Translations under genes and position numbers: made by a program
Shown: positions 1-64,000 of the stretch, one piece after another
Layout: every line of letters starts with the position of its first letter
Position numbering within the stretch: position 1 is the stretch's first letter
The notes under the pieces: model-generated
The model's database searches: none
Told to the model about the DNA's origin: nothing
Seen by the model: the letters and a program-made list of their open reading frames with translations, nothing else
Origin: Desulfosporosinus youngiae DSM 17734
GTDB taxonomy: Bacteria; Bacillota; Desulfitobacteriia; Desulfitobacteriales; Desulfitobacteriaceae
Assembly (NCBI RefSeq): GCF_000244895.1
Contig: NZ_CM001441.1
Coordinates: 3,244,226 to 3,308,225 of the forward strand
DNA: 64,000 nt
Direction: 5' to 3'

Positions 1-872
1 CAGTCCGCCATGGTTTTTAAGCTGTCCGCGTAAGGCATAAACACCGAAATAGTCTTGCCTTTTTGCCATAAATGATGAGCCAAGGCTGCCCTTAATTGGG
101 CCGGATTTAAGAGCACCCCTTGGGTTTCCCGAATCCGCCGGTCCATGCTCAGAGCACCCTCCAGAAGCTGAGCAATGTCAATTCCGCAGATGGCAGCAGC
201 CAGCAAACCCACAGGGGTTAATTCAGAAAACCGTCCTCCTATTCCCCCAGGTATTACAAAGCGCTGAAACCCTTCTTTAAGAGCAATTGGCAGGAGGTTC
301 CCTTTTTCTTTATCTGTCGTGACAACGATATGCTCCCCATAAGTATCTCCACAGACCCGGCGTAAATTATCCCGGACAATTAAAAACTGAGCCATGGTTT
401 CTGAGGTATTGCCTGATTTGGAAATCACATTAAACAGGGTTTTGCGAAGATCAAGCATCTCTAACAATTCTTTAAATCGCACCGGATCAATATTGTCCAC
501 CACATACAAACGGGGCCGGTACCCCCGCTTCTCGGGAGGAAGTTCATTGTAGTAATAATGGTTCAGGGCCTGCTGAACAGCCAGCGGTCCAAGGGCTGAG
601 CCTCCAATGCCCAAAACAACCAAGTTTTCAAAGTTAGCGGCTGCAGTATCGGCATACTTAATGATTCCTGGAACTTGGGCCTTCATGGAGTCCAGAAGCT
701 TAGAGAAATCCAGCTCACCGGCCTCCCGGCGCTCCTCAAGTGAAGTCTGGGCTTGATCCAAGGCATTCTGAAGACTCAACAGCTCTTCCTTTGTTAAGCC
801 ACTTGGATTTTGCGGACTATTCATCATCCCCGTGTAGTCTATTCCTACTCCGGACCGAACTTGATTCTCCAT
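1..872 (-). CDS. pgi: Glucose-6-phosphate isomerase, N-terminal part
   Basis: Cytosolic glycolytic enzyme interconverting glucose-6-phosphate and fructose-6-phosphate. Only about the first 290 residues lie in the window; the gene runs off the left edge. The ATG at 872 follows a GAGGGTGATT ribosome site. The family signature is readable as GGRFSELTPVGLL (bases ~250-205), and MPYADSL lies near the edge, as expected before the second half of the SIS fold. It starts 31 bases downstream of pfkA on the same strand, so the two consecutive glycolytic enzymes probably share a transcript. No frameshift is visible. Confidence 0.95.
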   Translation of the reverse strand, partial: MENQVRSGVGIDYTGMMNSPQNPSGLTKEELLSLQNALDQAQTSLEERREAGELDFSKLLDSMKAQVPGIIKYADTAAANFENLVVLGIGGSALGPLAVQQALNHYYYNELPPEKRGYRPRLYVVDNIDPVRFKELLEMLDLRKTLFNVISKSGNTSETMAQFLIVRDNLRRVCGDTYGEHIVVTTDKEKGNLLPIALKEGFQRFVIPGGIGGRFSELTPVGLLAAAICGIDIAQLLEGALSMDRRIRETQGVLLNPAQLRAALAHHLWQKGKTISVFMPYADSLKTMAD

Positions 873-903
873 TAAATCACCCTCATTTCTGCAGTTTCCA
901 AGC

Positions 904-1872
904 CTAAATTGAAAGCTGATTTGCCAACTCATAAAGATTTCTGTTAAAAGGACGGCGTTCACCATAGGCCGCATCAAGGGGCCTGGAAATGACCTCCTGG
1001 TTGACATAGGCTGTCATTTTGTTAGTCTCTCCGGCCAAAATGATCTCCACCGCTTTTCCTCCCATAGCTGCCGCAATGACAGCATCTAAGGCGCTGGGAT
1101 TGCCGCCCCGCTGCAAATGCCCCAGAATAGTGATGCGAGTCTCAAACCCGGAACGAGTACGCAGCTCCTCACCTATTTTATAAGCACTTCCCGCACCTTC
1201 GGAGACGATGATAATACTGTGATTTTTGCCGCGTTGATGCCCGCGTTTCAATTTATCGCAGATTTCATCATAATCAAAGGGGATTTCGGGTACCAAAATC
1301 GATTCCGCCCCACAGGCAATCCCTGCCTGAAGAGCAATATTTCCGCAGTCTCTGCCCATAACTTCCACCACAAAGGTCCGTTCATGAGAGGTCGCTGTAT
1401 CCCGGATTTTGCCCACAGCATCAATGACTGTGTTAACTGCCGTGTCAAAACCGATTGTCAGATCGGTTCCTGAAATATCATTGTCGATAGTGCCTGGAAT
1501 CCCAACGATCTGAATTCCCCTGGCCAGGGTTTGAGCACCTCTGAAAGAGCCATCCCCGCCGATGACCACTAAGGCGTCTATTTGGTGCTTATGTAATTGA
1601 TCTAAGGCCTTCTGCTGCCCTTCTTCTGTTTTCATCTCCGGACAACGTGCCGTCTTGAGCATGGTTCCGCCGCGCAGGACAATATCCGCCACGGATCCTA
1701 AACTTAACTCTTGAATTTCACCGTGAATAAGCCCTTCATATCCGCGGCTGATTCCATAAACCTTAATTCCATGGTAGATACCTTTACGGACCACTGCACG
1801 AAGGGCTGCATTCATTCCAGGAGCATCTCCCCCGCTGGTCAGCACCCCGATCCGCTCTATTTTTCCCGACAT
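904..1872 (-). CDS. pfkA: ATP-dependent 6-phosphofructokinase
   Basis: Phosphorylates fructose-6-phosphate with ATP, the committed step of glycolysis. At 322 residues it has the length of bacterial allosteric PfkA. Visible motifs are GGDAPGMN (residues 14-21, nucleotide loop), GGDGS (~103), PGTIDND (~125, catalytic Asp region), the TIGFDTA segment and LGHLQRGG (~250, sugar-phosphate site). The ATG follows GAAAGGGTGATCCA. It lies 50 bases downstream of the DnaA-like gene and 31 bases upstream of pgi on the same strand. The PGTIDND motif favours the ATP- over the PPi-dependent type. Confidence 0.96.
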   Translation of the reverse strand: MSGKIERIGVLTSGGDAPGMNAALRAVVRKGIYHGIKVYGISRGYEGLIHGEIQELSLGSVADIVLRGGTMLKTARCPEMKTEEGQQKALDQLHKHQIDALVVIGGDGSFRGAQTLARGIQIVGIPGTIDNDISGTDLTIGFDTAVNTVIDAVGKIRDTATSHERTFVVEVMGRDCGNIALQAGIACGAESILVPEIPFDYDEICDKLKRGHQRGKNHSIIIVSEGAGSAYKIGEELRTRSGFETRITILGHLQRGGNPSALDAVIAAAMGGKAVEIILAGETNKMTAYVNQEVISRPLDAAYGERRPFNRNLYELANQLSI

Positions 1873-1922
1873 TGGATCACCCTTTCTTATTATCTTGCTC
1901 TATCATCGTTTTTATCACACTC

Positions 1923-2891
1923 TCAATATTGAAAACCATTCAGTATTAGTTCATATTTTGTTTTTAATTCCTGATCTTTGGCTAGTTTTCCCTGCATTTT
2001 TTTATGAGACATTATTATTGTATTGTGATTACGATTAAAATATCGCCCTATCTCCGGATAAGAACAATTGCAAAGGGTTCGTATGATATAAATTGCCATT
2101 TCCCTGGCTTCATTTACCTTTGTCTTTCGGCTGGCACTCAGTAATTCTTCCACCGGTATTCCCATAGTTTCACTGACATTTCGAATAATATTCATGGGAT
2201 CCGCCGAGTTATTCTTTTTGCTTTCTTCTTGTTCCCAGTAGGCCTGAAAACAGGTGAGGCTTAACTCCTCTTGCTGCAATTCAGCAAATTGAATGAACTT
2301 CCTCAAACACAGAAGGGCATCGGCTAAATTATCCGTGCGCCCGGCAATTAAGCTCAGCACGGAAGTGTCCATGAAAAGACGCTTTTCCCGAATATAGCCT
2401 TCTAAAAAACGTTCCAGTTCATCGGTTTCAGGTCCGGCGATAGGGATAACGACACCGCTCAAAAACCGTGAAGCGAGACGCTCTCCCAGGAAGTCTAAGA
2501 CCGGAAGATCCGCTTCCATAGTGATCACCATCTTGCCCCCATTTTCGATGATATATTCATAGGTATAATGGAGCTCCTCAATTGTTTTAGCTTTCCCTGC
2601 TAAAAACTGAAGATCATCGATTAATAACAGCCGGACCGAGCGGTGCCGTTTACGAAAAACATCGAGCTTGTTCTCCTGAGCAGAGTAGGCATACTGACGA
2701 GCAAAAGCCAGGGCATCCGTCATAAGCATCCCTTGCTCCGGCTCGTTTTTTTGATAGAGATACCGGAGCAGTGCTGATTTCCCTACCCCCCTTGGCCCAT
2801 ATAGCAAGGTTACGTCAGGAGCTTTCTCTAGTTTATAATATTTAACCAAACGGCAAGCCCGAATGTTGAAGTCACTGATAAACCAATTCAA
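1923..2891 (-). CDS. Short DnaA paralogue (AAA+ domain plus DNA-binding domain IV)
   Basis: DnaA-family ATPase of 322 residues. The P-loop is GPRGVGKS (32-39), Walker B is LLLIDD (88-93), and an ASRF segment sits in the arginine-finger region. The C-terminal ~85 residues match DnaA domain IV, with a signature helix reading NRNHNTIIMSHKKM. True DnaA is about 440-460 residues; this protein lacks the N-terminal domains I and II that contact helicase and regulators. The usual GGRDHTTV box is altered to NRNHNTI, so DNA preference may differ. The start is TTG with AAGGAGAGA upstream. A regulatory role in initiation, or a phage-derived origin, is possible but not shown. Confidence 0.8.
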   Translation of the reverse strand: MNWFISDFNIRACRLVKYYKLEKAPDVTLLYGPRGVGKSALLRYLYQKNEPEQGMLMTDALAFARQYAYSAQENKLDVFRKRHRSVRLLLIDDLQFLAGKAKTIEELHYTYEYIIENGGKMVITMEADLPVLDFLGERLASRFLSGVVIPIAGPETDELERFLEGYIREKRLFMDTSVLSLIAGRTDNLADALLCLRKFIQFAELQQEELSLTCFQAYWEQEESKKNNSADPMNIIRNVSETMGIPVEELLSASRKTKVNEAREMAIYIIRTLCNCSYPEIGRYFNRNHNTIIMSHKKMQGKLAKDQELKTKYELILNGFQY

Positions 2892-3088
2892 CGGTGTCTC
2901 TCCTTAATAAAATCCTCAGCTAAAGCACTAACATCCTCCAACAATATTATCGCATACTGCCGCAGCGGATTTTAGACTTAGGTGTCGATAGCAAAAATAC
3001 CCTTACATCGAAAATAGCTCAAAGGGATCATAACCATCCAAACAACGACATTTTGCCCTAACATTTCTTGTCATCGATTACTCGTACC

Positions 3089-4000
3089 TTATTCCAGCCC
3101 CTGGCCTCTGGCCTCCGACCTCTGGCTGGCCAGAAAACGGTAGCATTCATCGGCAATGAGTGTGAGCGGTTTATTTCTGCGGGTCAGCAGATAAAAACCC
3201 CGTTCGATGGATAAGTCCTTAACGTTTGCCCAGACTAAACCTTGTTTCTCACAAGATTCCGATGCATGCCTGGAAAGAAATGAAAACCCTATACCAGAAC
3301 GCACGGCATTTTTTACAGCTTCCGTGCTTCCGACTTCCAAGACAATGTTGAAATCATTTAAATCCAGTCCATGTTTGGAGATTGCTTCTTCAAAGGCTCT
3401 TCGATGTCCGGACCCCATCTCACGAATGATCATAGGATCCTCCATAATGGAGTTGATTTCAAGGCTTTCGCACGTACTTAGGGGATGATCACTGGAGATG
3501 ACGAAACCTAATTCATCGTTCAGCCAAAATTCGGAGGTTAACTTTTCCGTATCAAATACTGCTCCGACAACCGCAAAATCCACTTCATGAGAGAGTACCT
3601 TTTCTGCCATCTCCAGGCTGTCACCAATTGACAGTTTAAAGATGATTTCCGGATAGTTTTTGCGAAAGGCGGCTAAGTAGGCAGGCAGCAAATACTCTCC
3701 CGGAATATGGGATGCTCCAATATGAATTTTTCCGCTCATTAACTTCTCTGAATCACCAATTTCACGCATAAGCTCTGACCATTCATCAAGCATATGCAAG
3801 GCATGCTTATGGACTATCTCTCCTTCCGGAGTCAGGGCAAAGCCCTTTCCTTTTCGATAAAGCAGCTTGACTCCAAGCTTTTCTTCGAAAGCGCGTATTT
3901 GGTTGGAAACAGCAGGCTGGCTGATTCCCAGCTTTCGGGCAACCACAGTAAAACTCTGCTCTTCTACCACCTGACCAAATAGCCGCATTAAATCTAACAT
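3089..4000 (-). CDS. LysR-family transcriptional regulator
   Basis: One-domain DNA-binding regulator plus periplasmic-binding-like effector domain. The N-terminal winged helix has the typical LysR pattern (SFTVVARKLGISQPAVSNQI, then LGVKLLYRKGKGFALTPEG). The rest forms the two-lobed ligand domain usual for a protein of ~300 residues. I place the start at the ATG at 4000 because GAGGTG lies six bases before it; an in-frame ATG at 4027 has no ribosome site. It most resembles the CysB/CysL-type group, but no neighbouring target operon reveals its ligand. A repeat-rich intergenic region lies upstream. Confidence 0.88.
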   Translation of the reverse strand: MLDLMRLFGQVVEEQSFTVVARKLGISQPAVSNQIRAFEEKLGVKLLYRKGKGFALTPEGEIVHKHALHMLDEWSELMREIGDSEKLMSGKIHIGASHIPGEYLLPAYLAAFRKNYPEIIFKLSIGDSLEMAEKVLSHEVDFAVVGAVFDTEKLTSEFWLNDELGFVISSDHPLSTCESLEINSIMEDPMIIREMGSGHRRAFEEAISKHGLDLNDFNIVLEVGSTEAVKNAVRSGIGFSFLSRHASESCEKQGLVWANVKDLSIERGFYLLTRRNKPLTLIADECYRFLASQRSEARGQGLE

Positions 4001-4040
4001 ATTACACCTCGATTTTAAGTAGTTCATTGATATAGATATG

Positions 4041-4136
4041 TAAAGAAAACTTGGCTGGCGCCCGAAGACACTGTCTTCGCACGTATTAGCCTTCTCGCAG
4101 TATATAACGCAATTTTATGCTTTCTGCCCTGAAAAA
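4041..4136. repeat. Dispersed intergenic repeat R1, copy 1
   Basis: Begins AAAGAAAACTTGGCTGGCGC, has a small internal palindrome (GAAGACACTGTCTTC), and ends near TTTTATGCTTTCTGCCCTGA. Related copies lie at 14306-14432 and 59757-59803, always between genes. Copy 1 directly adjoins the structured RNA copy A. Its last 16 bases (CTTTCTGCCCTGAAAA, 4120-4135) are identical to one flank of the IS110 element at 50006-50021. No protein-coding signal is convincing here. Function unknown. Confidence 0.7.
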
Positions 4137-4174
4137 AGGAACCCGAAAGCTCCAAAACAATCTGAAGAATTTCC

Positions 4175-4375
4175 AGACCCGCAAGCAGGGCAGCTTCGTC
4201 CACAGAAGCGAACCCATTGCATGGAGAGGCGATAAAAGCCCACAAGCCGGTGCGGGGAGACGTAGCCACGGGTTCACATCAGGTACTACCCAGAGGTTTG
4301 GCGGAGTCCCGCGCCGGTGAGTGGGCCAGCCTCGGAGTGCTGAGTGAACGGATGTGGGAGAAGCTGCCCGACCCG
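4175..4375 (+). ncRNA. Candidate structured RNA, copy A
   Basis: About 200 bases that fold extensively and recur, mostly identical, at 11038-11239. A closing stem pairs GGGCAGCTT (4188-4196) with AAGCTGCCC (4361-4369) and continues as CCACA/TGTGG. Inside are GCCCAC/GTGGGC, CCGGTGCGGG/CCCGCGCCGG, an ATTGC/GCGAT hairpin and GGGT/ACCC. Differences between copies keep pairing: U-A becomes U-G in the long inner stem, and GCAAT becomes GCGAT. These wobbles work only if the plus strand is transcribed. I could not name the class; comparison with the HEARO (IscB-associated) and raiA families would be the first test. No protein gene is associated. Confidence 0.7.
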
Positions 4376-4383
4376 AGAGACCT

Positions 4384-4429
4384 ATTTTCACCCATCAGTG
4401 GTACCGCACAGCGCCATGGAAGTCTGATA
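4384..4429. repeat. Short repeat 3' of structured RNA copy A
   Basis: A 46-base segment with core CATCAGTGGTACCGC and end AAGTCTGATA. It matches 52562-52607, the sequence upstream of the IS110 transposase, at 39 of 46 positions. A more diverged version follows structured RNA copy B (around 11252-11290). It therefore belongs to a dispersed unit associated with both the RNA repeat and the IS110 insertion. Confidence 0.65.
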
Positions 4430-4434
4430 GTACA

Positions 4435-4463
4435 AGAAGAAGAGGGCATGGCCCTCCTCTTCT
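4435..4463 (-). terminator. Strong hairpin downstream of the cyclophilin gene
   Basis: Thirteen-pair stem (AGAAGAAGAGGGC / GCCCTCCTCTTCT) with one mismatch and a three-base loop, 30 bases after the cyclophilin stop codon. It lacks a long T tract, so termination may be imperfect. Confidence 0.5.
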
Positions 4464-4492
4464 GTTATAAATCCCTCAACTTCAAAGTGTCA

Positions 4493-5011
4493 CTAGGACA
4501 GCAGCGTAACTTTCTTCATTCTCTGGTCTTCTAAAGGTTTGTCTGCCCGATCCTTCGGAACACTTACAATTCGATCCACTTCCTCCATACCTTCGAGTAC
4601 TTTGCCAAAGGAAGCGTATTGACCGTCTAAATGGCCGGCAGCTTTAACGACAATAAAAAACTGAGAACTTGCGGAATTAGGAGCGGAGGTCCGAGCCATG
4701 GATATGACTCCGCGATCATGTTTTAAATCATTTTTAAATCCATTAGCAGTGAACTCGCCGCGGATGGTTTGTTTACTGCCGCCCATTCCTGTCCCATTAG
4801 GGTCTCCGCCTTGAATCATAAAGCCCGGAATACAGCGATGGAAAATAAGACCATCGTAAAAGCCTTGTGAAACAAGCGACACGAAATTTTGAACCGTTTC
4901 GGGGGCGATGGATGGATAAAGTTCGATTTTAATCGTTTGGTTGTTTTCCATTTCAATGAGCACCATGGGGTTTTGCTTTACTTCTTGGTCCTGAGTCATT
5001 TCATTTGTCAC
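4493..5011 (-). CDS. Cyclophilin-type peptidyl-prolyl cis-trans isomerase
   Basis: Catalyses proline cis-trans isomerisation during protein folding. The 172-residue protein is a single cyclophilin domain with the signature FHRCIPGFMIQGGDPNGTG (~residues 57-75) and the downstream SQFFIV segment that lines the active site. There is no signal peptide, so it is cytosolic. The start is GTG at 5011, following AAAGGAGGTCACTCAG. The first ~15 residues are polar and outside the fold. It is monocistronic between a membrane protein gene and a repeat-rich gap. Confidence 0.94.
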   Translation of the reverse strand: MTNEMTQDQEVKQNPMVLIEMENNQTIKIELYPSIAPETVQNFVSLVSQGFYDGLIFHRCIPGFMIQGGDPNGTGMGGSKQTIRGEFTANGFKNDLKHDRGVISMARTSAPNSASSQFFIVVKAAGHLDGQYASFGKVLEGMEEVDRIVSVPKDRADKPLEDQRMKKVTLLS

Positions 5012-5107
5012 CTGAGTGACCTCCTTTATGTAGGTTTGTATCCTTTGTATTATACCACCGGATTCAAACTTTCCCTAATGTATGGAAACTTTTTTTTGCC
5101 AAAGACC

Positions 5108-5482
5108 CTAAAGCATCCATCCCGCCGTTGTATTGTATTCCCTGCGGCCGCTGGAAACTTCTTTTAACCACTCGTCTATCTCATTCAGATAAAAATATTG
5201 TTTACTATTTACCGTGAAGTAAGGAAACATTCTTCCGTGAAAGCTGCCTGTTTTCTCCAATATAGACTTTTCCGTCTGAATGATTCCCAGAATCTCGTCT
5301 TCTGTCATATTCAAGTATTTAGCTGTTTGAGACAAACTTAACACCTTATTATCGATTGATACTTGGTCTGAATCTCTCATGGCAACCGATTGAATAGAAT
5401 TTCCAATAAGGTAACTGCCAATTATAAATGAAGTTCCAACAAATAGAATGGCAGTTGTTAGTAAAAAGTTCTTTTTAACCAT
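5108..5482 (-). CDS. Membrane-anchored protein with an excisionase/MerR-like helix-turn-helix
   Basis: Unrecognised 124-residue protein. One hydrophobic segment near residues 6-26 (LLTTAILFVGTSFIIG) would anchor the N terminus. The rest contains KVLSLSQTAKYLNMTEDEIL, a pattern like the SHOCT/excisionase helix-turn-helix used to recognise DNA or partner proteins, and ends in an aromatic WLKEV segment like that of excisionase-type domains. The ATG at 5482 is chosen because GGAGGGTATCA precedes it. A membrane-tethered regulator or spore-related adaptor are both conceivable. Confidence 0.6.
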   Translation of the reverse strand: MVKKNFLLTTAILFVGTSFIIGSYLIGNSIQSVAMRDSDQVSIDNKVLSLSQTAKYLNMTEDEILGIIQTEKSILEKTGSFHGRMFPYFTVNSKQYFYLNEIDEWLKEVSSGRREYNTTAGWML

Positions 5483-5602
5483 TGATACCCTCCTCGGCAT
5501 TATCGAAAAAAACAAAACCTCATTGCTCTTTATAAAAATTCTACATTCTTCTTGATAATTCCTTCCAATTTAATAAATTAATACCTCAGTCAGCGTTCAG
5601 AA

Positions 5603-6217
5603 TCAAGGTCTGGCGCGTTTATGGCGTTTCCATATGACATAAAGGATGGCAAGTACTAAACCACCACCAATGACAACATCGGCACGATGAAAGTAGGGTT
5701 TGAGCGAATCCCAGTTCTCCCCCAGTTTTTGACCGACATAGATCAAAAAAGTACACCAGATGAACGCCCCAAGAGTCGTATAGGCGGCCATTTTAAAGGG
5801 ATTCATCCGGGCAATACCTGCCGGCAGGGAAATAAAGGTGCGCATGATCGGCAAGATGCGTCCAACAAAAACCGTGATCTCTCCATGCCGGCGAAAGAGC
5901 TGTTCCGTCCAAGCCAATTCCCGTTCATTAATAAAGACGTATCGCCCGTACCGTTTGATAAAGGGCCGCCCTCCCCACACACCGGCATAATAGGCGACAA
6001 GACCCCCAAAGAGGTTTCCTAACGTCGCGGCAAGCGTTGCCTGCCAAAAGCTGAAATACCCTCCAAATACCATATAACCCGTAAATGGCAGGATAATCTC
6101 ACTTGGCAAAGGAATACAAGCACTTTCGATGGCCATGGCCAAGAAAACCCCTGAATAACCAAAGGATGAAATCATAGATTGAACCAATTGTCCGAGGAAG
6201 GTTAACACCGTCTCCAT
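5603..6217 (-). CDS. DedA-family membrane protein
   Basis: Multi-pass inner-membrane protein of the DedA/SNARE-associated family, recently linked to undecaprenyl-phosphate and phospholipid flipping. Several hydrophobic stretches are separated by the conserved elements ESACIPLPSEIILPFTG (~residues 29-45) and the glycine/arginine segment FVGRILPIMRTFISLPAG (~115-132). Length (204 residues) is typical. The ATG at 6217 has AAGGGGG seven bases upstream. It sits alone between an anchored HTH protein and spoVR. Confidence 0.92.
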   Translation of the reverse strand: METVLTFLGQLVQSMISSFGYSGVFLAMAIESACIPLPSEIILPFTGYMVFGGYFSFWQATLAATLGNLFGGLVAYYAGVWGGRPFIKRYGRYVFINERELAWTEQLFRRHGEITVFVGRILPIMRTFISLPAGIARMNPFKMAAYTTLGAFIWCTFLIYVGQKLGENWDSLKPYFHRADVVIGGGLVLAILYVIWKRHKRARP

Positions 6218-6285
6218 ATACAGCCCCCTTAACTCACTCAAAACAGACGCTATTTCTAGCATCTGTTTTAAGTAAGGACTATTTT

Positions 6286-7749
6286 TTAGTTTTCACCTTC
6301 ATTTTTAGATACCTGACGCCGGCTGACCATCCGGTTAGATGATTCATAGATGTACTTCCTGCCATCAATAATGGTTTCCAAGGCCACGGATTTTCCCCAA
6401 AGATACTGAACAAGAGTGAGTGTTTTCTCCAGATAAATAATATCCAGATCAATTCCTTCATGACAATGTTTGAGATACAATCCCCCTTTTCCCTCGTAGT
6501 CTCCCTCAATAACTACGATCCGCGGATGCCCTCCATTAACCAATTGTTTCACCAGGTTATCCCTGACTTTCTCCCATTCATTTTCTGTAACCTGCCAGTG
6601 CGCACCGACCTTCCGAAAATTAAATAAATTCAAATCCTTAACTAAGTCCCGGCTTAGGTGATTGCGGATGAAGGAAAGGTCATTTTCGGTCTCGCGCACT
6701 TCAAATAATTCCTCCAAGGTTTTATCTTCAGCAAGGTCTTCCCAGATTTTCACGCCTAAATAATAAGGATTTAACCCCATACGGGATGGCTGAACAACTT
6801 GACTGTGCATCAGTGCAAATTCCAGAGACTCGGCATCCGTTAAATCAAGTTCCCGCATAATTTTAGCATGCCAGAAAGTAGCCCAACCTTCATTAATGAT
6901 TTTAGTTTCGATCTGAGGATAAAAATACAAGGATTCTTCACGAACAATGCTGACAATATCTTTTTGCCATTCTTCCAGACCGGGTGCAAACTTAATAATG
7001 TAAAGCAGCAGATCTTCGAATTCCTGCTCAGGCGAGGATTCTGATTCATCGTCCGACAGATCCTCCCAAAGATCTTCGTAGGCTGACACGACTCTTCTCT
7101 TGCGCGTTTTTTCTTGCGCATCTCCACAAGAGTTTTTTGCTGAGTCCCCACTGCATTTGCCGCCGCAGGCATCACTCTGACAACTATGTCCAACCTTCCT
7201 GGCTGAAAAATTCAGCTTGCGTCCTTTTTCCGTTTCATCCTTAGGCCCGATATGGGCCCGATAATCCACATGTTCTTGAATAGCCAGGACTGCATCCATG
7301 ACTTTCTCAACCTTTTCCCGTCCATAGCGGATTTCATAGTCGCGGATTCTCTCAGCGTGGGCGCTCATCCGCTCCACCATATCCTTCGGAGTACGTGAGA
7401 AATAGTGATTATTTTTGAAAAAATCCACATGGGCATAGACATGCCCTATCACAAGTTTGTTTTGAACTAATCCATTCCCCTCTAACAAGAAGGCATAGGC
7501 GGGATTGGTGTTGATCACCAATTCATAGATCCGGCTTAAATTCAAATCATATTGCAACTTCATCCTGTAAAAAGCTTTGCCAAAGCTCCAATGGGTGAAA
7601 CGCACCGGCATTCCATAAGCGCCGAAGGTATATAATGCTTCCGCCGGAACGACTTCAAAATTCACAGGATAGAAATCAAGTCCCATGCCACGGGCCACTT
7701 GCGCAATATCCTGCGCCATATTACTTAAGGCTCGCATCTCATTGACCAT
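6286..7749 (-). CDS. spoVR: SpoVR family protein
   Basis: Sporulation-associated protein; in Bacillus it affects spore cortex formation, and in other bacteria the prkA-yhbH-spoVR trio is a stress/starvation unit. The 487-residue sequence has the family's N-terminal segment (YPVNFEVVPAEALYTFGAYG) and the EGWATFWHAKIM block that resembles a metal-binding HxxH-type motif. An unusual cysteine-rich insertion (CQSDACGGKCSGDSAKNSC, ~residues 190-208) is followed by an acidic linker. It begins 11 bases after the yhbH stop with GGAGGG upstream and is last in the three-gene operon. Confidence 0.93.
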   Translation of the reverse strand: MVNEMRALSNMAQDIAQVARGMGLDFYPVNFEVVPAEALYTFGAYGMPVRFTHWSFGKAFYRMKLQYDLNLSRIYELVINTNPAYAFLLEGNGLVQNKLVIGHVYAHVDFFKNNHYFSRTPKDMVERMSAHAERIRDYEIRYGREKVEKVMDAVLAIQEHVDYRAHIGPKDETEKGRKLNFSARKVGHSCQSDACGGKCSGDSAKNSCGDAQEKTRKRRVVSAYEDLWEDLSDDESESSPEQEFEDLLLYIIKFAPGLEEWQKDIVSIVREESLYFYPQIETKIINEGWATFWHAKIMRELDLTDAESLEFALMHSQVVQPSRMGLNPYYLGVKIWEDLAEDKTLEELFEVRETENDLSFIRNHLSRDLVKDLNLFNFRKVGAHWQVTENEWEKVRDNLVKQLVNGGHPRIVVIEGDYEGKGGLYLKHCHEGIDLDIIYLEKTLTLVQYLWGKSVALETIIDGRKYIYESSNRMVSRRQVSKNEGEN

Positions 7750-7760
7750 GACTTCCCTCC

Positions 7761-8903
7761 TTAAGAGAAAACAGTTTTAAGGGCATCGTAAACCTCATTG
7801 CGGTCCCTTATGGTTACCAACCGCAGCTTAGGATCAGCAATGCGCTTTAACGTTGACATTAGGGTACTGGAATAATGGGTTCTTAAGATTTCTCCATAGC
7901 CCACTACCTGACTGACTTCAACCAAGTTTTTCATCAGGGACAGCGCCCTGGCATTATCCGAGCCAATATTATCCCCATCCGTAAAATGAACGGGATAAAT
8001 ATTATAATGAGCCGGGGGATACTCCTTTTCAATTAAATCCAAGGCATACCTATAGACGGATGAACAACGGGTTCCTCCACTTTCGCCGCGAGTAAAAAAT
8101 TCCTCCTCCGTAACTTCTTTTGCTTCAGTGTGATGAGCCAGGAAGCGCATCTCAACATTTTCGTATTTTAAACGCAGAAACCGTACCATCCAAAAAAAGA
8201 AGGTTCGGGAAATATATTTTTCAAATTGGCCCATGGAACCTGAGGTATCCATCATCGCCAGGATAACCGCATTCGTCTCGAAATTCGGTCGTGTTTCCCA
8301 AGTTTTGAAGCGCAGGTCTTCCGGAGATATCTTTAATTTAGCATCTTTCGTCTGTTTTTTGGAAAAAGCTTGCCTCTTGATACTTTCAAGCAAGGTCCGT
8401 TTTTTATCCACATTAGCCATTAAGCCTTTTTTGCGGACATCGTTAAATTCCGGGCGGTCATGGGCAATGAGGGGCCTCTTTTTATCATCTAAATTAGGCA
8501 GTTTTAATTCTTCAAAAAGGATATTGGCTAAATCCTCATAGGTAACCTCTGCTTCATAAATATCCTGACCCGGCTCTTCGCCTGCGCCGCTCCCCGGACC
8601 TCCTTTACCTTTTCCTTTACCCTGTTCCCGCCCCAGAATATCTCCGGGGGACATCTTTTTGGTCCCTTGCCCGGTATGATTTTGCTTATTATAGTCATAC
8701 CGAAAACGAAATTCCTCAAGAGAACGCATGGGTATCTTAGTGTTTTTTTTGCCATCGGATAAAATGATGCTTTCATCAACAATCAAATCTCCCATTTGTT
8801 GTTTGATGACCTCTTCAACCTTTTCCTTATGCCTGGTCTGGTCAAGATGTCCTTTGCGATGCAACGTCCAGTCATCATGATTTACGATGATGTCATCCGG
8901 CAT
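7761..8903 (-). CDS. yhbH: YhbH/YeaH-type protein with von Willebrand factor A domain (DUF444)
   Basis: Partner of the PrkA kinase; proposed scaffold or substrate in starvation and sporulation. The 380-residue protein has a charged N terminus (IIVNHDDWTLHRKGHLDQ), a glycine-rich low-complexity linker (~residues 95-110), and a vWA domain whose metal site is DTSGSMG (~residue 218). The ATG follows GGAAGGGGGATTTGT. It lies between prkA (18-base gap) and spoVR, the classical order. Molecular function is unproven in any organism I know. Confidence 0.93.
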   Translation of the reverse strand: MPDDIIVNHDDWTLHRKGHLDQTRHKEKVEEVIKQQMGDLIVDESIILSDGKKNTKIPMRSLEEFRFRYDYNKQNHTGQGTKKMSPGDILGREQGKGKGKGGPGSGAGEEPGQDIYEAEVTYEDLANILFEELKLPNLDDKKRPLIAHDRPEFNDVRKKGLMANVDKKRTLLESIKRQAFSKKQTKDAKLKISPEDLRFKTWETRPNFETNAVILAMMDTSGSMGQFEKYISRTFFFWMVRFLRLKYENVEMRFLAHHTEAKEVTEEEFFTRGESGGTRCSSVYRYALDLIEKEYPPAHYNIYPVHFTDGDNIGSDNARALSLMKNLVEVSQVVGYGEILRTHYSSTLMSTLKRIADPKLRLVTIRDRNEVYDALKTVFS

Positions 8904-8921
8904 ACAAATCCCCCTTCCTCT

Positions 8922-10823
8922 CTAGCGGTTCAGGAGGGCGCCGACATACTTCACGATCTCATTGGCGCAGACCGGGCAGTAGCCATGATCTTTAACGAGC
9001 CGGTCCATAACATGGTTGATTCGTCTTAATTGATCCTGATCCGGATGAGCGACAGAGGTCGTGATCTTAACAACATCCTTAAGATCCGCAAACAGTTTTT
9101 TCTCTATAGCTTCTTTCAAGCGTTCATGAGATTCATAGCCAAAGGTTTTTCCTTTGCGGGCGTACATTGAAATCCGAATCAGAATCTCCTCACGGAAGGT
9201 TTTCTTAGCATTTTCTGAAACTCCGATTTGTTCTTCTATGCTGCGCATAAGCTGTTCATCAGGCGCTAATTCTTCCCCTGTAATTTGGTCGTATAGTTTG
9301 GTTGAATTACAGAAGGCCTCCACATTATCCAAATAATTGTTCAGCAGCGACTTAGCCGATTCTTCATAGGCATAGACAAATGCCTTCTGAACTTCTTTCT
9401 TAGCCATTTCGTCATATTCCCGGCGCGCCACAGCAATTAGATTGAGCAGATTCTCCTTTTCGTCCTTCATAATCGATGTATGTTGGGATAAACCGTCTTT
9501 TAAAGCTCTGAGAATATCCAAGGCATTGATGCAGGCATGTTCATCACGAATCAGAGCGGTTGAAATACGGTTGATGACATAACGCGGATCCACGCCGCTC
9601 ATGCCTTCACCTTGTTCTTCCCCCTCCATGGACAGCTCTTTGATATCCTTTTGATTAAACCCTTCCACATCCTGGCCATCATAGATACGCATCTTCTTAA
9701 CCAAATCCATACCTTGCTTTTTCGAGGGCTTTAACCGGGTCAGGACACTGAAGACTGAGGTTGCCCAGAGACTATGGGGCGCCAGATGCACATTTTTGAT
9801 GTCGCTTTGACTAATTAACTTTTCATAAATCTTAACTTCATCACTGACTCGAAGATTATAGGGGATTGGCATAACGATAATGCGGGATTGCAAGGCTTCG
9901 TTTTTCTTATTGGCCACAAAGGCTCTGTATTCATTTTCATTAGTATGAGCAATAATCAGCTCATCCGCAGAAATCAGCGCAAAGCGGCCGGCTTTGAAAT
10001 TGCCTTCCTGGGAGAGACTTAACAGATTCCAAAGGAATTTCTCGTCCGATTTTAACATCTCCTGAAATTCCATCAGACCTCTGTTGGCTTTATTAAGCTC
10101 CCCATCGAAACGATAGGCACGGGGATCGGATTCCGAACCATATTCCGTGATCGAAGAAAAGTCAATACTTCCTGTCAAATCTGCGATATCCTGAGACTTA
10201 GGGTCTGATGGAGTAAAGGTTCCAATCCCAACCCGCTGCTCTTCCGAAAACAAAATTCTTTTTACTGGAAAACGTTCAACTTCACCGGCAAATTCCTCAT
10301 CCAAGCGCAAGCGGCAAACGGGGCATAAATTCCCTTCGATACGTATCCCGTAAGTTTCTTCGAATTGTTGGCGTAAAGATACTGGCAATAAATGCAGGGG
10401 ATCTTCATGCATGGGACACCCGTCGATAGCATAAACCGCTCCTTCCTCTGTCCGTGTATAATCCTCAAGTCCTCTTTTCAACAGGCTGACGATTGTCGAT
10501 TTGCCACCACTCACCGGACCCATTAAGAGTAAGATTCGTTTGCGAACATCTAAACGCTTAGCTGCACTATGGAAATACTCTTCAATAAGTCGTTCCAACG
10601 TTCTATCCAAGCCAAAGAGTTCTTTGTCAAAAAAATGATAGTTTTTGTGATCCCCGATTGTTTCCACCCCAGCCGCTTTGATCATCTCATAAATTCGAGC
10701 ATGGGCATGCAGCGCCAAATTGGAGTTATTAGTAACCAACTGCAAGTAATTAGCAAATGTACCGCTCCAAGCCAGTGCAGCCTCAACTTCACGATGTTCA
10801 CGCAGCCACTTAATGACTTCCAT
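8922..10823 (-). CDS. prkA: PrkA AAA+ serine protein kinase / protease
   Basis: Large AAA+ protein (633 residues) described as a serine kinase, and more recently as an ATP-dependent protease, acting early in sporulation. Walker A is GPVSGGKST (~residue 103). The N-terminal PrkA AAA domain holds family blocks YAIDGCPMHEDPLHLLP and NRGLMEFQEMLK, and the C-terminal third is the PrkA kinase-like region. A cysteine pair (CPVC) occurs twice, at ~167 and near the C terminus. The ATG has GGGAGGGCTACT upstream. First gene of the prkA-yhbH-spoVR operon. Confidence 0.95.
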   Translation of the reverse strand: MEVIKWLREHREVEAALAWSGTFANYLQLVTNNSNLALHAHARIYEMIKAAGVETIGDHKNYHFFDKELFGLDRTLERLIEEYFHSAAKRLDVRKRILLLMGPVSGGKSTIVSLLKRGLEDYTRTEEGAVYAIDGCPMHEDPLHLLPVSLRQQFEETYGIRIEGNLCPVCRLRLDEEFAGEVERFPVKRILFSEEQRVGIGTFTPSDPKSQDIADLTGSIDFSSITEYGSESDPRAYRFDGELNKANRGLMEFQEMLKSDEKFLWNLLSLSQEGNFKAGRFALISADELIIAHTNENEYRAFVANKKNEALQSRIIVMPIPYNLRVSDEVKIYEKLISQSDIKNVHLAPHSLWATSVFSVLTRLKPSKKQGMDLVKKMRIYDGQDVEGFNQKDIKELSMEGEEQGEGMSGVDPRYVINRISTALIRDEHACINALDILRALKDGLSQHTSIMKDEKENLLNLIAVARREYDEMAKKEVQKAFVYAYEESAKSLLNNYLDNVEAFCNSTKLYDQITGEELAPDEQLMRSIEEQIGVSENAKKTFREEILIRISMYARKGKTFGYESHERLKEAIEKKLFADLKDVVKITTSVAHPDQDQLRRINHVMDRLVKDHGYCPVCANEIVKYVGALLNR

Positions 10824-11037
10824 AGTAGCCCTCCCTTCTCCAACAACAAGCTTTGTCAGGATAATACTTTAATATATATGCCTGGCTGGAGAAGATAAGT
10901 CGTTATTCATTTAAGTATACTCATCAGAAAACCTAAAGGGACAATTATGAATTGCCCTCCATGGCCTTACAAATTCATCCTTTAAGCGCCTTTAGCGGTA
11001 TGGAGGCCTATTATGAAAAAACCATCCTAAAACTTAA

Positions 11038-11239
11038 AGACCCCCAAGCAGGGCAGCTTCGTCCACAGAAGCGAACCCATTGCATGGAGAGGCAATAAAA
11101 GCCCACAAGACGGTGCGGGGACACGGAGCCACGGGTTCACATCAGGTATTACCCGGAGGTTTGGCGAAGTCCCGCACCGGCGAGTGGGCGAGCCTCGGAA
11201 TGCTGCGGTGAGCGGATGTGGGCGAAGCTGCCCGACCCG
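11038..11239 (+). ncRNA. Candidate structured RNA, copy B
   Basis: Second copy of the folded repeat seen at 4175-4375. The closing stem is perfect: GGGCAGCTTCG (11051-11061) with CGAAGCTGCCC (11223-11233). The long inner stem reads CGGTGCGGGGAC / GTCCCGCACCG, and the small hairpin ATTGC / GCAAT is fully paired. Both copies share the 5' leader AGACCC.CAAGCA and the 3' tail GACCC. It sits in the gap between prkA and the cobalamin adenosyltransferase gene (10824-11351), where I see no protein gene. Confidence 0.7.
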
Positions 11240-11294
11240 GGAGCACTCTCGTTTTCATCCTCTGCTGGCACCGCCTTAGCGGCATAAAAGGCAC

Positions 11295-11331
11295 AAAAAA
11301 AACATCCCTCAAAACAAGAGATGTTTTTTTT
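11295..11331. terminator. Bidirectional Rho-independent terminator
   Basis: AAAAAAACATC and GATGTTTTTTT flank a short loop, giving a stem with A and T tracts on both sides. It lies 21 bases past the adenosyltransferase stop and can end that minus-strand operon as well as plus-strand transcription of structured RNA copy B. Confidence 0.8.
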
Positions 11332-11351
11332 AATAATTTATACTAGAAGAA

Positions 11352-11888
11352 TCAAAACTCAATCCCTTTACGCGACATAATCCCCTTCTCATAAGGATGT
11401 TTCTTCGGAACCATTTCCGTTACCAAATCAGCTCTTTCAATCAAGGCCTGTGAAGCGTTTCGGCCCGTCAAAATCAATTCAACATGAGGCGGTTTTTTAC
11501 TCAGCAGTTCGAGAACCCGACTTTCCGGAATCAGTTCAAACCAAATGGCATTTACAATCTCATCCAAGATAACAATATCCCAGTTCCCGGACAGAATTAA
11601 TTCTTCAGCTCTTAAGAAGGCTTTATTGGCTTCTTCAAGATGCCCCTCAAGGTTTTCCCCTTTATGAACCCAGCCTTGCCCTCCAAAGTGTTCAAGCTGG
11701 CATTCCGGACTTAAACGTTTTATACCATCTAATTCACCGTAGCCATCGATTCCTTTCATGAACTGAATGATGTAAACCCGGAATCCGTGACCAACTGCCC
11801 GTAATGCTAAGCCAAAGGCTGCTGTTGTTTTCCCTTTGCCATTTCCCGTATAAATCTGAACTAATCCTTGAGCTAAATTTGACATCAT
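11352..11888 (-). CDS. cobO: Corrinoid (cob(I)alamin) adenosyltransferase, CobO/BtuR type
   Basis: Transfers the adenosyl group of ATP to cob(I)alamin or cobinamide, making the coenzyme form of B12. The P-loop is IYTGNGKGKTTAAFGLALRA (~residues 12-31), followed by the family's IIQFMKG and ILDEIVNAI (Walker B-like) segments and the ELILTGRNA block. Length 178 matches CobO. I use the ATG at 11888, which follows AAGGTGTA and shares one base with the upstream stop (TAATG), so it is translationally coupled to the preceding unknown gene. Corrinoid use fits an anaerobe with corrinoid-dependent enzymes. Confidence 0.93.
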   Translation of the reverse strand: MMSNLAQGLVQIYTGNGKGKTTAAFGLALRAVGHGFRVYIIQFMKGIDGYGELDGIKRLSPECQLEHFGGQGWVHKGENLEGHLEEANKAFLRAEELILSGNWDIVILDEIVNAIWFELIPESRVLELLSKKPPHVELILTGRNASQALIERADLVTEMVPKKHPYEKGIMSRKGIEF

Positions 11889-12424
11889 TACACCTTCCGT
11901 ATCCATTTTTCGAGCTGCGGATGTACATAAACAACGTTCGGCGAAATTAAAATTTCCGGAAACCGCTCCAGGGTTTGTCGATTAAAGGATATAGAAAAGA
12001 ATAATTTAATAGCTGACTTCTCATCGGCAGCCCTTAATTCTACTTTATCAGGATAAAGATAATAAGAATAGTTCCCGTCACGCCAGGAGATTTCCAATTC
12101 ACCTAATTTTAGGTGAATAATTCCAAACTCCTCAACTTTAACATAGGCTACGCTGGCAAAAGATTGCTTAAGACGTTCCGCTTCTATCGCAACCTGTCCA
12201 ACTTTAAATTGGGATTCTAAGAGTTGTTCCACAATCAGCCGGGCCGGAATAGAAATGTCTTCAAAAATCCGCCGCTCGCTTCTTATCTCAACAAGAAGCT
12301 GTTCAAACTTCTGGACATGGATCGAACGAACCTGATAGGCCTTCTTTAAAGCTTTTTCAAACGTGAGATACACATCTTCCAAGCATTCGAGAAGTATTGG
12401 GTCTTCCTCTCTCATCTTGATCAT
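11888..12424 (-). CDS. Hypothetical protein upstream of cobO
   Basis: Unrecognised 178-residue protein. It looks like a charged N-terminal helical half (KALKKAYQVRSIHVQKFEQL) followed by a beta-rich half (IIHLKLGELEISWRDGNYSY). There are no cysteines clustered for metal binding, no signal peptide and no membrane span. The start at 12424 is preceded by AAAGGGGACGGGGGG. The TAATG overlap with cobO suggests co-expression, but nothing in the sequence links it to cobalamin chemistry. Confidence 0.75.
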   Translation of the reverse strand: MIKMREEDPILLECLEDVYLTFEKALKKAYQVRSIHVQKFEQLLVEIRSERRIFEDISIPARLIVEQLLESQFKVGQVAIEAERLKQSFASVAYVKVEEFGIIHLKLGELEISWRDGNYSYYLYPDKVELRAADEKSAIKLFFSISFNRQTLERFPEILISPNVVYVHPQLEKWIRKV

Positions 12425-12520
12425 CCCCCCGTCCCCTTTAAGGAGCAACTTCTATAGCTTATTCTATCTGAATTTCAATAATTTATAAAGCTCTTTTAAA
12501 TAATTTTGGAAATATCCCAA

Positions 12521-13783
12521 CTATTTCTTCCTGCGCAGGCGTTTTGATACCTGCTGGACTCTGGATTCAATCCAATCTGTTACTATTTCCGCATCACGCG
12601 CTTTCTTCAGAGCCTTCCAGTAACATTCTAAAGCATCCCTATAATTATGCCGTTTTTCGTAAAACTCAGCTAAATGGATTAAAGCATCCAACGTAAACCC
12701 CCCATGGAGTTGAGATCTATCCTCTGACTTATCCTGAAATTTAAGAGGATCTTCCCTTTGCTCCCGTATTCCCTTAAGGAGGGCCAAAGCTTCATATACT
12801 TCACTGATGCGCTGCTCATCCCGGAACAATTCAAAGAGGCTTAAGGCCTTCAAATAATATAATTCAGATTTCGCCAAATCCATGGAAATGAAAAATAAGC
12901 TTCCCAAATTCTGATAGCGTAAGGCCATATCTAAATTTTTATGCGGATAAAAATCAATCGATAGTTCAAGGTAACTTCTAGCCTCTTGAAAATGTTCCAG
13001 GTTTTGCTCAATTTTACTTAGAAAATAACAGCTTTCACTAAATCCCTCTTTTGTGTCAAATCCCAGACTGAGGGCCACAGCCCTTTGTTGACATTCAAAG
13101 GCCAAAAACATTTTATTTTGGTCAAAGTAAAGCAGAGCCAGGTATTGAAGGGTTGTTGATAAAGCCACCATATCCTGGATTTGGGCGAAAATTTGACAGG
13201 CGTGTTTTAGTTTGCTTATGGCTTCATTTTTCTGCCCCAGCCGAAAGCATAATTCCCCTGAAAGGACCACTAATTCTGCTTCCCCTTTAGGAAAACCATA
13301 CAAACGACAGAGTTCCAGGGCTTGGGAATATGAACGTTTAGCTCCGGCCCATTCTTCGAGAGCCGTATATACTTGACCCAGGTCTGCATAAAGCATACCA
13401 AGCCTTAACTGAGGAGATGTTTTTGGGTAAACAGCTATTGCTTGTTCATACTCGGCTGCCGCGTTTTGAAGCTTGCCCCTTTTAACCGAGATACTTGCTA
13501 AACCGGCCAAGGCTTCAGCCATACCTTTAGCATTCTGAAGTTCTTGACAAATGCGTAAAGCCTCTTTAAATCCGTCTTCCGCAAACTCCAGATTTCCCAG
13601 GCGCACTCTTACCGTCGCTAAAAGCCGTAATGTAAATGCCACGATTTCCGGTACCGTCAATTCATAAGCTTTTATAAGACCCTGAATAAAATATTTTTCA
13701 GCTTTAAGATATTGTTCATCTCCAAGACACTGTGTTCCGCTTTCCATAAGGTTCCGCCAGGCATATAACTCTCCATCGTACAT
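12521..13783 (-). CDS. Tetratricopeptide-repeat protein
   Basis: About 420 residues made almost entirely of TPR-like helical pairs, with repeated units such as AEDGFKEALRICQELQN, AAAEYEQAIAVYP, AKRSYSQALELCR and ALECYWKALKKARD. TPR solenoids bind peptides or partner proteins. There is no signal peptide or catalytic domain. The ATG at 13783 follows GGAGGGGATTGAT. It shares the general build of Rap-type or CRISPR-free regulatory TPR proteins but has no helix-turn-helix, so I make no functional assignment. Confidence 0.8.
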   Translation of the reverse strand: MYDGELYAWRNLMESGTQCLGDEQYLKAEKYFIQGLIKAYELTVPEIVAFTLRLLATVRVRLGNLEFAEDGFKEALRICQELQNAKGMAEALAGLASISVKRGKLQNAAAEYEQAIAVYPKTSPQLRLGMLYADLGQVYTALEEWAGAKRSYSQALELCRLYGFPKGEAELVVLSGELCFRLGQKNEAISKLKHACQIFAQIQDMVALSTTLQYLALLYFDQNKMFLAFECQQRAVALSLGFDTKEGFSESCYFLSKIEQNLEHFQEARSYLELSIDFYPHKNLDMALRYQNLGSLFFISMDLAKSELYYLKALSLFELFRDEQRISEVYEALALLKGIREQREDPLKFQDKSEDRSQLHGGFTLDALIHLAEFYEKRHNYRDALECYWKALKKARDAEIVTDWIESRVQQVSKRLRRKK

Positions 13784-13979
13784 ATCAATCCCCTCCGTGT
13801 CTGCTCCATCATATGCACGAGTGGATTTATTGGGCATATTATAATGATATAATTTGAAATAACGACATCAATCAGTGAACTCTACATAGCCGGTTAAGAG
13901 CTTTAAGGCGAACCAACTTGCAACCTAGACATAAAAGTCGAAATATGATATCTTATTCTCAAGAAGGGAGTGTTTGGCC

Positions 13980-14240
13980 TTGAATACTTATCGTCCATCA
14001 CAGGCTTCAAATTATTGGATGTTTGCACTTAAATTACTTATTCTCATTCTCGGGCTATCTCTTTCGGCCTTGATCTTGAGCAAAGTGTTTTCATTTGTAT
14101 TTACCATTGCCTTCTTCTTAATCCGTATTCTTGTTTTTATCGCAGTTTCGTTTGTTGTCCTTCATTTCTTTCTCAAATTATTATTTAACGTTGATTTAAT
14201 TTACTCCGGCAAGCGGTTTATTCAACGCAGAACTTACTAA
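13980..14240 (+). CDS. Small two-span membrane protein
   Basis: Hypothetical 86-residue protein starting at TTG (13980), nine bases after GGGAG; an in-frame TTG six bases earlier is an alternative. Two strongly hydrophobic segments (LLILILGLSLSALIL and IAFFLIRILVFIAVSFVVL) indicate two membrane spans, with a basic C terminus (GKRFIQRR) likely cytosolic. It is one of few plus-strand genes here and is followed by a repeat and terminators before pdaB. Confidence 0.65.
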   Translation: MNTYRPSQASNYWMFALKLLILILGLSLSALILSKVFSFVFTIAFFLIRILVFIAVSFVVLHFFLKLLFNVDLIYSGKRFIQRRTY

Positions 14241-14305
14241 GTTTTTCCGGTATCCGCCAAGAAGTAAATCCCAAAGTCTCGCCTTCGGATTCCATCGGCG
14301 GCTAT

Positions 14306-14432
14306 TTAAAGAAAACTTGGCTGGCGCCAAACGGCACCAGCCTTAGTTGCATTTATGCTTAGACGACGAAGACATTGTCTTCGCACGGGTTAACCGTTCT
14401 TGCAGTATAATAACGAAGTTTTATACTTTCTG
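14306..14432. repeat. Dispersed intergenic repeat R1, copy 2
   Basis: Starts TTTAAAGAAAACTTGGCTGG like copy 1 and keeps GACATTGTCTTCGCACG and the GCAGTATA..TTTTATACTTTCTG end, but carries about 34 extra bases in the middle. It fills most of the gap between the small membrane protein and pdaB. Confidence 0.65.
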
Positions 14433-14438
14433 GTAGTA

Positions 14439-14464
14439 CAAAAAAGCCTGCTGCCGCACAGGCT
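14439..14464 (-). terminator. Hairpin with T tract on the minus strand
   Basis: AGCCTG/CAGGCT stem followed on the minus strand by TTTTTT. It would stop minus-strand read-through in the pdaB upstream region. Confidence 0.5.
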
Positions 14465-14510
14465 CAAATGCGTTATCCGCAAACCAAAATTTATAGACTT
14501 TCCGTACAAT

Positions 14511-14537
14511 AAAAAACGCCTTTTCAGGCGTTTTTTT
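14511..14537 (+). terminator. Rho-independent terminator upstream of pdaB
   Basis: ACGCCT / AGGCGT stem with a four-base loop, flanked by six A and seven T. It separates pdaB from upstream plus-strand transcription. Confidence 0.8.
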
Positions 14538-14598
14538 GTTTTACTCCTCATGATCTTACTAACAAATGAATATCCTTTAGTCGAAGGAGGAGTGCCAA

Positions 14599-15387
14599 AT
14601 GCGGATTATTATTTTCAAACGGCCCTCATGGCGAAATGTTGCTCTCTGGGGAATTTTGCTGTTCGTCATGCTGGCTTATCGTGAAAATGTCACAACTGTT
14701 TTTTCCGGAAAATTAAAGCCAATCTATTCAGTCAACGTCAACACCAAGTCTATTGGTCTGACCTTCGATATCAGTTGGGGGGAAAAGACAGCCGAACCAA
14801 TTCTGGATATTCTTAAGCAAGAAGGAGTTCAAGCCACGTTTTTTCTTTCCAGTCCTTGGGCCGATAAACACCAGGAATTAGTGAAACGAATGGTAGCCGA
14901 TGGTCATGAAATTGCTTCTCATGGCAACCGTCACATTGATTTGAATACCTTAGGGGCAGGAGAAATTGAAAAAGAAATCACCTCTGCCCAACAAGTTCTG
15001 GAACAAATAACCGGTAAACAGGTGCGCTTAATACGTCCCCCTAATGGAGCTTATAATAACAAGGTCATAGCAACCGCTGATAAGCTGGGGTATCGTGTCA
15101 TTCAATGGAGCGTTGATTCACTGGACTGGAAGCGCCCCGGCCCCAGTGCCGTCGTTAATAACGTACTTAATGGGTCCAAGGCGGGAAGCGGAGCAAAACC
15201 CGGAGACATCATTTTATTTCACGCCTCTGATTCCGCGCCGGATACCGTTCAAGCCTTACCCATCGTTATTCGGAGTCTCAAAAGCAAAGGGAACACCTTG
15301 CTCCCGGTCGGAAATCTGCTATCTGAAGCGACCAGTACCTGGCCGCCTGAAAGTAATTTAAAAGAAGAACCAAGCAAACCTCAGTAA
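14599..15387 (+). CDS. pdaB: PdaB-type polysaccharide deacetylase
   Basis: Carbohydrate esterase 4 family protein of the sporulation PdaB type, which helps maintain spore cortex peptidoglycan. An N-terminal hydrophobic segment (WGILLFVMLAY) anchors or exports it. Motif 1 is TFDISWG, as in PdaB, rather than TFDDG; motif 2 is SHGNRH (~residue 112); motif 3 is RPPNGAYN; and a later ILFHASD contains the usual His. Length 262 is typical. The ATG follows CGAAGGAGGAGTGCCAA. The altered first motif means deacetylase activity is not guaranteed. Confidence 0.9.
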   Translation: MRIIIFKRPSWRNVALWGILLFVMLAYRENVTTVFSGKLKPIYSVNVNTKSIGLTFDISWGEKTAEPILDILKQEGVQATFFLSSPWADKHQELVKRMVADGHEIASHGNRHIDLNTLGAGEIEKEITSAQQVLEQITGKQVRLIRPPNGAYNNKVIATADKLGYRVIQWSVDSLDWKRPGPSAVVNNVLNGSKAGSGAKPGDIILFHASDSAPDTVQALPIVIRSLKSKGNTLLPVGNLLSEATSTWPPESNLKEEPSKPQ

Positions 15388-15391
15388 CTGT

Positions 15392-16396
15392 CTAGCTGGT
15401 TTCAGCCACTACAGCACGCAGCTTTTGTTCGGCCTTTTCCCGATCGATCACCTGATTCAGAGCTTTTTGAGCATCTGAGTTTAATTCACCCTCTAATCCT
15501 TTGGCAAGCGCCTCAGTCAGCAATTTTTTTCCCTCTTCCAGCTTACCCTGCCCTAACGCCTGAATTCCATTGACATAGTTTATGCAGGCTTCCCCCTGGG
15601 GCAGTTCTTGCAGGGAACTCAGGCTCTCAGACAAAGCTTGGGAGTTGTCTTGACGGATGGCGAGGATAGCTTTTTTAGTTTCATATAACCCATTGCCCTG
15701 ACGCCAGGTTTGGGTATCAATCCTTTGACTAAGCTCAACAGCTTTAGTCCATTGCTCTTGCTCTATGGCCATATTAAAGGCCATAGACAGATAGGCGGGA
15801 TTATGCGGATTTAGTTCTTGAGCAGCTTGAAGCTCTGTTTGCGCCCCTTGAGGATCTCCCAGGATCAAAGCTGCCTGAGCTAAGCTTAAATGTCCCAGGA
15901 TCTGCTCCTCCACGGATAACTCCTTCCACTTAAATCCGGTTTCCGCAAGTAACTGCCGGGCTTGCCCAGCATCTCCTTTAGAGATTAACATCAATCCTTC
16001 ACCCAGTCCTTTGAGACTGCTCTCACTCATACTATCCAAAACATTCCGGGCGTCTGTAAGCTTGCCCTCTTGCAGATAAAGCAGATACAGCCAAAACCGA
16101 TGCTTTTCGTCCTGATATGAGACCAGCTTTGACTCTAAGTCTTGACCACCTACATTAAGTTCCAGCCACAGTTTGGTATCTTTAACAAATCCCAGCTTAT
16201 TTAATAAGCCTGCATTGGTCTCTACCCAAAGCAATTCTTCCTGAACCTTTGGGATATCATAAATGCTTTTTGCTTGCCGGATTTTCTCCATATGCCAAAC
16301 GAACGGTCCGGCAGTAAACAAAAAAATAATAACCAACAACAGCAGGAATACTGCCTTGCGGCGACTTCTATACCCTCGTTTGCGTCGTTTTATCAA
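15392..16396 (-). CDS. Membrane-anchored TPR-like protein
   Basis: Unrecognised 334-residue protein. A very basic N terminus (MIKRRKRGYRSRRKAV) is followed by one hydrophobic span (FLLLLVIIFLFTAGPFVW), the topology of a signal anchor with the rest outside. The C-terminal ~250 residues form helical repeats (LSLAQAALILGDPQGAQTEL, NPAYLSMAFNMAIEQEQWTK) like TPRs. It converges with pdaB, the stop codons being five bases apart. An envelope scaffold role is a guess. Confidence 0.75.
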   Translation of the reverse strand: MIKRRKRGYRSRRKAVFLLLLVIIFLFTAGPFVWHMEKIRQAKSIYDIPKVQEELLWVETNAGLLNKLGFVKDTKLWLELNVGGQDLESKLVSYQDEKHRFWLYLLYLQEGKLTDARNVLDSMSESSLKGLGEGLMLISKGDAGQARQLLAETGFKWKELSVEEQILGHLSLAQAALILGDPQGAQTELQAAQELNPHNPAYLSMAFNMAIEQEQWTKAVELSQRIDTQTWRQGNGLYETKKAILAIRQDNSQALSESLSSLQELPQGEACINYVNGIQALGQGKLEEGKKLLTEALAKGLEGELNSDAQKALNQVIDREKAEQKLRAVVAETS

Positions 16397-16611
16397 TCTC
16401 TATCCCTCACTTTTATATAGCGGTTTTCAACGTTGTGATAGCGAACTCCTCCATAAACCGTACTTGAATCATATAAGAAAACTATTAAGGTGTAAATGAA
16501 AACTGTCTTTTTCTTTATATTTACCGAACGCAGTTATTACTATAAGGAATTTTAGCCCTAAAAATCAAGAGCTTTCCCCCTTTTTCCTGCCTTGATTGCC
16601 TAAAAGCAAGA

Positions 16612-16669
16612 CCGGGAGAGAGTGTCAAGAACGGCGATGCGCTTGTTTGTTCTTGAGATTCCCTCCCGG
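16612..16669. other. Long imperfect inverted repeat
   Basis: CGGGAG plus TCAAGAAC on the left pair with GTTCTTGA plus CTCCCG on the right, giving a long hairpin of about 58 bases. A second small inverted repeat (AATCAAG/CTTGATT) lies at about 16563-16597. Both are in the 445-base gap upstream of the anchored TPR gene. It may be a leader structure or terminator; I find no matching known riboswitch. Confidence 0.4.
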
Positions 16670-16775
16670 CTTTGCCGTTTCTATCAACTTCAGCCAAACT
16701 GTAACCTCCCTTAGAGCACAATTATACACTAAATAGATAGGCTAAGTTCAGCACTACCAATCACTAGAAAAAGGA

Positions 16776-16817
16776 AGTGATCATAAAGGCAGTTAATTCT
16801 CTGCCTTTATGATCACT
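16776..16817 (-). terminator. Hairpin downstream of the histidine kinase gene
   Basis: Perfect 17-pair stem (AGTGATCATAAAGGCAG, 16776-16792, with 16801-16817), eight-base loop, followed on the minus strand by TCCTTTTTC. It starts 25 bases after the kinase stop. Confidence 0.75.
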
Positions 16818-16841
16818 GGCACCCATCATCTGTCAGCAAAT

Positions 16842-18548
16842 TCAAGTGAATTTAAACCAGAATACCACACCTTCAGCCGTATTTTTGGCACCATAGCTGA
16901 AGTGAAATAATTCCAGGATGGTCCGGGCAATGGCCAGACCCAAGCCTGTGCCCCGGCTTCCTCCCCGCGACTCATCCCCTTTTTTATAGGGCAGCCAGAT
17001 TTCTTTAATCTTTCCTTCAGGGATGTGGCTGCCGCTGTTAAACAGTTTAAAGGTACCGGTGCTGATTTCGATCCCGATCCTTCCCCCCGCCGGGGTATGG
17101 TCCAGAGCATTGACAAACAGATTATCAATCACCCGTTCCATTAAGGAGGGGTCTGCTTTGACCACTGCCTCCCCTTCCAGACCTATCTGAATGAGCTTTT
17201 CCGCACAAATCTGCCGGTAACGGTCCAGGACCCGGGTACACACGACCTGAAGGGAAACCTCTTCCGCTTTTATGGGCAGCAAACCGGCTTCCAACCCGGA
17301 CAATTCCAGCATTTCCCGGAGGATTTTATCCATCCGCTCCACATTGCTCTGAATGCCCGCCGCATAGTGCTCCCTTTTTTCCGTCCGGACATTTTCCCTG
17401 AGATTCTGAGCATAGCCGGAAATAATGCTTAAGGGGGTTTTCAGATCATGAGCCAGAGCGTTGGTGGTATCCCTGCGGAATTGTTCCAGCTCCTCCCGTT
17501 TGCGGTAGGTCTTGTAGGTTTGACCGGCCAGTAGCAATGCTACGCTGAGAAAGGTGATCAGACAGGCCGCCCAGATAAAGACCAGGGTGTCCCGGCATTC
17601 ATCCCAAAGATTGACCTGGCGGGCAAAGACGGTCCAGAATTCACTGTAATTGCCTTGGTCCTCCGTTGATTTGATCGTATTTTGGTAAGGCTGGGGCCAA
17701 TAGAAGTGATAGGTCAGCCCCCTCACCCTTTCGCTGAAGTTATAATCCCTATACGGAAGATGCTGTACAACTTCCTTTAACTTTTCCTGATCCAGGACCA
17801 GCTCACGTAGGCCGGCCGCTTCCTTCTGATCAAGAAGGCGGTTATTGACAGGCTGAATGCCGCCATATTTGAAATAGGGTAATTTTTTGCTATTTTCCTT
17901 GTAGTCCGAAGTATAGATTATTGCATTTAAATCTGTTCCGCTGCTTGACTTAAGCTGCCCCTCTTCGTCGAAAGTGTCCGCATACATGGGCACCACTTTA
18001 ATTTTCTCGGGAATAATCATTTCGTTATCCACCCAGAGTCCCTCCAAATCGAGAGAATACCCGACCAGATCACCAGCCTTTTCCGCCTGAGGCTGGGCGT
18101 TCAGATAATTTTCCAGTTCCGCCGTTTCTTCTTCACTGAACCACTCCCGGGGGTTTAAATAGCCATACCCAGCATAATTGGTACTGCCTTCACTGTATTC
18201 TGTATAGCTGCATTCCCAGTAATCGTTGGTATTGTAAATCAAGCTGTAATCCCCTGAATAAAGGGCGGCTTCTGCCCCCGAATAGCTTATGAAAGAAATT
18301 TGTTTCGCCAATTCCTTTTTCAGCTTCGCCGTATCCCTCCGCTGCCCACTGTTCTCCGTGGTATTCCCCAGGATATCTTCAACCCTGTTATTGACCTGCA
18401 AAGCAAGAGCACGCAGCTCCAAGCCCTTTACTTCCTTCTCCCGAGATATCAGAAACAGGCTGAAAGCTGTCATCAGCACCAGGTAGGTGGCCATTAACGT
18501 CCCAACGATACGGAGATAGATTTTCCTCTTTATTTTAGTTCTCTTCAA
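16842..18548 (-). CDS. Sensor histidine kinase
   Basis: Membrane sensor of a two-component system, 568 residues. The first span is near residues 12-32 and the second near 330-352 (FIWAACLITFLSVALLL), framing an extracellular sensor of ~290 residues with no recognised fold. The H-box HDLKTPLS holds the phosphorylated His (~367); the N-box DNLFVNALDH and G-box GTGLGLAIA follow. There is no obvious HAMP domain; a short EELEQFRRD coiled segment joins membrane and H-box. The start lies two bases past the response regulator stop, so they are co-expressed. The signal is unknown. Confidence 0.93.
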   Translation of the reverse strand: MKRTKIKRKIYLRIVGTLMATYLVLMTAFSLFLISREKEVKGLELRALALQVNNRVEDILGNTTENSGQRRDTAKLKKELAKQISFISYSGAEAALYSGDYSLIYNTNDYWECSYTEYSEGSTNYAGYGYLNPREWFSEEETAELENYLNAQPQAEKAGDLVGYSLDLEGLWVDNEMIIPEKIKVVPMYADTFDEEGQLKSSSGTDLNAIIYTSDYKENSKKLPYFKYGGIQPVNNRLLDQKEAAGLRELVLDQEKLKEVVQHLPYRDYNFSERVRGLTYHFYWPQPYQNTIKSTEDQGNYSEFWTVFARQVNLWDECRDTLVFIWAACLITFLSVALLLAGQTYKTYRKREELEQFRRDTTNALAHDLKTPLSIISGYAQNLRENVRTEKREHYAAGIQSNVERMDKILREMLELSGLEAGLLPIKAEEVSLQVVCTRVLDRYRQICAEKLIQIGLEGEAVVKADPSLMERVIDNLFVNALDHTPAGGRIGIEISTGTFKLFNSGSHIPEGKIKEIWLPYKKGDESRGGSRGTGLGLAIARTILELFHFSYGAKNTAEGVVFWFKFT

Positions 18549-18550
18549 GA

Positions 18551-19228
18551 CTATCCCTCCAATTTGTACCCTCGTTTGATGACGGTTTTAAGTTGCCCTG
18601 CAGCCTCTCCCAGGGCTTTGCGCAATTTTTTCACATGGTTGTCCACGACTCTTTCATTGCCTGCAAAGTCATAGCCCCAAATGCGGATGAGCAGGCTTTC
18701 CCGGCTCACGATCCGGCCGCGGTTCTCCAGGAGTATTTTCAAAATGGCAAATTCCATGGGGGCCAGAACTGCTTCCTGGTCATTGACAAACACCTGACAA
18801 CGAAAAAGATCCATCCGGATGCCGCCGGCTGAGATTATCTCGTTGCTTGCCATCCCTTTAGCCCGTCTGAGCAAAGCCGTAACCTTGGCATAAAGTTCCG
18901 CCAGGGAAAAGGGTTTAACGATATAATCGTCACAGCCCAAGTGATATCCCTGCAAGCGGTCCCGCTCCTGATGTCTGGCCGTTAGAAAAATTATGGGCAC
19001 ATCGCTTCTTTTCCGGATCTCCCGGCAGATGGTAAATCCGTCCACCTCCGGCAGCATGACATCCAGCAGTACTAAATCGTATTCCTGCTCAAGGCATTTC
19101 TGCCGGCCTTCCTCGCCGCTCGGGGCCGAATCCAGCCTGAAGGTCCCGCCGCTTTTCTCAGTAAAATAGTCGCTGATGATTTCCCGTATCTCCGGATCAT
19201 CTTCAACCAATAGCAAGTTAATCGTCAT
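18551..19228 (-). CDS. OmpR/PhoB-type response regulator
   Basis: 225-residue transcription factor phosphorylated by the adjacent kinase. The receiver domain shows EDD near the N terminus, phospho-acceptor Asp in LVLLDVMLPEVDG (~55), Thr in IIFLTA (~82) and Lys in IVKPFS (~104). The C-terminal winged helix (~130-225) ends in VVDNHVKKLRKAL and RGYKL, typical of OmpR-type DNA binding. First gene of a two-gene operon. The ~357-base gap upstream holds a bidirectional terminator and probably its promoter. Confidence 0.95.
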   Translation of the reverse strand: MTINLLLVEDDPEIREIISDYFTEKSGGTFRLDSAPSGEEGRQKCLEQEYDLVLLDVMLPEVDGFTICREIRKRSDVPIIFLTARHQERDRLQGYHLGCDDYIVKPFSLAELYAKVTALLRRAKGMASNEIISAGGIRMDLFRCQVFVNDQEAVLAPMEFAILKILLENRGRIVSRESLLIRIWGYDFAGNERVVDNHVKKLRKALGEAAGQLKTVIKRGYKLEG

Positions 19229-19403
19229 GTTTTCACCTCTAAGGATAGGTTACCATACCCATCTATCTTTCCTGTATCCTTGTTAAACTTTTTTGAGTGA
19301 GAGCACCTTCAGATATTCGGAGCAAAAAAGCAAGGAAACACTTTTTCAAAATCGTGTCTTGTCAGTGGGGTATTACAAACTCTTCCTTTCCGCATTTTGA
19401 CAT

Positions 19404-19462
19404 AAAAAGAGGCTAAGTTCTAAATAGTCATTGAAACTGACCTAAAAACTTAGCCTCTTTTT
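19404..19462. terminator. Bidirectional terminator
   Basis: Sixteen-pair stem AAAAAGAGGCTAAGTT / AACTTAGCCTCTTTTT with a 27-base loop, T-rich on both strands. It lies in the 19229-19586 gap, upstream of the response regulator and downstream of the YitT gene (which ends at 19587). Confidence 0.8.
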
Positions 19463-19586
19463 ATATCAAGAAATCCTATCCAGCAGTATTCAATTTTTTC
19501 TGCTTTCTAGTTTTACTGTTGCCTATCATCATTTTATAATTCACTGATGCGTTGTGAGGACATTTTAGCTAATCCTTGCAATCCGC

Positions 19587-20474
19587 TTAATGACCCTTCC
19601 ATGATGAAAATCCTTCTCCTACTACTTCCGGTACTTCGGAAATCGCCACAAAAGCCAGAGGGTCCTGATCACGGACAATTTCCTTAATTTGTGACAATTC
19701 CGAACGGTTTATAACACAATAAACAACTTGTTTAGCCTCCCCCGAAAAAGCCCCGATCGCTTGAAAAAGGGTTACCCCCCGCTCAAGCTTGGCCATAATC
19801 TGCTCGGCAATCCTCTGGGGCTGAGTTGTCACCACCAGGACGGACTTCGAAACACTTAAGCCTTCTTGAACAAGATCCACAACACGTGTCGCAATAAACA
19901 TGTAGATCATAGCATACATGGCCATTTCCGGCCGAAACAGGATAGCAGCAACCAGGAAAATGACGGCATCAATACCAAGCAGGATCTGTCCAACACTGAA
20001 GGACGTGGTTCGGGCAAACAATACTGCCAGAATATCCGTACCGCCAAGTGACCCTCTGGAGCGAAAGATAATACCCATTCCGATTCCGGTAAGAACTCCT
20101 CCGGATATCGTAGCCAACAATGTGTCATCCGTTAATGCAGGGAAATTCGTAGTCAGAGAAAGGGTTGCGGAGAGAACAGCAACACCTACAATACTGAACA
20201 CTAAAAAATCTCTTCCCACCATTCGCAGCCCTATAAGAAACAAGGGCAAATTTAACATTAGAACAGCCCAGCTGACCGGCCAATTGAATAAGTAATGAAG
20301 GATGATGGCGATTCCTGTGACTCCACCATCGGCAATTTCATTGGGTATTATCAACGTGTTGATGCTAATACTCACAATGGTTGAGCCTATTACTATCCCA
20401 ATAAAATGCTTAAACAAATGCCATGTGAAATAGTCTCGTAACCGTCTTATCAAGAGAATCCCCCGTCCTCGCAT
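19587..20474 (-). CDS. YitT-family membrane protein (DUF161 + DUF2179)
   Basis: Multi-span membrane protein with five to six hydrophobic segments in the first ~200 residues (for example GIVIGSTIVSISINTLII and SWAVLMLNLPLFLIGL). The conserved GGxDIL-type element reads SLGGTDILAVLFA. The cytosolic C-terminal domain (VYCVINRSELSQIKEIVRDQ, DPLAFVAISEVPEVVG) is DUF2179. The family is widespread in Firmicutes, with transport suspected but unproven. A TTG start at 20453 with GGGGG upstream is an alternative to the ATG at 20474. Confidence 0.9.
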   Translation of the reverse strand: MRGRGILLIRRLRDYFTWHLFKHFIGIVIGSTIVSISINTLIIPNEIADGGVTGIAIILHYLFNWPVSWAVLMLNLPLFLIGLRMVGRDFLVFSIVGVAVLSATLSLTTNFPALTDDTLLATISGGVLTGIGMGIIFRSRGSLGGTDILAVLFARTTSFSVGQILLGIDAVIFLVAAILFRPEMAMYAMIYMFIATRVVDLVQEGLSVSKSVLVVTTQPQRIAEQIMAKLERGVTLFQAIGAFSGEAKQVVYCVINRSELSQIKEIVRDQDPLAFVAISEVPEVVGEGFSSWKGH

Positions 20475-20478
20475 CCAA

Positions 20479-20522
20479 CAACACCATTATTACTGCATTA
20501 CGCCTGCTGAATAATGGTGTTG
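20479..20522. other. Hairpin immediately upstream of the YitT gene
   Basis: Perfect 13-pair inverted repeat CAACACCATTATT / AATAATGGTGTTG with an 18-base loop, five bases from the ATG at 20474. It could be an operator or a structured leader. Confidence 0.5.
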
Positions 20523-20787
20523 CCATAATTTCATATTAAATTATACAGTAGAGTCTTTCAAGAAACAAATTCAGGGCCGGGTCTAAGCTTTTCCGTATCA
20601 TGAGAAAACAAACGAAAAACCACGCTAATAAAGAACAATACCTTTTAGATTAATTCATAGTGACACGTTCTCAAAACATTTTTTAGAACACGTTCAGGGT
20701 GATAATATCACCATCAACAATAATTCCTATAAATTTGGCTTGACAAACCACTCATAATTGATTAAATTATTATAGTGTCCTAAATAA

Positions 20788-20863
20788 GCGCTCGTAGCTC
20801 AGTGGATAGAGTGACGGTTTCCGAAGCCGGAGGTCGCAGGTTCAAATCCCGCCGGGCGCACCA
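20788..20863 (+). tRNA. tRNA-Arg (CCG anticodon)
   Basis: Cloverleaf of 76 bases with encoded CCA. The acceptor stem GCGCTCG pairs with CGGGCGC, D stem GCTC with GAGT, anticodon loop TTCCGAA gives CCG, and the T stem/loop is GCAGG TTCAAAT CCCGC. The anticodon stem is imperfect at its outer pair. A TTGACA box lies about 45 bases upstream (20740-20745). Confidence 0.9.
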
Positions 20864-20874
20864 CGAAGAATTTA

Positions 20875-20903
20875 GCCGCAACCTGTTGCGGCTTTGATTT
20901 TTT
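20875..20903 (+). terminator. Terminator of tRNA-Arg
   Basis: GCCGCAAC / GTTGCGGC stem followed by TTTGATTTTTT, 12 bases after the tRNA. Confidence 0.85.
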
Positions 20904-20960
20904 AAAGTAATAAGGCAAGGGGTGGCAATTTTAATTTGCCACCCCTTGCCTTATTACTTT
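20904..20960. terminator. 25-bp perfect inverted repeat
   Basis: Bases 20904-20928 are the exact reverse complement of 20936-20960 with a 7-base loop; the stem core is GGCAAGGGGTGGCAA. The distal arm includes the dTMP-kinase-like gene's final bases. It probably acts as a terminator for that gene and backs up the tRNA terminator. Confidence 0.7.
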
Positions 20961-21645
20961 AATCAACCTCGACATCAATCAAGTTCTTTACAATTTCGTA
21001 AATCTCCTCATGAATTTCTTCCTTACTCTTAAGTTCACCGTTACGCACACAGTTTATCATAGTCCAGCCATAGGCTTCTTTTATCTGAGTGGCCGTGTTA
21101 TATGATTGAAGCAGGTAATCATAATTTCTTTCATGTATGTCCTTTTCCGGGTCACCAAATTTATTCGATCGGTTACTCATAAGTATTTGGCTAAATTCCG
21201 GATGCATATCGAGGAAAATAACACAATCAGGTACCGGAAGCCTGAACTTTACAAATTCCAAATCCCATAACCACTTAAGATAGTCTTCTCGTTCGACAAG
21301 ATTCGTTATTTTAGCTGCCTGATGAACCATATTCGATGTTGTGTACCTATCTGCCAAAATAATACCGCCGCTTTGATAGAAGCCTTCCCACACTCGCTTG
21401 TAAGATGCATATCTATCGGCAGCATAAAAAGTAGATGCTGCATAGGGATTGACATCATTTGGGTCGCCGCCGAATTCTCCATTTAAATACATCTTGATGA
21501 GGGCAGAGGAATCGCTCTGATAGTCAGGGAATTCGACCTTTTTGACTCTATAGTTAGATGAGGCTAGTTTATCAAACAATAATTGGGTTTGCGTAGCCTT
21601 GCCACTACCATCTCCAGCTTCTATTACTATTAGCTTACCCTTCAA
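20959..21645 (-). CDS. Thymidylate-kinase-like protein
   Basis: P-loop nucleoside monophosphate kinase fold, 228 residues, related to dTMP kinase. The P-loop reads EAGDGSGKATQT where usual Tmk has EGxDGxGKST. The DRY-type segment is ILADRYTTSN (~100) and FLDMHPEFS resembles the Tmk lid region start. It carries extra sequence around NGEFGGDPNDVNPYAA compared with classical Tmk. A cell normally has another tmk beside holB, so this is probably a paralogue with altered specificity. It has no operon partner. Confidence 0.8.
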   Translation of the reverse strand: MKGKLIVIEAGDGSGKATQTQLLFDKLASSNYRVKKVEFPDYQSDSSALIKMYLNGEFGGDPNDVNPYAASTFYAADRYASYKRVWEGFYQSGGIILADRYTTSNMVHQAAKITNLVEREDYLKWLWDLEFVKFRLPVPDCVIFLDMHPEFSQILMSNRSNKFGDPEKDIHERNYDYLLQSYNTATQIKEAYGWTMINCVRNGELKSKEEIHEEIYEIVKNLIDVEVD

Positions 21646-21807
21646 GAAAACCGACTCCTTTTTTACTCTTTAATATAAGTATAAGTCAAACTACTTCTAA
21701 TTTTTGAGATGGTAATTAGCCCTTACCCTATCAGACAGTGTATCAATAAAAAGGCATTTCAACAACTCTTTAGTCATTATTATAGTCTAGCTATTCAGTG
21801 AAACCGA

Positions 21808-21850
21808 AAGCACCTCTCTTTTTTCCCTCAAAGGTAAAAGAAAGGTGCTT
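21808..21850. terminator. Hairpin in the gap upstream of the kinase-like gene
   Basis: AAGCACC(T)..CTTTT pairs with AAAAG..AGGTGCTT. It follows the CoA-transferase stop by about 140 bases on the minus strand. The rest of 21646-21989 shows no gene. Confidence 0.55.
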
Positions 21851-21989
21851 CCAAACACTCTGAAAATAGTTCGTACCCCTTAATAATTTCAATAAGTTTC
21901 ATAACCGGTACGCTCGCCGGGTAACAGGTCCCTTAGCTGCAGGCTACTTTCCTTGAAAATTTGGTTTGCTCTGTAAGGGCTGGCTCGAA

Positions 21990-23333
21990 TCAGACTCGTT
22001 TATTTGTTTTACGCCAAATATTCATAGTTTCTGCTTCCTTTATGAGCTCATCTCGTTTGTCAGGATGAGCTATGCTAATTAGTCTCTCCGTTCGCTCCCA
22101 CGTTGATCGTCCAGCTAAATCTGCCTTTCCGTATTCGGTAACAATAATATGAGTTTGTGAACGAGGGACAGTTACAATCGAACCAGTTGAGAGTGTGGGA
22201 ATAATGCGGGATTGCAATACTCCCTGCTTATCAATGTAGCTGGAGCGGCAGCAAAGAATGGATTTTCCCCCTCTGGACATAAAGGCTCCTGTGGCAAAGT
22301 CAAGCTGCCCGCCTGTACCACTGATTTGTCGGGTGCCGGAAGATTCGGAGGAGACTTGACCGAATAGATCGACTTCTAAACAGTTATTTATCGAAACCAT
22401 ATTATCATTCATAGCGATGTTGTAGGGGTTATTAATATAGTTAGATGCATATGCTGCCAGTCCGGGATTATTATCTATCCATTCATAAAGAAACGGACTG
22501 CCCATTGAAAAGGTGTACGTTGACTTACCTTTATCAATTCCCTTAAACTTATTGGTAAGTTTGCCTGCCATATATAGGTGATAATAAGCGTCAACCATCA
22601 TTTCAGTTTGACAACCCAAGTCTTTAAGGTCAGATTCTGCCAATAATGTACCCACAGTATTGGGCATTCCGCCGATACCTAGTTGAATACATGAACCATC
22701 AACTATTTCATCAACGACGAACTGCGCAATCTTTTTTTCGACTTCTGTCGGAATGGCAGGGGCAAGGGTCTCCACAGGTGATTCTGCTTCAACAATAAAA
22801 TCCACCTTTGAAATATGAATGCACTCTTCACTCCCCCCCATCGCCCAGGGCAGCTTTGGATTCACTTCTACAATAATCTTTTTAGCCATTTCGCACTGAG
22901 CAGCGGTTGCTGCTACTGCGCAGTGAAAGTTAAAGTAGCCATGTTTATTCATTGAGGTAACCCTAATCATAGCTACATCTACTTCGTTATATAAACACTT
23001 TCTATAAAGGAGCGGTTCATTTCTAAAAAGCATAGGTATGCAATTAACCAGGCCCTTATCATGATTCTTACGGTCTGTACCTCCAAAATACCAGCTATTA
23101 AAGGTGAAGGTTTCGCCGTTCGGATCTTGTTTCCAGATCTCATGCTCTTTCAAACTAAGGGTACTCCTAATCTTTATGTCTTTCAGTTCATCTTTGCGAT
23201 TAGCCAAAGCCTTATCCAGAGCATAAGAATGGCCCATCGCCGTACCCAATTCAACCCAATCCCCGTTCTTAACGATTTTCACTGCATCTTCTGGACTCGT
23301 TAGCTTAGAACGATATTCATCTGCATACGACAT
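21990..23333 (-). CDS. Acetyl-CoA hydrolase/transferase family CoA-transferase
   Basis: 447-residue family I-like CoA-transferase, closest in pattern to butyryl-CoA:acetate or 4-hydroxybutyrate CoA-transferases. It moves CoA between carboxylic acids through a glutamyl-CoA intermediate. The probable catalytic Glu is in DLFGQVSSESSG (~residue 332). The glycine-rich QLGIGGMPN loop and GGQLDFATGAF segment line the CoA site. It would function in organic acid fermentation or scavenging. The start has GAGGAGGTT upstream. A sigma-54-type promoter at 23459-23475 and the neighbouring activator gene suggest inducible control. Confidence 0.88.
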   Translation of the reverse strand: MSYADEYRSKLTSPEDAVKIVKNGDWVELGTAMGHSYALDKALANRKDELKDIKIRSTLSLKEHEIWKQDPNGETFTFNSWYFGGTDRKNHDKGLVNCIPMLFRNEPLLYRKCLYNEVDVAMIRVTSMNKHGYFNFHCAVAATAAQCEMAKKIIVEVNPKLPWAMGGSEECIHISKVDFIVEAESPVETLAPAIPTEVEKKIAQFVVDEIVDGSCIQLGIGGMPNTVGTLLAESDLKDLGCQTEMMVDAYYHLYMAGKLTNKFKGIDKGKSTYTFSMGSPFLYEWIDNNPGLAAYASNYINNPYNIAMNDNMVSINNCLEVDLFGQVSSESSGTRQISGTGGQLDFATGAFMSRGGKSILCCRSSYIDKQGVLQSRIIPTLSTGSIVTVPRSQTHIIVTEYGKADLAGRSTWERTERLISIAHPDKRDELIKEAETMNIWRKTNKRV

Positions 23334-23458
23334 TTACATAACCTCCTCAAAATATGCCGAATCTGGAATGATAGATAACTTGTATTGATGACTTCTAAAA
23401 ATAGAACAGTATTTTTGCCCTCTTTTGCCAGACCTCCCTCCTTTATTCTCCCTTGATA

Positions 23459-23475
23459 TGCAAACTTTGTGCCGA
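23459..23475 (-). promoter_or_regulatory. Sigma-54 (-24/-12) promoter of the CoA-transferase
   Basis: On the minus strand the sequence reads TCGGCACAAAGTTTGCA, matching the TGGCAC-N5-TTGC consensus with the essential GG and GC spaced by ten bases. It lies about 125 bases upstream of the CoA-transferase start. Inverted elements near 23505-23535 (GATCAGGTAACTGACC) are candidate activator sites. The 23334-23719 gap holds nothing else I can identify. Confidence 0.75.
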
Positions 23476-23719
23476 CATTTCATAGAACCGCAAAGGCTAG
23501 CCCCTAAAGGGTTGGCAGATCAGGTAACTGACCTATAAGTTAGAATTTTGGCAATATTCCATCAAATTTATATAGAACGGGTTATAGAGGCCTATTCAGC
23601 CATTGTCATAAATGCAAAGGTTTGCAGAAATGCGAATGAACAACAAATAATAGCCCCCGCACCCGCCTGCTGGCAAGCACAAAAGCTATTAAAGTGTGAG
23701 ATAGGCTGCAGAATGACAT

Positions 23720-25126
23720 TTAGTCCATAGAAATTCCATATTTTTTTAGTTTGCGGTAAAGAGATGACAGGTCGATTCCCAAAAGTTCAGCCGCCTGCGC
23801 TTTATTAGAGCCTGTCTCCTCCATAACCTGGGTAATGATTCTTTGTTCAAATTCATGGGTTGCTTCTCTCAAGCTTTTCCTACCCGGCGACCAAGTAGCA
23901 CTTATCTTGTCAAAAATAAATGTAAAATGCCTTTGATCAAGCAAATACGCATTTTCCATGTAAGCCAGGCTCATGGCCCTTTCCAGGACATTTTCCAGTT
24001 CGCGCACATTTCCTGGCCAGACATGCTTTTTCAACATTTCAAGAGCTCCTCTGGAAATTCCTACAACTGGAGTCTTCAAACGATCCTTCAATTTATGGAG
24101 TAAATATTCGACCAGTAAGGTGATATCTTCTTTTCTATGACGGAGAGCCGGTACTTCCACCTGTACCACATTCAAGCGATAATAAAGGTCTTTCCGAAAA
24201 AGACCTTTCTCCGCCATACTTTGCAAATTGCGGTGGGTAGCCGAAATTACGCGCACATCCAGCTTCACAGAGCGATTTCCGCCTAATCTCTCTATCTCTC
24301 GCTCCTGTAAGACTACTAGCAATTTACTTTGAAGGCTGAGCGGAATTTCTCCTATTTCATCGAGAAAAATTGTACCATGATTGGCTAGTTCAAACTTTCC
24401 CAGTCTGCCCCCTTTTTTCGCTCCGGTAAAGGCCCCCTCTTCATATCCAAAAAGTTCAGCTTCCAGCAAATTCTCTGGAATAGCAGCACAGTTCACTCTT
24501 ACAAAGGGTTTGTGGGAGCGGGCGCTCGCATTATGTATAGAATGGGCAAAAAGCTCTTTGCCGGTTCCAGTTTCACCGGTAATAAGCACCTTTGTTTGGG
24601 TTTGGCGGGCTACCTGTTTGGCTAAGGATACGGAATGCAAAAGCCGTTTATCATTTCCCACAATATCATCAAATTTATATTGTGCAGTATGGGATTTATG
24701 TACCTCCTCCCTGAGCATAGTAATGTCAGACAAGAGATCTTCTACTAAGGTCTTGGAATCCCATATATTTAAAGAAATAGAGTAAGCAAAACAGCCTACA
24801 ATTTCCTTGTTTTTAAATAAAGGCACAGAACAGGCAATTAGGTGTTGGCCATTAACCTTCCAATTGTAAGCTGTGATTGCTTTACCCGTCATTAACACTT
24901 TGGCGGTTTTGGTGGCAGGTGTAATATCTGTAAGTGGTTTTCGCAAGACTTTATCCATAGGTAATTGTAAAATCTTTAGATATGTTTTATTTATAAAAGT
25001 TACTATATTATTCTTATCTACAATAACAACAGCCATATAAGGATTTTGATCAAATATTTCACCAAAATTTCCACCTTCGCACAGTTGGGTTAAGTCTTTA
25101 TTTAGTTGGGACAGGTGGCTATTCAA
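23720..25126 (-). CDS. Sigma-54-dependent transcriptional activator (PAS-AAA+-Fis)
   Basis: Enhancer-binding protein of ~468 residues. An N-terminal PAS domain (MAVVIVDKNNIVTFINKTYL) likely senses a small ligand. The central AAA+ domain has Walker A GETGTGKE, the sigma-54-contact loop GAFTGA, Walker B IFLDEIGEI and the arginine-finger region RKDLYYRLNV. The C-terminal Fis helix-turn-helix reads GSNKAQAAELLGIDLSSLYR. I place the start at TTG 25126 because GGAGGAGAAAA precedes it; the frame stays open upstream to 25189. It most likely drives the adjacent CoA-transferase. Confidence 0.92.
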   Translation of the reverse strand: MNSHLSQLNKDLTQLCEGGNFGEIFDQNPYMAVVIVDKNNIVTFINKTYLKILQLPMDKVLRKPLTDITPATKTAKVLMTGKAITAYNWKVNGQHLIACSVPLFKNKEIVGCFAYSISLNIWDSKTLVEDLLSDITMLREEVHKSHTAQYKFDDIVGNDKRLLHSVSLAKQVARQTQTKVLITGETGTGKELFAHSIHNASARSHKPFVRVNCAAIPENLLEAELFGYEEGAFTGAKKGGRLGKFELANHGTIFLDEIGEIPLSLQSKLLVVLQEREIERLGGNRSVKLDVRVISATHRNLQSMAEKGLFRKDLYYRLNVVQVEVPALRHRKEDITLLVEYLLHKLKDRLKTPVVGISRGALEMLKKHVWPGNVRELENVLERAMSLAYMENAYLLDQRHFTFIFDKISATWSPGRKSLREATHEFEQRIITQVMEETGSNKAQAAELLGIDLSSLYRKLKKYGISMD

Positions 25127-25463
25127 ATTTTCTCCTCCTTCTGTTTTTAGTAGAGGAATTGTAGTGCCATAGAATATTCTTCGACACATACAATACTATT
25201 CCCTCCCCTAATTCCACAAGTTTATTTCAGATCCCGTACTCATAATTTAGAACATCAGGGGGACTGGGTTTAAAGTATTTTACGTGGAACGAAAAAGCCC
25301 CAAAATAGAACTTTGATTAACAGTAATCAACAGGAAGATGATTTAAGCACGAAACTTTCAAGCAGCGGGATAACCCATTAAACAGTGAATTATGACAAAG
25401 GTTTTGTCCATGAAACAGTTTCGATTCAGCAGCGTTTATCGTCGAAAAACGATTTTTTAAAAA

Positions 25464-25497
25464 AATTAGAGACCAAGCATCTGCCTGGCCTCTAATT
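25464..25497 (-). terminator. Minus-strand terminator, probably the original spo0A terminator
   Basis: AATTAGAGGCC..GG.CTCTAATT stem followed on the minus strand by TTTTTTT. It lies about 270 bases beyond attL. Before insertion of the element it would have been the first terminator after spo0A. The region 25127-25735 otherwise shows no supported gene. Confidence 0.65.
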
Positions 25498-25735
25498 GAC
25501 AACTATTCAAATTGCCTTCTATCTACACAATCTTTAAAATTAAAGATTCAAACGGTAATAATGTGCTCTCCAACGACTTTTCTCAGGTATTCTTTAAATA
25601 TGAGGTGCTGTCTTTATTTAAAATAAACAAGGTGACATTATAAACTCTTTTGCTCACAGAATTTGTATTTTCTGCGCTCTTCCAATGATTCCACGTGTAT
25701 CAACAGTTATATTCCCGAAAGTTTACCGCACAAAC

Positions 25736-25857
25736 AGACCCCAAAAACGCTTGGTGTCACTGATTTACGACACCTTACTCATAACTCTCAATTTATCCGC
25801 AAGAAGCGCTATAAACTCAGAGTTGGTAGGTTTTTGTCGCTCTATGTTCATCGAATA
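25736..25857. repeat. attL (122-bp direct repeat of the spo0A 3' end)
   Basis: Identical to 55792-55913. It contains the last 31 codons of spo0A including the stop (25765-25857) plus 29 bases downstream, and remains attached to the original chromosomal sequence beyond spo0A. Confidence 0.95.
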
Positions 25858-25865
25858 AAACCTAG

Positions 25866-25905
25866 TGATATCAACGGTTTCAGACTTTCTGCAAACACTC
25901 TATTC
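25866..25905. repeat. Candidate integrase arm sites, left end
   Basis: Contains TGATATCAAC (25866-25875) and TCTGCAAACACTC (25888-25900). Each is the exact reverse complement of a segment at the other end of the element (55704-55713 and 55681-55693). In the circular form they would flank the core as inverted pairs. Confidence 0.6.
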
Positions 25906-26000
25906 ATTTTAGTTTATTGACCTTTTTGTGAAAATTAGTCAATATATATACATATTTTATGCCATTATTTAGGGGAAGTCAATTAATCAATATAGAAACA

Positions 26001-26033
26001 AAAAGCCCCAAGCAATTTAATGCCTAGGGCTTT
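26001..26033 (-). terminator. Terminator at the end of the prophage late operon
   Basis: GCCC-tag-GCA and TGC-ttg-GGGC pair around a short loop, followed on the minus strand by TTTTTG. It lies 25 bases past the small membrane protein gene. Confidence 0.65.
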
Positions 26034-26057
26034 CATTTACGATATCCTAACTCTCTT

Positions 26058-26432
26058 TTATTTAAAGATCAAATCCGAACAACCTATAAATAAGACCATT
26101 CCTAGGAAACCTAATAAAGTGAATACAGTATTTTTCACGTCATACCACTCTTGATCTTTGACCCTCACAATCAGTAGCAGTAAAAAAAATGGAATGAAAA
26201 ATTTAAGCGTATACACAAGCATAATACTGTTGTTAAGGTGAGAAGCAATCACTATTACGACTTGATAAAATATGTATCCTGCTATACCTGATACTCCTGT
26301 AATCACATCAATAATTTCTTTACTTCTAAAATAATATAGTATGTAAAACAGACTAACGATGATTGGCAATAGGCACCATACTGTAAAAGCATATTTTATC
26401 AAGTAACCACACTCCTCACTGGCTTTGTACAT
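26058..26432 (-). CDS. Small membrane protein at the prophage end
   Basis: Unrecognised 124-residue protein with about four hydrophobic spans (AFTVWCLLPIIVSLFYILYY, ITGVSGIAGYIFYQVVIVIA, LKFFIPFFLLLLIV and FTLLGFLGMVLFIG). GAGGAG lies nine bases before an in-frame TTG at 26402, a better start than the ATG at 26432. It occupies the place where holins usually sit, downstream of tail genes, but has no lysin partner, and its spans and length could equally suit a cargo membrane protein. Confidence 0.6.
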   Translation of the reverse strand: MYKASEECGYLIKYAFTVWCLLPIIVSLFYILYYFRSKEIIDVITGVSGIAGYIFYQVVIVIASHLNNSIMLVYTLKFFIPFFLLLLIVRVKDQEWYDVKNTVFTLLGFLGMVLFIGCSDLIFK

Positions 26433-26550
26433 ATTTATGGTGGATTATGTAACTTTACAACTTGATTAAAGAATATTTTTTATAATACCTTTTCTAATCA
26501 ATAATAATTGTAAAATAATAAAAGGCTAGGATTTTACTCCTAGCCCAATG

Positions 26551-28599
26551 CTACTTAACTCCAACCTTCTTTAAATTAGTTATTATACTACCGAATACAT
26601 AGCCTGCTGCCTTATCCATTTCTTTCTTCGTTAATCCATTACCGCCACTCACATTAAAAGTGATTGAATTATTAAATACTGCTGGCATTCCTGCACTAGA
26701 TGACAATGTTGTCTTATTCGCCGGATTAAAAGGATTATATTGTGCTGGAATTATTGCCTCGCCCTGGTGAATTAAAGCTATCTGATCATTCGGTACAAAT
26801 GGAGTACCTACGGCATAAGCAGGAATATCATCCTTACTATCATCTTTAGAGGACATTTTACTTTGTGCTGAATCCCAAATGGACAATTTATCTTTAATCC
26901 AGCTTATTGTGTCATTGAACCATGATTTCAAATTACTCCAGACAGATTTAATCCCATCCCAAAAAGATGAAAATAATTGATACCCCGAAGAATAAAAACT
27001 ACTCGCAAACCCTTTGATTGATGAAACAGCATTCGTTATTGATGAACCAAGCCAACTAGTTATTGAAGACCACACCGATTTAAAAGCATCAAACAGTGCA
27101 TTCATTATTGAATAGCCAAGACTTAGGAAATTTCCTATTGCCGTAGTTAATAAGGATTTGATAATATCAAAACTTGTCTTAAATATAGCTTTAATCAGTT
27201 CAAAGACCTTTTGGGTGAGATTTGTTAATTCTGTCCCAAAAGTAGACCAATCACCTTTTAACAATGCTGTGGCAACATTAAATACTCCAATAATAATATC
27301 AAAGGCAGTCTTTATGATTAATGTGATTCCATCAAATATCACTTGATTTTCAGTGTAAAAGTTCTGCAAAATGGATATCAATACCCCGATTAACTCACCA
27401 ACAGATATTAATACTTCTCCAACAAAATTCAAAGCATTACCAATAGTTCCTTTTATTTGTGGCATATTTGTCTGAACCCAAGTTGCTAATTCGTTGATAA
27501 TGGGCAGAACCTTTTGACCCATAGGTATTAAAATGTCTGTCTCTAAACCTCTCTTGATTCCAGTCAATGCTTCCCCAAAAGAATCATATTTGACACTGTT
27601 AATCTGACCAAGTGCATCAATATCAAGTTTTGCATAATCCCCAATGTCTGCAAGTGCTTTAATCCCATTTATCCCCAAATCCTCAAATTGAGTTCCAAAA
27701 AGTGCTACACCTGCTGCGTTTTGTGCGAGTGGATCATTCAATTGCCCTAATCGACTAATGACATCTTGAAAAGCTTTTTGTGCTCCATCTCCACCTTGAG
27801 CGAAGGTATTAAACATCTCATCAGCATTTAGACCTAGTGCCTCGAATCCTTGAGCACTTGCATCAGACATGTCTTTAGATCTGATACCAAATTCCTTAAC
27901 GGCATCCCCTACTTTGTCCATCTGAAAGGCTCCACTTTTTGCCCCTTGGATTAGAGTGTCAGTAAACTCCTCAGCACTAATTCCAAGTTGTGAAAAATGT
28001 GGAGCATATTCTTTAAGCACTTCAGTCAAATCACCATTTTTATTTGCTCCCTGTTGTGCTCCTTGTGCCATCAAATTATATGCTTGTTCAGCAGTTATCC
28101 CGAAATTGGCCATTAAAGCATTAACTGTGTCAATACTTTCACCCACATCCATGTCAAAAGTATCTCTCATCATTAATGCTGTCTGAGTTGTACTTTCTAG
28201 CTCTTTACCAGTTAAACCCATAGTTTGTTTAACTGTTGCCATACTTTGAGCAATATCATCAAAACTTTCACCAAAATTATTAGCGTAAATATTGGTTAAT
28301 GATTCTTCTAATTGCTTTGTTTCTTCTGCTGTTGCTCCTGTTTGCATGGACAATTTATTTAATGATTGTTGAAGCTCATCAGCACTCTTGATCCCTTTTA
28401 AACCCATACCTACAAGTGCAACCCCAACCGTAGCAATGCCGCCAATAACTGCACCCTTCAAAAAGGAAGTAAAACCACCAAATTTACCTTCTAACTTATC
28501 CACATTGCCCTCAGCACTTGACATTCCAGAACTGAACCCTTCAGAATTCAATTCCAAATTATATTGATATGTAGCTAAATCTATAGTTGTAGAAGCCAT
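26551..28599 (-). CDS. Phage tail tape measure protein
   Basis: Sets tail length and occupies the tail tube. 682 residues. The N-terminal region is helical with a hydrophobic stretch (GAVIGGIATVGVALVGMGLK), followed by the TP901-type core (LQQSLNKLSMQTGATAEETK, LTGKELESTTQTALMMRDTF), long amphipathic repeats with Trp-Ser pairs, and a GNGLTKKEMD-type C terminus. Start at 28599 because AGGAGGTGACAATAAAC precedes it. At ~1.5 angstroms per residue the tail would be about 100 nm. It is the last recognisable structural gene of the element. Confidence 0.9.
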   Translation of the reverse strand: MASTTIDLATYQYNLELNSEGFSSGMSSAEGNVDKLEGKFGGFTSFLKGAVIGGIATVGVALVGMGLKGIKSADELQQSLNKLSMQTGATAEETKQLEESLTNIYANNFGESFDDIAQSMATVKQTMGLTGKELESTTQTALMMRDTFDMDVGESIDTVNALMANFGITAEQAYNLMAQGAQQGANKNGDLTEVLKEYAPHFSQLGISAEEFTDTLIQGAKSGAFQMDKVGDAVKEFGIRSKDMSDASAQGFEALGLNADEMFNTFAQGGDGAQKAFQDVISRLGQLNDPLAQNAAGVALFGTQFEDLGINGIKALADIGDYAKLDIDALGQINSVKYDSFGEALTGIKRGLETDILIPMGQKVLPIINELATWVQTNMPQIKGTIGNALNFVGEVLISVGELIGVLISILQNFYTENQVIFDGITLIIKTAFDIIIGVFNVATALLKGDWSTFGTELTNLTQKVFELIKAIFKTSFDIIKSLLTTAIGNFLSLGYSIMNALFDAFKSVWSSITSWLGSSITNAVSSIKGFASSFYSSGYQLFSSFWDGIKSVWSNLKSWFNDTISWIKDKLSIWDSAQSKMSSKDDSKDDIPAYAVGTPFVPNDQIALIHQGEAIIPAQYNPFNPANKTTLSSSAGMPAVFNNSITFNVSGGNGLTKKEMDKAAGYVFGSIITNLKKVGVK

Positions 28600-28651
28600 G
28601 TTTATTGTCACCTCCTTTGCAAACAAAAAGGGTTAGTAGGTATAAAACCTA

Positions 28652-29268
28652 TTAACCCTTTTGATAAAATTCTGAATTCCTTAATTTGTTTAAGTCAGGT
28701 TCAGTCTGATACAATCTCTTTGATTTTGCTAATAATTCTCTTCCTTCAGGCGTTGATTTCAATTCAAGTAACCGAAAATGCTTTAACAATGAAAGAAAAA
28801 CCGCATAAGGCAGTTTCTTAATCTCAAAATAGCTCATTTTACTTTGTGACATTAGATAGGTGATATTCTCCATCATTTCAAAGTCATCAGAACCCCCAGA
28901 ACCACCACTTACTCCCTGTTGGTAGATTCTAGGGAAAGAGAGTTTGGGTCTTTCACAATATCCCGGATAAACAATATTGTTTGTTCAATGATAATTTTCA
29001 TATGTCGAATATCGTTGAATCTTTCCTTAATTAAATCCATTGTAATATCCTTAGATTTATCCAGCGCAAGAATATCAATCATCATTTGTCTGCCCAAATT
29101 GATTGAATCCTCTTCTTTAGTAACTTTTTTGATCCGTTCTTGGTATGCATTTATTTTAAGCATGAAGTCTAAATCCACTTCCCCTGGAATCACATACTCC
29201 TCACCTTTTATATCTCTGAAAATTAAGGGATCTCTAACCAATACGGATAAATCAATTATTTTTGCCAT
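28652..29268 (-). CDS. Tail assembly chaperone, frameshift product (gpGT-like)
   Basis: Predicted -1 frameshift fusion of the 28909-29268 frame with the frame ending at 28652. Slippage at CCCAAAC (28942-28948) after codon 109 gives a ~205-residue product. The joined frame is open through QQGVSGGSGGSDD and continues into a helical T-domain. This is the conserved G/GT chaperone arrangement found just upstream of tape measure genes in long-tailed phages. The protein coats the tape measure during tail assembly. Confidence 0.85.
28909..29268 (-). CDS. Tail assembly chaperone, short form (gpG-like)
   Basis: 119-residue unshifted product. Helical, with IDLSVLVRDPLIFRDIKGEE at the N terminus. It lies between the major tail protein and the tape measure gene, the expected place for the G chaperone. 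It terminates 33 codons... that is, only ten codons after the slippery heptamer, so both forms share nearly all of this domain. Confidence 0.8.
   Translation of the reverse strand: MAKIIDLSVLVRDPLIFRDIKGEEYVIPGEVDLDFMLKINAYQERIKKVTKEEDSINLGRQMMIDILALDKSKDITMDLIKERFNDIRHMKIIIEQTILFIRDIVKDPNSLSLESTNRE
28942..28948 (-). other. Programmed -1 ribosomal frameshift site
   Basis: Minus-strand heptamer CCCAAAC read as GAC CCA AAC in the zero frame, the X XXY YYZ form used for tail chaperone frameshifts. The -1 frame is open across it and joins to the 28652 stop. Confidence 0.85.
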
Positions 29269-29289
29269 TATTTATATCCACTCCTTAAA

Positions 29290-29844
29290 TTAGACTTCAG
29301 TAAATGTTTCAATAATTTCTACCAATGTGCCATCATTCGTTGCTAATGCGGAAAACTGATAGCCAATTGACGATGGTTTCTCACTGTCAAAAGTGAGTTT
29401 AAATCCATTAGTGTTTTGGGCCTTCATGATGTTGACGGTAATTGTACCGCTCCCATCCTTTTTGGTATGGATAAACCTTAGATAATTTGTCGGCAATAGA
29501 CCTTTCCCGCCAATTCTTACGGTTTTTGTACCTGAAGTCCCATCAGTTGTAACCGTTGCTGGAGCTAATAATGCTAAATTATCTACTAGCCAAGTCAAAA
29601 CTCCGCAATCAAACGTTACCTCTTCCTTAGTGATAAATCTCATGACCGTCCCTCTATTTGCACTTTGGATCTCCTGGATGGAATTCTTGTACTCTAAAGT
29701 GGCACCGCTCTCAATAGCACCAACATTTTTAAGTGCTGCTTCAATAGCTGTTTCTAACGCCGTTTCTGGATTAGCCACTGTACCAAGATATAATTCTCCA
29801 CTCCCTAAGATAATTGGGTCTGATTCTTGATAATCTAAAGCCAT
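29290..29844 (-). CDS. Major tail tube protein
   Basis: 184-residue beta-rich protein, which forms stacked rings of the tail tube. Patterns such as EFTFDCGVLTWLVDNLALL-like segments (here VTFDCGVLTWLVDN) and GFKLTFDSEKPSSIGYQFSA resemble tail tube proteins of Gram-positive phages. Its position between the tail completion gene and the chaperone gene supports this. A myovirus-type tube is not excluded, but no sheath gene is present. Confidence 0.8.
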   Translation of the reverse strand: MALDYQESDPIILGSGELYLGTVANPETALETAIEAALKNVGAIESGATLEYKNSIQEIQSANRGTVMRFITKEEVTFDCGVLTWLVDNLALLAPATVTTDGTSGTKTVRIGGKGLLPTNYLRFIHTKKDGSGTITVNIMKAQNTNGFKLTFDSEKPSSIGYQFSALATNDGTLVEIIETFTEV

Positions 29845-29864
29845 TTATAAAACCTTCTTTCTTT

Positions 29865-30242
29865 TTAAATTTGGCATAAAAAATAGACAACTACCTCATA
29901 GTTGCCTGTGCTTTCATTCTTGACCATTCCACCACCATTAAGTAACTTTGTGCTCCTAATAACGGTCTCAGTATCTTTTATAATCTTTTTCCCTCTTGGG
30001 TCATCAAGTAAATTGATTAACCTACTCTGGATTGCAATAAGCTTGCTCAAATCTTTACTAATCAACCTGAATTCCACTTGATAGTCCTTGATAAACCCAC
30101 CTGTAAGAGTTTTATAGAAGTAAATTATGTAGGTATTATTCTCCATTTCTTTGGGTTTTTCTACCAAGTAAATTGCATTTTGATTATCTAGCAAAGTTTT
30201 TAACTGCAAATCATTGAGCAGATAATTTCTTATTATTTTCAT
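29865..30242 (-). CDS. Tail terminator / completion protein
   Basis: 125-residue protein with the helix-strand pattern of tail terminator proteins (NYLLNDLQLKTLLDNQNAIY, then KDYQVEFRLISKDLSKL). It starts four bases inside the preceding HK97 gp10-like gene. Position before the tail tube gene fits the protein that caps the tail and joins it to the head. Family assignment rests on order and general pattern. Confidence 0.65.
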   Translation of the reverse strand: MKIIRNYLLNDLQLKTLLDNQNAIYLVEKPKEMENNTYIIYFYKTLTGGFIKDYQVEFRLISKDLSKLIAIQSRLINLLDDPRGKKIIKDTETVIRSTKLLNGGGMVKNESTGNYEVVVYFLCQI

Positions 30243-30541
30243 GACTGGAAAACCTCTTCAATTCTATTTATAATCACCTGTTGGTTTTGATCAACTGCCG
30301 GCTCAAGGTAAGGAGTATGTCTTTCTGCCCAATAAGCATATTCAACATTAGAACCCACTGCTCCAAGGGTCTTGTTTTCCTCATCTTTAACCTTGTGAGT
30401 AATAGACCTCTTTAATGTACCAGTATCCACTGGACAAAGTTGTTTAGCATCAGCTTCAACTATTAAACATACTTCTTCAACCGCTCTTTTCCGTCTTGCC
30501 CTAATATCTTGAATTGCTCTTTGGAAAGGACTATTCATCAT
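30239..30541 (-). CDS. HK97 gp10-like head-tail protein
   Basis: 100 residues with the family pattern VEEVCLIVEADAKQLCPVDTG followed by TLKRSI and YAYWAERHT...PYLEPA, as in HK97 gp10 / minor tail-joining proteins. It overlaps both neighbours slightly, showing tight operon packing. Confidence 0.85.
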   Translation of the reverse strand: MMNSPFQRAIQDIRARRKRAVEEVCLIVEADAKQLCPVDTGTLKRSITHKVKDEENKTLGAVGSNVEYAYWAERHTPYLEPAVDQNQQVIINRIEEVFQS

Positions 30542-30836
30542 CCAACATCACATCCATATAGTCATCCCACGGAATAATCTTTTTGATCATGTATTTTTGA
30601 CCACTTCCATCTCTAACAATTTTTCCGTTTTTAATATCCGAATCCAAATCACAAAAAACCCTTTTTGTAACTTGCTCTTGATACCCATATTCACGATAGA
30701 GCAATTCACTTGAATACGGCTGAATATCGCAAGGAAATGACTTTAAAACTTGTTCTTGACCTTCATGATAAATTCCATAATCATCAAGTTCCCCTGGGTT
30801 AACGTTTAGTAAATAAAGAGTATGATTATAAAACAA
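30531..30836 (-). CDS. Head closure (head-tail joining) protein
   Basis: 101-residue beta-rich protein. It begins FYNHTLYLLNVNPGELDDYG and contains YQEQVTKRVFCD, a pattern seen in head-tail stopper proteins. It lies between the connector and gp10-like genes, where the stopper is expected, and abuts its upstream neighbour with no gap. Confidence 0.7.
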   Translation of the reverse strand: MFYNHTLYLLNVNPGELDDYGIYHEGQEQVLKSFPCDIQPYSSELLYREYGYQEQVTKRVFCDLDSDIKNGKIVRDGSGQKYMIKKIIPWDDYMDVMLDDE

Positions 30837-31136
30837 TTACCCCACCACCTTAATACGGGGTAAGGGTAAACAAGATTTAATCGATTCAGGGATACCATCT
30901 ATAATTGTTTTACTTCTACTGCCTTGGGTTTGCTGAATAATGCCTTGCGCATCTTTATTTTGATAAAAGAAAATCGCCAAATCTACAACAATACCATCGA
31001 GAGATTCAGGAATTTCCTCTATGTAACTGTAAGCCTTAATGGCAATTTGACTCTTATTCAAGTAATGATTTAAGATACTATCTTTGGAAGTATCAAGCAG
31101 GTCAATACTCAGTAATTCTTTCATAAGCTCAAGCAT
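30837..31136 (-). CDS. Head-tail connector (gp6/gp15-like) protein
   Basis: 99-residue mostly helical protein (LLSIDLLDTSKDSILNHYLN, IVVDLAIFFYQNKDAQGI, then SRSKTIIDGIPESIKSCLP), the pattern of phage head-tail adaptors that sit beneath the portal. It follows the capsid gene and a small unknown gene. Confidence 0.75.
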   Translation of the reverse strand: MLELMKELLSIDLLDTSKDSILNHYLNKSQIAIKAYSYIEEIPESLDGIVVDLAIFFYQNKDAQGIIQQTQGSRSKTIIDGIPESIKSCLPLPRIKVVG

Positions 31137-31146
31137 TATTTATCAC

Positions 31147-31344
31147 CTACTTTTTAATTTTAGAAGATGTATTAGTCTTCTTAACTTCTGGTTCAGTTTC
31201 ATGAACTTTATCGAATAACTCTTCTTTCTCAGCCACAAAGTCAGCAGGGGCTTGCACTAAAGCAAACCCCTGCTTAATCAATTGATCTAGCTTCAAAGAA
31301 GAATCAACAATTTTGATTACGTTTTCTTTTTGTAACTTAAACAT
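31147..31344 (-). CDS. Small protein between capsid and connector genes
   Basis: Unrecognised 65-residue protein, about half charged residues, with a lysine-rich tail (TSSKIKK). Genes in this position of Gram-positive phages often encode small head-tail or capsid-decoration factors. No motif identifies it. Confidence 0.6.
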   Translation of the reverse strand: MFKLQKENVIKIVDSSLKLDQLIKQGFALVQAPADFVAEKEELFDKVHETEPEVKKTNTSSKIKK

Positions 31345-31369
31345 TGATTACTCCTCTCTCATATATCAA

Positions 31370-32296
31370 TTAGGCAAGTGCTTCCTTAACGTTTACATAA
31401 ATTCCATCAACTTTATTGTCAGGGACAAACAGGTCATGATATTTTCTATAATCAATTTTCCAAGCATTTGCTGATTGATTACTCATAGGGTCAAAAATTC
31501 GAGGATTGTCAGTTTTAGAAACAGCAATAGCACTATTTCTGGCTGAAATAATCCAGTTAATATTCTTAGCTGCGCCATCAGCAGTAAAACCACCTGCTTG
31601 TTGACCTGAAGTAGTACCATCATTAAATACATAAGCTGTTTTCATACGAGCAGAAGGTACACGAACAATGGGAATACCATCAATTGCCTTTATTTTTAGA
31701 TTAGCTTCACCTTGCTTAAAGTCTACAACATCAAGTCTTTTAGCAATTTTATCGGACAAATCCAAAGCAGGGGCAATAGACATATTTAGAGAAATTACAA
31801 GGGGTGTTCCTTCGCCTACAATGTCATAAACCTTGTAAATATCGGCTAACAATTTATCCAAAATATCTGTCGATGCAGCAGTATATCCACCTACCGCCTT
31901 ACTTCCCGCAATTGCCTTTGTTGCAAGTTTAGAATAACGATATGCATCAACCTCTGGGATAACTTTAGTTTTTTGGAATTCACCAAGTAGAGCACCGGCG
32001 TTTGCCACAAAATTTGATTCATCAACATCCATGGCATCAAGAGTAAAAGTTCTACCTCTGTCTTGGGTTAATGTATGGGTTTCATAAGAAAGATTAACGG
32101 AACCCTTTACATATCCTTCACTACGATCATAGTTACCTAAGCCATCCATAACAATTTTGGGGATCTTAATCTCATTCCCACCGTTATATTTTACCAAGTT
32201 GGAATTTAACTCCATCCATCCAGAAGTAGCACCTGCTACCATTTGAGCATCAAGTTCAGTTTGAAATACTTTTGCATATTCGATTACATTTGCCAT
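31370..32296 (-). CDS. Major capsid protein
   Basis: 308 residues. The N terminus (VIEYAKVFQTELDAQMVAGA) and the middle segment DRGRTFTLDAMDVDESNFVA resemble HK97-fold capsid proteins of Gram-positive phages, where an E-loop and long spine helix follow. It sits directly after the scaffold gene in the usual portal-MuF-scaffold-capsid order. No protease gene is present, as is common for scaffold-type systems. Confidence 0.88.
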   Translation of the reverse strand: MANVIEYAKVFQTELDAQMVAGATSGWMELNSNLVKYNGGNEIKIPKIVMDGLGNYDRSEGYVKGSVNLSYETHTLTQDRGRTFTLDAMDVDESNFVANAGALLGEFQKTKVIPEVDAYRYSKLATKAIAGSKAVGGYTAASTDILDKLLADIYKVYDIVGEGTPLVISLNMSIAPALDLSDKIAKRLDVVDFKQGEANLKIKAIDGIPIVRVPSARMKTAYVFNDGTTSGQQAGGFTADGAAKNINWIISARNSAIAVSKTDNPRIFDPMSNQSANAWKIDYRKYHDLFVPDNKVDGIYVNVKEALA

Positions 32297-32326
32297 TATA
32301 AAATCACCATTCCTTTTCTAAATTTA

Positions 32327-32893
32327 TTAAAATTCACCATTAAGACTTTTCCTAATCTGTTCCTTAAGCAATTCTGCTTCATCCGTCTTGCCACCAGCAG
32401 GGGGCTTATATCCACCTTTTAATCTCTGTTCAACTGAATCTGTAATGTGTTTATTAAAGATTTCTTCAAGCTTAGTCAAATTGGCTGTAGTGGCTTCTTC
32501 ATCTTCGCCTAAAAAGAAAGAAACTACCTCTTTTGGTAATTTCCTTTTATCAGCTTCGAGTAAGCCCTTATTCATTAGACTTTGTCTTTTTTCTTCGGCT
32601 TCTTTTTTATTAAGCCTTTCTGTCAATTCCCTAATCTGTTTTTGCTCCGGCGTTTCTGATGGATTACGCTTGGCAACCTCATCGCTAACCAGTTTTTCCA
32701 GATTATTTGTCTTCCAAGTTTCTAACCCCTTTGAAAAGAACTGATCCAACTTTGGCTGAATTAACTTCTTGCCATCTTCAGTTTCAAGCCAACTATTTAC
32801 TCTATCAGGTGTAATAAAACCCCCAATATAGTTTCTTACCTCTTCGTTTTGGGCATTTTGCTCTATAAAACTCTTAACCTCATTTAAATCCAT
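32327..32893 (-). CDS. Capsid scaffolding protein (DUF4355-like)
   Basis: 188-residue highly charged, helical protein with coiled-coil segments (KQIRELTERLNKKEAEEKRQ) that would direct capsid assembly and then leave. The C terminus has the PPAGGKTDEAELLKEQIRKS pattern common in such scaffolds. It precedes the capsid gene by 30 bases. Confidence 0.82.
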   Translation of the reverse strand: MDLNEVKSFIEQNAQNEEVRNYIGGFITPDRVNSWLETEDGKKLIQPKLDQFFSKGLETWKTNNLEKLVSDEVAKRNPSETPEQKQIRELTERLNKKEAEEKRQSLMNKGLLEADKRKLPKEVVSFFLGEDEEATTANLTKLEEIFNKHITDSVEQRLKGGYKPPAGGKTDEAELLKEQIRKSLNGEF

Positions 32894-32950
32894 TTACTTT
32901 CATTCTCCTTCCGGCCTCATAGTTCTCGCCTAAGAGTCCATAAATATAAT

Positions 32951-32970
32951 AAAAAACAGGCTATTAGCCT
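32951..32970 (-). terminator. Possible weak terminator inside the head operon
   Basis: AGGCTAATAGCCT followed on the minus strand by GTTTTTT. It lies in the 175-base gap between the MuF and scaffold genes and might reduce read-through or reset expression of capsid genes. Confidence 0.4.
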
Positions 32971-33068
32971 ATCTCTTACGTCTTTGATTATTATTTCTAT
33001 TTATCAACACTAAACTGTGACAACTTCCTTTTATTGTCCTCTTGTCTTTGGGTTTCTTCGATTTTCAA

Positions 33069-33953
33069 CTACTTATATCCCCTTTTCTTTTGCCATTCAC
33101 TATATGTTTGATATGGGACAATCTCCTTTGTGATATTGTCTCTCTTAGTTTTTGGCCTCCAACCATCTACCATAGGGATTATTGCCGATCTGCAATTTGG
33201 ATGTTGAGGAGGTTTAGGATAATTTGAATTAGCATCAAATGTCTTTCCATCCAAATCCCTACAGATATCACTGGTCTTATTGTCCAATGTAGCATCGTAC
33301 ATAACTTTTTGAACAACACTACTATCTTTGTAAATCTGATCTTGAGCTTGAGATACCACCCTAGCCATCTCAGTGTTAATCAATCTTTTGCTTTGATAAG
33401 CACCAGCTCCAAACTGATCCTTAATGACTTTGCTCATCTTATCAATAGAATGTCCTTGGATAATACCATTCTCAATTTGCCTTCTCAAGGATTTAACAAG
33501 TAACTCTTTATTTTTCCAGATCCGGCTTGAATATGTTGCTCCTTCAAATGATGCAGTAACCACTGTTTCTACCATTTCTGAATTTAACAAAGCAAAATCT
33601 ATAGCCACTTCTACACCTGATTCAATCGCAAAAGCAGTCTGATAATATGAATCTTGGTAGATTTCATTCAATATCTTGGTTGTATGCTCCAAATCAATAT
33701 TGCCTATCGCTTTTGCTTGCTCAATTAGTTGCTTTTCCAACCGCTTAAGAAAGGTATATCTGTCCTTTTTACTAATTTGCAATGTGCCATCAACCGCATA
33801 TTTAGTGTAAAGTTTAGCAATCTCAGTCCTGATTTCATTTAATGAGCGTTTATAAGCCTGTAAAATGGGTTTTATATCCTTGTTGGCCTTATTTTCAGCC
33901 GACTGCCTGATATCTAAGATTGATTGCTGAAGATCATTCACTATTATCATCAA
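33069..33953 (-). CDS. Minor head protein (MuF / SPP1 gp7-like)
   Basis: 294-residue head morphogenesis protein packaged with the portal. The C-terminal MuF signature is clear: MYDATLDNKTSDICRDLDGK, then PPQHPNCRSAIIPM. The N-terminal region is helical. Its start overlaps the end of the portal gene. Some MuF proteins carry toxin domains; none is seen here. Confidence 0.9.
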   Translation of the reverse strand: MMIIVNDLQQSILDIRQSAENKANKDIKPILQAYKRSLNEIRTEIAKLYTKYAVDGTLQISKKDRYTFLKRLEKQLIEQAKAIGNIDLEHTTKILNEIYQDSYYQTAFAIESGVEVAIDFALLNSEMVETVVTASFEGATYSSRIWKNKELLVKSLRRQIENGIIQGHSIDKMSKVIKDQFGAGAYQSKRLINTEMARVVSQAQDQIYKDSSVVQKVMYDATLDNKTSDICRDLDGKTFDANSNYPKPPQHPNCRSAIIPMVDGWRPKTKRDNITKEIVPYQTYSEWQKKRGYK

Positions 33954-35196
33954 CCTTGTCTAAGTCAATAGACATTTCTTCCTCTTGCTCTTTTTTAACT
34001 TGCTGCTCTTCGAAGGAAACATTGTCAATGAAGGAGAATTGTGCTCTAGCTGTCTTTTTGGAGATTAAATCTTCAGGCACTTGACTTAAAATCTGAGCCA
34101 TCATCAAATCATCTTGGGGCAATGAGGGGGTGAATTTTGGCTGAATCAAAAGATAATCATACTGCTTGTTCTGAAGGATATATAAATACCTAAATAAAAA
34201 CTTCAACCTATCTTTTATTAGGTTGAACATAGCATTTGCATTAGACTTGCACTTGTTTTCAAGATTAAGCTGCCTTGTTCTCATTGCTAAACTAGAATTA
34301 TTGCTCGGAACTTGCTCATTATTATTGATATGACCGCTCAACTCGTACATATTTTGTTTGATTTCCTTCAAGGTGTTCATGACAAAATTGTCATTAATGT
34401 TTTTAGTTAACCATTCTATGACAATCTTATCACCTTTGCCTTTAAGGATTCCCAGTTTCTTCATCTTTGGTAAATCAGCCTCATCTACATCAATATTAAG
34501 CATTTTCAAGTATGCTTGCCTATATTGACTTATTTCATGGCTCAAATCAGAGAGATTTGTTTCATAGCTGTCCTGCAAGGATTTAATATCCTCAAAAAGA
34601 GTGTCATTTTCATCGTCATCAACCAAACAAATTCCTACAGGTATTTCTCCAAAAATGTGAGGATCTACTCCCACCAGCTTCCAATTTTCATAATGATAGA
34701 TATTATTATCATCATAGACATCCATGTAAATTGTAGTTGTGTCAAATTTCTTTTTGAAAATATGAAGAAATAGCTTTAACTCCCCATTCTCAATATATGG
34801 GTATCCCTCGATCGGAGAAATAATTCGACTTGAGAATTTGGCATCCTTATCAACAAAATATAGTTCCCATGTCCTTCCATAAAGCAAGGCTCTGCGCAGC
34901 ACTTTTTTGTCATGATCTTTTTTCCAGTGAGCTAGTTGATATTTAACCACTTGTTCTAGGTTGTTTTCAGGATCAAGATTTACAAATGTAATATCATTTC
35001 CGATGTAATCAGTTTCCTCTTTGATAAACTTTTTGAGATAATTCATTTTAATTTTAGATGTGCTAGTGGTATCTATATCACTTTTCTCTATTACCACATC
35101 AGAGTTATTTTGATAATATCTTTGCATCTGCTGGTAATAGGGTAAATTGCTTAGATAGTCGTTATAACATTGTTGGATTAGCTGTTCATCTGGCAT
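33934..35196 (-). CDS. Portal protein (SPP1 gp6-like)
   Basis: 420-residue protein forming the dodecameric DNA channel at the capsid vertex. SPP1-type pattern: an early NYLKKFIKEETDYIGNDITF, a middle domain with WKLVGVDPHIFGEIPVGICL, and a long tunnel helix near SLAMRTRQLNLENKCK. The C terminus is acidic (EEMSIDLDKVDDN). It starts 12 bases past terL with AGGTAGGTGATCTA upstream. Confidence 0.9.
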   Translation of the reverse strand: MPDEQLIQQCYNDYLSNLPYYQQMQRYYQNNSDVVIEKSDIDTTSTSKIKMNYLKKFIKEETDYIGNDITFVNLDPENNLEQVVKYQLAHWKKDHDKKVLRRALLYGRTWELYFVDKDAKFSSRIISPIEGYPYIENGELKLFLHIFKKKFDTTTIYMDVYDDNNIYHYENWKLVGVDPHIFGEIPVGICLVDDDENDTLFEDIKSLQDSYETNLSDLSHEISQYRQAYLKMLNIDVDEADLPKMKKLGILKGKGDKIVIEWLTKNINDNFVMNTLKEIKQNMYELSGHINNNEQVPSNNSSLAMRTRQLNLENKCKSNANAMFNLIKDRLKFLFRYLYILQNKQYDYLLIQPKFTPSLPQDDLMMAQILSQVPEDLISKKTARAQFSFIDNVSFEEQQVKKEQEEEMSIDLDKVDDNSE

Positions 35197-35208
35197 TAGA
35201 TCACCTAC

Positions 35209-36933
35209 CTAAAATAGTTTTTTGATGTCCATAAACTCAAGTTTGTGGACAACTTCAATATCATCAATTCGATTACAAAACTCGCTAAGACAATCCACAA
35301 AATCATCGTGAAGACTTGTTTCCTGACCTGAAAAATCCATAAGCTGTTCAAGGGCTTCTGGCTGAACCCTTTTAGCACAAAAAATAACCCTGCCATTATT
35401 GACAGAGTCGGTGATTGTGGAGATTTTTTGATTTTTATTTTTCCGCTGCATCTCGTTGATGATTTCAATATTTCTATAAGACAAATCGGGATCATTCATT
35501 ATCTCTTTTTCGATTTTTCCAGCATCAACACCGTTGAACGTGTTCTTTTCTATATAAATATGAGTTATATTTGGAAATTCTTTAAGCAAATCTATGACGT
35601 GCTTAATATACCTGTCAAATTCCGTTCTGGCATCTATTTTTAATAGTTCGCCTTTACGAACATATTTGAAGTCATTGTCAGACAGAGAACCAACTATAAA
35701 AGCAAAGTAATCTGAACGCCTTGTATCTGTCGAAGCACAATCTACACAAAGCATTGTCTTTTTGAATATGTTAGCTTCAATCTCTTCCTTTGGTTGGACT
35801 TGATTAGATTTGAACCATTTCTCGCCTATCTTACTTGCATCATTCATTTTTTCCTGCATGAAACTATTGCGATTTTGCCAATATTTTAAAGCAAGATCAT
35901 AATAACGATCCCACTTGTCTTCCCACAAAATTGGAAAATCCATTTCCTCTTTATGCTCAAGATAAAATTGATAACCTTCTTCAATACCATTTTCTCTTTT
36001 CAAATCAAAGGTAACTTTCTTACATTCGCCCCATAAACCTTCATCAAGTAATTCTTCAATGGTTTTCCCTGGATCAAGCTTAATAGCACTTCTAAGGAGT
36101 GTAATATAGTCCTTCATGTTTATTAAACGAGAAATTAGACAACTGGAATGGAGAATTGTACCTATCGAGATTATCTTTGTTGGGGCTTTGATGAGTTTTC
36201 CCTCTCGAAATACCGCTGTATCTCCCAATTCCTCAACTTCATCGTTCCAATCTTTCCACTTTTTTTCCCTCGATTGAGGGGTCAAAACATCGTTTTTATC
36301 TTGGAAATCGTCCGCGATAAAGGTAGTTGGCCTCACTCCATTCCAGTTAATGCCTCGCTGTGATGATCCAGATGATACCGCTTTAATACAGGTTTTATTA
36401 GTTAATTCTATTTCCTGTTTATTTACAGTGAATTTCTTAGCATTAATTAGATTACCAAAGGTTTTGACGATATATGGATTTTCTTCTAATTGGGTTCTTA
36501 CGCTACCAATGAATTGATAAGCGTCATCTTCCTTTTTGGCTCCGATTACTGTGAATTTGGATATTTTAAAGCAATGCAAATAGAGTGTTAAAGCTAAATC
36601 ACATGTGGTTGTTTTGGAACATCCTCTTGGAACGACAATATTAGCTTTATGTATCTCATTCTTAATGAACATTCTTTCTAGTAAGTCCCAGATATCATAA
36701 TGAACTTGACTTAACTCCCTACGATCATTGTCTGGTTTAACTCTAAAAATGTCCTGAAGATAGTACAAACAGAAAAAAGATAGACTCCGTTTTGCCGTGG
36801 CAAATGCAAGACTATCCTTACCGAATAGATTATTTGAGTGTTTAATCATCAATTCTTTAGCTTTTTCTTGACCATAGAATTGAGATAAATATTTGAAGAG
36901 GAGCCTTTGATCCTCTAAATCATTATCATATAT
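35209..36933 (-). CDS. Terminase large subunit, apparent ATA start
   Basis: Packaging motor ATPase and nuclease. Walker A-like VVPRGCSKTTT, Walker B TFIADDFQD and a nuclease Asp in CVDCASTDT are visible. The first ATG in frame (36852) has no ribosome site. The frame is open upstream, and a near-perfect AAAGGAGGTG lies nine bases before an ATA codon at 36933, giving 574 residues with a sensible helical N terminus (NDLEDQRLLFKYLSQFYGQE). I therefore propose initiation at ATA, or a start codon damaged by mutation. It is followed by the portal gene. Confidence 0.85.
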   Translation of the reverse strand: MYDNDLEDQRLLFKYLSQFYGQEKAKELMIKHSNNLFGKDSLAFATAKRSLSFFCLYYLQDIFRVKPDNDRRELSQVHYDIWDLLERMFIKNEIHKANIVVPRGCSKTTTCDLALTLYLHCFKISKFTVIGAKKEDDAYQFIGSVRTQLEENPYIVKTFGNLINAKKFTVNKQEIELTNKTCIKAVSSGSSQRGINWNGVRPTTFIADDFQDKNDVLTPQSREKKWKDWNDEVEELGDTAVFREGKLIKAPTKIISIGTILHSSCLISRLINMKDYITLLRSAIKLDPGKTIEELLDEGLWGECKKVTFDLKRENGIEEGYQFYLEHKEEMDFPILWEDKWDRYYDLALKYWQNRNSFMQEKMNDASKIGEKWFKSNQVQPKEEIEANIFKKTMLCVDCASTDTRRSDYFAFIVGSLSDNDFKYVRKGELLKIDARTEFDRYIKHVIDLLKEFPNITHIYIEKNTFNGVDAGKIEKEIMNDPDLSYRNIEIINEMQRKNKNQKISTITDSVNNGRVIFCAKRVQPEALEQLMDFSGQETSLHDDFVDCLSEFCNRIDDIEVVHKLEFMDIKKLF

Positions 36934-37099
36934 TAGAAATCACCTCCTTTGGAGTTGAAAATTTTATAAAAAACTGTAGCGATTACTGTCGCTCCTCCTC
37001 CAGGCTCGGGGATAGAAACCCACCCCCTGGTCAAGGGTAATAAGCAACAATGATCATGAAAAATATGAAAAAGCAGACCCCATATCAATTGCATTTAAC

Positions 37100-37128
37100 T
37101 TGACTTATACGCAATAAAAACATATAAT
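37100..37128 (+). promoter_or_regulatory. Sigma-A promoter of the internal recombinase gene
   Basis: TTGACT (37100-37105), 17-base spacer, TATAAT (37123-37128). The spacer contains TTATACGCAAT (37105-37115), whose exact inverse ATTGCGTATAA recurs at 37185-37195 just before the ribosome site. The pair looks like an operator or recombinase-binding inverted repeat. Confidence 0.75.
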
Positions 37129-37216
37129 TTGCTTATAAATAAATCCTTTTCAGTACATATTCAATGACTAAAGCAATACTCTTGATTGCGTATAACTAAT
37201 GAAGGAGTGCTGACCC

Positions 37217-38068
37217 ATGTCACAAACCTTGAATGATTTTCTTAACTCACCCAAAGTTTTAAAGAAATCTCCTAATACCCGCAAAGCATATGAAAGAGAT
37301 TTATTCCTATTCGAACAATATATCAACAAGTATAACGTATCCCTTGACCGCCTTAATGATATGGTAGTCCAAACATACCTTGATCAAATGAAAACTAAGG
37401 ATGGTCAACCTTCTTCCCCGGCCACTAAGAACAGAACTTTGGCTAGTATTGCTACATTTTGTCATTGGTCAAAACAACTTGAAGCCGTACAAGAGATTGA
37501 CATCCCTAAGATTCCCCATATCTCTAAACAACCAAGTAAAGGTTTATGTAAAGATGAAGTAACTTCTCTTCGACTCAAAGTTGCCAATGACCATAATCCT
37601 AATAAACTGAGAAATCAAGCAATCATTGACCTACTTATCTATTCTGGCTTTAGGGTTAGCGAATTAGTTTCCCTTGATAGAGATGACATTAAATATCACA
37701 AAGGTATCTATACCATTACTGTTTATGAAACCAAAAACAATGAAGTCAAGAAGGCTTATCTCGACTCCAAAAAATTCAAGTACATTAAGAAGTATCTTGA
37801 ATCCCGTACCGATAATGAGGAAGCCCTATTTATATCCGGCAGGAATCAAAGAATATCTATCCGCATGGTTCAAACGATCTTAAATAAATATGGCATAAAT
37901 CCTCACCTGCTCCGGCATACTTTTTGCTCAATCCTTGCCAGGGATAAAGTAGATCCTTTTACCATTGCTCAATTAGCTGGGCATCGTGACCTTAACACAA
38001 CTCGCCGCTATGCCAATCCTAATTCAAGTGAGATGGCTGAAATGGTATCCAAAGCATTTAACTTTTAA
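37217..38068 (+). CDS. Tyrosine recombinase (XerC/D type), internal
   Basis: 283-residue recombinase with N-terminal SAM-like domain (TRKAYERDLFLFEQYINKYN) and catalytic domain. Active-site residues are visible: Arg in YSGFRVSELVSL, His/Arg in HLLRHTF, His in LAGHRDLNTT and Tyr in RRYANPN. It follows GAAGGAG and has its own strong promoter. It lies between terL and terS on the opposite strand, an odd place, and its last four bases overlap the terS end. It is not next to an att site, so resolution or a second mobile unit is more likely than prophage integration. Confidence 0.9.
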   Translation: MSQTLNDFLNSPKVLKKSPNTRKAYERDLFLFEQYINKYNVSLDRLNDMVVQTYLDQMKTKDGQPSSPATKNRTLASIATFCHWSKQLEAVQEIDIPKIPHISKQPSKGLCKDEVTSLRLKVANDHNPNKLRNQAIIDLLIYSGFRVSELVSLDRDDIKYHKGIYTITVYETKNNEVKKAYLDSKKFKYIKKYLESRTDNEEALFISGRNQRISIRMVQTILNKYGINPHLLRHTFCSILARDKVDPFTIAQLAGHRDLNTTRRYANPNSSEMAEMVSKAFNF

Positions 38069-38499
38069 CGAACAATGCGCAACGATGATTCTTCCTCTTC
38101 CATAAACTTATCAATATTTTCTAGGACATCAACTTGATTGGTGTCTTCTTTGTTGTCGGATACTTCTAGCTTGGCAGTATTTTTACCATCCATCTTCTCG
38201 ACCATAAACTGGTTAGCTGCTAAACATGTTCGACGGTCTGTCGTATCATTACAAAGCTTATCAATGTTCTCCAGATATCTCTTGTAACGTCCCTTAATAA
38301 AGGCTAATCCCTGGTCTTTTATTTCAGCTCTACGGGAATCCAACTCAGCAATTATAATAGGATCATTCATCCAAACATAATAAGTTGCTCTTTTAATGCC
38401 GATCTCATTTTGAATATCAACTCTATCACAACCTAATAGAACCATTGTTACAAATCGTTCGATATTTTCAGGAGTTTTAAATCTATCTCCTTGTGCCAT
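38065..38499 (-). CDS. Terminase small subunit-like protein
   Basis: 144-residue DNA-recognition protein. A helix-turn-helix (VDIQNEIGIKRATYYVWM) and middle helices (GRYKRYLENIDKLCNDTTDR) match phBC6A51-type terminase small subunits. It should choose the packaging site. It is separated from terL by the oppositely oriented recombinase. The ATG follows GGAGGTGATAAA. Confidence 0.8.
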   Translation of the reverse strand: MAQGDRFKTPENIERFVTMVLLGCDRVDIQNEIGIKRATYYVWMNDPIIIAELDSRRAEIKDQGLAFIKGRYKRYLENIDKLCNDTTDRRTCLAANQFMVEKMDGKNTAKLEVSDNKEDTNQVDVLENIDKFMEEEESSLRIVR

Positions 38500-38651
38500 T
38501 TTATCACCTCCATATTTTAGATAATCTAAACTAACTTAAAACAATTCTAAATAAAAGACCCATCATCATTGACAGGTCTCACATCTTGCTTATTAAATAA
38601 ATTTGTATTCCCCATTCTCTACTCTAAACTAAAAGACTGATAAAGATATTC

Positions 38652-39482
38652 TTAAGGCAAAAAGTATGTAAAGATATTTAAACTCTTCTTAATAACCCCT
38701 TTGAGGATCTTATGTTTACCCACAAAATCAGCCCAAATAAAACCTTTTTGATAATATACTTTTATGAACCACTTTCCAAAATTTGTTTTAGCTAAGAAAG
38801 AATCTCTCCAGTTTCTTAACTTCATAACCGGCAAGCAGTTGGGATCTCCATAAACAGTTGTTGCTACAAAACAGCTTTTCTTATTTCTTTTCTCAATAAT
38901 CTCTTTTAATTTTCGATGAGTAGCAATAGCTGTCTCCTTGTTACACTTAAAATACAGAACTAGTTTCGTTTGAGTTAATTTCTGAATAAATCCAACTTTA
39001 ACCAAACACGGTTCATGATCATATGATACAGCCGTTTCAGTCCAATGAATTCCTTGATAACTAAATCCATCTGATAACCCATACTCATTTATCTCCCCAT
39101 TAAAAATTATGCTATCTTCTTGAATTTCTATAGATCCTTTACAACCAATATATTCGTCTATTGATTCATTATTTGACTGATAGTCAGATAACAAAAACTG
39201 ACCATATTTTAAAGAAGAATCATTAACAACCGGAGCAATTTGTTGTTCGACTTTCTTGGAACGATTAACTTTTTTCGCTCTCATCTTAGGATTTAAAGTA
39301 TGTCGATCTTGTTTAATTATTCCCGTTCCAGGTATAGATAGAGTAGTCCTAACCTCTTTTTGATTAACACTTACCCTTGCTCCTTTGACACCTGCACTAA
39401 TTCCTAATCCACCTTTAGAACTATAATTTAGCCGTAGCCCACCAATCAATTTTTGTGACTTCCTAAAATTCCATCCACTCAT
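38652..39482 (-). CDS. DUF4236 protein with C-terminal CFI-box-like domain
   Basis: 276 residues. The N-terminal ~60 residues (WNFRKSQKLIGGLRLNYSSK, GTGIIKQ) match DUF4236, a small beta-rich module with unknown role. The C-terminal ~75 residues begin SCFVATTVYGDPNCLPVMKL, the CFI-box-CTERM pattern of Cys-Phe/Ala-Thr proteins. Start at 39482 because GGGGGTGTTAAAG precedes it. The combination in a prophage suggests a surface or interaction protein, but I cannot say what it does. Confidence 0.65.
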   Translation of the reverse strand: MSGWNFRKSQKLIGGLRLNYSSKGGLGISAGVKGARVSVNQKEVRTTLSIPGTGIIKQDRHTLNPKMRAKKVNRSKKVEQQIAPVVNDSSLKYGQFLLSDYQSNNESIDEYIGCKGSIEIQEDSIIFNGEINEYGLSDGFSYQGIHWTETAVSYDHEPCLVKVGFIQKLTQTKLVLYFKCNKETAIATHRKLKEIIEKRNKKSCFVATTVYGDPNCLPVMKLRNWRDSFLAKTNFGKWFIKVYYQKGFIWADFVGKHKILKGVIKKSLNIFTYFLP

Positions 39483-39642
39483 CTTTAACACCCCCTACCT
39501 TATATTCAATATCTTCCAAGCAATTCCCTTTGAATTTTAATAGGGGAAAATTAAACTTTTCTTATTAAGCATTGCCTTCTCCAGCGCCGAATCAATTTGC
39601 CCCTTTACCTACCCATTTTTTAACGTCCCAGGACTTTTTTAT

Positions 39643-39924
39643 TTACCTCAATTCCTTATCTTGATAATAATCCCTAAGGGTATCCTTAACTCTCCTAAAA
39701 GTCTCATCTTTGAATCTGCTGTACTTAGAGAGGTTTAACTTAACCTCATCAAACTTATATTCATGGTAAATATGCCCGAATTTCTCCTGATCCTCCTCAA
39801 ACGAGAAAATAACATGAGGTTTTTTATATTTATTTTCAACCACTTTGGCCTCACCTTTATAACCCAAATATGCTAAGTAAGCCACAAAATTAGAATCCCC
39901 ATTATCATAATTCAATTTTTCCAT
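39643..39924 (-). CDS. DUF5659-like small phage protein
   Basis: 93 residues. The pattern NFVAYLAYLGYKGEAKVV...PHVIFSFEEDQEKF resembles DUF5659, small proteins common in Firmicute phages near terminase. There is no catalytic motif. It lies in the early/middle gene array read toward terS. Confidence 0.55.
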   Translation of the reverse strand: MEKLNYDNGDSNFVAYLAYLGYKGEAKVVENKYKKPHVIFSFEEDQEKFGHIYHEYKFDEVKLNLSKYSRFKDETFRRVKDTLRDYYQDKELR

Positions 39925-39971
39925 TTATTTCACAATCTCCTTTATTTTAAAATTTTTACAATCAATGCTCG

Positions 39972-40223
39972 TTACTGACAATTCTCATTGCAATAACCGG
40001 CTAAATACCTCTTGAATTCTGCCTCAAAGGACTTCCAAATCCTTAGTTGAGAATATTCCAATTTGCTATCCATTTTTAACAACAATTTATTAAGCTTTTC
40101 ATCCATTAGTTGCTCTATACGCTCGAATTGTTTATCCAAAAGCATTTGTAATTTATCCTCTGTGCTAACCCTTTTCTTTTTACCCTTTTCCTCAACAACG
40201 ACTTCATTCCCAAGCTCACTCAT
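39972..40223 (-). CDS. Small coiled-coil protein
   Basis: Unrecognised 83-residue protein, charged and helical (DKQFERIEQLMDEKLNKLLL) with a YCNEN tail. The ATG overlaps the stop of the preceding 65-residue gene, so the two are co-translated. Confidence 0.6.
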   Translation of the reverse strand: MSELGNEVVVEEKGKKKRVSTEDKLQMLLDKQFERIEQLMDEKLNKLLLKMDSKLEYSQLRIWKSFEAEFKRYLAGYCNENCQ

Positions 40224-40417
40224 ACTTTAATTCTCCCTTTTCTATTTTCTTGCATTTGCAACATCCTCAGATATATTGGCTCCTCGACCCACCTGGACTT
40301 AGCTCTTCCAGATTTTTGTCCACTGCCTGTGATCAAACCTCTATATTTACCTCTAACGCACTTTAAAATGCCCTTATCTATTAAAAAATCCATTTCTTGT
40401 TTGGTAATTTCTTGCAA
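40220..40417 (-). CDS. Small basic protein
   Basis: Unrecognised 65-residue protein starting at TTG with GGAGTTGCGGAT upstream. The middle is rich in Arg/Gly/Ser (GKYRGLITGSGQKSGRAKSR), which suggests nucleic-acid contact, but no family is recognised. Confidence 0.6.
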   Translation of the reverse strand: MQEITKQEMDFLIDKGILKCVRGKYRGLITGSGQKSGRAKSRWVEEPIYLRMLQMQENRKGRIKV

Positions 40418-40436
40418 ATCCGCAACTCCTTCTTAA

Positions 40437-40646
40437 TTAATGCAAAACTAATCTATTTTCTGCCTTGCCATATACTTCTTCCCACTGCTCAATACATCTG
40501 ATGATAAAATCAAAATACTTTATGTATTGCTGGATAATCTCTTTATAAACAACCTTGTCACCATCGGATAATTTCTCATAATCTAAATTCCCGCCGTACC
40601 TATTTTCCATCTCGTTTAACAAATCGCTATATTGCTTAATGTCCAT
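40437..40646 (-). CDS. Small acidic helical protein
   Basis: Unrecognised 69-residue protein. The ATG at 40646 follows AAAGGAGATGCAAAAG and is preferred to the ATG at 40673. The sequence is helical with aromatic residues (YFDFIIRCIEQWEEVYGKAE). Confidence 0.6.
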   Translation of the reverse strand: MDIKQYSDLLNEMENRYGGNLDYEKLSDGDKVVYKEIIQQYIKYFDFIIRCIEQWEEVYGKAENRLVLH

Positions 40647-40676
40647 CTTTTGCATCTCCTTTATAAAACCCAATTG

Positions 40677-41078
40677 TCATCCAAATAAAAAAGAGCCATT
40701 CCGGCTCTTTTTCTTATGTACCAATTGCTTCACTTGTTCAACTATGTCTAAAATGATTCTACATATTCCATAAATAGCTACCGCTTTTTTGCTAAACTCT
40801 CCTAGTGAATCAAACATTCGCTTAATAAACGATTTAGCTTTGATAATAGCAACCCTTGCCCTTATGATGTCTAGTTTCCTATAATCTCTTAAGAGTTTTT
40901 TGAGTCGCTTTCTCTTCGTCTCAAGTTCAATAATTCTAGATAATGTTTCCTGGTCAATTTCCTTTACATCTGTAATCTCACTTAATACAGAATTAATCTC
41001 GTCGATTTCCTTTAAGTACCTTCTTTCCAATACTTCACGAGCAAGATTGGAAAACACATAAACATATTTTTTACCCAT
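40677..41078 (-). CDS. Basic helical protein
   Basis: Unrecognised 132-residue protein. It begins GKKYVYVFSNLAREVLERRY and is dominated by charged helices rich in Arg/Lys (KRKRLKKLLRDYRKL), with a mildly hydrophobic segment (AIYGICRIILDIVEQV). GGGGTGATATTG lies before the ATG at 41078. No motif assigns a role. Confidence 0.6.
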   Translation of the reverse strand: MGKKYVYVFSNLAREVLERRYLKEIDEINSVLSEITDVKEIDQETLSRIIELETKRKRLKKLLRDYRKLDIIRARVAIIKAKSFIKRMFDSLGEFSKKAVAIYGICRIILDIVEQVKQLVHKKKSRNGSFLFG

Positions 41079-41309
41079 CAATATCACCCCGTTTGAGATT
41101 ATTGACGAGTTAATTATACCATATTCTTCTATCTCCACACTAGCAAAAAATAATATTGGTGCATCAAGTGTTTGCTAATCACTCAATGCACCAATACCTA
41201 TGATACGTCCATAGGTACGCCCTTTTTCCGGATTTGGTAAGGAGGGTGAGGGGCTCGTCCTCAAGAAAGGGTAAACTGCCGCATTTAATAATAATGTCTT
41301 GAAATATTA

Positions 41310-41331
41310 AAAGCCCTTACTGAAGGGGCTA
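41310..41331 (-). terminator. Terminator after the GIY-YIG gene
   Basis: AGCCCCTT / AAGGGCT stem with a short loop followed on the minus strand by TTTTAATATTT, ten bases past the endonuclease stop. A second inverted repeat (TTGGTGCAT..ATGCACCAA) lies at about 41157-41195 in the same 260-base gap. Confidence 0.6.
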
Positions 41332-41340
41332 ATAACCAAT

Positions 41341-41919
41341 TTAATTAATATCGTAACAAATTCGACCATCTTCTGAATGACCATATTCAACTTCAATTAA
41401 GTCACCATCTTTACTTAAAACATAATCCTGCTTAATATCACTGGATTTCTTATACTTATCTTCATCTTCTTCACTCTTGATAAAGTCCTTATTCCTTAAA
41501 GATAAATATAATTCTTCCTCATTGGACAAAGCAAACACATTAAAATTCAACGGTTGTTTATTCGCACAATCACTAGATTTATGGTCAATCTCAAAGTCAG
41601 CATTGAGACTTTTTAAATAATTGCTGACCAAATAAACAATATTGTCCTTGATACTGGGGACATTATAAAGTTCATGCCATGCTGTAAATATCTGATCTAA
41701 CTCTTCATACTTCAATTCCTTTTCATCACATAGTTTGATAATTTCAAAGGCAAAGTTCCCTTCACCATATTTATTCCAATCATTTTGTAATCCTTGATTA
41801 TTATGAGTTCCTTTATTTAATTGCCGGATATGATCCTTCCAGCGCCTTTCAATATCATTACTTCTTCCTATGTAAACCTTATTATTTATATTGTTAGTAA
41901 TCTGGTAAACCCCAATCAT
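41341..41919 (-). CDS. GIY-YIG homing-type endonuclease
   Basis: 192 residues. The N-terminal GIY-YIG nuclease motif is visible as GVYQITNNINNKVYIGRSND, with Arg in ERRWKDHI and Glu in the downstream helix. The C-terminal half is not a recognised DNA-binding domain. Free-standing GIY-YIG nucleases in phages promote their own spread or exclude rivals. It lies between early genes and the region disrupted by IS21. Confidence 0.85.
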   Translation of the reverse strand: MIGVYQITNNINNKVYIGRSNDIERRWKDHIRQLNKGTHNNQGLQNDWNKYGEGNFAFEIIKLCDEKELKYEELDQIFTAWHELYNVPSIKDNIVYLVSNYLKSLNADFEIDHKSSDCANKQPLNFNVFALSNEEELYLSLRNKDFIKSEEDEDKYKKSSDIKQDYVLSKDGDLIEVEYGHSEDGRICYDIN

Positions 41920-42201
41920 TCATTCCATCATTATCCTTTCCTTTTATTATTTTCATCTGGTGAAAACATAAAAAGGGAGCAACAATTAAGTCTCACCCTA
42001 ATAAACAAATAAATCATTATTATGGATGGCGGGGGCCACTGCACCCCGACATACATGCCCCGCCGGCAAGCGTCCTGTATTCTTTCATTTATAACTTTTA
42101 TAACTTTAGCCTATGGCATTCGACAACACAACAATTAGCATTTTCTAAGTTCAGGCTTCCTCTCGTCGCCTTCACTAAGAAAATGACTGAATTGTTGTTT
42201 A

Positions 42202-42224
42202 TCTTTCGCCACCGTGGCGAAAGA
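42202..42224. other. Perfect palindrome
   Basis: TCTTTCGCCAC, one central C, and GTGGCGAAAGA: an 11-bp perfect inverted repeat. It is in the gene-free stretch 41920-42310, where I see no supported ORF. Confidence 0.5.
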
Positions 42225-42250
42225 CCATTAATTTTTATGTTTTTGTTTTT

Positions 42251-42309
42251 CTACCCCCCTAAAATGTGATTTATTTATATAATAGATTTTTCACATTTTA
42301 GGGGGGTAG
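42251..42309. other. 19-bp perfect inverted repeat
   Basis: CTACCCCCCTAAAATGTGA (42251-42269) is exactly inverted at 42291-42309 with a 21-base AT-rich spacer. It ends one base from the stop codon of the IS21-disrupted gene. No T tract follows, so a recombination, replication or binding site is as likely as a terminator. Confidence 0.6.
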
Positions 42310-42310
42310 G

Positions 42311-42423
42311 TCATTGATCTGATAATCTTTGAATTTTCCAAGCATCCTTAAAATTCTTCTTTTTGCCATCAATAATTTTACTAGTTTCAAAATGTTTAAT
42401 TCTAAATTCGCTATTTATGTATC
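42311..42423 (-). pseudogene. C-terminal fragment of an IS21-disrupted phage gene
   Basis: Open frame from the IS21 end to a stop at 42311, reading RYINSEFRIKHFETSKIIDG and continuing to KIQRLSDQ. It pairs with the N-terminal fragment at 45648-45810 on the same strand. The parent gene is an unrecognised small phage gene of about 90 codons. Confidence 0.6.
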
Positions 42424-42538
42424 TGCTAACATAAAAGTGTACCACTTAGACATGGTTTGCTAACAAAAAAGTTGACCACCCTGAGCCCTAACCTGTTATG
42501 CTCGATTTGTCCAAGAATCAGCAAAACAGGAGGAAGGA

Positions 42539-43975
42539 ATGCTTAGAATGGTCGACAAAGAGTATATCAGAAAGAAACATTTTTTGGAAGGATGGTCAAT
42601 CCGAGAACTCAGTAGACAACTGAAGATTTCCAGGCAAACCGTAAGGAAAATGCTAAAGGATGGTGAAATACCGAAGTACCATCGAAAAAAGCCTAAACCC
42701 AGTCCGGTCATGGATCCTTATCGAGACGTCATAGAAAACATCTTAGAAATGGATACAAATGCTCCACCAAAGCAGCGGCATACCTCAGCTCGTATTTATG
42801 AACGACTTCATGATGAATATGGATTCAAAGGCGGAGAATCAACGGTCCGACGCTACGTGCGCAGTTTAAAAGATGTAAAGAATGAGTGTTTTCTTTTGCT
42901 CGAAGCCGCACCAGGCGAACAAATGCAGATCGATTTCGGGGAAGCCCAAATCTATTTAAAAAATAAGCTTGTGAAAGTTTTGTTATTCTGTATGCGCTTA
43001 AAGCACAGCAGCGTACCGTTTGTTATCGCTTTCCCAACCCAACGTCTTGAAGCTTTTCTTGAAGGCCATAATCGTGCCTTCGCATATTTTGGAGGTGTTT
43101 GTAAAGAAGGCTTGTATGACAATGCCTCTACTCAGGTCGTTAAAATCCTTGAAGGTCCCGAACGAGAAGAACACACTTGGTTTTCCAGTCTGAGGGCTCA
43201 CTATCTCTTTAACAGCTTATTTGCCCGACCTGGTCGTGGAAACGAAAAGGGCAGCGTTGAATCTCTTGTTAAATATGTACGTAAACGCGCTTTAGTTCCA
43301 GTTCCATCGTTTCAGACATGGGATGAATTGAATGCTCATCTGCTTTCTTGGTGCCAAAAAGAGAAAGAGAAGCATATGGATCAATGGCTTGAAGAACAAA
43401 AAGCTCTGCGTCCGCTTCCCGTCACCTCCTTCTCCGCTGCACGGCCAAAACCCGTTAAAGTGGATTCTTATGCTTTAGTTACGGTCGATCGTAACAAGTA
43501 TTCCGTTCCATGCCAGTATACTGGCCAAGTGCTTCTAGCCAAAGCGTATGTGGATCGTGTAGACATCATCCATCTTAGCCAAATTGTAGCAACACATCCT
43601 CGCTGTTATGCCCGAGGTGAAGCTATCCTTGAAATCTTGCATTACCTACCCGTGCTTCAGCACAAACCTCATGCCGTCACCCATGCTAAAGTGGTGAGGC
43701 AGCTCCCGGCAGTGTTTGGACGTTTACGTGAACGAATGGTCGGGGTCCATAGCCGCGGCTACAAAGACTTTCTTGAAGTTCTGCTTCTGCTGCGTGACTA
43801 TTCCGTTGCCGAACTGACCACAGCGTTGGAATTGCTGGGTGAATCTACGATCACAGCGGATACTATCCGCCAAATAGTATCAGGAGATAATGTTCAACCC
43901 CAAGTCTATTCAGAAGCCATCACGACCATTGATGATGCGACGAAATACGATCAACTTCTAGCGGAGGTGATCTAA
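42539..43975 (+). CDS. istA: IS21 transposase IstA
   Basis: 478-residue DDE transposase. N-terminal helix-turn-helix (SIRELSRQLKISRQTVRKML), integrase core with Asp in MQIDFGEAQ, Asp in GLYDNAST and Glu in GNEKGSVESL, then a C-terminal beta-barrel region (VDRNKYSVPC). It looks intact. Its last base overlaps the istB start, the coupling usual in IS21. Confidence 0.95.
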   Translation: MLRMVDKEYIRKKHFLEGWSIRELSRQLKISRQTVRKMLKDGEIPKYHRKKPKPSPVMDPYRDVIENILEMDTNAPPKQRHTSARIYERLHDEYGFKGGESTVRRYVRSLKDVKNECFLLLEAAPGEQMQIDFGEAQIYLKNKLVKVLLFCMRLKHSSVPFVIAFPTQRLEAFLEGHNRAFAYFGGVCKEGLYDNASTQVVKILEGPEREEHTWFSSLRAHYLFNSLFARPGRGNEKGSVESLVKYVRKRALVPVPSFQTWDELNAHLLSWCQKEKEKHMDQWLEEQKALRPLPVTSFSAARPKPVKVDSYALVTVDRNKYSVPCQYTGQVLLAKAYVDRVDIIHLSQIVATHPRCYARGEAILEILHYLPVLQHKPHAVTHAKVVRQLPAVFGRLRERMVGVHSRGYKDFLEVLLLLRDYSVAELTTALELLGESTITADTIRQIVSGDNVQPQVYSEAITTIDDATKYDQLLAEVI

Positions 43976-44736
43976 TGGATGCCTCTGCCATTATTGAAGC
44001 GCGGATAGAGCTGGCCTGTGGGCAACTACGGTTGCCGGGACTTGCTCAATACTATCGAGACATTGTTCGCGATGCTCTTGAACGGAATTCAGATCACTTA
44101 AGCTTCTTGGCAGCTTGCTTGGAATATGAGGTTGCCCGAAAACAAGAGCAAAAACAATTAGCCTTACTTAGGCAGGCCAAATTTCCGGTCCTTAAAACAC
44201 TGCAAGAATTTCAATTTACAAAGATCCCTAAACTGCCAAAAATGAAGGTAGAACAGCTTGCCGGGGGAGATTTTGTCGGTCACCACGAAAACGTTCTTTG
44301 CATCGGAAAATCTGGAACTGGTAAAAGCCACATAGCCATTGCTCTTGGGATAGAGGTTATGCGTCAGGGGTATCGGGTGCGTTTTACACCGGTTATGCAA
44401 CTCATCCAGGAGTTGCAGCAAGCGGAATCGGAATACCGTCTTCCCCGTTATCTGAAAACCTGGAACAAATATGATGTCGTGATTCTTGATGAACTTGGGT
44501 ATATCCCTTTGGGAGAAGGCGGCAAGCTTCTCTTCCAGTTTATTTCTCAGCGTTATGAACGAAGCAGCCTCATTATTACCTCTAATTTGGAGTTTTCCCG
44601 CTGGATCGAAGTGTTTGGAGATCCCGCTTTAACCACCGCACTATTGGATCGACTGACCCACCATTCTCACATCCTTGTGTTTGATGGCGAATCACACCGA
44701 TTCCGTGAGCGCTTAAGCCGCTCAGAGGAGGTGTGA
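43975..44736 (+). CDS. istB: IS21 helper ATPase IstB
   Basis: 253-residue AAA+ ATPase related to DnaC that helps IstA choose targets. Walker A is GKSGTGKSH (~residue 107), Walker B VVILDELGYI, sensor ITSNLEF. The frame is intact. Confidence 0.95.
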   Translation: MDASAIIEARIELACGQLRLPGLAQYYRDIVRDALERNSDHLSFLAACLEYEVARKQEQKQLALLRQAKFPVLKTLQEFQFTKIPKLPKMKVEQLAGGDFVGHHENVLCIGKSGTGKSHIAIALGIEVMRQGYRVRFTPVMQLIQELQQAESEYRLPRYLKTWNKYDVVILDELGYIPLGEGGKLLFQFISQRYERSSLIITSNLEFSRWIEVFGDPALTTALLDRLTHHSHILVFDGESHRFRERLSRSEEV

Positions 44737-44737
44737 A

Positions 44738-44962
44738 GTGGTGAGTAGAAAGACGACGATTCACTACAACCGTGAGCAAGACCAGTGGTGTGTCAAATTA
44801 AATGAGCGGATGTATCCCTTACACTGTGGAGAATCCTTTCTGTTGCATATAGGAAAAACCACGTTTTCATGCCAATTGGAGTTAGATGCTAACTGGTATG
44901 TCATTGTTCAGGAAACTCCCTTCGTGTTGCATCCAACGACTATTTATAGCGTGAGCATGTGA
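44738..44962 (+). CDS. IS21 passenger, DUF5348-like protein
   Basis: 74-residue beta-rich protein (QWCVKLNERMYPLHCGESFL, WYVIVQETPFVLHPTT). Starts at GTG right after istB, with GAGGAGG inside the istB end. Such small proteins often follow istB in Firmicute IS21 elements. Role unknown. Confidence 0.7.
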   Translation: MVSRKTTIHYNREQDQWCVKLNERMYPLHCGESFLLHIGKTTFSCQLELDANWYVIVQETPFVLHPTTIYSVSM

Positions 44963-45030
44963 GAACGTCTAGTGGCAACAGATAAGCCTATCTTAATCCA
45001 GCTTGAATACGTTAAAATGGAGGAAATTAC

Positions 45031-45372
45031 GTGAATCGATTCAACCGCGACCTTAAAAATCTAATTCAAATACTGCTCAAAAATAATGTACCGGCAATTT
45101 ATCCTGCAGAAATAGCCCGCATGCTGCATTGTGAAGTGGAAATGATTCAAACTATACTCTTTCAGATGGTAGAAGAAGAGAAGCTTGAGCAGGCGTATGA
45201 ACTGCATTGTGGCGAATGCGGTGAGATCATGTGGGTTTATGAGGACCCGGACCAATTAGATGGTCCTTCATTTCCTTGTCATGGCTGTTACACTCAAATG
45301 GATTCCATTACTATGAACGAAACGGTATGTACATTCTATCCACAAGGGAATAAGCGAGTGGTTTATGCGTAA
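45031..45372 (+). CDS. IS21 passenger, zinc-ribbon winged-helix protein
   Basis: 113 residues. The N-terminal half looks like a winged helix (IYPAEIARMLHCEVEMIQTI); the C-terminal half has two Cys pairs (HCGECGE and FPCHGCY) forming a probable zinc ribbon. GGAGG lies upstream of a GTG start. It may regulate transposition or be a cargo gene. Confidence 0.75.
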   Translation: MNRFNRDLKNLIQILLKNNVPAIYPAEIARMLHCEVEMIQTILFQMVEEEKLEQAYELHCGECGEIMWVYEDPDQLDGPSFPCHGCYTQMDSITMNETVCTFYPQGNKRVVYA

Positions 45373-45480
45373 CCCCAAAGATTGATTTGGTCTTGTCTGT
45401 GGATAGGTGGCTTAGTAGCCTAGGGTTACTCCGGCGGATAACTTACTTTCTCCTTGGTGATAGAGGCTGAATTTTTCGCG

Positions 45481-45533
45481 GCGCGTGTAAAATCTTCATT
45501 CGGACTACGTCCTCACTTCGATTTTACACGCGC
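45481..45533. terminator. Hairpin at the IS21 right end
   Basis: GCGCGTGTAAAATC (45481-45494) pairs with GATTTTACACGCGC (45520-45533). It follows the passenger genes and may stop transcription inside the IS. Confidence 0.5.
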
Positions 45534-45647
45534 ACTCTCTCCAAAAGAAGAATATGTCATTAACATTCGTATGTATTTAACGCTAATTTTTTTTGCCAGG
45601 GTAGGTCAACTTTTAAGTTATCAAGGTGGTCAACTTTTAGGTTGACA

Positions 45648-45810
45648 AATACACCCCGGTCAAGAGAATCAAAATTACCTCTGTATCCTCCCTTTTAAGC
45701 TTCCCAAAGTCTCTTTTAAAACCATATCTCGAATAATCGTGCTCTTGTACCGCATATGCTGCCTCATGCCTTTTCCGTTGCACACGTAAATCCAAAACAT
45801 TATTCATCAT
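45648..45810 (-). pseudogene. N-terminal fragment of the IS21-disrupted phage gene
   Basis: Starts at ATG 45810 (overlapping the upstream stop) and reads NNVLDLRVQRKRHEAAYAVQ then YSRYGFKRDFGKLKRED up to the IS21 border. The remainder is at 42311-42423. Tight overlap with the upstream gene shows it belonged to the phage early operon. Confidence 0.65.
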
Positions 45811-46163
45811 ACTACTTCCCTCCTATTGTTCCACATATAGTTAATAGGAGTTTCGCCATCAATGCTATTAATCACCCAAGGATCTTCAATTCTTATTGTA
45901 GAGAGAGTTATTAATTCTGGCTGACAGCGAACCATCAGTTCAATCACATTGTCTTTTATTGTTTTAATTCTTCCAGTTACTTCTTCCCCTTTGTAGGATA
46001 GATTAAGCATGATATCGACACCTAAATTAAGTAATTTCTTGATGCTCCTTATATTCGCCGATAATGATTTATCTTTAGTACGATTAATTTCTGAAAAGAG
46101 AGAGTTTATTTTATCCGATTCCATATAACTCATTAGTCTTAGCGTTTGAATATTCCTATTCAT
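45807..46163 (-). CDS. Hypothetical phage protein
   Basis: Unrecognised 118-residue protein. N-terminal half helical, C-terminal half beta-rich (GEEVTGRIKTIKDNVIELMV), possibly an OB- or SH3-like fold. Both ends overlap neighbours by a few bases. Confidence 0.65.
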   Translation of the reverse strand: MNRNIQTLRLMSYMESDKINSLFSEINRTKDKSLSANIRSIKKLLNLGVDIMLNLSYKGEEVTGRIKTIKDNVIELMVRCQPELITLSTIRIEDPWVINSIDGETPINYMWNNRREVV

Positions 46164-46300
46164 CGAAGGGCTACTGAGCCGTAAAAATTGACATTTTTAT
46201 ATTTTTGTTGGGTTTCCTTTGATTCAAGTATATTTCTAAGCTCTCTTACCTTGCTCTTTGCAAAATACATAATTTCCTTTTCCTTTTTAATGGTTAACAT
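46160..46300 (-). CDS. 46-residue phage protein
   Basis: Short gene with AGAAGGATTTAATAG before its ATG and a TGA overlapping the next ATG (ATGA). It reads MLTIKKEKEIMYFAKSKV and continues as a charged helix. The overlap geometry is the main support. Confidence 0.6.
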   Translation of the reverse strand: MLTIKKEKEIMYFAKSKVRELRNILESKETQQKYKNVNFYGSVALR

Positions 46301-46429
46301 CTATTAAATCCTTCTTTCTATTTCAATTTTTCTTTTTCTTGTTTGTGATAGGGGGATTGGAAGGCACAGTTCTGAATCTGCGCCATAATTACCTTTATGC
46401 CCTTTTTTATTTTATAGTTATTATTAGTA

Positions 46430-46990
46430 TTAGTTTTTGATAAATGGAATTTTAGGAGTTTCATAACTTGGTAATGTATTAACAATTTTTACATTTTCTA
46501 ATATCGAGGAAATATCTAATTTTATATCCTTATCTTTAAGGAGATTAGTTAAATGCTCTGGTAACGAGGGTGTATTCTTTAATACATTCAACTTATCTAT
46601 ATCAGTTTCACTTACTCCAAGGTCTTTTAGCTGATTAACTGATAAATTGAACACTTTAATGTCATCCGGGTCAATTACTTCCCAGTCTTCAGCCATTATA
46701 TCTTCGTTCGTGAAATTATAAGTAGGTTTATTGAATAAATTATTACTCCATAATACAAATTGATTGCTTTCCATCTTGATCATTTTGCCTACCAATGCTT
46801 TTCTTGTTAATATTTCACCAATTTTCAGATTTGCTAACGCTTGACTAAAATTTATATATCTTGATTCCCCTCCAGATTGCTCATTTATTATATTTTCATT
46901 TGGCTCAGTCTTAATTGTGTTTTGAGTCTCCATTTCCATTTCTGGGGTTATCAGGATACCGTTTTCAAAATTTTGTTCATTTATTTCCAT
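46430..46990 (-). CDS. Phage protein with a Tad2/DUF2829-like region
   Basis: 186 residues. The middle part (~residues 47-108) reads INFSQALANLKIGEILTRKA, later FVLWSNNLFNKPTYN and EDIMAEDWEVID. The pattern F..AL..LK.G...R...DI.AEDW is that of DUF2829, the family of Thoeris anti-defence protein Tad2, which sequesters immune signal nucleotides. The C-terminal ~75 residues are a helical extension (LKDLGVSETDIDKLNVLKNT) not typical of the family. Assignment is by pattern only. Confidence 0.5.
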   Translation of the reverse strand: MEINEQNFENGILITPEMEMETQNTIKTEPNENIINEQSGGESRYINFSQALANLKIGEILTRKALVGKMIKMESNQFVLWSNNLFNKPTYNFTNEDIMAEDWEVIDPDDIKVFNLSVNQLKDLGVSETDIDKLNVLKNTPSLPEHLTNLLKDKDIKLDISSILENVKIVNTLPSYETPKIPFIKN

Positions 46991-47047
46991 TATTAATTCA
47001 CTCTCTCTTTCTTATTTTTTATTGTGCTTATGTTTAGTCCCCAAGGG

Positions 47048-47248
47048 TTAATCAACGGACACACCTAATTTTTTCAACCCCTTAACCGCATCAGTCAAAT
47101 CAACCTTAATTTTAGTTTTACATTTTGTGCATGTAATGGTTCCGTCTTTATTGAAAATAAAATCAGTCTTCCTATTACACACCATACAATCTCTAGAAGT
47201 TTTCTGACCATCCAATTGTTTAAGTAATGCGTTTTCGAATTTATCCAT
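47048..47248 (-). CDS. Small zinc-ribbon protein
   Basis: 66 residues with two Cys pairs, CMVC and CTKC, framing a zinc ribbon (~residues 20-45). It may bind DNA or a partner. AAGGAGGCAAGATAATA precedes the ATG. Confidence 0.7.
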   Translation of the reverse strand: MDKFENALLKQLDGQKTSRDCMVCNRKTDFIFNKDGTITCTKCKTKIKVDLTDAVKGLKKLGVSVD

Positions 47249-47402
47249 TATTATCTTGCCTCCTTAATTTTTGGTTTTTATTACCTTCATTTTAGCTAGA
47301 CAAAAATCCAGGACTACTTCTGTTTCTTAGTAACATATATGCACTTCCTCCTTCTTATTAAATTTCGCACAAGTCACAAAGAAATACTCTGGACTATATA
47401 CG

Positions 47403-47717
47403 CTAACATCCATAAGGGGTTGATATGTAGGATGCTACTTCTGGATTTTCTTCGCATATTGCAATTGTTAGCAAAAAGAAATCTCTTTCACTTATATTCT
47501 TTTTAATAAAGTCTTCAACAATACTTTCTTTATGGGAGGCTTCAAGATTAGAACTAAATATTGCCCACGTTAATCCACTAAGCTTTTCTTCACGCTCTTT
47601 AATTTTCATTATTTCTTCCATGTTATTAATCATGCCAAGTGCATTATGGTATTCGATTAAAAACTCAATCTCTTCAACTGTAAAATTAGATAATATTGAC
47701 AGTAAATTTGCTCTCAT
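47403..47717 (-). CDS. Hypothetical phage protein
   Basis: Unrecognised 104-residue, mostly helical and acidic protein (VEEIEFLIEYHNALGMINNM). It is the first gene after the promoter at 47809-47837. Confidence 0.6.
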   Translation of the reverse strand: MRANLLSILSNFTVEEIEFLIEYHNALGMINNMEEIMKIKEREEKLSGLTWAIFSSNLEASHKESIVEDFIKKNISERDFFLLTIAICEENPEVASYISTPYGC

Positions 47718-47808
47718 TATTAATTCCTCTTCTTTCTTAGTTTATTATTTTTACTCTTATTTTTGGTTTACTCGATCCTCAAAAGTATGTACCCTTTGTA
47801 GGGTGCGA

Positions 47809-47837
47809 TATTTAAGTCTTCTTCTCCCCTACGTCAA
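47809..47837 (-). promoter_or_regulatory. Candidate early promoter with operator-like repeat
   Basis: On the minus strand TTGACG (47832-47837), 17-base spacer, TAAATA (47809-47814). The -35 sits inside CCCTTGACGTAGGGG, and a second ACCCT..AGGGT hairpin lies just downstream. It would drive the early genes from 47717 leftward. Confidence 0.5.
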
Positions 47838-48052
47838 GGGAAAAACTAAACTTTTATTGATTTTTTCTTAAAAAGGACTTTTATTTTTTGTTGTGGTGGG
47901 TTATACTAGGTCTATCGAATCTAACACAATATTGAAATGTAATATTCACTTGATACTCCCCGAAAATACATATGTGTTTAGAAAGTCACAGACATGTATA
48001 TCATCACCCCTTTAATTTGAAAATTAGACATAAAGGTTTTGAAGAAACGAAA

Positions 48053-48079
48053 CGCTACCTGTATAGGTGAGCGGTTTTT
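48053..48079 (+). terminator. Plus-strand terminator without an obvious gene
   Basis: CGCTACCT pairs with AGGT-g-AGCG, followed by GTTTTTG. No plus-strand gene ends here, so it could end a small RNA starting around 47915, where TATACT preceded by TGGGT gives an extended -10. Confidence 0.45.
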
Positions 48080-48178
48080 GTGCATCCCATACCTTTAGTC
48101 GTATAGATAGAATATCATGGTTTTAATTGGTAAGTCAAGAAATATTTTTTATATAAAAAAATTATAAGGAATCTCCTA

Positions 48179-48205
48179 CCTTCGCAACTTCCGGCGAAGG
48201 TTTTT
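48179..48205 (+). terminator. Second plus-strand terminator
   Basis: CCTTCGC / GCGAAGG stem with an eight-base loop and TTTTT. Together with the previous one it suggests a non-coding transcript in this 760-base gap (47718-48481). Confidence 0.55.
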
Positions 48206-48403
48206 AGTTTGATTTATAAGTTTCTGCCTGAACTAAGATTAACTTATTCTGCTAAAATATTTGCTGCTTTCCCTTCTTCGTTCGGTGTGTGCCCGTGGTC
48301 GCTAACCAGGATACCGAATTGTGTTGCCTATCAGATTAATTTTTAAAAGATCAGGAATATCAATATATGTTAAGGCCAGCTTCATGAAACTAGCTCGTAG
48401 TGG

Positions 48404-48478
48404 AACCCCACGACCTCCCCGGTAAATTCACCGGATCATTGGTTTCGGCCTTTCCAAAGGGCCATCATCAGGTGGGTT
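48404..48478. other. Possible three-way-junction RNA
   Basis: AACCCCAC (48404-48411) can pair with GTGGGTT (48472-48478), enclosing two hairpins: CCGGT/ACCGG (48419-48434) and GGCC/GGCC (48447-48463). It lies immediately 3' of the 88-residue gene. No known class was recognised. Confidence 0.4.
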
Positions 48479-48481
48479 TGG

Positions 48482-48748
48482 TTATTTAAATATTGAATTG
48501 ATTTTCTGGAGAAGCTTGCACACAACACAAGCTTTTTCTTTTTGCCGTTTCTCAGCTTCCTCCTGCTCTTGTCTCATTAACCAATTGTAATAGTATTCGT
48601 CTTTTTCATACTCAAAATTTTCTTCATAGGCTTTAATAATTTCTTCCTCAGTCCAGGTAAAAACAGGCTCAGATTCATCTATGCCTATATCCTCTAAACT
48701 TAACTCCTTAATAGGAAAATTATAAACCTTTCCCATAACCATACCCAT
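48482..48748 (-). CDS. Acidic phage protein with C-terminal Cys pair
   Basis: Unrecognised 88-residue protein, strongly acidic and aromatic (FEYEKDEYYYNWLMRQEQEE), ending with a CVVC pair and a hydrophobic tail. Its ATG overlaps the previous stop (TAATG). Confidence 0.6.
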   Translation of the reverse strand: MGMVMGKVYNFPIKELSLEDIGIDESEPVFTWTEEEIIKAYEENFEYEKDEYYYNWLMRQEQEEAEKRQKEKACVVCKLLQKINSIFK

Positions 48749-49125
48749 TACGCTATTCTCTCTTTAGCCATCGATTTATATTTTTTGTAGATATCATTCA
48801 CGGCCTTTCGGGTTGCAGTTAGTTTCCCTTTGGGAATGGGTATAGATTTTATTGAAAAGTTTGAACTTGGGGCTGTGTTGCCGGGAATCATTTTTTCGAG
48901 GTGGATTTCTGTCACCTCAAAAGTTAAGTCATAGCCAGCTAAATTGTTAAGCTCCTGGAGTCTTTGAAGTTCAATTTTAGCATTGTATTCAAACATATTA
49001 CTGCGAATTGGTTGTTTATTGGAATAGTATTCAAAACTTGTTTCCTTGGAATTGATATCCTTATAAATAATAATTCCTCCATTGAATCTTCCTTCGCTAT
49101 CAATGATCACAAAATTTTTTTCCAT
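48748..49125 (-). CDS. Hypothetical phage protein
   Basis: Unrecognised 125-residue protein: beta-rich first half (NFVIIDSEGRFNGGIIIYKD) and a helical, basic C terminus. GAGAGGGGATTTTTATT precedes the ATG. First gene of a pair with the acidic protein. Confidence 0.6.
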   Translation of the reverse strand: MEKNFVIIDSEGRFNGGIIIYKDINSKETSFEYYSNKQPIRSNMFEYNAKIELQRLQELNNLAGYDLTFEVTEIHLEKMIPGNTAPSSNFSIKSIPIPKGKLTATRKAVNDIYKKYKSMAKERIA

Positions 49126-49259
49126 AATAAAAATCCCCTCTCTACTTTTGATGTCGGATTGCCCTCGCTCTCCTCAATCTTAGTATAGGGGATTTCTGAA
49201 AAAATGTCAACGATATTGTTTAATATTTTTATTGTATATTATTAATAAATTTAACGAAT

Positions 49260-49481
49260 CTAATCAATTACTTCGTACTCAAATATATCAGTGATGTCAC
49301 ATTTTAGGAACACAGCAAATTTTATTGCAAGGTCGAGCATCATATTATCAGCCTTAAAAAGATAATATAACCTTTGCTGGCTCATACCCATCTGTGAAGC
49401 GATCCATTTTTTAGTGACCCCAGTATTGTTTCTAAGCTCATCAATTTTCCTTTCTAAATTGTTTGTAATTTTGATTTCCAT
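49260..49481 (-). CDS. Xre-family transcriptional regulator
   Basis: 73-residue single helix-turn-helix protein (GVTKKWIASQMGMSQQRLYY), the size of Cro-type or short repressors. It is divergent from the plus-strand gene at 49744. The gap between them (49482-49743) has AT-rich inverted motifs such as GTAAAATATTAC and GGTAACATTTATTAC, candidate operators. It probably controls lysogeny of the element. Confidence 0.85.
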   Translation of the reverse strand: MEIKITNNLERKIDELRNNTGVTKKWIASQMGMSQQRLYYLFKADNMMLDLAIKFAVFLKCDITDIFEYEVID

Positions 49482-49743
49482 CTATCTCCATCCTCCAAAT
49501 ATGTAAAATATTACCTTATGCATTAATGGTAACATTTATTACACTATGTGTCAATGATTTTGTATAAAATATTATATTACGTTTGTTAGTATTTTAACCA
49601 TGATACTTTAAGGAGGGACCAAGACCTACATATTTAAGAGTAAAATAACTAAAACTGACATGGATAAAGGTTTCCTAGGGGAGGAGTGTGATATAATGCC
49701 ATTAATATGACCTAAGAACTAGACCTTGGGAGGTTATACTATC

Positions 49744-49917
49744 TTGAATGCAAAAAAACAGATCAAACAAATTTTAAAAAGCATCTCCGACGAGGATGCA
49801 GAAAAACTATTGAAACTGATATCTGAAAACATTGAAGTAGTAGCAACCGAGTATGACAAAAAAATGTTTGAACGAGCAAGAAAAGAAATAGAGAACGGCG
49901 AATACGAATTTATTTAA
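49744..49917 (+). CDS. Small acidic helical protein divergent from the repressor
   Basis: 57 residues starting at TTG, ten bases after GGGAGG. Helical (KKQIKQILKSISDEDAEKLL) with a C-terminal segment FERARKEIENGEYEF, reminiscent of small antitoxins, but no toxin is adjacent. Its right-hand neighbour is the IS110 region, so a partner could have been lost. Confidence 0.6.
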   Translation: MNAKKQIKQILKSISDEDAEKLLKLISENIEVVATEYDKKMFERARKEIENGEYEFI

Positions 49918-49942
49918 GAGACTTAACGAGTCTCTTTTCTTT
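49916..49942 (+). terminator. Terminator of the small plus-strand gene
   Basis: AAGAGACT / AGTCTCTT stem followed by TTCTTTTT, overlapping the stop codon. Confidence 0.85.
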
Positions 49943-50186
49943 TTGCCCGGAAATCTTCAGTTGTCTGCTGAGTTCGTGAATGGACCAACTTTCCAAAAAA
50001 CGTTTCTTTCTGCCCTGAAAATTCAAAAAGTTGGACTAAGTGCACGTTTTACGAAAATGACAATACTAAAATAAACCCTGGGTTATCATTACAAAAAAAT
50101 AATTAGTGTAAGCACAATGGTTAAGACGTTAGAAACCAAGTTTACCCGGGCTATTTTTCGATCTGTGTAAATCGTTTTGAATACAT

Positions 50187-50964
50187 TTATGCTATTTGTT
50201 CTTGAACACTTACCACTAAACCCAGTGACTCCAATTTTTTGATCGAATTTTTAATCAAACTATCTTTTTTACGTTCATCAAAATAATTGTAGCCTAGATC
50301 CACATATTCTTGTTTTCGCGTTAACAAGATATGTACAAGAGACAAGATTGTATGTCCTACAGCTATCGAAGCCTTATTTTTTCCACGTCGGGCTGCTATC
50401 CGATGATATTGTGCCGATAAGTAGTTATTTTTTTTACGAGCAGCCGCTTTTGCTGCCTCGGTAAGGGCGCTTCGAAGCTTCTTATTTCCTTTACGCGTCT
50501 TTGTGGACTTTTTTTTCCTGCGCTTTCATCATGACCTGGAGTCATCCCTGCCCACGAACATAAGTGTCCGGGTGTAGGAAATCGTGACATATCTGTACCA
50601 ACTTCAGCAATAATTTGTTCAGCAGTTCTTTTTCCAACTCCGGGTATAGAATCCAATAACTTCAGTTCTTCCGCAAAAGGGGTCATACGTTTCTCAATTT
50701 CTTCGTCCAATTTACTAATTAGTTCATTGAGGTAATCGATATGAGCTAATTGCTTCTCAAGCATGAATAATTGATGGGCTCCAAGTAATCCTTCTAGCGC
50801 AAGTTTCAAATCTTCCTTTTTATCCTTTAGTTTCTTTAGAGCAAAATCCGCTAAAACAGAAGTGTCTTCCTCTCCTTTAATCATAGCTTCCAACATGTTT
50901 CGCCCAGATACACCCAACACATTTGAAGCCACAGAGGATAGTTTTATGTTCCCCCCCTCTAATA
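50187..50964 (-). pseudogene. Partial, frameshifted IS110 transposase copy
   Basis: Corresponds to the last ~260 codons of the intact gene at 51146-52366. One T is missing from the run in GTGGACTTTTTTTTCCTG, eight instead of nine. This shifts the frame after SAGKK, so the product would end in unrelated residues at 50396. It also lacks the N-terminal catalytic residues. It is non-functional, and its similarity shows a recent duplication. Confidence 0.88.
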
Positions 50965-51145
50965 CTTTCTGCCCTGAAAATTCAAAAAGTTGGACTAAGT
51001 GCACGTTTTACGAAAATGACAATACTAAAATAAACCCTGGGTTATCATTACAAAAAAATAATTAGTGTAAGCACAATGGTTAAGACGTTAGAAACCAAGT
51101 TTACCCGGGCTATTTTTCGATCTGTGTAAATCGTTTTGAATACAT

Positions 51146-52366
51146 TTATGCTATTTGTTCTTGAACACTTACCACTAAACCCAGTGACTCCAATTTTTTG
51201 ATCGAATTTTTAATCAAACTATCTTTTTTACGTTCATCAAAATAATTGTAGCCTAGATCCACATATTCTTGTTTTCGCGTTAACAAGATATGTACAAGAG
51301 ACAAGATTGTATGTCCTACAGCTATCGAAGCCTTATTTTTTCCACGTCGGGCTGCTATCCGATGATATTGTGCCGATAAGTAGTTATTTTTTTTACGAGC
51401 AGCCGCTTTTGCTGCCTCGGTAAGGGCGCTTCGAAGCTTCTTATTTCCTTTACGCGTCTTTGTGGACTTTTTTTTTCCTGCGCTTTCATCATGACCTGGA
51501 GTCATCCCTGCCCACGAACATAAGTGTCCGGGTGTAGGAAATCGTGACATATCTGTACCAACTTCAGCAATAATTTGTTCAGCAGTTCTTTTTCCAACTC
51601 CGGGTATAGAATCCAATAACTTCAGTTCTTCCGCAAAAGGGGTCATACGTTTCTCAATTTCTTCGTCCAATTTACTAATTAGTTCATTGAGGTAATCGAT
51701 ATGAGCTAATTGCTTCTCAAGCATGAATAATTGATGGGCTCCAAGTAATCCTTCTAGCGCAAGTTTCAAATCTTCCTTTTTATCCTTTAGTTTCTTTAGA
51801 GCAAAATCCGCTAAAACAGAAGTGTCTTCCTCTCCTTTAATCATAGCTTCCAACATGTTTCGCCCAGATACACCCAACACATTTGAAGCCACAGAGGATA
51901 GTTTTATGTTCCCCCCCTCTAATACTTTCTGTAGGCGATTCACTTCTCGCGTTCTTTCTTCAACGATGCTTCGCCGATATCGAACGACCTCTTTTAATTC
52001 TCTTTGATCCCGGTTCGGAATAAAACTTCCTTGGACCAAACCATGACGCAGTAAACGTGCAATCCACTCGGCATCTTTAACATCCGTCTTTCGTCCCGGC
52101 ACAGTTTTAATATGCTGGGCATTAACTACCATCGGTTGTAGATCCTCTGTCTCTAAGAGGTTATAGATCGGTTTCCAGTAATCACCTGTACTCTCCATCG
52201 CGACATGGGAGCATCGGTTGTCTTTTACCCAATCAACTAGTTCGATTAGGTTTCGAGTCATTGTTGAAAATGTATGAATCTCCTTTCCTTTGGGGGTAAT
52301 GATGCAGGCTGTAATACTTTTTTTATGCACATCCAGTCCGCAACATCGTTCATGCAATACTTCCAT
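51146..52366 (-). CDS. IS110-family transposase (DEDD recombinase)
   Basis: 406 residues, intact. The N-terminal RuvC-like domain has Asp in GLDVHKKS, Glu in AMESTGDYW, and Asp residues in KTDVKDAEWIARLL. The C-terminal Transposase_20 domain has IPGVGKRTAEQIIAEVG and a Ser in LCSWAGMTPG, the probable nucleophile. IS110 enzymes use a bridge RNA encoded beside the gene; the long 5' non-coding region here fits. Tandem neighbours show past rearrangement. Confidence 0.95.
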   Translation of the reverse strand: MEVLHERCCGLDVHKKSITACIITPKGKEIHTFSTMTRNLIELVDWVKDNRCSHVAMESTGDYWKPIYNLLETEDLQPMVVNAQHIKTVPGRKTDVKDAEWIARLLRHGLVQGSFIPNRDQRELKEVVRYRRSIVEERTREVNRLQKVLEGGNIKLSSVASNVLGVSGRNMLEAMIKGEEDTSVLADFALKKLKDKKEDLKLALEGLLGAHQLFMLEKQLAHIDYLNELISKLDEEIEKRMTPFAEELKLLDSIPGVGKRTAEQIIAEVGTDMSRFPTPGHLCSWAGMTPGHDESAGKKKSTKTRKGNKKLRSALTEAAKAAARKKNNYLSAQYHRIAARRGKNKASIAVGHTILSLVHILLTRKQEYVDLGYNYFDERKKDSLIKNSIKKLESLGLVVSVQEQIA

Positions 52367-52439
52367 AACAACAACTTCTCCTTAGACTGGTTTTATTTAA
52401 GGCTGGTGCAACAACCAATATGGGTTATTCTGCCCTGCG

Positions 52440-52545
52440 TGCTTCCCGAAGGAGCAACAATCCGTGATACACCAGGTCGATGTGGTCCGTCTGATAGACG
52501 GGCTCGCGGCACCAAGAAAGTTCGACCTACCTTCGCCAGCCTAAG
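52440..52545 (-). ncRNA. Candidate IS110 bridge RNA
   Basis: In the ~250-base non-coding region upstream of the transposase, AGGTCGA (52474-52480) pairs with TCGACCT (52522-52528), enclosing a perfect CCGTCT/AGACGG hairpin (52487-52501). GCTTCCCGAAGGAGC gives another hairpin near 52441. Nested stems and internal loops in this position match the general plan of IS110 bridge RNAs. The target and donor loops could not be assigned by eye. Confidence 0.5.
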
Positions 52546-52660
52546 GAGTATTATTGACAAAATTTTCATTCATCAGTGGTGTCGCATAGCGGCATGAAAG
52601 TCTGATATACTCCTTTCCACAATACACTCTTGATACTTGCACAATATTTTGGTGTAAGCA

Positions 52661-53590
52661 TTAAAAAGAAGTAGTAACAGAAGAATTGGCTTTAGATTCA
52701 TTGTTGCTAATTACAAAGCTGATTTCTTTTTGAGGTATCATCTTTATCAGTACATCATAAGTTTTTGAATCAAAGAACAAAAATTTTCGTTCCCCATTAT
52801 AGTCGATTTCCATAATTGTTTCACGTTCATCAATAACAACATTTTCCGTCTTAATGGCTTCATTCTTTTTGCGACTTCCAATAATTGCACCTGCGGGACC
52901 GGCAATTACTTCACCTATAACTGCCCCTTTTATCGAACTTCCACCTCCACCTCCACCGCTTACCCTTGTCTCAGTTCGAATGTCTCCTTTTCTCGTAAAG
53001 CTTTTAATATTGTCCATGAATATTTTAACTCCACCTTTACATTTTGACCCTAAATTAGAATCAACCAAGTTTAAGCGATCATCTTTAATCCAAACAAAAA
53101 ATCTCATTTGGCTACTAAATTCAGGATGTCCTCGCAAATAGGAAACTTCTTTGTAATCAAGAGCATTCTTAGGAAGTTCATATTTGATTTTATTTGCTTC
53201 AGATATTTCAGACATTCTACGATTAAATTCATCTGTATTTTTTTGGTATTGCATTTGAATTTTCAAATCTTCCTGATATTGGTTGCTGTTCTTATAGCTC
53301 TTGTCAAGCATTAAACCCAAATAATACCCAATTACTATAAACACCGGTGGCATGAGCATGAAGAACCAAACAGAATCAATACTACTATTAAAAAGTAATA
53401 TTAAATCTAAAATTGTTCCGATAACAAAAGCAATGGCTAACCCAGCTAATCTATAATTCTTATCGAGTAAAATAGGTGCTTTAATATTGATTTTCCCCAT
53501 CCGCTTATTTGATCCACACATCGGACAACGTGGTATCTTGTAATTAAAAATATTACTACAATCTTTACACTGTGTTTGAGGTGCTTCCAT
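52661..53590 (-). CDS. Zinc-ribbon, two-span membrane protein with PH-like domain
   Basis: 309 residues. N-terminal zinc ribbon (CKDC...CPMC, ~residues 8-28), two hydrophobic spans (GLAIAFVIGTILDLILLF and FMLMPPVFIVIGYYLGLML), a helical linker, then a beta-rich region with a glycine run and glycine-zipper (GAVIGEVIAGPAGAIIGS). GGGGAGGGAATTAACT precedes the ATG at 53590. It is probably lysogen-expressed cargo; function unknown. Confidence 0.75.
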   Translation of the reverse strand: MEAPQTQCKDCSNIFNYKIPRCPMCGSNKRMGKINIKAPILLDKNYRLAGLAIAFVIGTILDLILLFNSSIDSVWFFMLMPPVFIVIGYYLGLMLDKSYKNSNQYQEDLKIQMQYQKNTDEFNRRMSEISEANKIKYELPKNALDYKEVSYLRGHPEFSSQMRFFVWIKDDRLNLVDSNLGSKCKGGVKIFMDNIKSFTRKGDIRTETRVSGGGGGGSSIKGAVIGEVIAGPAGAIIGSRKKNEAIKTENVVIDERETIMEIDYNGERKFLFFDSKTYDVLIKMIPQKEISFVISNNESKANSSVTTSF

Positions 53591-53827
53591 AGTTAATTCC
53601 CTCCCCTTAATTTCCTTAAATTCTACTATATCATTAGACCCATACAAATAATTGTCGAAATTAATGAACTTAATAAAATATTCAGAGGTGTGAGAATTCA
53701 ACCTCTTTTCCCGCCCTTCCATCTTTATCTATTCATCTCAATCTGGTATTGGTTTATTAAGCCAAATTTGTTACAATATCACTTGAACTGTGGGATGCCA
53801 AAATATATAAATAATGGAGGAGAAAAA

Positions 53828-54430
53828 ATGCAGAAGAACTTTAATAAGATAGCTCTAACCTTATCACTAACAGTCTTAATGGGGATTTCCATTGGTTGTG
53901 GTAATCAAGAATCAAAACAAACTACAGCACCACCCCAAGGCGAAACCCAGCAATCCACTCCAACCCCAGCTACTACTATGGATAAACAAGAAATTGATCG
54001 TTTCAATACATATGTCCCAAACATTAAGGGTGGTTCATTCATAAAACAAGCCGAAATCAAAGATAATTCCGCAACCATTTTGTTTGTAAAAGACTATGCT
54101 GAATTAAAAAGCGTCAAACCTGAAAACAAAATAACCGAAGATGATTATAAAAATTACTGGAGTAAAGGAGATGCAATAAACAAGACTTTGTCAATAGAAA
54201 CTGTTAGGTTATTCAAAGAGTTTGAAGGCCTAAGTAAAATCAATATGGTTTTGCCTTTCCAAGGTAAAGAATATAATCTTTCAGTAGACAGAAAAGCAGT
54301 TGAGGAATTCTTTAACCTTGACTTAACAAGTCTTAAACAGACAGATAAGTGGCAAAATGACTTCTTAGCGAAATATGACAATACTGAAGAAAGAGCAAAA
54401 TTTGTCCAGAAGTTTGTTCAAACTAAATAG
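53828..54430 (+). CDS. Lipoprotein of unknown function
   Basis: 200 residues. Signal peptide (KIALTLSLTVLMGISIGC) with a lipobox ending in Cys ~22, followed by a Gln/Thr/Pro-rich linker and a globular region with no recognised family. It begins at ATG 53828 after GGAGGAGAAAAA. Surface lipoproteins near the integrase are typical prophage cargo that alter the host surface. Confidence 0.8.
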   Translation: MQKNFNKIALTLSLTVLMGISIGCGNQESKQTTAPPQGETQQSTPTPATTMDKQEIDRFNTYVPNIKGGSFIKQAEIKDNSATILFVKDYAELKSVKPENKITEDDYKNYWSKGDAINKTLSIETVRLFKEFEGLSKINMVLPFQGKEYNLSVDRKAVEEFFNLDLTSLKQTDKWQNDFLAKYDNTEERAKFVQKFVQTK

Positions 54431-54439
54431 GGAAATTGT

Positions 54440-54486
54440 AAAACGGCAAGAGAAGTTATATACATAGCTCCTGCCGTTTTATTTTT
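54440..54486 (+). terminator. Terminator of the lipoprotein gene
   Basis: AAACGGCA-GAG pairs with CTC-TGCCGTTT, then TATTTTT. The remaining 54487-54700 shows no gene. Confidence 0.85.
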
Positions 54487-54700
54487 GTTAGCTAAGCTTT
54501 AGGACAAAGAGTTCAATCAATAATTATTGCAAAAATCGAATTATAGACCTTTTAAAGGGGGTTAAGTTGCTGATTGATATAATTTTACCCTAAGCTAGTT
54601 TAATAGGCTCAGAAGTCTTTTAAAATTGATTAAATAAGGTTTTTGAATAATAAAAGGCACCCACTCTAAAAAGAATGGGCACTTCTTGTTATTCAAACCA

Positions 54701-55651
54701 TTAATCCAAATCCATTCCATTGAGAGGGCTAAACTTAATATGTTGCTTTTGGATACTTTGGTCATCTAATTGAAGATAAATCTTGGTCACTTCAGGACTA
54801 CTATGCCCCAAAATTCTACCCAGCGTGATCAAGTCTCCCCCATTTAGAAGGTAATACTGGGCAAAGGAAGCTCTTAAACGATGCGGAAATAATTCAACTC
54901 CTAGTTTTTTCCCTATCCGATTCAAAACTTTTTCATAGTTGCATATTGAAAAAAGTGTACCGCGATTAGTAGGAAACAAAAGATCATTGTTCATGTAGCG
55001 GTCTTTGTACCTCATCCACCTTTGAAGATTGTTTTTGAGTTTAGTTGAAAAGAAGACTAATCGCTCTTTTTTGTTTTTTGTGTTCCTAAGTACGATAGTT
55101 TTGTTTTGCAAATTAATGTCATCATCTTTGATACTAAGGCATTCCGTGATCCGGCAACCAGTATCTAGAATTAATATAGTAATCATATAGTTTCTATAGC
55201 CATTAAACTTTGTTTTGTCAAAACAACTGAGAATAGAGATAATTTCTTGTTCTGTCAAGAGAGGTTTGAGCCTTTCAGTACCTTTAAGTAATTTGATCTT
55301 TTCCACTGGGTTTTTATTAAGCTCATCCTCTTCGCTGAGCCAGTTGAAAAATACCTTGATATTCCTTACATAGTTGTTAATAGTATTGACACTAATATCT
55401 TTCCCCTTATCAGTACGATTATATGGGGTATTAACTTTGTACTTGCCTCTATCTTGTAGATACTTAACATAAAGTCGAATATGGGTCTTTTTTACATCTT
55501 CAATCCTTTCGATTTGATTTTCTTCCTTGAGATATAATGCAAATAAGTTAAGCGTCTGTTCGTAGGATTTAATAGTTTTTTTTGACAAGTTTTTACTCGA
55601 ACAGTAGAGCATAAACTCTTCGATACTGGCTTCAAACTGTGTCGATCTCAA
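54701..55651 (-). CDS. int: Prophage integrase (tyrosine recombinase)
   Basis: 316 residues. The N-terminal SAM-like domain (FEASIEEFMLYCSSKNLSKK) is followed by a catalytic domain with Arg in DTGCRITECLSI, Lys in the KNKKERLVFF strand, His/Arg in FPHRLRASFA, His in LGHSSPEVTK and Tyr in KIYLQLDD. I choose TTG 55651 because GGGGGTG lies eight bases upstream; the frame is open back to 55816, five bases from the spo0A stop. It is adjacent to attR and should integrate and excise the element at spo0A. No excisionase gene was found. Confidence 0.93.
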   Translation of the reverse strand: MRSTQFEASIEEFMLYCSSKNLSKKTIKSYEQTLNLFALYLKEENQIERIEDVKKTHIRLYVKYLQDRGKYKVNTPYNRTDKGKDISVNTINNYVRNIKVFFNWLSEEDELNKNPVEKIKLLKGTERLKPLLTEQEIISILSCFDKTKFNGYRNYMITILILDTGCRITECLSIKDDDINLQNKTIVLRNTKNKKERLVFFSTKLKNNLQRWMRYKDRYMNNDLLFPTNRGTLFSICNYEKVLNRIGKKLGVELFPHRLRASFAQYYLLNGGDLITLGRILGHSSPEVTKIYLQLDDQSIQKQHIKFSPLNGMDLD

Positions 55652-55674
55652 AAAGAAACACCCCCATTTTTGTT

Positions 55675-55713
55675 GAATAGGAGTGTTTGCAGACAAGAAA
55701 TATGTTGATATCA
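55675..55713. repeat. Candidate integrase arm sites, right end
   Basis: GAGTGTTTGCAGA (55681-55693) and GTTGATATCA (55704-55713) are exact inverses of segments just inside attL. They overlap the region immediately upstream of the integrase start. Confidence 0.6.
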
Positions 55714-55791
55714 TGTAAACTAGTTTATATGCTTTTTTTGTTAATTTAAGCTTATAAAAAATAGTTTGTTGATATTTTTCATCTTTTATAA

Positions 55792-55913
55792 AGACCCCAA
55801 AAACGCTTGGTGTCACTGATTTACGACACCTTACTCATAACTCTCAATTTATCCGCAAGAAGCGCTATAAACTCAGAGTTGGTAGGTTTTTGTCGCTCTA
55901 TGTTCATCGAATA
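55792..55913. repeat. attR (122-bp direct repeat inside spo0A)
   Basis: Identical to 25736-25857. It supplies the last 31 codons of the present spo0A gene and 29 bases beyond its stop. Confidence 0.95.
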
Positions 55914-56618
55914 TCCAAAAATCCGTTTAAGTGTATCCGTATGTCCCCGTTCCCAAGCTAACTCTATAGCGTGGCGGATACCGCGTTCGACTCTGCTGGG
56001 TGCGGTATCAAACTTTTTCGCTATGCTGGGATATAGTTCTTTAGTCACCGCTCCTAATAATGAAACATCCTCAACAACCATCAGAATGGCATCTCTGATA
56101 TATTGATATCCTTTTACATGAGCTGGAATTCCGATTTGATGCATCATTGTCGTCACCTCAACATGCAGATTAAGCCCGCTGCCTGCCGTTGTCACAATTG
56201 GAGCAGCGGCAGTACTTTGAGTCGGCGGAGACGATGGCATATCCTGAGTTAAGGAGCGAATACGTTTACTGAGAATATCTAAATCAAAGGGCTTGAGAAT
56301 AAAGTAATCCACACCGAGCATCATCGCTTGATGGGTGAGAGACTCCTGTCCAAAAGCTGTAAGCATGATTATTTTAGGACGTGAAATAGTTGTCCGTGAG
56401 TTAATTCTTTCTAAAACACCTAAACCATCTAAATTAGGCATTACTAAATCAAGAATAATCAAATCCGGTTCCTGGGTTTGAATAAGTTCCCATGCTTCTA
56501 AACCATTATTTGCAACTCCAGCAACAATCAAATCTTCTTGGCCTTGGAGATAGTTCTGTAGCATTTGACATAAATTCCGATTATCATCCGCGACAATTAT
56601 TTTGATTTTCTTGCTCAT
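55821..56618 (-). CDS. spo0A: Sporulation master regulator Spo0A
   Basis: 265-residue response regulator that, when phosphorylated, starts sporulation. Receiver domain: DD near residue 11, phospho-acceptor Asp in LIILDLVMPNLDG, Thr in IIMLTAFG, Lys in YFILKPFD. The C-terminal effector domain includes the recognition region TAPSRVERGIRHAIELAWER. The ATG at 56618 follows GGAAGA; an ATG at 56678 is less likely. The final 31 codons come from the prophage-end repeat but the protein remains full length. A near 0A-box (ATGTCGAA) lies at 56711-56718. Confidence 0.97.
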   Translation of the reverse strand: MSKKIKIIVADDNRNLCQMLQNYLQGQEDLIVAGVANNGLEAWELIQTQEPDLIILDLVMPNLDGLGVLERINSRTTISRPKIIMLTAFGQESLTHQAMMLGVDYFILKPFDLDILSKRIRSLTQDMPSSPPTQSTAAAPIVTTAGSGLNLHVEVTTMMHQIGIPAHVKGYQYIRDAILMVVEDVSLLGAVTKELYPSIAKKFDTAPSRVERGIRHAIELAWERGHTDTLKRIFGYSMNIERQKPTNSEFIALLADKLRVMSKVS

Positions 56619-57046
56619 TCTTCCAACATCCCGCCTTAATTGTATTCCGGTCTCTATTATGGCCTGGACCATGTTCATCTTTCCGGTGCCTTTATTATAC
56701 GCCAGGGGGGATGTCGAAATCGCAAATAAAAAGGCAACACTAAAAAGCGGTTGAAATATCGCTAAAGTCTTACCACAAAAGGAATTTAATGGATATTTAT
56801 GGAATTAAATCGATCGCAAAATCATCTATTATTTTCCAATTAGCCTTAGTTCATCCCTATCATTAGCGAATTCTTATGAACACAATCGATATTTAGCAGA
56901 TTGATCGATAGCTGCTGAATCATATTAGGTTTATTTAGGAAATCAGACATCAATTATTAGAAAATCACTGATATGTTAGGATTTTAGCGAATAGACCATC
57001 TTTAACTCGGGGAGAATAATCTCAACCGAGTAAAGGAGGATAAATT
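56619..57046. promoter_or_regulatory. spo0A-ferredoxin intergenic region
   Basis: Holds the divergent start regions of spo0A and the ferredoxin gene. ATGTCGAA at 56711-56718 is one mismatch from the Spo0A box. On the plus strand AGGAATTT (56780-56787), 11 bases, then ATGGAAT (56799-56805) fits the sigma-H consensus. No gene is visible. Confidence 0.4.
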
Positions 57047-57235
57047 ATGATAGCTGAAGTTGACAAAGATGCTTGCATTGGTTGTGGAGCTTGCCCGGAA
57101 TTTTGCCCTGAGGTTTTCAAGATGGAAGATGACGGATTAGCCACCGCCTATACCAACCCTGTTCCCAGTGAGGTTGAGGCAGCTGCCAAAGATGCTGCTG
57201 ATGGCTGTCCAGTAGACGCTATCCATGTTAATTAG
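57047..57235 (+). CDS. Small [4Fe-4S] ferredoxin
   Basis: 62-residue electron carrier. Cluster ligands lie in CIGCGACPEFC (C11, C14, C17 with an extra C21) and in DGCPVDAI near the C terminus, the single-cluster arrangement of Gram-positive ferredoxins. Acidic overall, cytosolic. GTAAAGGAGGATAAATT gives a strong ribosome site. It converges with the sirohaem reductase-like gene and may serve it, but that is inference. Confidence 0.93.
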   Translation: MIAEVDKDACIGCGACPEFCPEVFKMEDDGLATAYTNPVPSEVEAAAKDAADGCPVDAIHVN

Positions 57236-57267
57236 AAATAAATCGAGCCAGTCAAAGAAGCGGATGT

Positions 57268-58173
57268 TCAGGCATCCGCTTCTTGGCTGGCTCCAGATTT
57301 GACTTGATCTGCGAATTCACGCAGCCCCTCTAAACCAATTCGGTCGATTAGCCGTCCCAAACGTTCTTGAGGCTTAGCATTTTCTTTATAATAAGATATT
57401 ACAGCATCCATCACAGGTATTATTTGCTCCTTCTGTAGATTTTCCAGAAGGATATTCCCTTGTCTTGGTTTTACCCCGCCATTTCCGCCTACGTAGAGAT
57501 GATAGCCTTTACTGGTACCCATCAGGCCCAAATCCACCGAAGCAGAATCTGCACATTTATTAGGACAACCCGCCACTCCGATCTTAAATTTAGAGGGTAA
57601 TTGCATACCATGATAGCGTTTGTCAATTTCCATACCCAGGGACAATGTTTCCTGGAGTCCTCTCTTACAGAAGGTATCACCCGGGCAAACTTTTACACTT
57701 CGTACACATAACCCCACCGCATGTCCCGGGTCCATACCCAGTTCTTCCCATATCTTAGGAACATCCTCCGGCTTCAGGCCAACAATAGCTATTCTCTGGG
57801 CAGAAGTAACCTTGATTGCCTGCGCATGGTATTTTTCAGAGACATCTGCAATCTTCCGCAAGATTTCAGGGGTCACAACACCTGCCGGTATATGAGGGGC
57901 AATTGAATAGGTTTTCTTATCCATTTGCAAAATGCCCCCGGGAGGCTGAGCTTTTGCAGCGGCCTCTGCCGACATTTCACCCTGTTCAACAGAATTCACC
58001 TTTTCCAGCAACAGATTGGGATCAAGATGATGCATCTGGGCGGCATTGGCAAGGGTTTCATTGACAGAAAACGCACAGCCTAAACAGTGCAGGCCTAATT
58101 CCTGCATCGCTTCCACGGTCTTTGGATTGGCGGACATGATGTCTTTTAGTTTCATATCTAGCGTAAATCTCAT
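57268..58173 (-). CDS. DUF1858 - nitrite/sulfite reductase-like fusion
   Basis: 301 residues. The N-terminal ~65 residues are DUF1858 with an LHCLGC pair, as in hybrid-cluster-linked proteins. The rest is a sirohaem reductase half-module with ferredoxin-like part (VTSAQRIAIVGL) and the [4Fe-4S]-sirohaem Cys set VCPGDTFC and AGCPNKCAD. It is about half the size of full sulfite reductase subunits, like small assimilatory-type or NirB-related proteins. Start at 58173 after GGAGATGGATCG, 11 bases past the zinc-ribbon gene. The substrate (sulfite, nitrite or other) is unknown. Confidence 0.88.
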   Translation of the reverse strand: MRFTLDMKLKDIMSANPKTVEAMQELGLHCLGCAFSVNETLANAAQMHHLDPNLLLEKVNSVEQGEMSAEAAAKAQPPGGILQMDKKTYSIAPHIPAGVVTPEILRKIADVSEKYHAQAIKVTSAQRIAIVGLKPEDVPKIWEELGMDPGHAVGLCVRSVKVCPGDTFCKRGLQETLSLGMEIDKRYHGMQLPSKFKIGVAGCPNKCADSASVDLGLMGTSKGYHLYVGGNGGVKPRQGNILLENLQKEQIIPVMDAVISYYKENAKPQERLGRLIDRIGLEGLREFADQVKSGASQEADA

Positions 58174-58184
58174 CGATCCATCTC

Positions 58185-58331
58185 CTAACCATGAATGAGC
58201 ATTGGCAAACAACGCGTACATATATGTTTCTCTTCACCTTGGTGAACATAACTCAATACTGGGGTCAATTCGCTTGTAGTTCCGCAATTTGAACACTCTA
58301 ACTCAGGAGCCTCTTTTTTTACATCTGACAT
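58185..58331 (-). CDS. 48-residue zinc-ribbon protein
   Basis: Small gene with AGAAGGAGGTAATTACA before its ATG. It has CSNC and CTRC pairs forming a zinc ribbon around a basic loop (HQGEEKHI). It ends 11 bases before the sirohaem reductase-like gene, so the two form an operon. It may be an accessory or regulatory protein; no family recognised. Confidence 0.75.
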   Translation of the reverse strand: MSDVKKEAPELECSNCGTTSELTPVLSYVHQGEEKHICTRCLPMLIHG

Positions 58332-58490
58332 TGTAATTACCTCCTTCTTACTATGTTTATAAGTTTAGCATGGTAAGCAGTGATTAAGTGTGACCCAAGA
58401 CACATCTGCGTGTGTCTTTAAGCACTCCGCGAGAAAGCTGACGCACTCAGTTTAAACCATAACGAGCCAAACTATACAGAACCGGACATG

Positions 58491-58528
58491 AAAAAACACG
58501 GTTTACCAAGTGTGGTACGACCGTGTTT
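58491..58528 (-). terminator. Minus-strand terminator
   Basis: AAACACGGT / ACCGTGTTT stem; the minus strand continues TTTTTTCATG. It ends the 58536-59133 gene pair. Confidence 0.75.
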
Positions 58529-58535
58529 CAGAAGC

Positions 58536-58667
58536 TCAATTGGCGAAAAACAGAGACAAGAATAACCCAATAGCTAAGTAGACTAAACCCACATATAAGC
58601 GCAACGGTGCTTCACTCTTTTGAGAGCTTGATTGCCTATCAGTGTCAGGTCTGTATTGACCTTCCAT
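58536..58667 (-). CDS. 43-residue single-span membrane protein
   Basis: ATG after GGAGGGGATCACG. Polar first half and one hydrophobic helix (LYVGLVYLAIGLFLSLFFA) at the C terminus. It overlaps the end of the upstream gene by 23 bases in another frame. Unrecognised. Confidence 0.7.
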   Translation of the reverse strand: MEGQYRPDTDRQSSSQKSEAPLRLYVGLVYLAIGLFLSLFFAN

Positions 58668-59133
58668 CGTGATCCCCTCCAATATACGAGAGGTCGTTGA
58701 TCCGCTTTATACCTTGAATTTTCCAGCCATTTTCCGTTTGGGCCAGACTCATAGCAAACATTGTCTGGAGTTCTTTTTCGACAGATGACGTCCATACAAC
58801 GCGCACTATGACTTCCTGTGAACCTTCCGCATCAGGATTCATAAACTCCACTTTTTGTAAGGACAACAATGGATCCTTGTTCATTAGGGACTCCCAAGCT
58901 TTGAACTCATTTTCGTCCGCTGACCCCTCTGGTAAAATCAGCAGGTCACGCGCCAAGCTGGTTTGACGCAAATCCATGTATTTCCAGAACTGTTGAACTG
59001 TTGCTCTTGGCGAACTCCCGTATTGAGGATCTGCCAGAGTCGATATCACCGCTTCAGGTGTTTTAAAAACAATGATTGTCATAAGACAGAAGAGTGATAT
59101 CCCCAGGAACCATACATAACGACTTTGACGCAT
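58645..59133 (-). CDS. Exported or anchored NTF2-like protein
   Basis: 162 residues. An N-terminal hydrophobic segment (YVWFLGISLFCLMTIIVF) anchors it; the rest (ATVQQFWKYMDLRQTSLARD ... ENGWKIQGIKRIND) resembles NTF2/DUF4878-like folds common in secreted Firmicute proteins. GCAAGGAGGGAAATT precedes the ATG. Function unknown. Confidence 0.75.
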   Translation of the reverse strand: MRQSRYVWFLGISLFCLMTIIVFKTPEAVISTLADPQYGSSPRATVQQFWKYMDLRQTSLARDLLILPEGSADENEFKAWESLMNKDPLLSLQKVEFMNPDAEGSQEVIVRVVWTSSVEKELQTMFAMSLAQTENGWKIQGIKRINDLSYIGGDHDGRSIQT

Positions 59134-59196
59134 AATTTCCCTCCTTGCTTGTCTCTACTATATATTCTAGGAGGGAAACCTTAGTTTCAGACCACT

Positions 59197-59262
59197 TTAT
59201 CCAAAAACTTTTCTCAAAACATTAAGCACAAATTCAGGTAACCGAACATAATAAATTCTCAT
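59197..59262 (-). CDS. spoVM: SpoVM, spore membrane-curvature peptide
   Basis: A 21-residue gene with AAAGGAGGACGTGAGACT before the ATG. Its start, MRIYYVRLPEF, aligns with Bacillus SpoVM (MKFYTIKLPKF), keeping the aromatic/basic pattern and the Pro at position 9, followed by an amphipathic helix. SpoVM marks the positively curved forespore membrane and recruits SpoIVA for coat assembly. It is five residues shorter than the Bacillus peptide. It is too small for routine gene callers. Confidence 0.85.
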   Translation of the reverse strand: MRIYYVRLPEFVLNVLRKVFG

Positions 59263-59339
59263 AGTCTCACGTCCTCCTTTTGCCTTGTTAATATTCATCG
59301 CTCAGTGGTAATGTATGCAGACAAAGCCGGGAATGACCC

Positions 59340-59690
59340 TTACACGGATTGGTAATTCTTTACTGCATCTTCAAGCTGAGCAACCAACAACCTCTCCTCT
59401 TCCGTATTGGCGGTAAAATAGAGCCGGCCGATAATACCGGTAATCAATTTAAGCACATCTTCTAACACTAATTTCTCTTTCATAGCCAATTGAGCACTTG
59501 TTTCGATCAAGGCAATTCCAAATTGATGCCCTACTCCCTCCTTAATCATACGGGTACAACTTTTTCCCAGCAGCCTCATAACTAAAGAAGCTTCCTGAAC
59601 ATCTAATTGACGAACAGCATCAATTGTTGTCGTTAACCCCTGAACCATACGTAACCCAACGCTATTCCAACTAATTTGTTGATTATCCAT
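59340..59690 (-). CDS. Hypothetical helical protein
   Basis: Unrecognised 116-residue helical protein (GLRMVQGLTTTIDAVRQLDV, VLKLITGIIGRLYFTANTEE). No cysteines beyond one and no signal peptide. GGGGGGAACATATTA precedes the ATG. It lies between psd/pssA and spoVM. Confidence 0.7.
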   Translation of the reverse strand: MDNQQISWNSVGLRMVQGLTTTIDAVRQLDVQEASLVMRLLGKSCTRMIKEGVGHQFGIALIETSAQLAMKEKLVLEDVLKLITGIIGRLYFTANTEEERLLVAQLEDAVKNYQSV

Positions 59691-59756
59691 TAATATGTTC
59701 CCCCCTAAACATTCATTACCCGTGCCATACTATATGCTTAACGCCAAGCAAGGGTG

Positions 59757-59803
59757 AATAAAGAAAACCCGGCCGGCACCAAGGAAAACACTGTCTTAGC
59801 ACG
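59757..59803. repeat. Dispersed intergenic repeat R1, copy 3 (diverged)
   Basis: AAAGAAAACCCGGCCGGCACC and CACTGTCTTAGCACGTATTA match copy 1, after which the sequences diverge. It lies in the 59691-60001 gap, which otherwise holds only the terminator. Confidence 0.55.
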
Positions 59804-59896
59804 TATTAACTTAGGGGAGAAGCCGCATAGCATAAGCATGCCGCGAACATCCGGAAGAAACCTTCGAGGATAAGCTAACATACCGCTCAAATGAAA

Positions 59897-59930
59897 AGAG
59901 CAGAGAAGGTAAAATTATCTTCTCTGCTCT
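59897..59930 (-). terminator. Terminator of the psd-pssA operon
   Basis: Perfect 12-pair stem AGAGCAGAGAAG / CTTCTCTGCTCT; the minus strand continues TTTTCATTT. Confidence 0.8.
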
Positions 59931-60001
59931 CATATAATTCACGGGACGTATTTAGTTTACTCTGCTTCATAAGCGCCAAGCACTGTGTCACACAAGTCCT
60001 G

Positions 60002-60538
60002 CTATTTTCCCAGCTTCGCAACCTTAAATGTAGACACCATTAAAAATGCCAAAACCACCATACTGACAAGATAGACATACCAGGGCAGCATCGTACGAAA
60101 GAACATTAATAGAGCCATAAAACCACCTGCAAAGGTAATAGGTACACCAACAAAATAAGTCGTAATATTCATCATATTAAACCGTGCTAAACGGACGGCA
60201 CCACAAAGTGCAAAAATCGCGGCAATACCTAACCCAGTAAACTTTACATAGTCTGGCTGAGAGTACAAGATGGCTTGATAGGTTAGGATAGCAGGCGCTA
60301 CCCCAAAAGACACCAAATCACTTAAAGAATCAAGTTCTTTGCCAAAATCCGAACTTACAGATAGTCTGCGTGCAACTTTCCCGTCCAAACTGTCCATAAG
60401 TACTGAAAGCAGGATCATGGCAGAAGCTAACGTATAATGCTGTTCAATAACCCATATCAAAGCCAGAAAACCAAAAAGCAAATTAGCCAGTGTAAAAATA
60501 CTAGGGATCATGCGTGTAGTAATTGGATTTCCCCTCAC
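60002..60538 (-). CDS. pssA: CDP-diacylglycerol-serine O-phosphatidyltransferase
   Basis: Makes phosphatidylserine from CDP-diacylglycerol and serine. 178-residue multi-span membrane protein with the CDP-alcohol phosphotransferase motif DSLDGKVARRLSVSSDFGKE...D (DG..AR...G..D...D). It starts at GTG overlapping the psd stop by four bases, so the two are translationally coupled. Length matches the Bacillus-type enzyme. Confidence 0.95.
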   Translation of the reverse strand: MRGNPITTRMIPSIFTLANLLFGFLALIWVIEQHYTLASAMILLSVLMDSLDGKVARRLSVSSDFGKELDSLSDLVSFGVAPAILTYQAILYSQPDYVKFTGLGIAAIFALCGAVRLARFNMMNITTYFVGVPITFAGGFMALLMFFRTMLPWYVYLVSMVVLAFLMVSTFKVAKLGK

Positions 60539-61173
60539 TCGACACCCACCTTCCCAACAACGCTTAGTCCTCCGCGTACCTTATCTCCGGGACTCACCAT
60601 TATTTCTACATTCGTTGGCACAAAAATCTCCGTACATGAACCAAACTTAATTAAGCCAAATCGTTCACCTTTAGTCAGAGTGTCTTCTTTATCCACCCAA
60701 CACACAATCCGCCGCGCAATAAAGCCAGTCACTTGTGTCACTAAAATTTTCAAATGCTTATTTTCGATTCCTACATAATTCTTTTCATTCAGCTCTGAGG
60801 CATGACTTTTAAAGGCAGGAATCATCTTACCCGGCCTGTAATAGCGGAAAACAACCTTTCCAGCCATAGGACTGCGATTAACATGAACGTTAAAGACACT
60901 CAAAAAGATTCGAACGCGAATGCTTTCTCCCTTAAAAAAATGATCTTCGAAGACCCTTTCAACATCCATAACCACCCCATCTGCCGGGGAAACTAAGGTT
61001 AATTCGTCCATAGGAACTTGTCTCTCAGGGTTTCGGAAAAAAAACAAAACGAATAAGAACAAAACACCTGGTAAAATAACAAGCCACGGCCAAATCCAAT
61101 AAGCTAGAGCCGACAGACTTGCTAATATCACCAGATACAACCAACCATCACGGGAAATGGGATACTGTTTCAC
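60535..61173 (-). CDS. psd: Phosphatidylserine decarboxylase (archaeal-type)
   Basis: Converts phosphatidylserine to phosphatidylethanolamine after self-cleavage that creates a pyruvoyl group. 212 residues. Two N-terminal spans (YLVILASLSALAYWIWPWLV, GVLFLFVLFFF), SPADG (~residue 63), NVHVNRSP, and the self-cleavage Gly-Ser in IKFGSCTEIFVP near the C terminus. Start at GTG. First gene of the psd-pssA operon. Confidence 0.93.
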   Translation of the reverse strand: MKQYPISRDGWLYLVILASLSALAYWIWPWLVILPGVLFLFVLFFFRNPERQVPMDELTLVSPADGVVMDVERVFEDHFFKGESIRVRIFLSVFNVHVNRSPMAGKVVFRYYRPGKMIPAFKSHASELNEKNYVGIENKHLKILVTQVTGFIARRIVCWVDKEDTLTKGERFGLIKFGSCTEIFVPTNVEIMVSPGDKVRGGLSVVGKVGVE

Positions 61174-61225
61174 CTAAAAATAAACCTCCTCCTTTGTTTT
61201 CTCTAGTTTATCATTTTTAAGACGA

Positions 61226-64000
61226 TTATAAAAGCTCTTCATCTAAATCCCTATTATATTCCTCGATCTTTCGAAATACGAAAGTATTCTCCCCCCGAAT
61301 ATGGGTTTTTATGGGGAGGGAGCCTAAAAAGAACCGTCCATAGTATTTTTCAATGACCCGGTCATCAAGTAAGATGACAACCCCCCGATCCCCTTTGGAA
61401 CGAATCAGACGTCCAAATCCTTGTTTAAAGCGGATCACAGCTTCAGGCAATAAAAGTTCACGAAACGGATCCCGGCCTTGAGATTTCAGATACTCGGATC
61501 TGGCTTCAATTAAAGGCAGAGTTGGCGGCCAAAAAGGAAGTTTAACCAAAATAACACAAGATAAGGCATCACCTGGAATATCAATTCCCTCCCAGAAGCT
61601 GTTTGCTCCCAAGAGAACACTTTTCGGATTTCTCTTAAAGGCTTCGATCAGTGTGCTGCGCTCGCCTTGTATCCCCTGAGCCAGTGTTTCGACTCCTATT
61701 CTGGACAGTATAGGAGCCAAAGCCGTATAAGTCTGCCGAAGCAAGCTATGGGCCGTAAAAAGAACCAGGGTTCTGCCATTCATACGCTCTGCAACTTCAG
61801 CGATAAACTCTGAGAGTTCCAACGCCTTCTCCTGATCGGAATTCAGATAGTTAATGCCCTTCCTGACGACGATGAATTGCATCTGCCGCTCATAGTCAAA
61901 GGGGGAATCTACCTGGGCGGTTATAGTATCCTTTGGTAAACCAATATCGTTAAGAAAGTGTTCAAATGAATTGGAGATGCTCAGGGTCGCCGAAGTAAGA
62001 ACCACAGCGTCAAGACGGGAGAATATCTTTGCTTTGAGAATATCACTGACTTCAATAGGGGATGTTTTAAGATATAACCGGGTTGATTGTTCAAGCCAGG
62101 TTACTTGTTTGGGGTTATTTACATTGATCGCCTGGGTCAGAGTATCGACAAGTTCCTGCAGCTCCCTTTGGTGGCTCGTTAAGATATACTTTAATTCTTC
62201 AATCTCATCGGCGTCTTCTTCGCTTAGGATACCTGTCAAACCCTCAAGAGTCCTAAGTAATGTTTTGATCCTTCCAACCAGGTTCTCGATCTGGACATTA
62301 AGCCCGTTCCACCAAGGGCTTAAGGCATGCTGAGCAACAAAGCGAAAGGTTCGCTCCTCTCCTAAAATCATTGACAATAAGTCAAATAGTTCCTTCGTTT
62401 GCGCCATGACACCGGCACAAATTCCAGGTATACCTTCAAGCCGCTTAATCACTATCTCCCAAGGTACTGACGGTACAATATGGGCAAGTGCATCCAAACG
62501 TTGTTTAACTGTCCCATAGAAACTTAGTCCGGCCGGTCGATAAATACTGTCAATAATCCTGCCGACATCCTCGACACTTAGTTCCGAACCAAGATGCTGC
62601 AGTGCCGTTTGATAGATCTGATGCGCTTCATCAATCACCAACCGGCGATACTCAGGCAAGACATTATAGTCTGTTTTAAGATCAGAGAAGAGAAGGGAAT
62701 GATTCACGATCAGAACATCCGACTCCTCTGCTTTTTTCCGTGCTCTAAGCAAGAAACAAACTCCGGCTTTGGCACACCTGCCGGGAAGACAGGTTTCATT
62801 GTCGGCGCATACGCTTGGCCAAATCTCCATCAGTCCGGGAACCTTGGAAAGTTCTTGAACATCTCCGGTTAAGGTTTCTCTTAACCAGACAAGGACACTC
62901 AATATGGCAAGTTTTTGCTCTGCACTTAAATGTTCACGAATACCTAAGCATCCCTGCCATTTTTTCAGACAACAATAATTGTTCTTCCCTTTCAATACAG
63001 AAGCCCGGAACGGAAACGGCAATACCCCTTCCAAAACAGGAATATCCTTTTTTTGAAGTTGTTCCTGCAGGGGAATTGTATGAGTTGCAACGACGACTTT
63101 TTGGCCTGTCTTTTTAGCGGACCACAGACTGGGAATCAAATAGGCAAATGACTTTCCTGTTCCTGTTCCGGCCTCAACTACCACATGATGTGAAGAAGAA
63201 AATCCTTCAGCAATTAATTTTGCCATCATTACCTGACCCGGTCTGCTTTCATAGCTTGCTAAATTCCGCTCAAGATTTCCCCCCGGTGAAAAGTTCCCTA
63301 CAACCCAGTCAATCGACTCGGGAATCATTGGCGGCGGATTTTTTTCCAACACAAACAAGCCCTCCGGAGGAGGAGCAAGTACCAAATCTGTACGGATTGG
63401 ACGATCCGGAAACGAGCGGATCATTTCTTTTTGCAGCTCTTGAAAAAATCCTTTCCCCGCCCATCCCTCCAGAAAACTGTTGGCGTGATCAAAGAAACTC
63501 AGATCGAATTCCAACCCTTTTTTCCAGCAAGCTTCGAATAATTTCCAGATTAACCAAACTCCGTTTTCAGAGAGATTTAAGGTTTCTTCTCTTGATGGCA
63601 GGGAAAGCTTTTCAGCCAAATATAACAACTGATAATGATGCATGGATGGATACAAAATCCTGGCTAAGTCTAAGGTATCCCAAAGGGGCTGCTGAAAGCG
63701 AACCTTCAACACTTGTTCCAGCCTAGAGAGGTACTCAGATACATCGTGACCCACTAAAATTGCATCGTCAAAAAAATCAAGAATTATTTGACCATGCTGA
63801 GATAGCGATATACTTTCCAAGACTTCATCCGTTATATCGGCACCGTTCAGATGATGACTAATGATTCCTTGATGCCCAATAACCATATGGACTGATTTTT
63901 GAATCTGCTGGCAGCAAACCCGGAGGGCAGCCAATTTAAAAACCGTATCCTGATCAGACTCCAAATCTGTTATCTCTATATCCAAAACCACGATATCTTT
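61226..64000 (-). CDS. dinG: DinG-family helicase with N-terminal exonuclease domain, partial
   Basis: More than 920 residues; the 5' end lies beyond the window because the frame continues (KDIVVLDIE). The N-terminal ~170 residues are a DnaQ-like exonuclease in which the first motif is DIEITD. The helicase part has Walker A EAGTGTGKS, an iron-sulfur Cys set (YCCLKKWQGC ... CADNETCLPGRC), DEAH box VIDEAHQ and motif VI QGFGRLIRS. Iron-sulfur XPD-like helicases act in DNA repair; fused exonucleases are usual in Firmicute DinG. Key later exonuclease residues are hard to see, so that activity may be weak or lost. Confidence 0.93.
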   Translation of the reverse strand, partial: KDIVVLDIEITDLESDQDTVFKLAALRVCCQQIQKSVHMVIGHQGIISHHLNGADITDEVLESISLSQHGQIILDFFDDAILVGHDVSEYLSRLEQVLKVRFQQPLWDTLDLARILYPSMHHYQLLYLAEKLSLPSREETLNLSENGVWLIWKLFEACWKKGLEFDLSFFDHANSFLEGWAGKGFFQELQKEMIRSFPDRPIRTDLVLAPPPEGLFVLEKNPPPMIPESIDWVVGNFSPGGNLERNLASYESRPGQVMMAKLIAEGFSSSHHVVVEAGTGTGKSFAYLIPSLWSAKKTGQKVVVATHTIPLQEQLQKKDIPVLEGVLPFPFRASVLKGKNNYCCLKKWQGCLGIREHLSAEQKLAILSVLVWLRETLTGDVQELSKVPGLMEIWPSVCADNETCLPGRCAKAGVCFLLRARKKAEESDVLIVNHSLLFSDLKTDYNVLPEYRRLVIDEAHQIYQTALQHLGSELSVEDVGRIIDSIYRPAGLSFYGTVKQRLDALAHIVPSVPWEIVIKRLEGIPGICAGVMAQTKELFDLLSMILGEERTFRFVAQHALSPWWNGLNVQIENLVGRIKTLLRTLEGLTGILSEEDADEIEELKYILTSHQRELQELVDTLTQAINVNNPKQVTWLEQSTRLYLKTSPIEVSDILKAKIFSRLDAVVLTSATLSISNSFEHFLNDIGLPKDTITAQVDSPFDYERQMQFIVVRKGINYLNSDQEKALELSEFIAEVAERMNGRTLVLFTAHSLLRQTYTALAPILSRIGVETLAQGIQGERSTLIEAFKRNPKSVLLGANSFWEGIDIPGDALSCVILVKLPFWPPTLPLIEARSEYLKSQGRDPFRELLLPEAVIRFKQGFGRLIRSKGDRGVVILLDDRVIEKYYGRFFLGSLPIKTHIRGENTFVFRKIEEYNRDLDEELL

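Follow-up and report, generated by a model that had tools for sequence, protein, structure and literature searches.

TnpI/irs modules are described as a tyrosine recombinase with an adjacent upstream site, made up of an inverted-repeat core and accessory copies in direct repeat, and in Tn5401 promoters lie within the irs site and are modulated by TnpI (PMC7157771). The dif site of B. subtilis is given as 28 bp in length, its two arms of 11 bp each being separated by 6 bp (PMC5357621). In B83, which exists as a circular plasmid, a XerC/XerD-type recombinase (gp02) is encoded between terS (gp01) and terL (gp04) in an arrangement reported as conserved among four genomes, and the resolving of plasmid multimers was proposed as its function (PMC6669507). 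For plasmid prophages, Xer-type and small serine recombinases have been tabulated, the Xer-type enzymes being believed to resolve phage dimers (PMC8026635). The recombinase gp50 of tyroviruses is encoded in the structural region, and an adjacent 11-6-11 dyad was read as a putative attP (PMC9703825). A terS-terL recombinase with proposed multimer resolution is already known in plasmid prophages; new is that a serine resolvase often takes its place upstream of the terL type found here. Neither TnpI/irs-type phage sites nor a serine/tyrosine swap beside terL was found in the literature searched, which covers little of the subscription journals.

The window (the whole stretch of 64,000 nucleotides that was analysed) is part of the single-contig, 5.66-Mb genome of Desulfosporosinus youngiae DSM 17734 and contains a prophage at about 25736 to 55913; the copy of the recombinase gene under study, INT, is chromosomal. 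At the two ends of the prophage stands an exact direct repeat of 122 bp (25736-25857 and 55792-55913), which extends into the 3' end of spo0A (identified by Pfam), the sporulation master gene at whose 3' end the prophage is attached. The att-linked integrase gene (54701-55816, minus strand; Pfam, PHROG) adjoins this repeat, and INT has no duplicated att core at the prophage ends. A second tyrosine recombinase was found elsewhere in 10 of 12 related records, which agrees with the view taken in a first-pass annotation of this DNA that the role of INT is apart from that of the att-linked integrase. The prophage looks damaged. Its tail module (25736-31136) breaks off behind a 691-aa ORF that resembles part of tape-measure families, IS21-type (42539-44736) and IS110-type (50396-52366) genes lie inside it, and no other transposase types were detected by Pfam among the ORFs tested. 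A GIY-YIG endonuclease gene (41341-41919, minus strand) is located near the packaging genes, and a prophage gene at 46430-46990 (minus strand) is a borderline case of a Tad2-like product (Thoeris anti-defence), its Pfam score of 25 bits equalling the cut-off.

INT (37217-38068, plus strand; ATG start) encodes a TnpI-like or simple Xer-like tyrosine recombinase of 283 aa according to Pfam, alignment and profile scores, and is preceded by a probable ribosome-binding site, GAAGGAGTG (37201-37209, plus strand), read by eye. The ORF is intact and scores 103.7 bits for Phage_integrase and 34.9 bits for Phage_int_SAM_1, both above the Pfam cut-off; an arm-binding domain was not found by Pfam. Assignment to the tyrosine recombinase superfamily follows from PF00589 above cut-off together with R, K, H-x-x-R, H and Y. 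R146, K173, H230, R233, H256 and Y265, which we take to be the catalytic residues, are invariant in an alignment of ten sequences including that of the window. The scores fall far below the NCBIfam cut-offs for XerC (128.4 vs 335.15 bits), XerD (127.4 vs 329.6) and XerA (147.4 vs 220). In comparison with the related locus L013, INT is the most conserved of the three genes (80% identity, vs 69% for terS and 58% for terL), with a dN/dS of 0.088 (dS 1.6); dN/dS of the recombinases was 0.04-0.17 in five pairs, in four of which dS exceeded 1.5, so that these values are saturated and approximate, and two further pairs yielded no estimate.

INT converges with terS (38065-38499, minus strand; PHROG terminase small subunit, 4.5e-11), the two genes overlapping by 4 bp, and on its other side lies terL (35209 to about 36933, minus strand; PHROG terminase large subunit, 1.9e-82). 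The Pfam and PHROG matches thus agree with the first-pass description of a second, intact tyrosine recombinase facing the opposite way between terS and terL. A strong Shine-Dalgarno sequence of terL was observed at 36931-36947 (minus strand), with no in-frame ATG, GTG or TTG nearby, and the probable start is an ATA at 36931-36933, a position where L132, L134, L143 and L147 have ATG and L013, L126, L128 and L136 likewise have ATA; AUA initiation of the terminase gene is possible. A conserved junction element, GGGGTNGG...TATAAAATT (36961-37027, minus strand), recurs between terS and terL in 14 of 40 loci with the window's type of terL (both copies of the window locus counted) and is possibly cos-like, a candidate cos.

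Repeat searches and shuffles identified a 28-bp dyad of 11-6-11 geometry, ATTGCATTTAA-CTTGAC-TTATACGCAAT (37088-37115, plus strand), upstream of INT, which is likely the crossover site of the recombinase. It is composed of a left arm, IR1 (37088-37098), a 6-bp central region (CTTGAC, 37099-37104) in which crossover is predicted from a geometry like that of dif-type sites (PMC5357621), and a right arm, IR2 (37105-37115); the arms match at 9 of 11 positions. An accessory copy in IR1 orientation, DR (ATTGCGTATAA, 37185-37195, plus strand), starts 97 bp from the start of IR1 and lies just 5' of the probable ribosome-binding site. Besides this copy at +97 a weaker arm match (9/11) occurs at +40; no second strong DR was detected at the window's site, and some relatives have one at -13 (the TnpI/irs system of Tn4430 has two). 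The predicted promoter (TTGACT-17-TATAAT, 37100-37128, plus strand), recognised by its match to the consensus (11/12), has its -35 element across the central region of the core. The consensus promoter noted ahead of the recombinase in the first-pass annotation is thus present as a promoter-like site, the best such match, but the region is not enriched in matches of this class (8 vs a shuffle mean of 6.5).

TTATACGCAAT is present exactly at 37105-37115 (plus strand) and 37185-37195 (minus strand), in inverted orientation and 80 bp apart. These copies were the left and right repeats of the first-pass annotation, which saw in them a repeat overlapping the promoter and resembling a recombination site, an idea that is supported; it also treated them as a recombining pair, which is not supported, since the likely core is 37088-37115 and the copy at 37185-37195 stands alone, with no second arm beside it (1/11 match). 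Two matches at no more than one mismatch in 64 kb are unremarkable by themselves (39 of 100 shuffles reach two). The site rises above chance because of the partner arm at 37088-37098 and the conservation of the layout in relatives. The combined score of core and DR was reached by 0 of 200 dinucleotide shuffles of L012, a viral contig identical to the locus.

A single full site was present where complete sequence could be searched. The 5.66-Mb genome has five exact matches to the arm, and only one of them belongs to a full core; the three that lie outside the prophage were considered as attB sites and rejected, since none has a partner arm (agreement at 2, 3 and 5 of 11 positions). Two complete circular relatives lack a second exact arm cluster and carry the exact arm at this locus only, and isolated extra exact copies occur in 3 of 12 related records (G036, G037, G038). 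A dif site of the host, which the core might mimic, was not found with a dif consensus at 3 mismatches.

The layout is kept in relatives down to about 34% identity. Of 50 recombinase loci, counted with near-copies and duplicate contigs but without L010 and L011, 42 gave a combined score for core and DR that fewer than 5% of shuffles reached, when only DRs in IR1 orientation at 60-134 bp were considered. The remaining eight lack a significant site, among them the transposase-linked L030 and L052 as well as L053 (5/100, with an unphased pick). The DR stands at 86-87, 97-99 or 118 bp in 40 of the 42 significant loci, the exceptions being L028 (131) and L033 (100), and at 129 bp in L133. In a search of both orientations, restricted to the best three matches per locus, copies at these distances were all IR1-oriented, and inverse matches (9/11) occurred at other offsets only. 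Arm sequences differ greatly between lineages (e.g., GTGTCGTATAA, ATTGCGTGTAA and CCGTCGTGAAA), so that the geometry is conserved more than the sequence. Accessory copies stand about whole helical turns apart: R was 0.91 at 10.5 bp for 22 chosen lineages, and 0.63, 0.81 and 0.92 at 9.5, 10.0 and 11.0 bp, respectively. Because the lineages share ancestry, the value obtained from the four spacing classes alone (p = 0.0016) is the safer one. L028, L033 and loci with an unusable or mis-picked site were left out of the phasing test, L049 (6/100 shuffles) was kept, and L053 was merged with the identical L032. Plasmids of Niallia and Priestia (9.8-9.9 kb) with family members have dyads of 11/11 and 9/11 and weak accessory copies (8/11).

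An opposite-facing recombinase is flanked by terS and terL at 19 of 52 recombinase loci, duplicates included (L012 equals the window locus, L042 equals L014 and L039 equals L029). Two packaging modules are represented. The window type has a PHROG 38 terL, with L013, L014 and L015 assigned by similarity; the other has a PHROG 2 terL, tested for L016 and assigned by similarity for the others, and comprises L016-L020, L035-L038, L040 and L041 (Bacillus-type phages), L029 (a circular 55-kb record of Anoxybacillus sp. B7M1, labelled plasmid and carrying phage genes) and L009 (Parageobacillus phage JGon-2020a). A Tn3-type transposase gene was found at 9 of the 52 loci, directly downstream and codirectional in four; transposase-linked homologues share the layout of core and DR, and one such recombinase has 52.5% identity with that of the Anoxybacillus phage. 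No TnpA match was detected in the 12.8 kb of L012. With its TnpI/irs-like layout and no linked transposase, INT is therefore expected to work like TnpI/irs and not to be the tnpI of a transposon.

The phage recombinases need three changes on the tree, and a single clade is rejected (p-AU 0.004; 0.030 for the non-window rows); moreover, terS and terL of JGon-2020a and the Anoxybacillus record are 80-81% identical and the recombinases only 56%. Because the clade is rejected and the recombinases diverge more than the terminase genes, the place between terS and terL was probably filled by a recombinase more than once. As the phage recombinases do not form one clade, function could differ between lineages. 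An argument from nearest homologues based on phage Emery (L011) and a Moorella phage (L010) was dropped, since these are only 26-27% identical; the recombinase gene of Emery is codirectional and upstream of a hypothetical gene and the terminase.

The sequence upstream of terL was surveyed in 38 window-type loci, 36 of them with at least 1 kb upstream (L236, the second copy of the window's locus, and L013 excluded). Within 2 kb upstream of terL, a serine resolvase was found in 15 of the 36 loci, an antisense TnpI-like INT in four (the window's own locus, L014, L015 and L133) and a short tyrosine recombinase in five, one locus of these also having a serine resolvase. No recombinase was detected in this interval in 13 loci, so that resolution does not appear essential there. 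In all, 24 recombinase genes occur in 67 kb of this slot, compared with one that the same two models detected in 200 kb of these loci outside the slot; the loci span only about 5 kb on either side, so that distant att integrases are uncounted, and the six loci from which the serine model was built were found by construction. PF00239 was confirmed in all 11 tested of the 15 serine loci, and the resolvase gene is codirectional with terL in 14 of the 15. Among loci without INT, a recognisable, weakly similar terS lies beyond the recombinase in nine only, which places a serine resolvase (L124, L130, L136, L143, L144 and L153) or a short tyrosine recombinase (L135, L137 and L242) between terS and terL. 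Res-like dyads upstream of serine resolvases passed a guided test (at most 3 of 60 shuffles) in 7 of 17 loci, including the near-copies L170 and L177, and failed it in ten; an unguided repeat count beat all shuffles in two of eight loci. Four of ten junction ORFs tested were not resolvases but a DUF4062 protein, an SH3-domain protein, a GIY-YIG protein and a weak PvuRts1I-like endonuclease match.

Comparison of terS-terL spacing, as suggested in the first-pass annotation, shows the insert at the 19 flanked loci and tight linkage in nearly all of the JGon-type pairs examined. Among the best 80 viral-contig matches to the JGon-type terL (59-81% identity; a set that omits Bacillus-type carriers at about 57%), a recognisable terS was present in 71, and 70 of these 71 pairs overlap or nearly touch, with an insert in one (Anoxybacillus). 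Upstream of terS-terL, JGon-type phages carry a serine resolvase in L170, L173, L174, L175, L177 and L185 and a short, 180-aa tyrosine recombinase in L171, L172, L176 and L178-L182; one of each was confirmed by Pfam.

INT and its upstream site are best read, with a probability of roughly 0.7, as a self-contained, self-regulated multimer-resolution system of the TnpI/irs kind and not as a second integrase. Resolution fits best because one recombinase, one core, a phased DR and a promoter within the site occur together, a second exact arm cluster is absent from two complete circular relatives and, among exact arm matches, from the host genome, and some relatives have a plasmid lifestyle. Under this reading, INT would bind both arms of the 28-bp core as well as the DR about a hundred bp downstream. 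Where two copies of the phage genome share one molecule, be it a tandem prophage, a circular dimer or a concatemer, the two sites would pair through their DRs and cores on the same helical face, and recombination by INT between the two 6-bp centres would convert the dimer to monomers, resolution being favoured over inversion. Bound INT is also predicted to repress its own promoter, because the core covers the -35 element, and converging late transcription of terS and terL may quiet INT when packaging needs concatemers. A plasmid state is indicated for some relatives by ParA in JGon-2020a, by the circular 55-kb Anoxybacillus record and by B83; ParA of the searched family was found in JGon-2020a and in none of the other 11 of 12 related records, and a search of four records for StbA/ParM-type proteins was uninformative, its control genomes giving no signal. 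The window prophage is chromosomal and looks damaged, and a plasmid stage is therefore not evident here. As evidence against its interpretation, the first-pass annotation had named the case that many complete phages keep the gene at this position and that its role there is known to be that of a resolvase; the placement is borne out by B83, and the resolvase role described for it is a proposal (PMC6669507).

The most serious competitor takes the terS-terL junction for a passive insertion hotspot and INT for a passenger, perhaps the remnant of a Tn3-type transposon, that persists by chance. The four non-resolvase ORFs among the ten junction ORFs tested, the occurrence of family members in Tn3-type elements and the tight linkage without insert of 70 of 71 JGon-type pairs (from the best 80 terL matches) speak for it, but it is unlikely in view of the richness of the slot in recombinases of two unrelated chemistries (24 in 67 kb vs 1 in 200 kb), the low dN/dS of INT, its conservation above that of the terminase genes (80% vs 58% for terL and 69% for terS between the window and L013) and the lack of a TnpA match within 12.8 kb of L012. 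INT could instead be a mere DNA-binding autoregulator or late-gene regulator in which recombination is vestigial, given that the core overlaps the -35 element, the DR lies just ahead of the ribosome-binding site and the irs of Tn5401 holds promoters modulated by TnpI (PMC7157771). Simple repression, however, needs neither the 6-bp spacing nor helical phasing, the catalytic columns are invariant in ten aligned sequences and dN/dS is low, which makes a purely regulatory function quite improbable.

Slightly harder still to uphold is a second integrase with the 28-bp dyad as attP for another lysogeny site. The prophage sits at spo0A beside its other integrase, of the places where the host genome matches IR2 exactly only that of the prophage itself has a left arm, terS and terL are still together around gene and site in the 19 flanked loci, and Pfam shows no arm-binding domain in INT; all this weighs against the precedents that in tyroviruses an 11-6-11 dyad beside a recombinase was interpreted as a putative attP (PMC9703825) and that simple tyrosine recombinases can integrate phages (PMC8138268). 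Inversion by INT, whether of the stretch from 37105 to 37195 or of other phage DNA, is scarcely credible: apart from the two inverted copies 80 bp apart, which suggested it, the second copy has no partner arm, the phased DRs keep IR1 orientation (both-orientation search, best three per locus) as their distance shifts by about whole helical turns, and two complete circular relatives have no second exact arm cluster. Inversion between the two repeats of the first-pass annotation itself is rejected on the unpaired copy at 37185 and the single arm cluster in the two circular relatives.

If INT acts in multimer resolution, 'extra' phage recombinases usually labelled integrase gain a testable purpose, and the helically spaced sites would form a family of natural resolution sites with differing arm sequences. 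That resolvases of two unrelated chemistries occur beside terL points to selection for resolution; if they keep landing by the packaging genes, phages may be selected to control multimers where packaging starts, which would tie plasmid-style maintenance to DNA packaging. A broader and more doubtful proposal, offered tentatively, is that many temperate phages of Firmicutes have, at the junction by terL (perhaps by cos), a slot dedicated to resolvases, in which serine resolvase/res and antisense TnpI/irs modules are interchangeable; the resolvase would oppose concatemer packaging and keep phage DNA monomeric until late terS/terL transcription silences it, a switch between circular and packaged fate.

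Among known systems, TnpI/irs of Tn4430, Tn5401 and TnBth4 shares with the locus the recombinase, the adjacent upstream core and, as predicted here, a promoter in the site; of the accessory direct repeats, two in Tn4430, the locus has one strong copy. The core of INT is an inverted repeat centred on a spacer upstream of the gene, as in that system; INT differs in being phage-borne, antisense between terS and terL, without a linked Tn3-family transposase and with one strong DR, and the kinship covered by the comparisons is that with other transposase-linked recombinases. B83 gp02 and its relatives have the same placement between terS and terL (PMC6669507), but the B83-like recombinases (L016-L020) are only 34-37% identical to INT and belong to a different packaging module, and the window prophage is chromosomal. 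The 28-bp 11-6-11 geometry is shared with dif of B. subtilis (PMC5357621) and the proposed purpose with dimer resolution by Cre of P1 (PMC8138268), whereas INT differs from Xer/dif and Cre/lox in its scores below the Xer cut-offs, in its use of one recombinase with an accessory site and in its own arm sequence. In tyroviruses the site lies downstream of the gp50 gene, which stands between neck and tape-measure genes (PMC9703825). Small serine resolvases of related phages lie in or near the same slot, just upstream of terL, with terS beyond them in six loci and res-like dyads in some; they belong to an unrelated protein family and are codirectional with terL in 14 of 15 loci, whereas INT is antisense.
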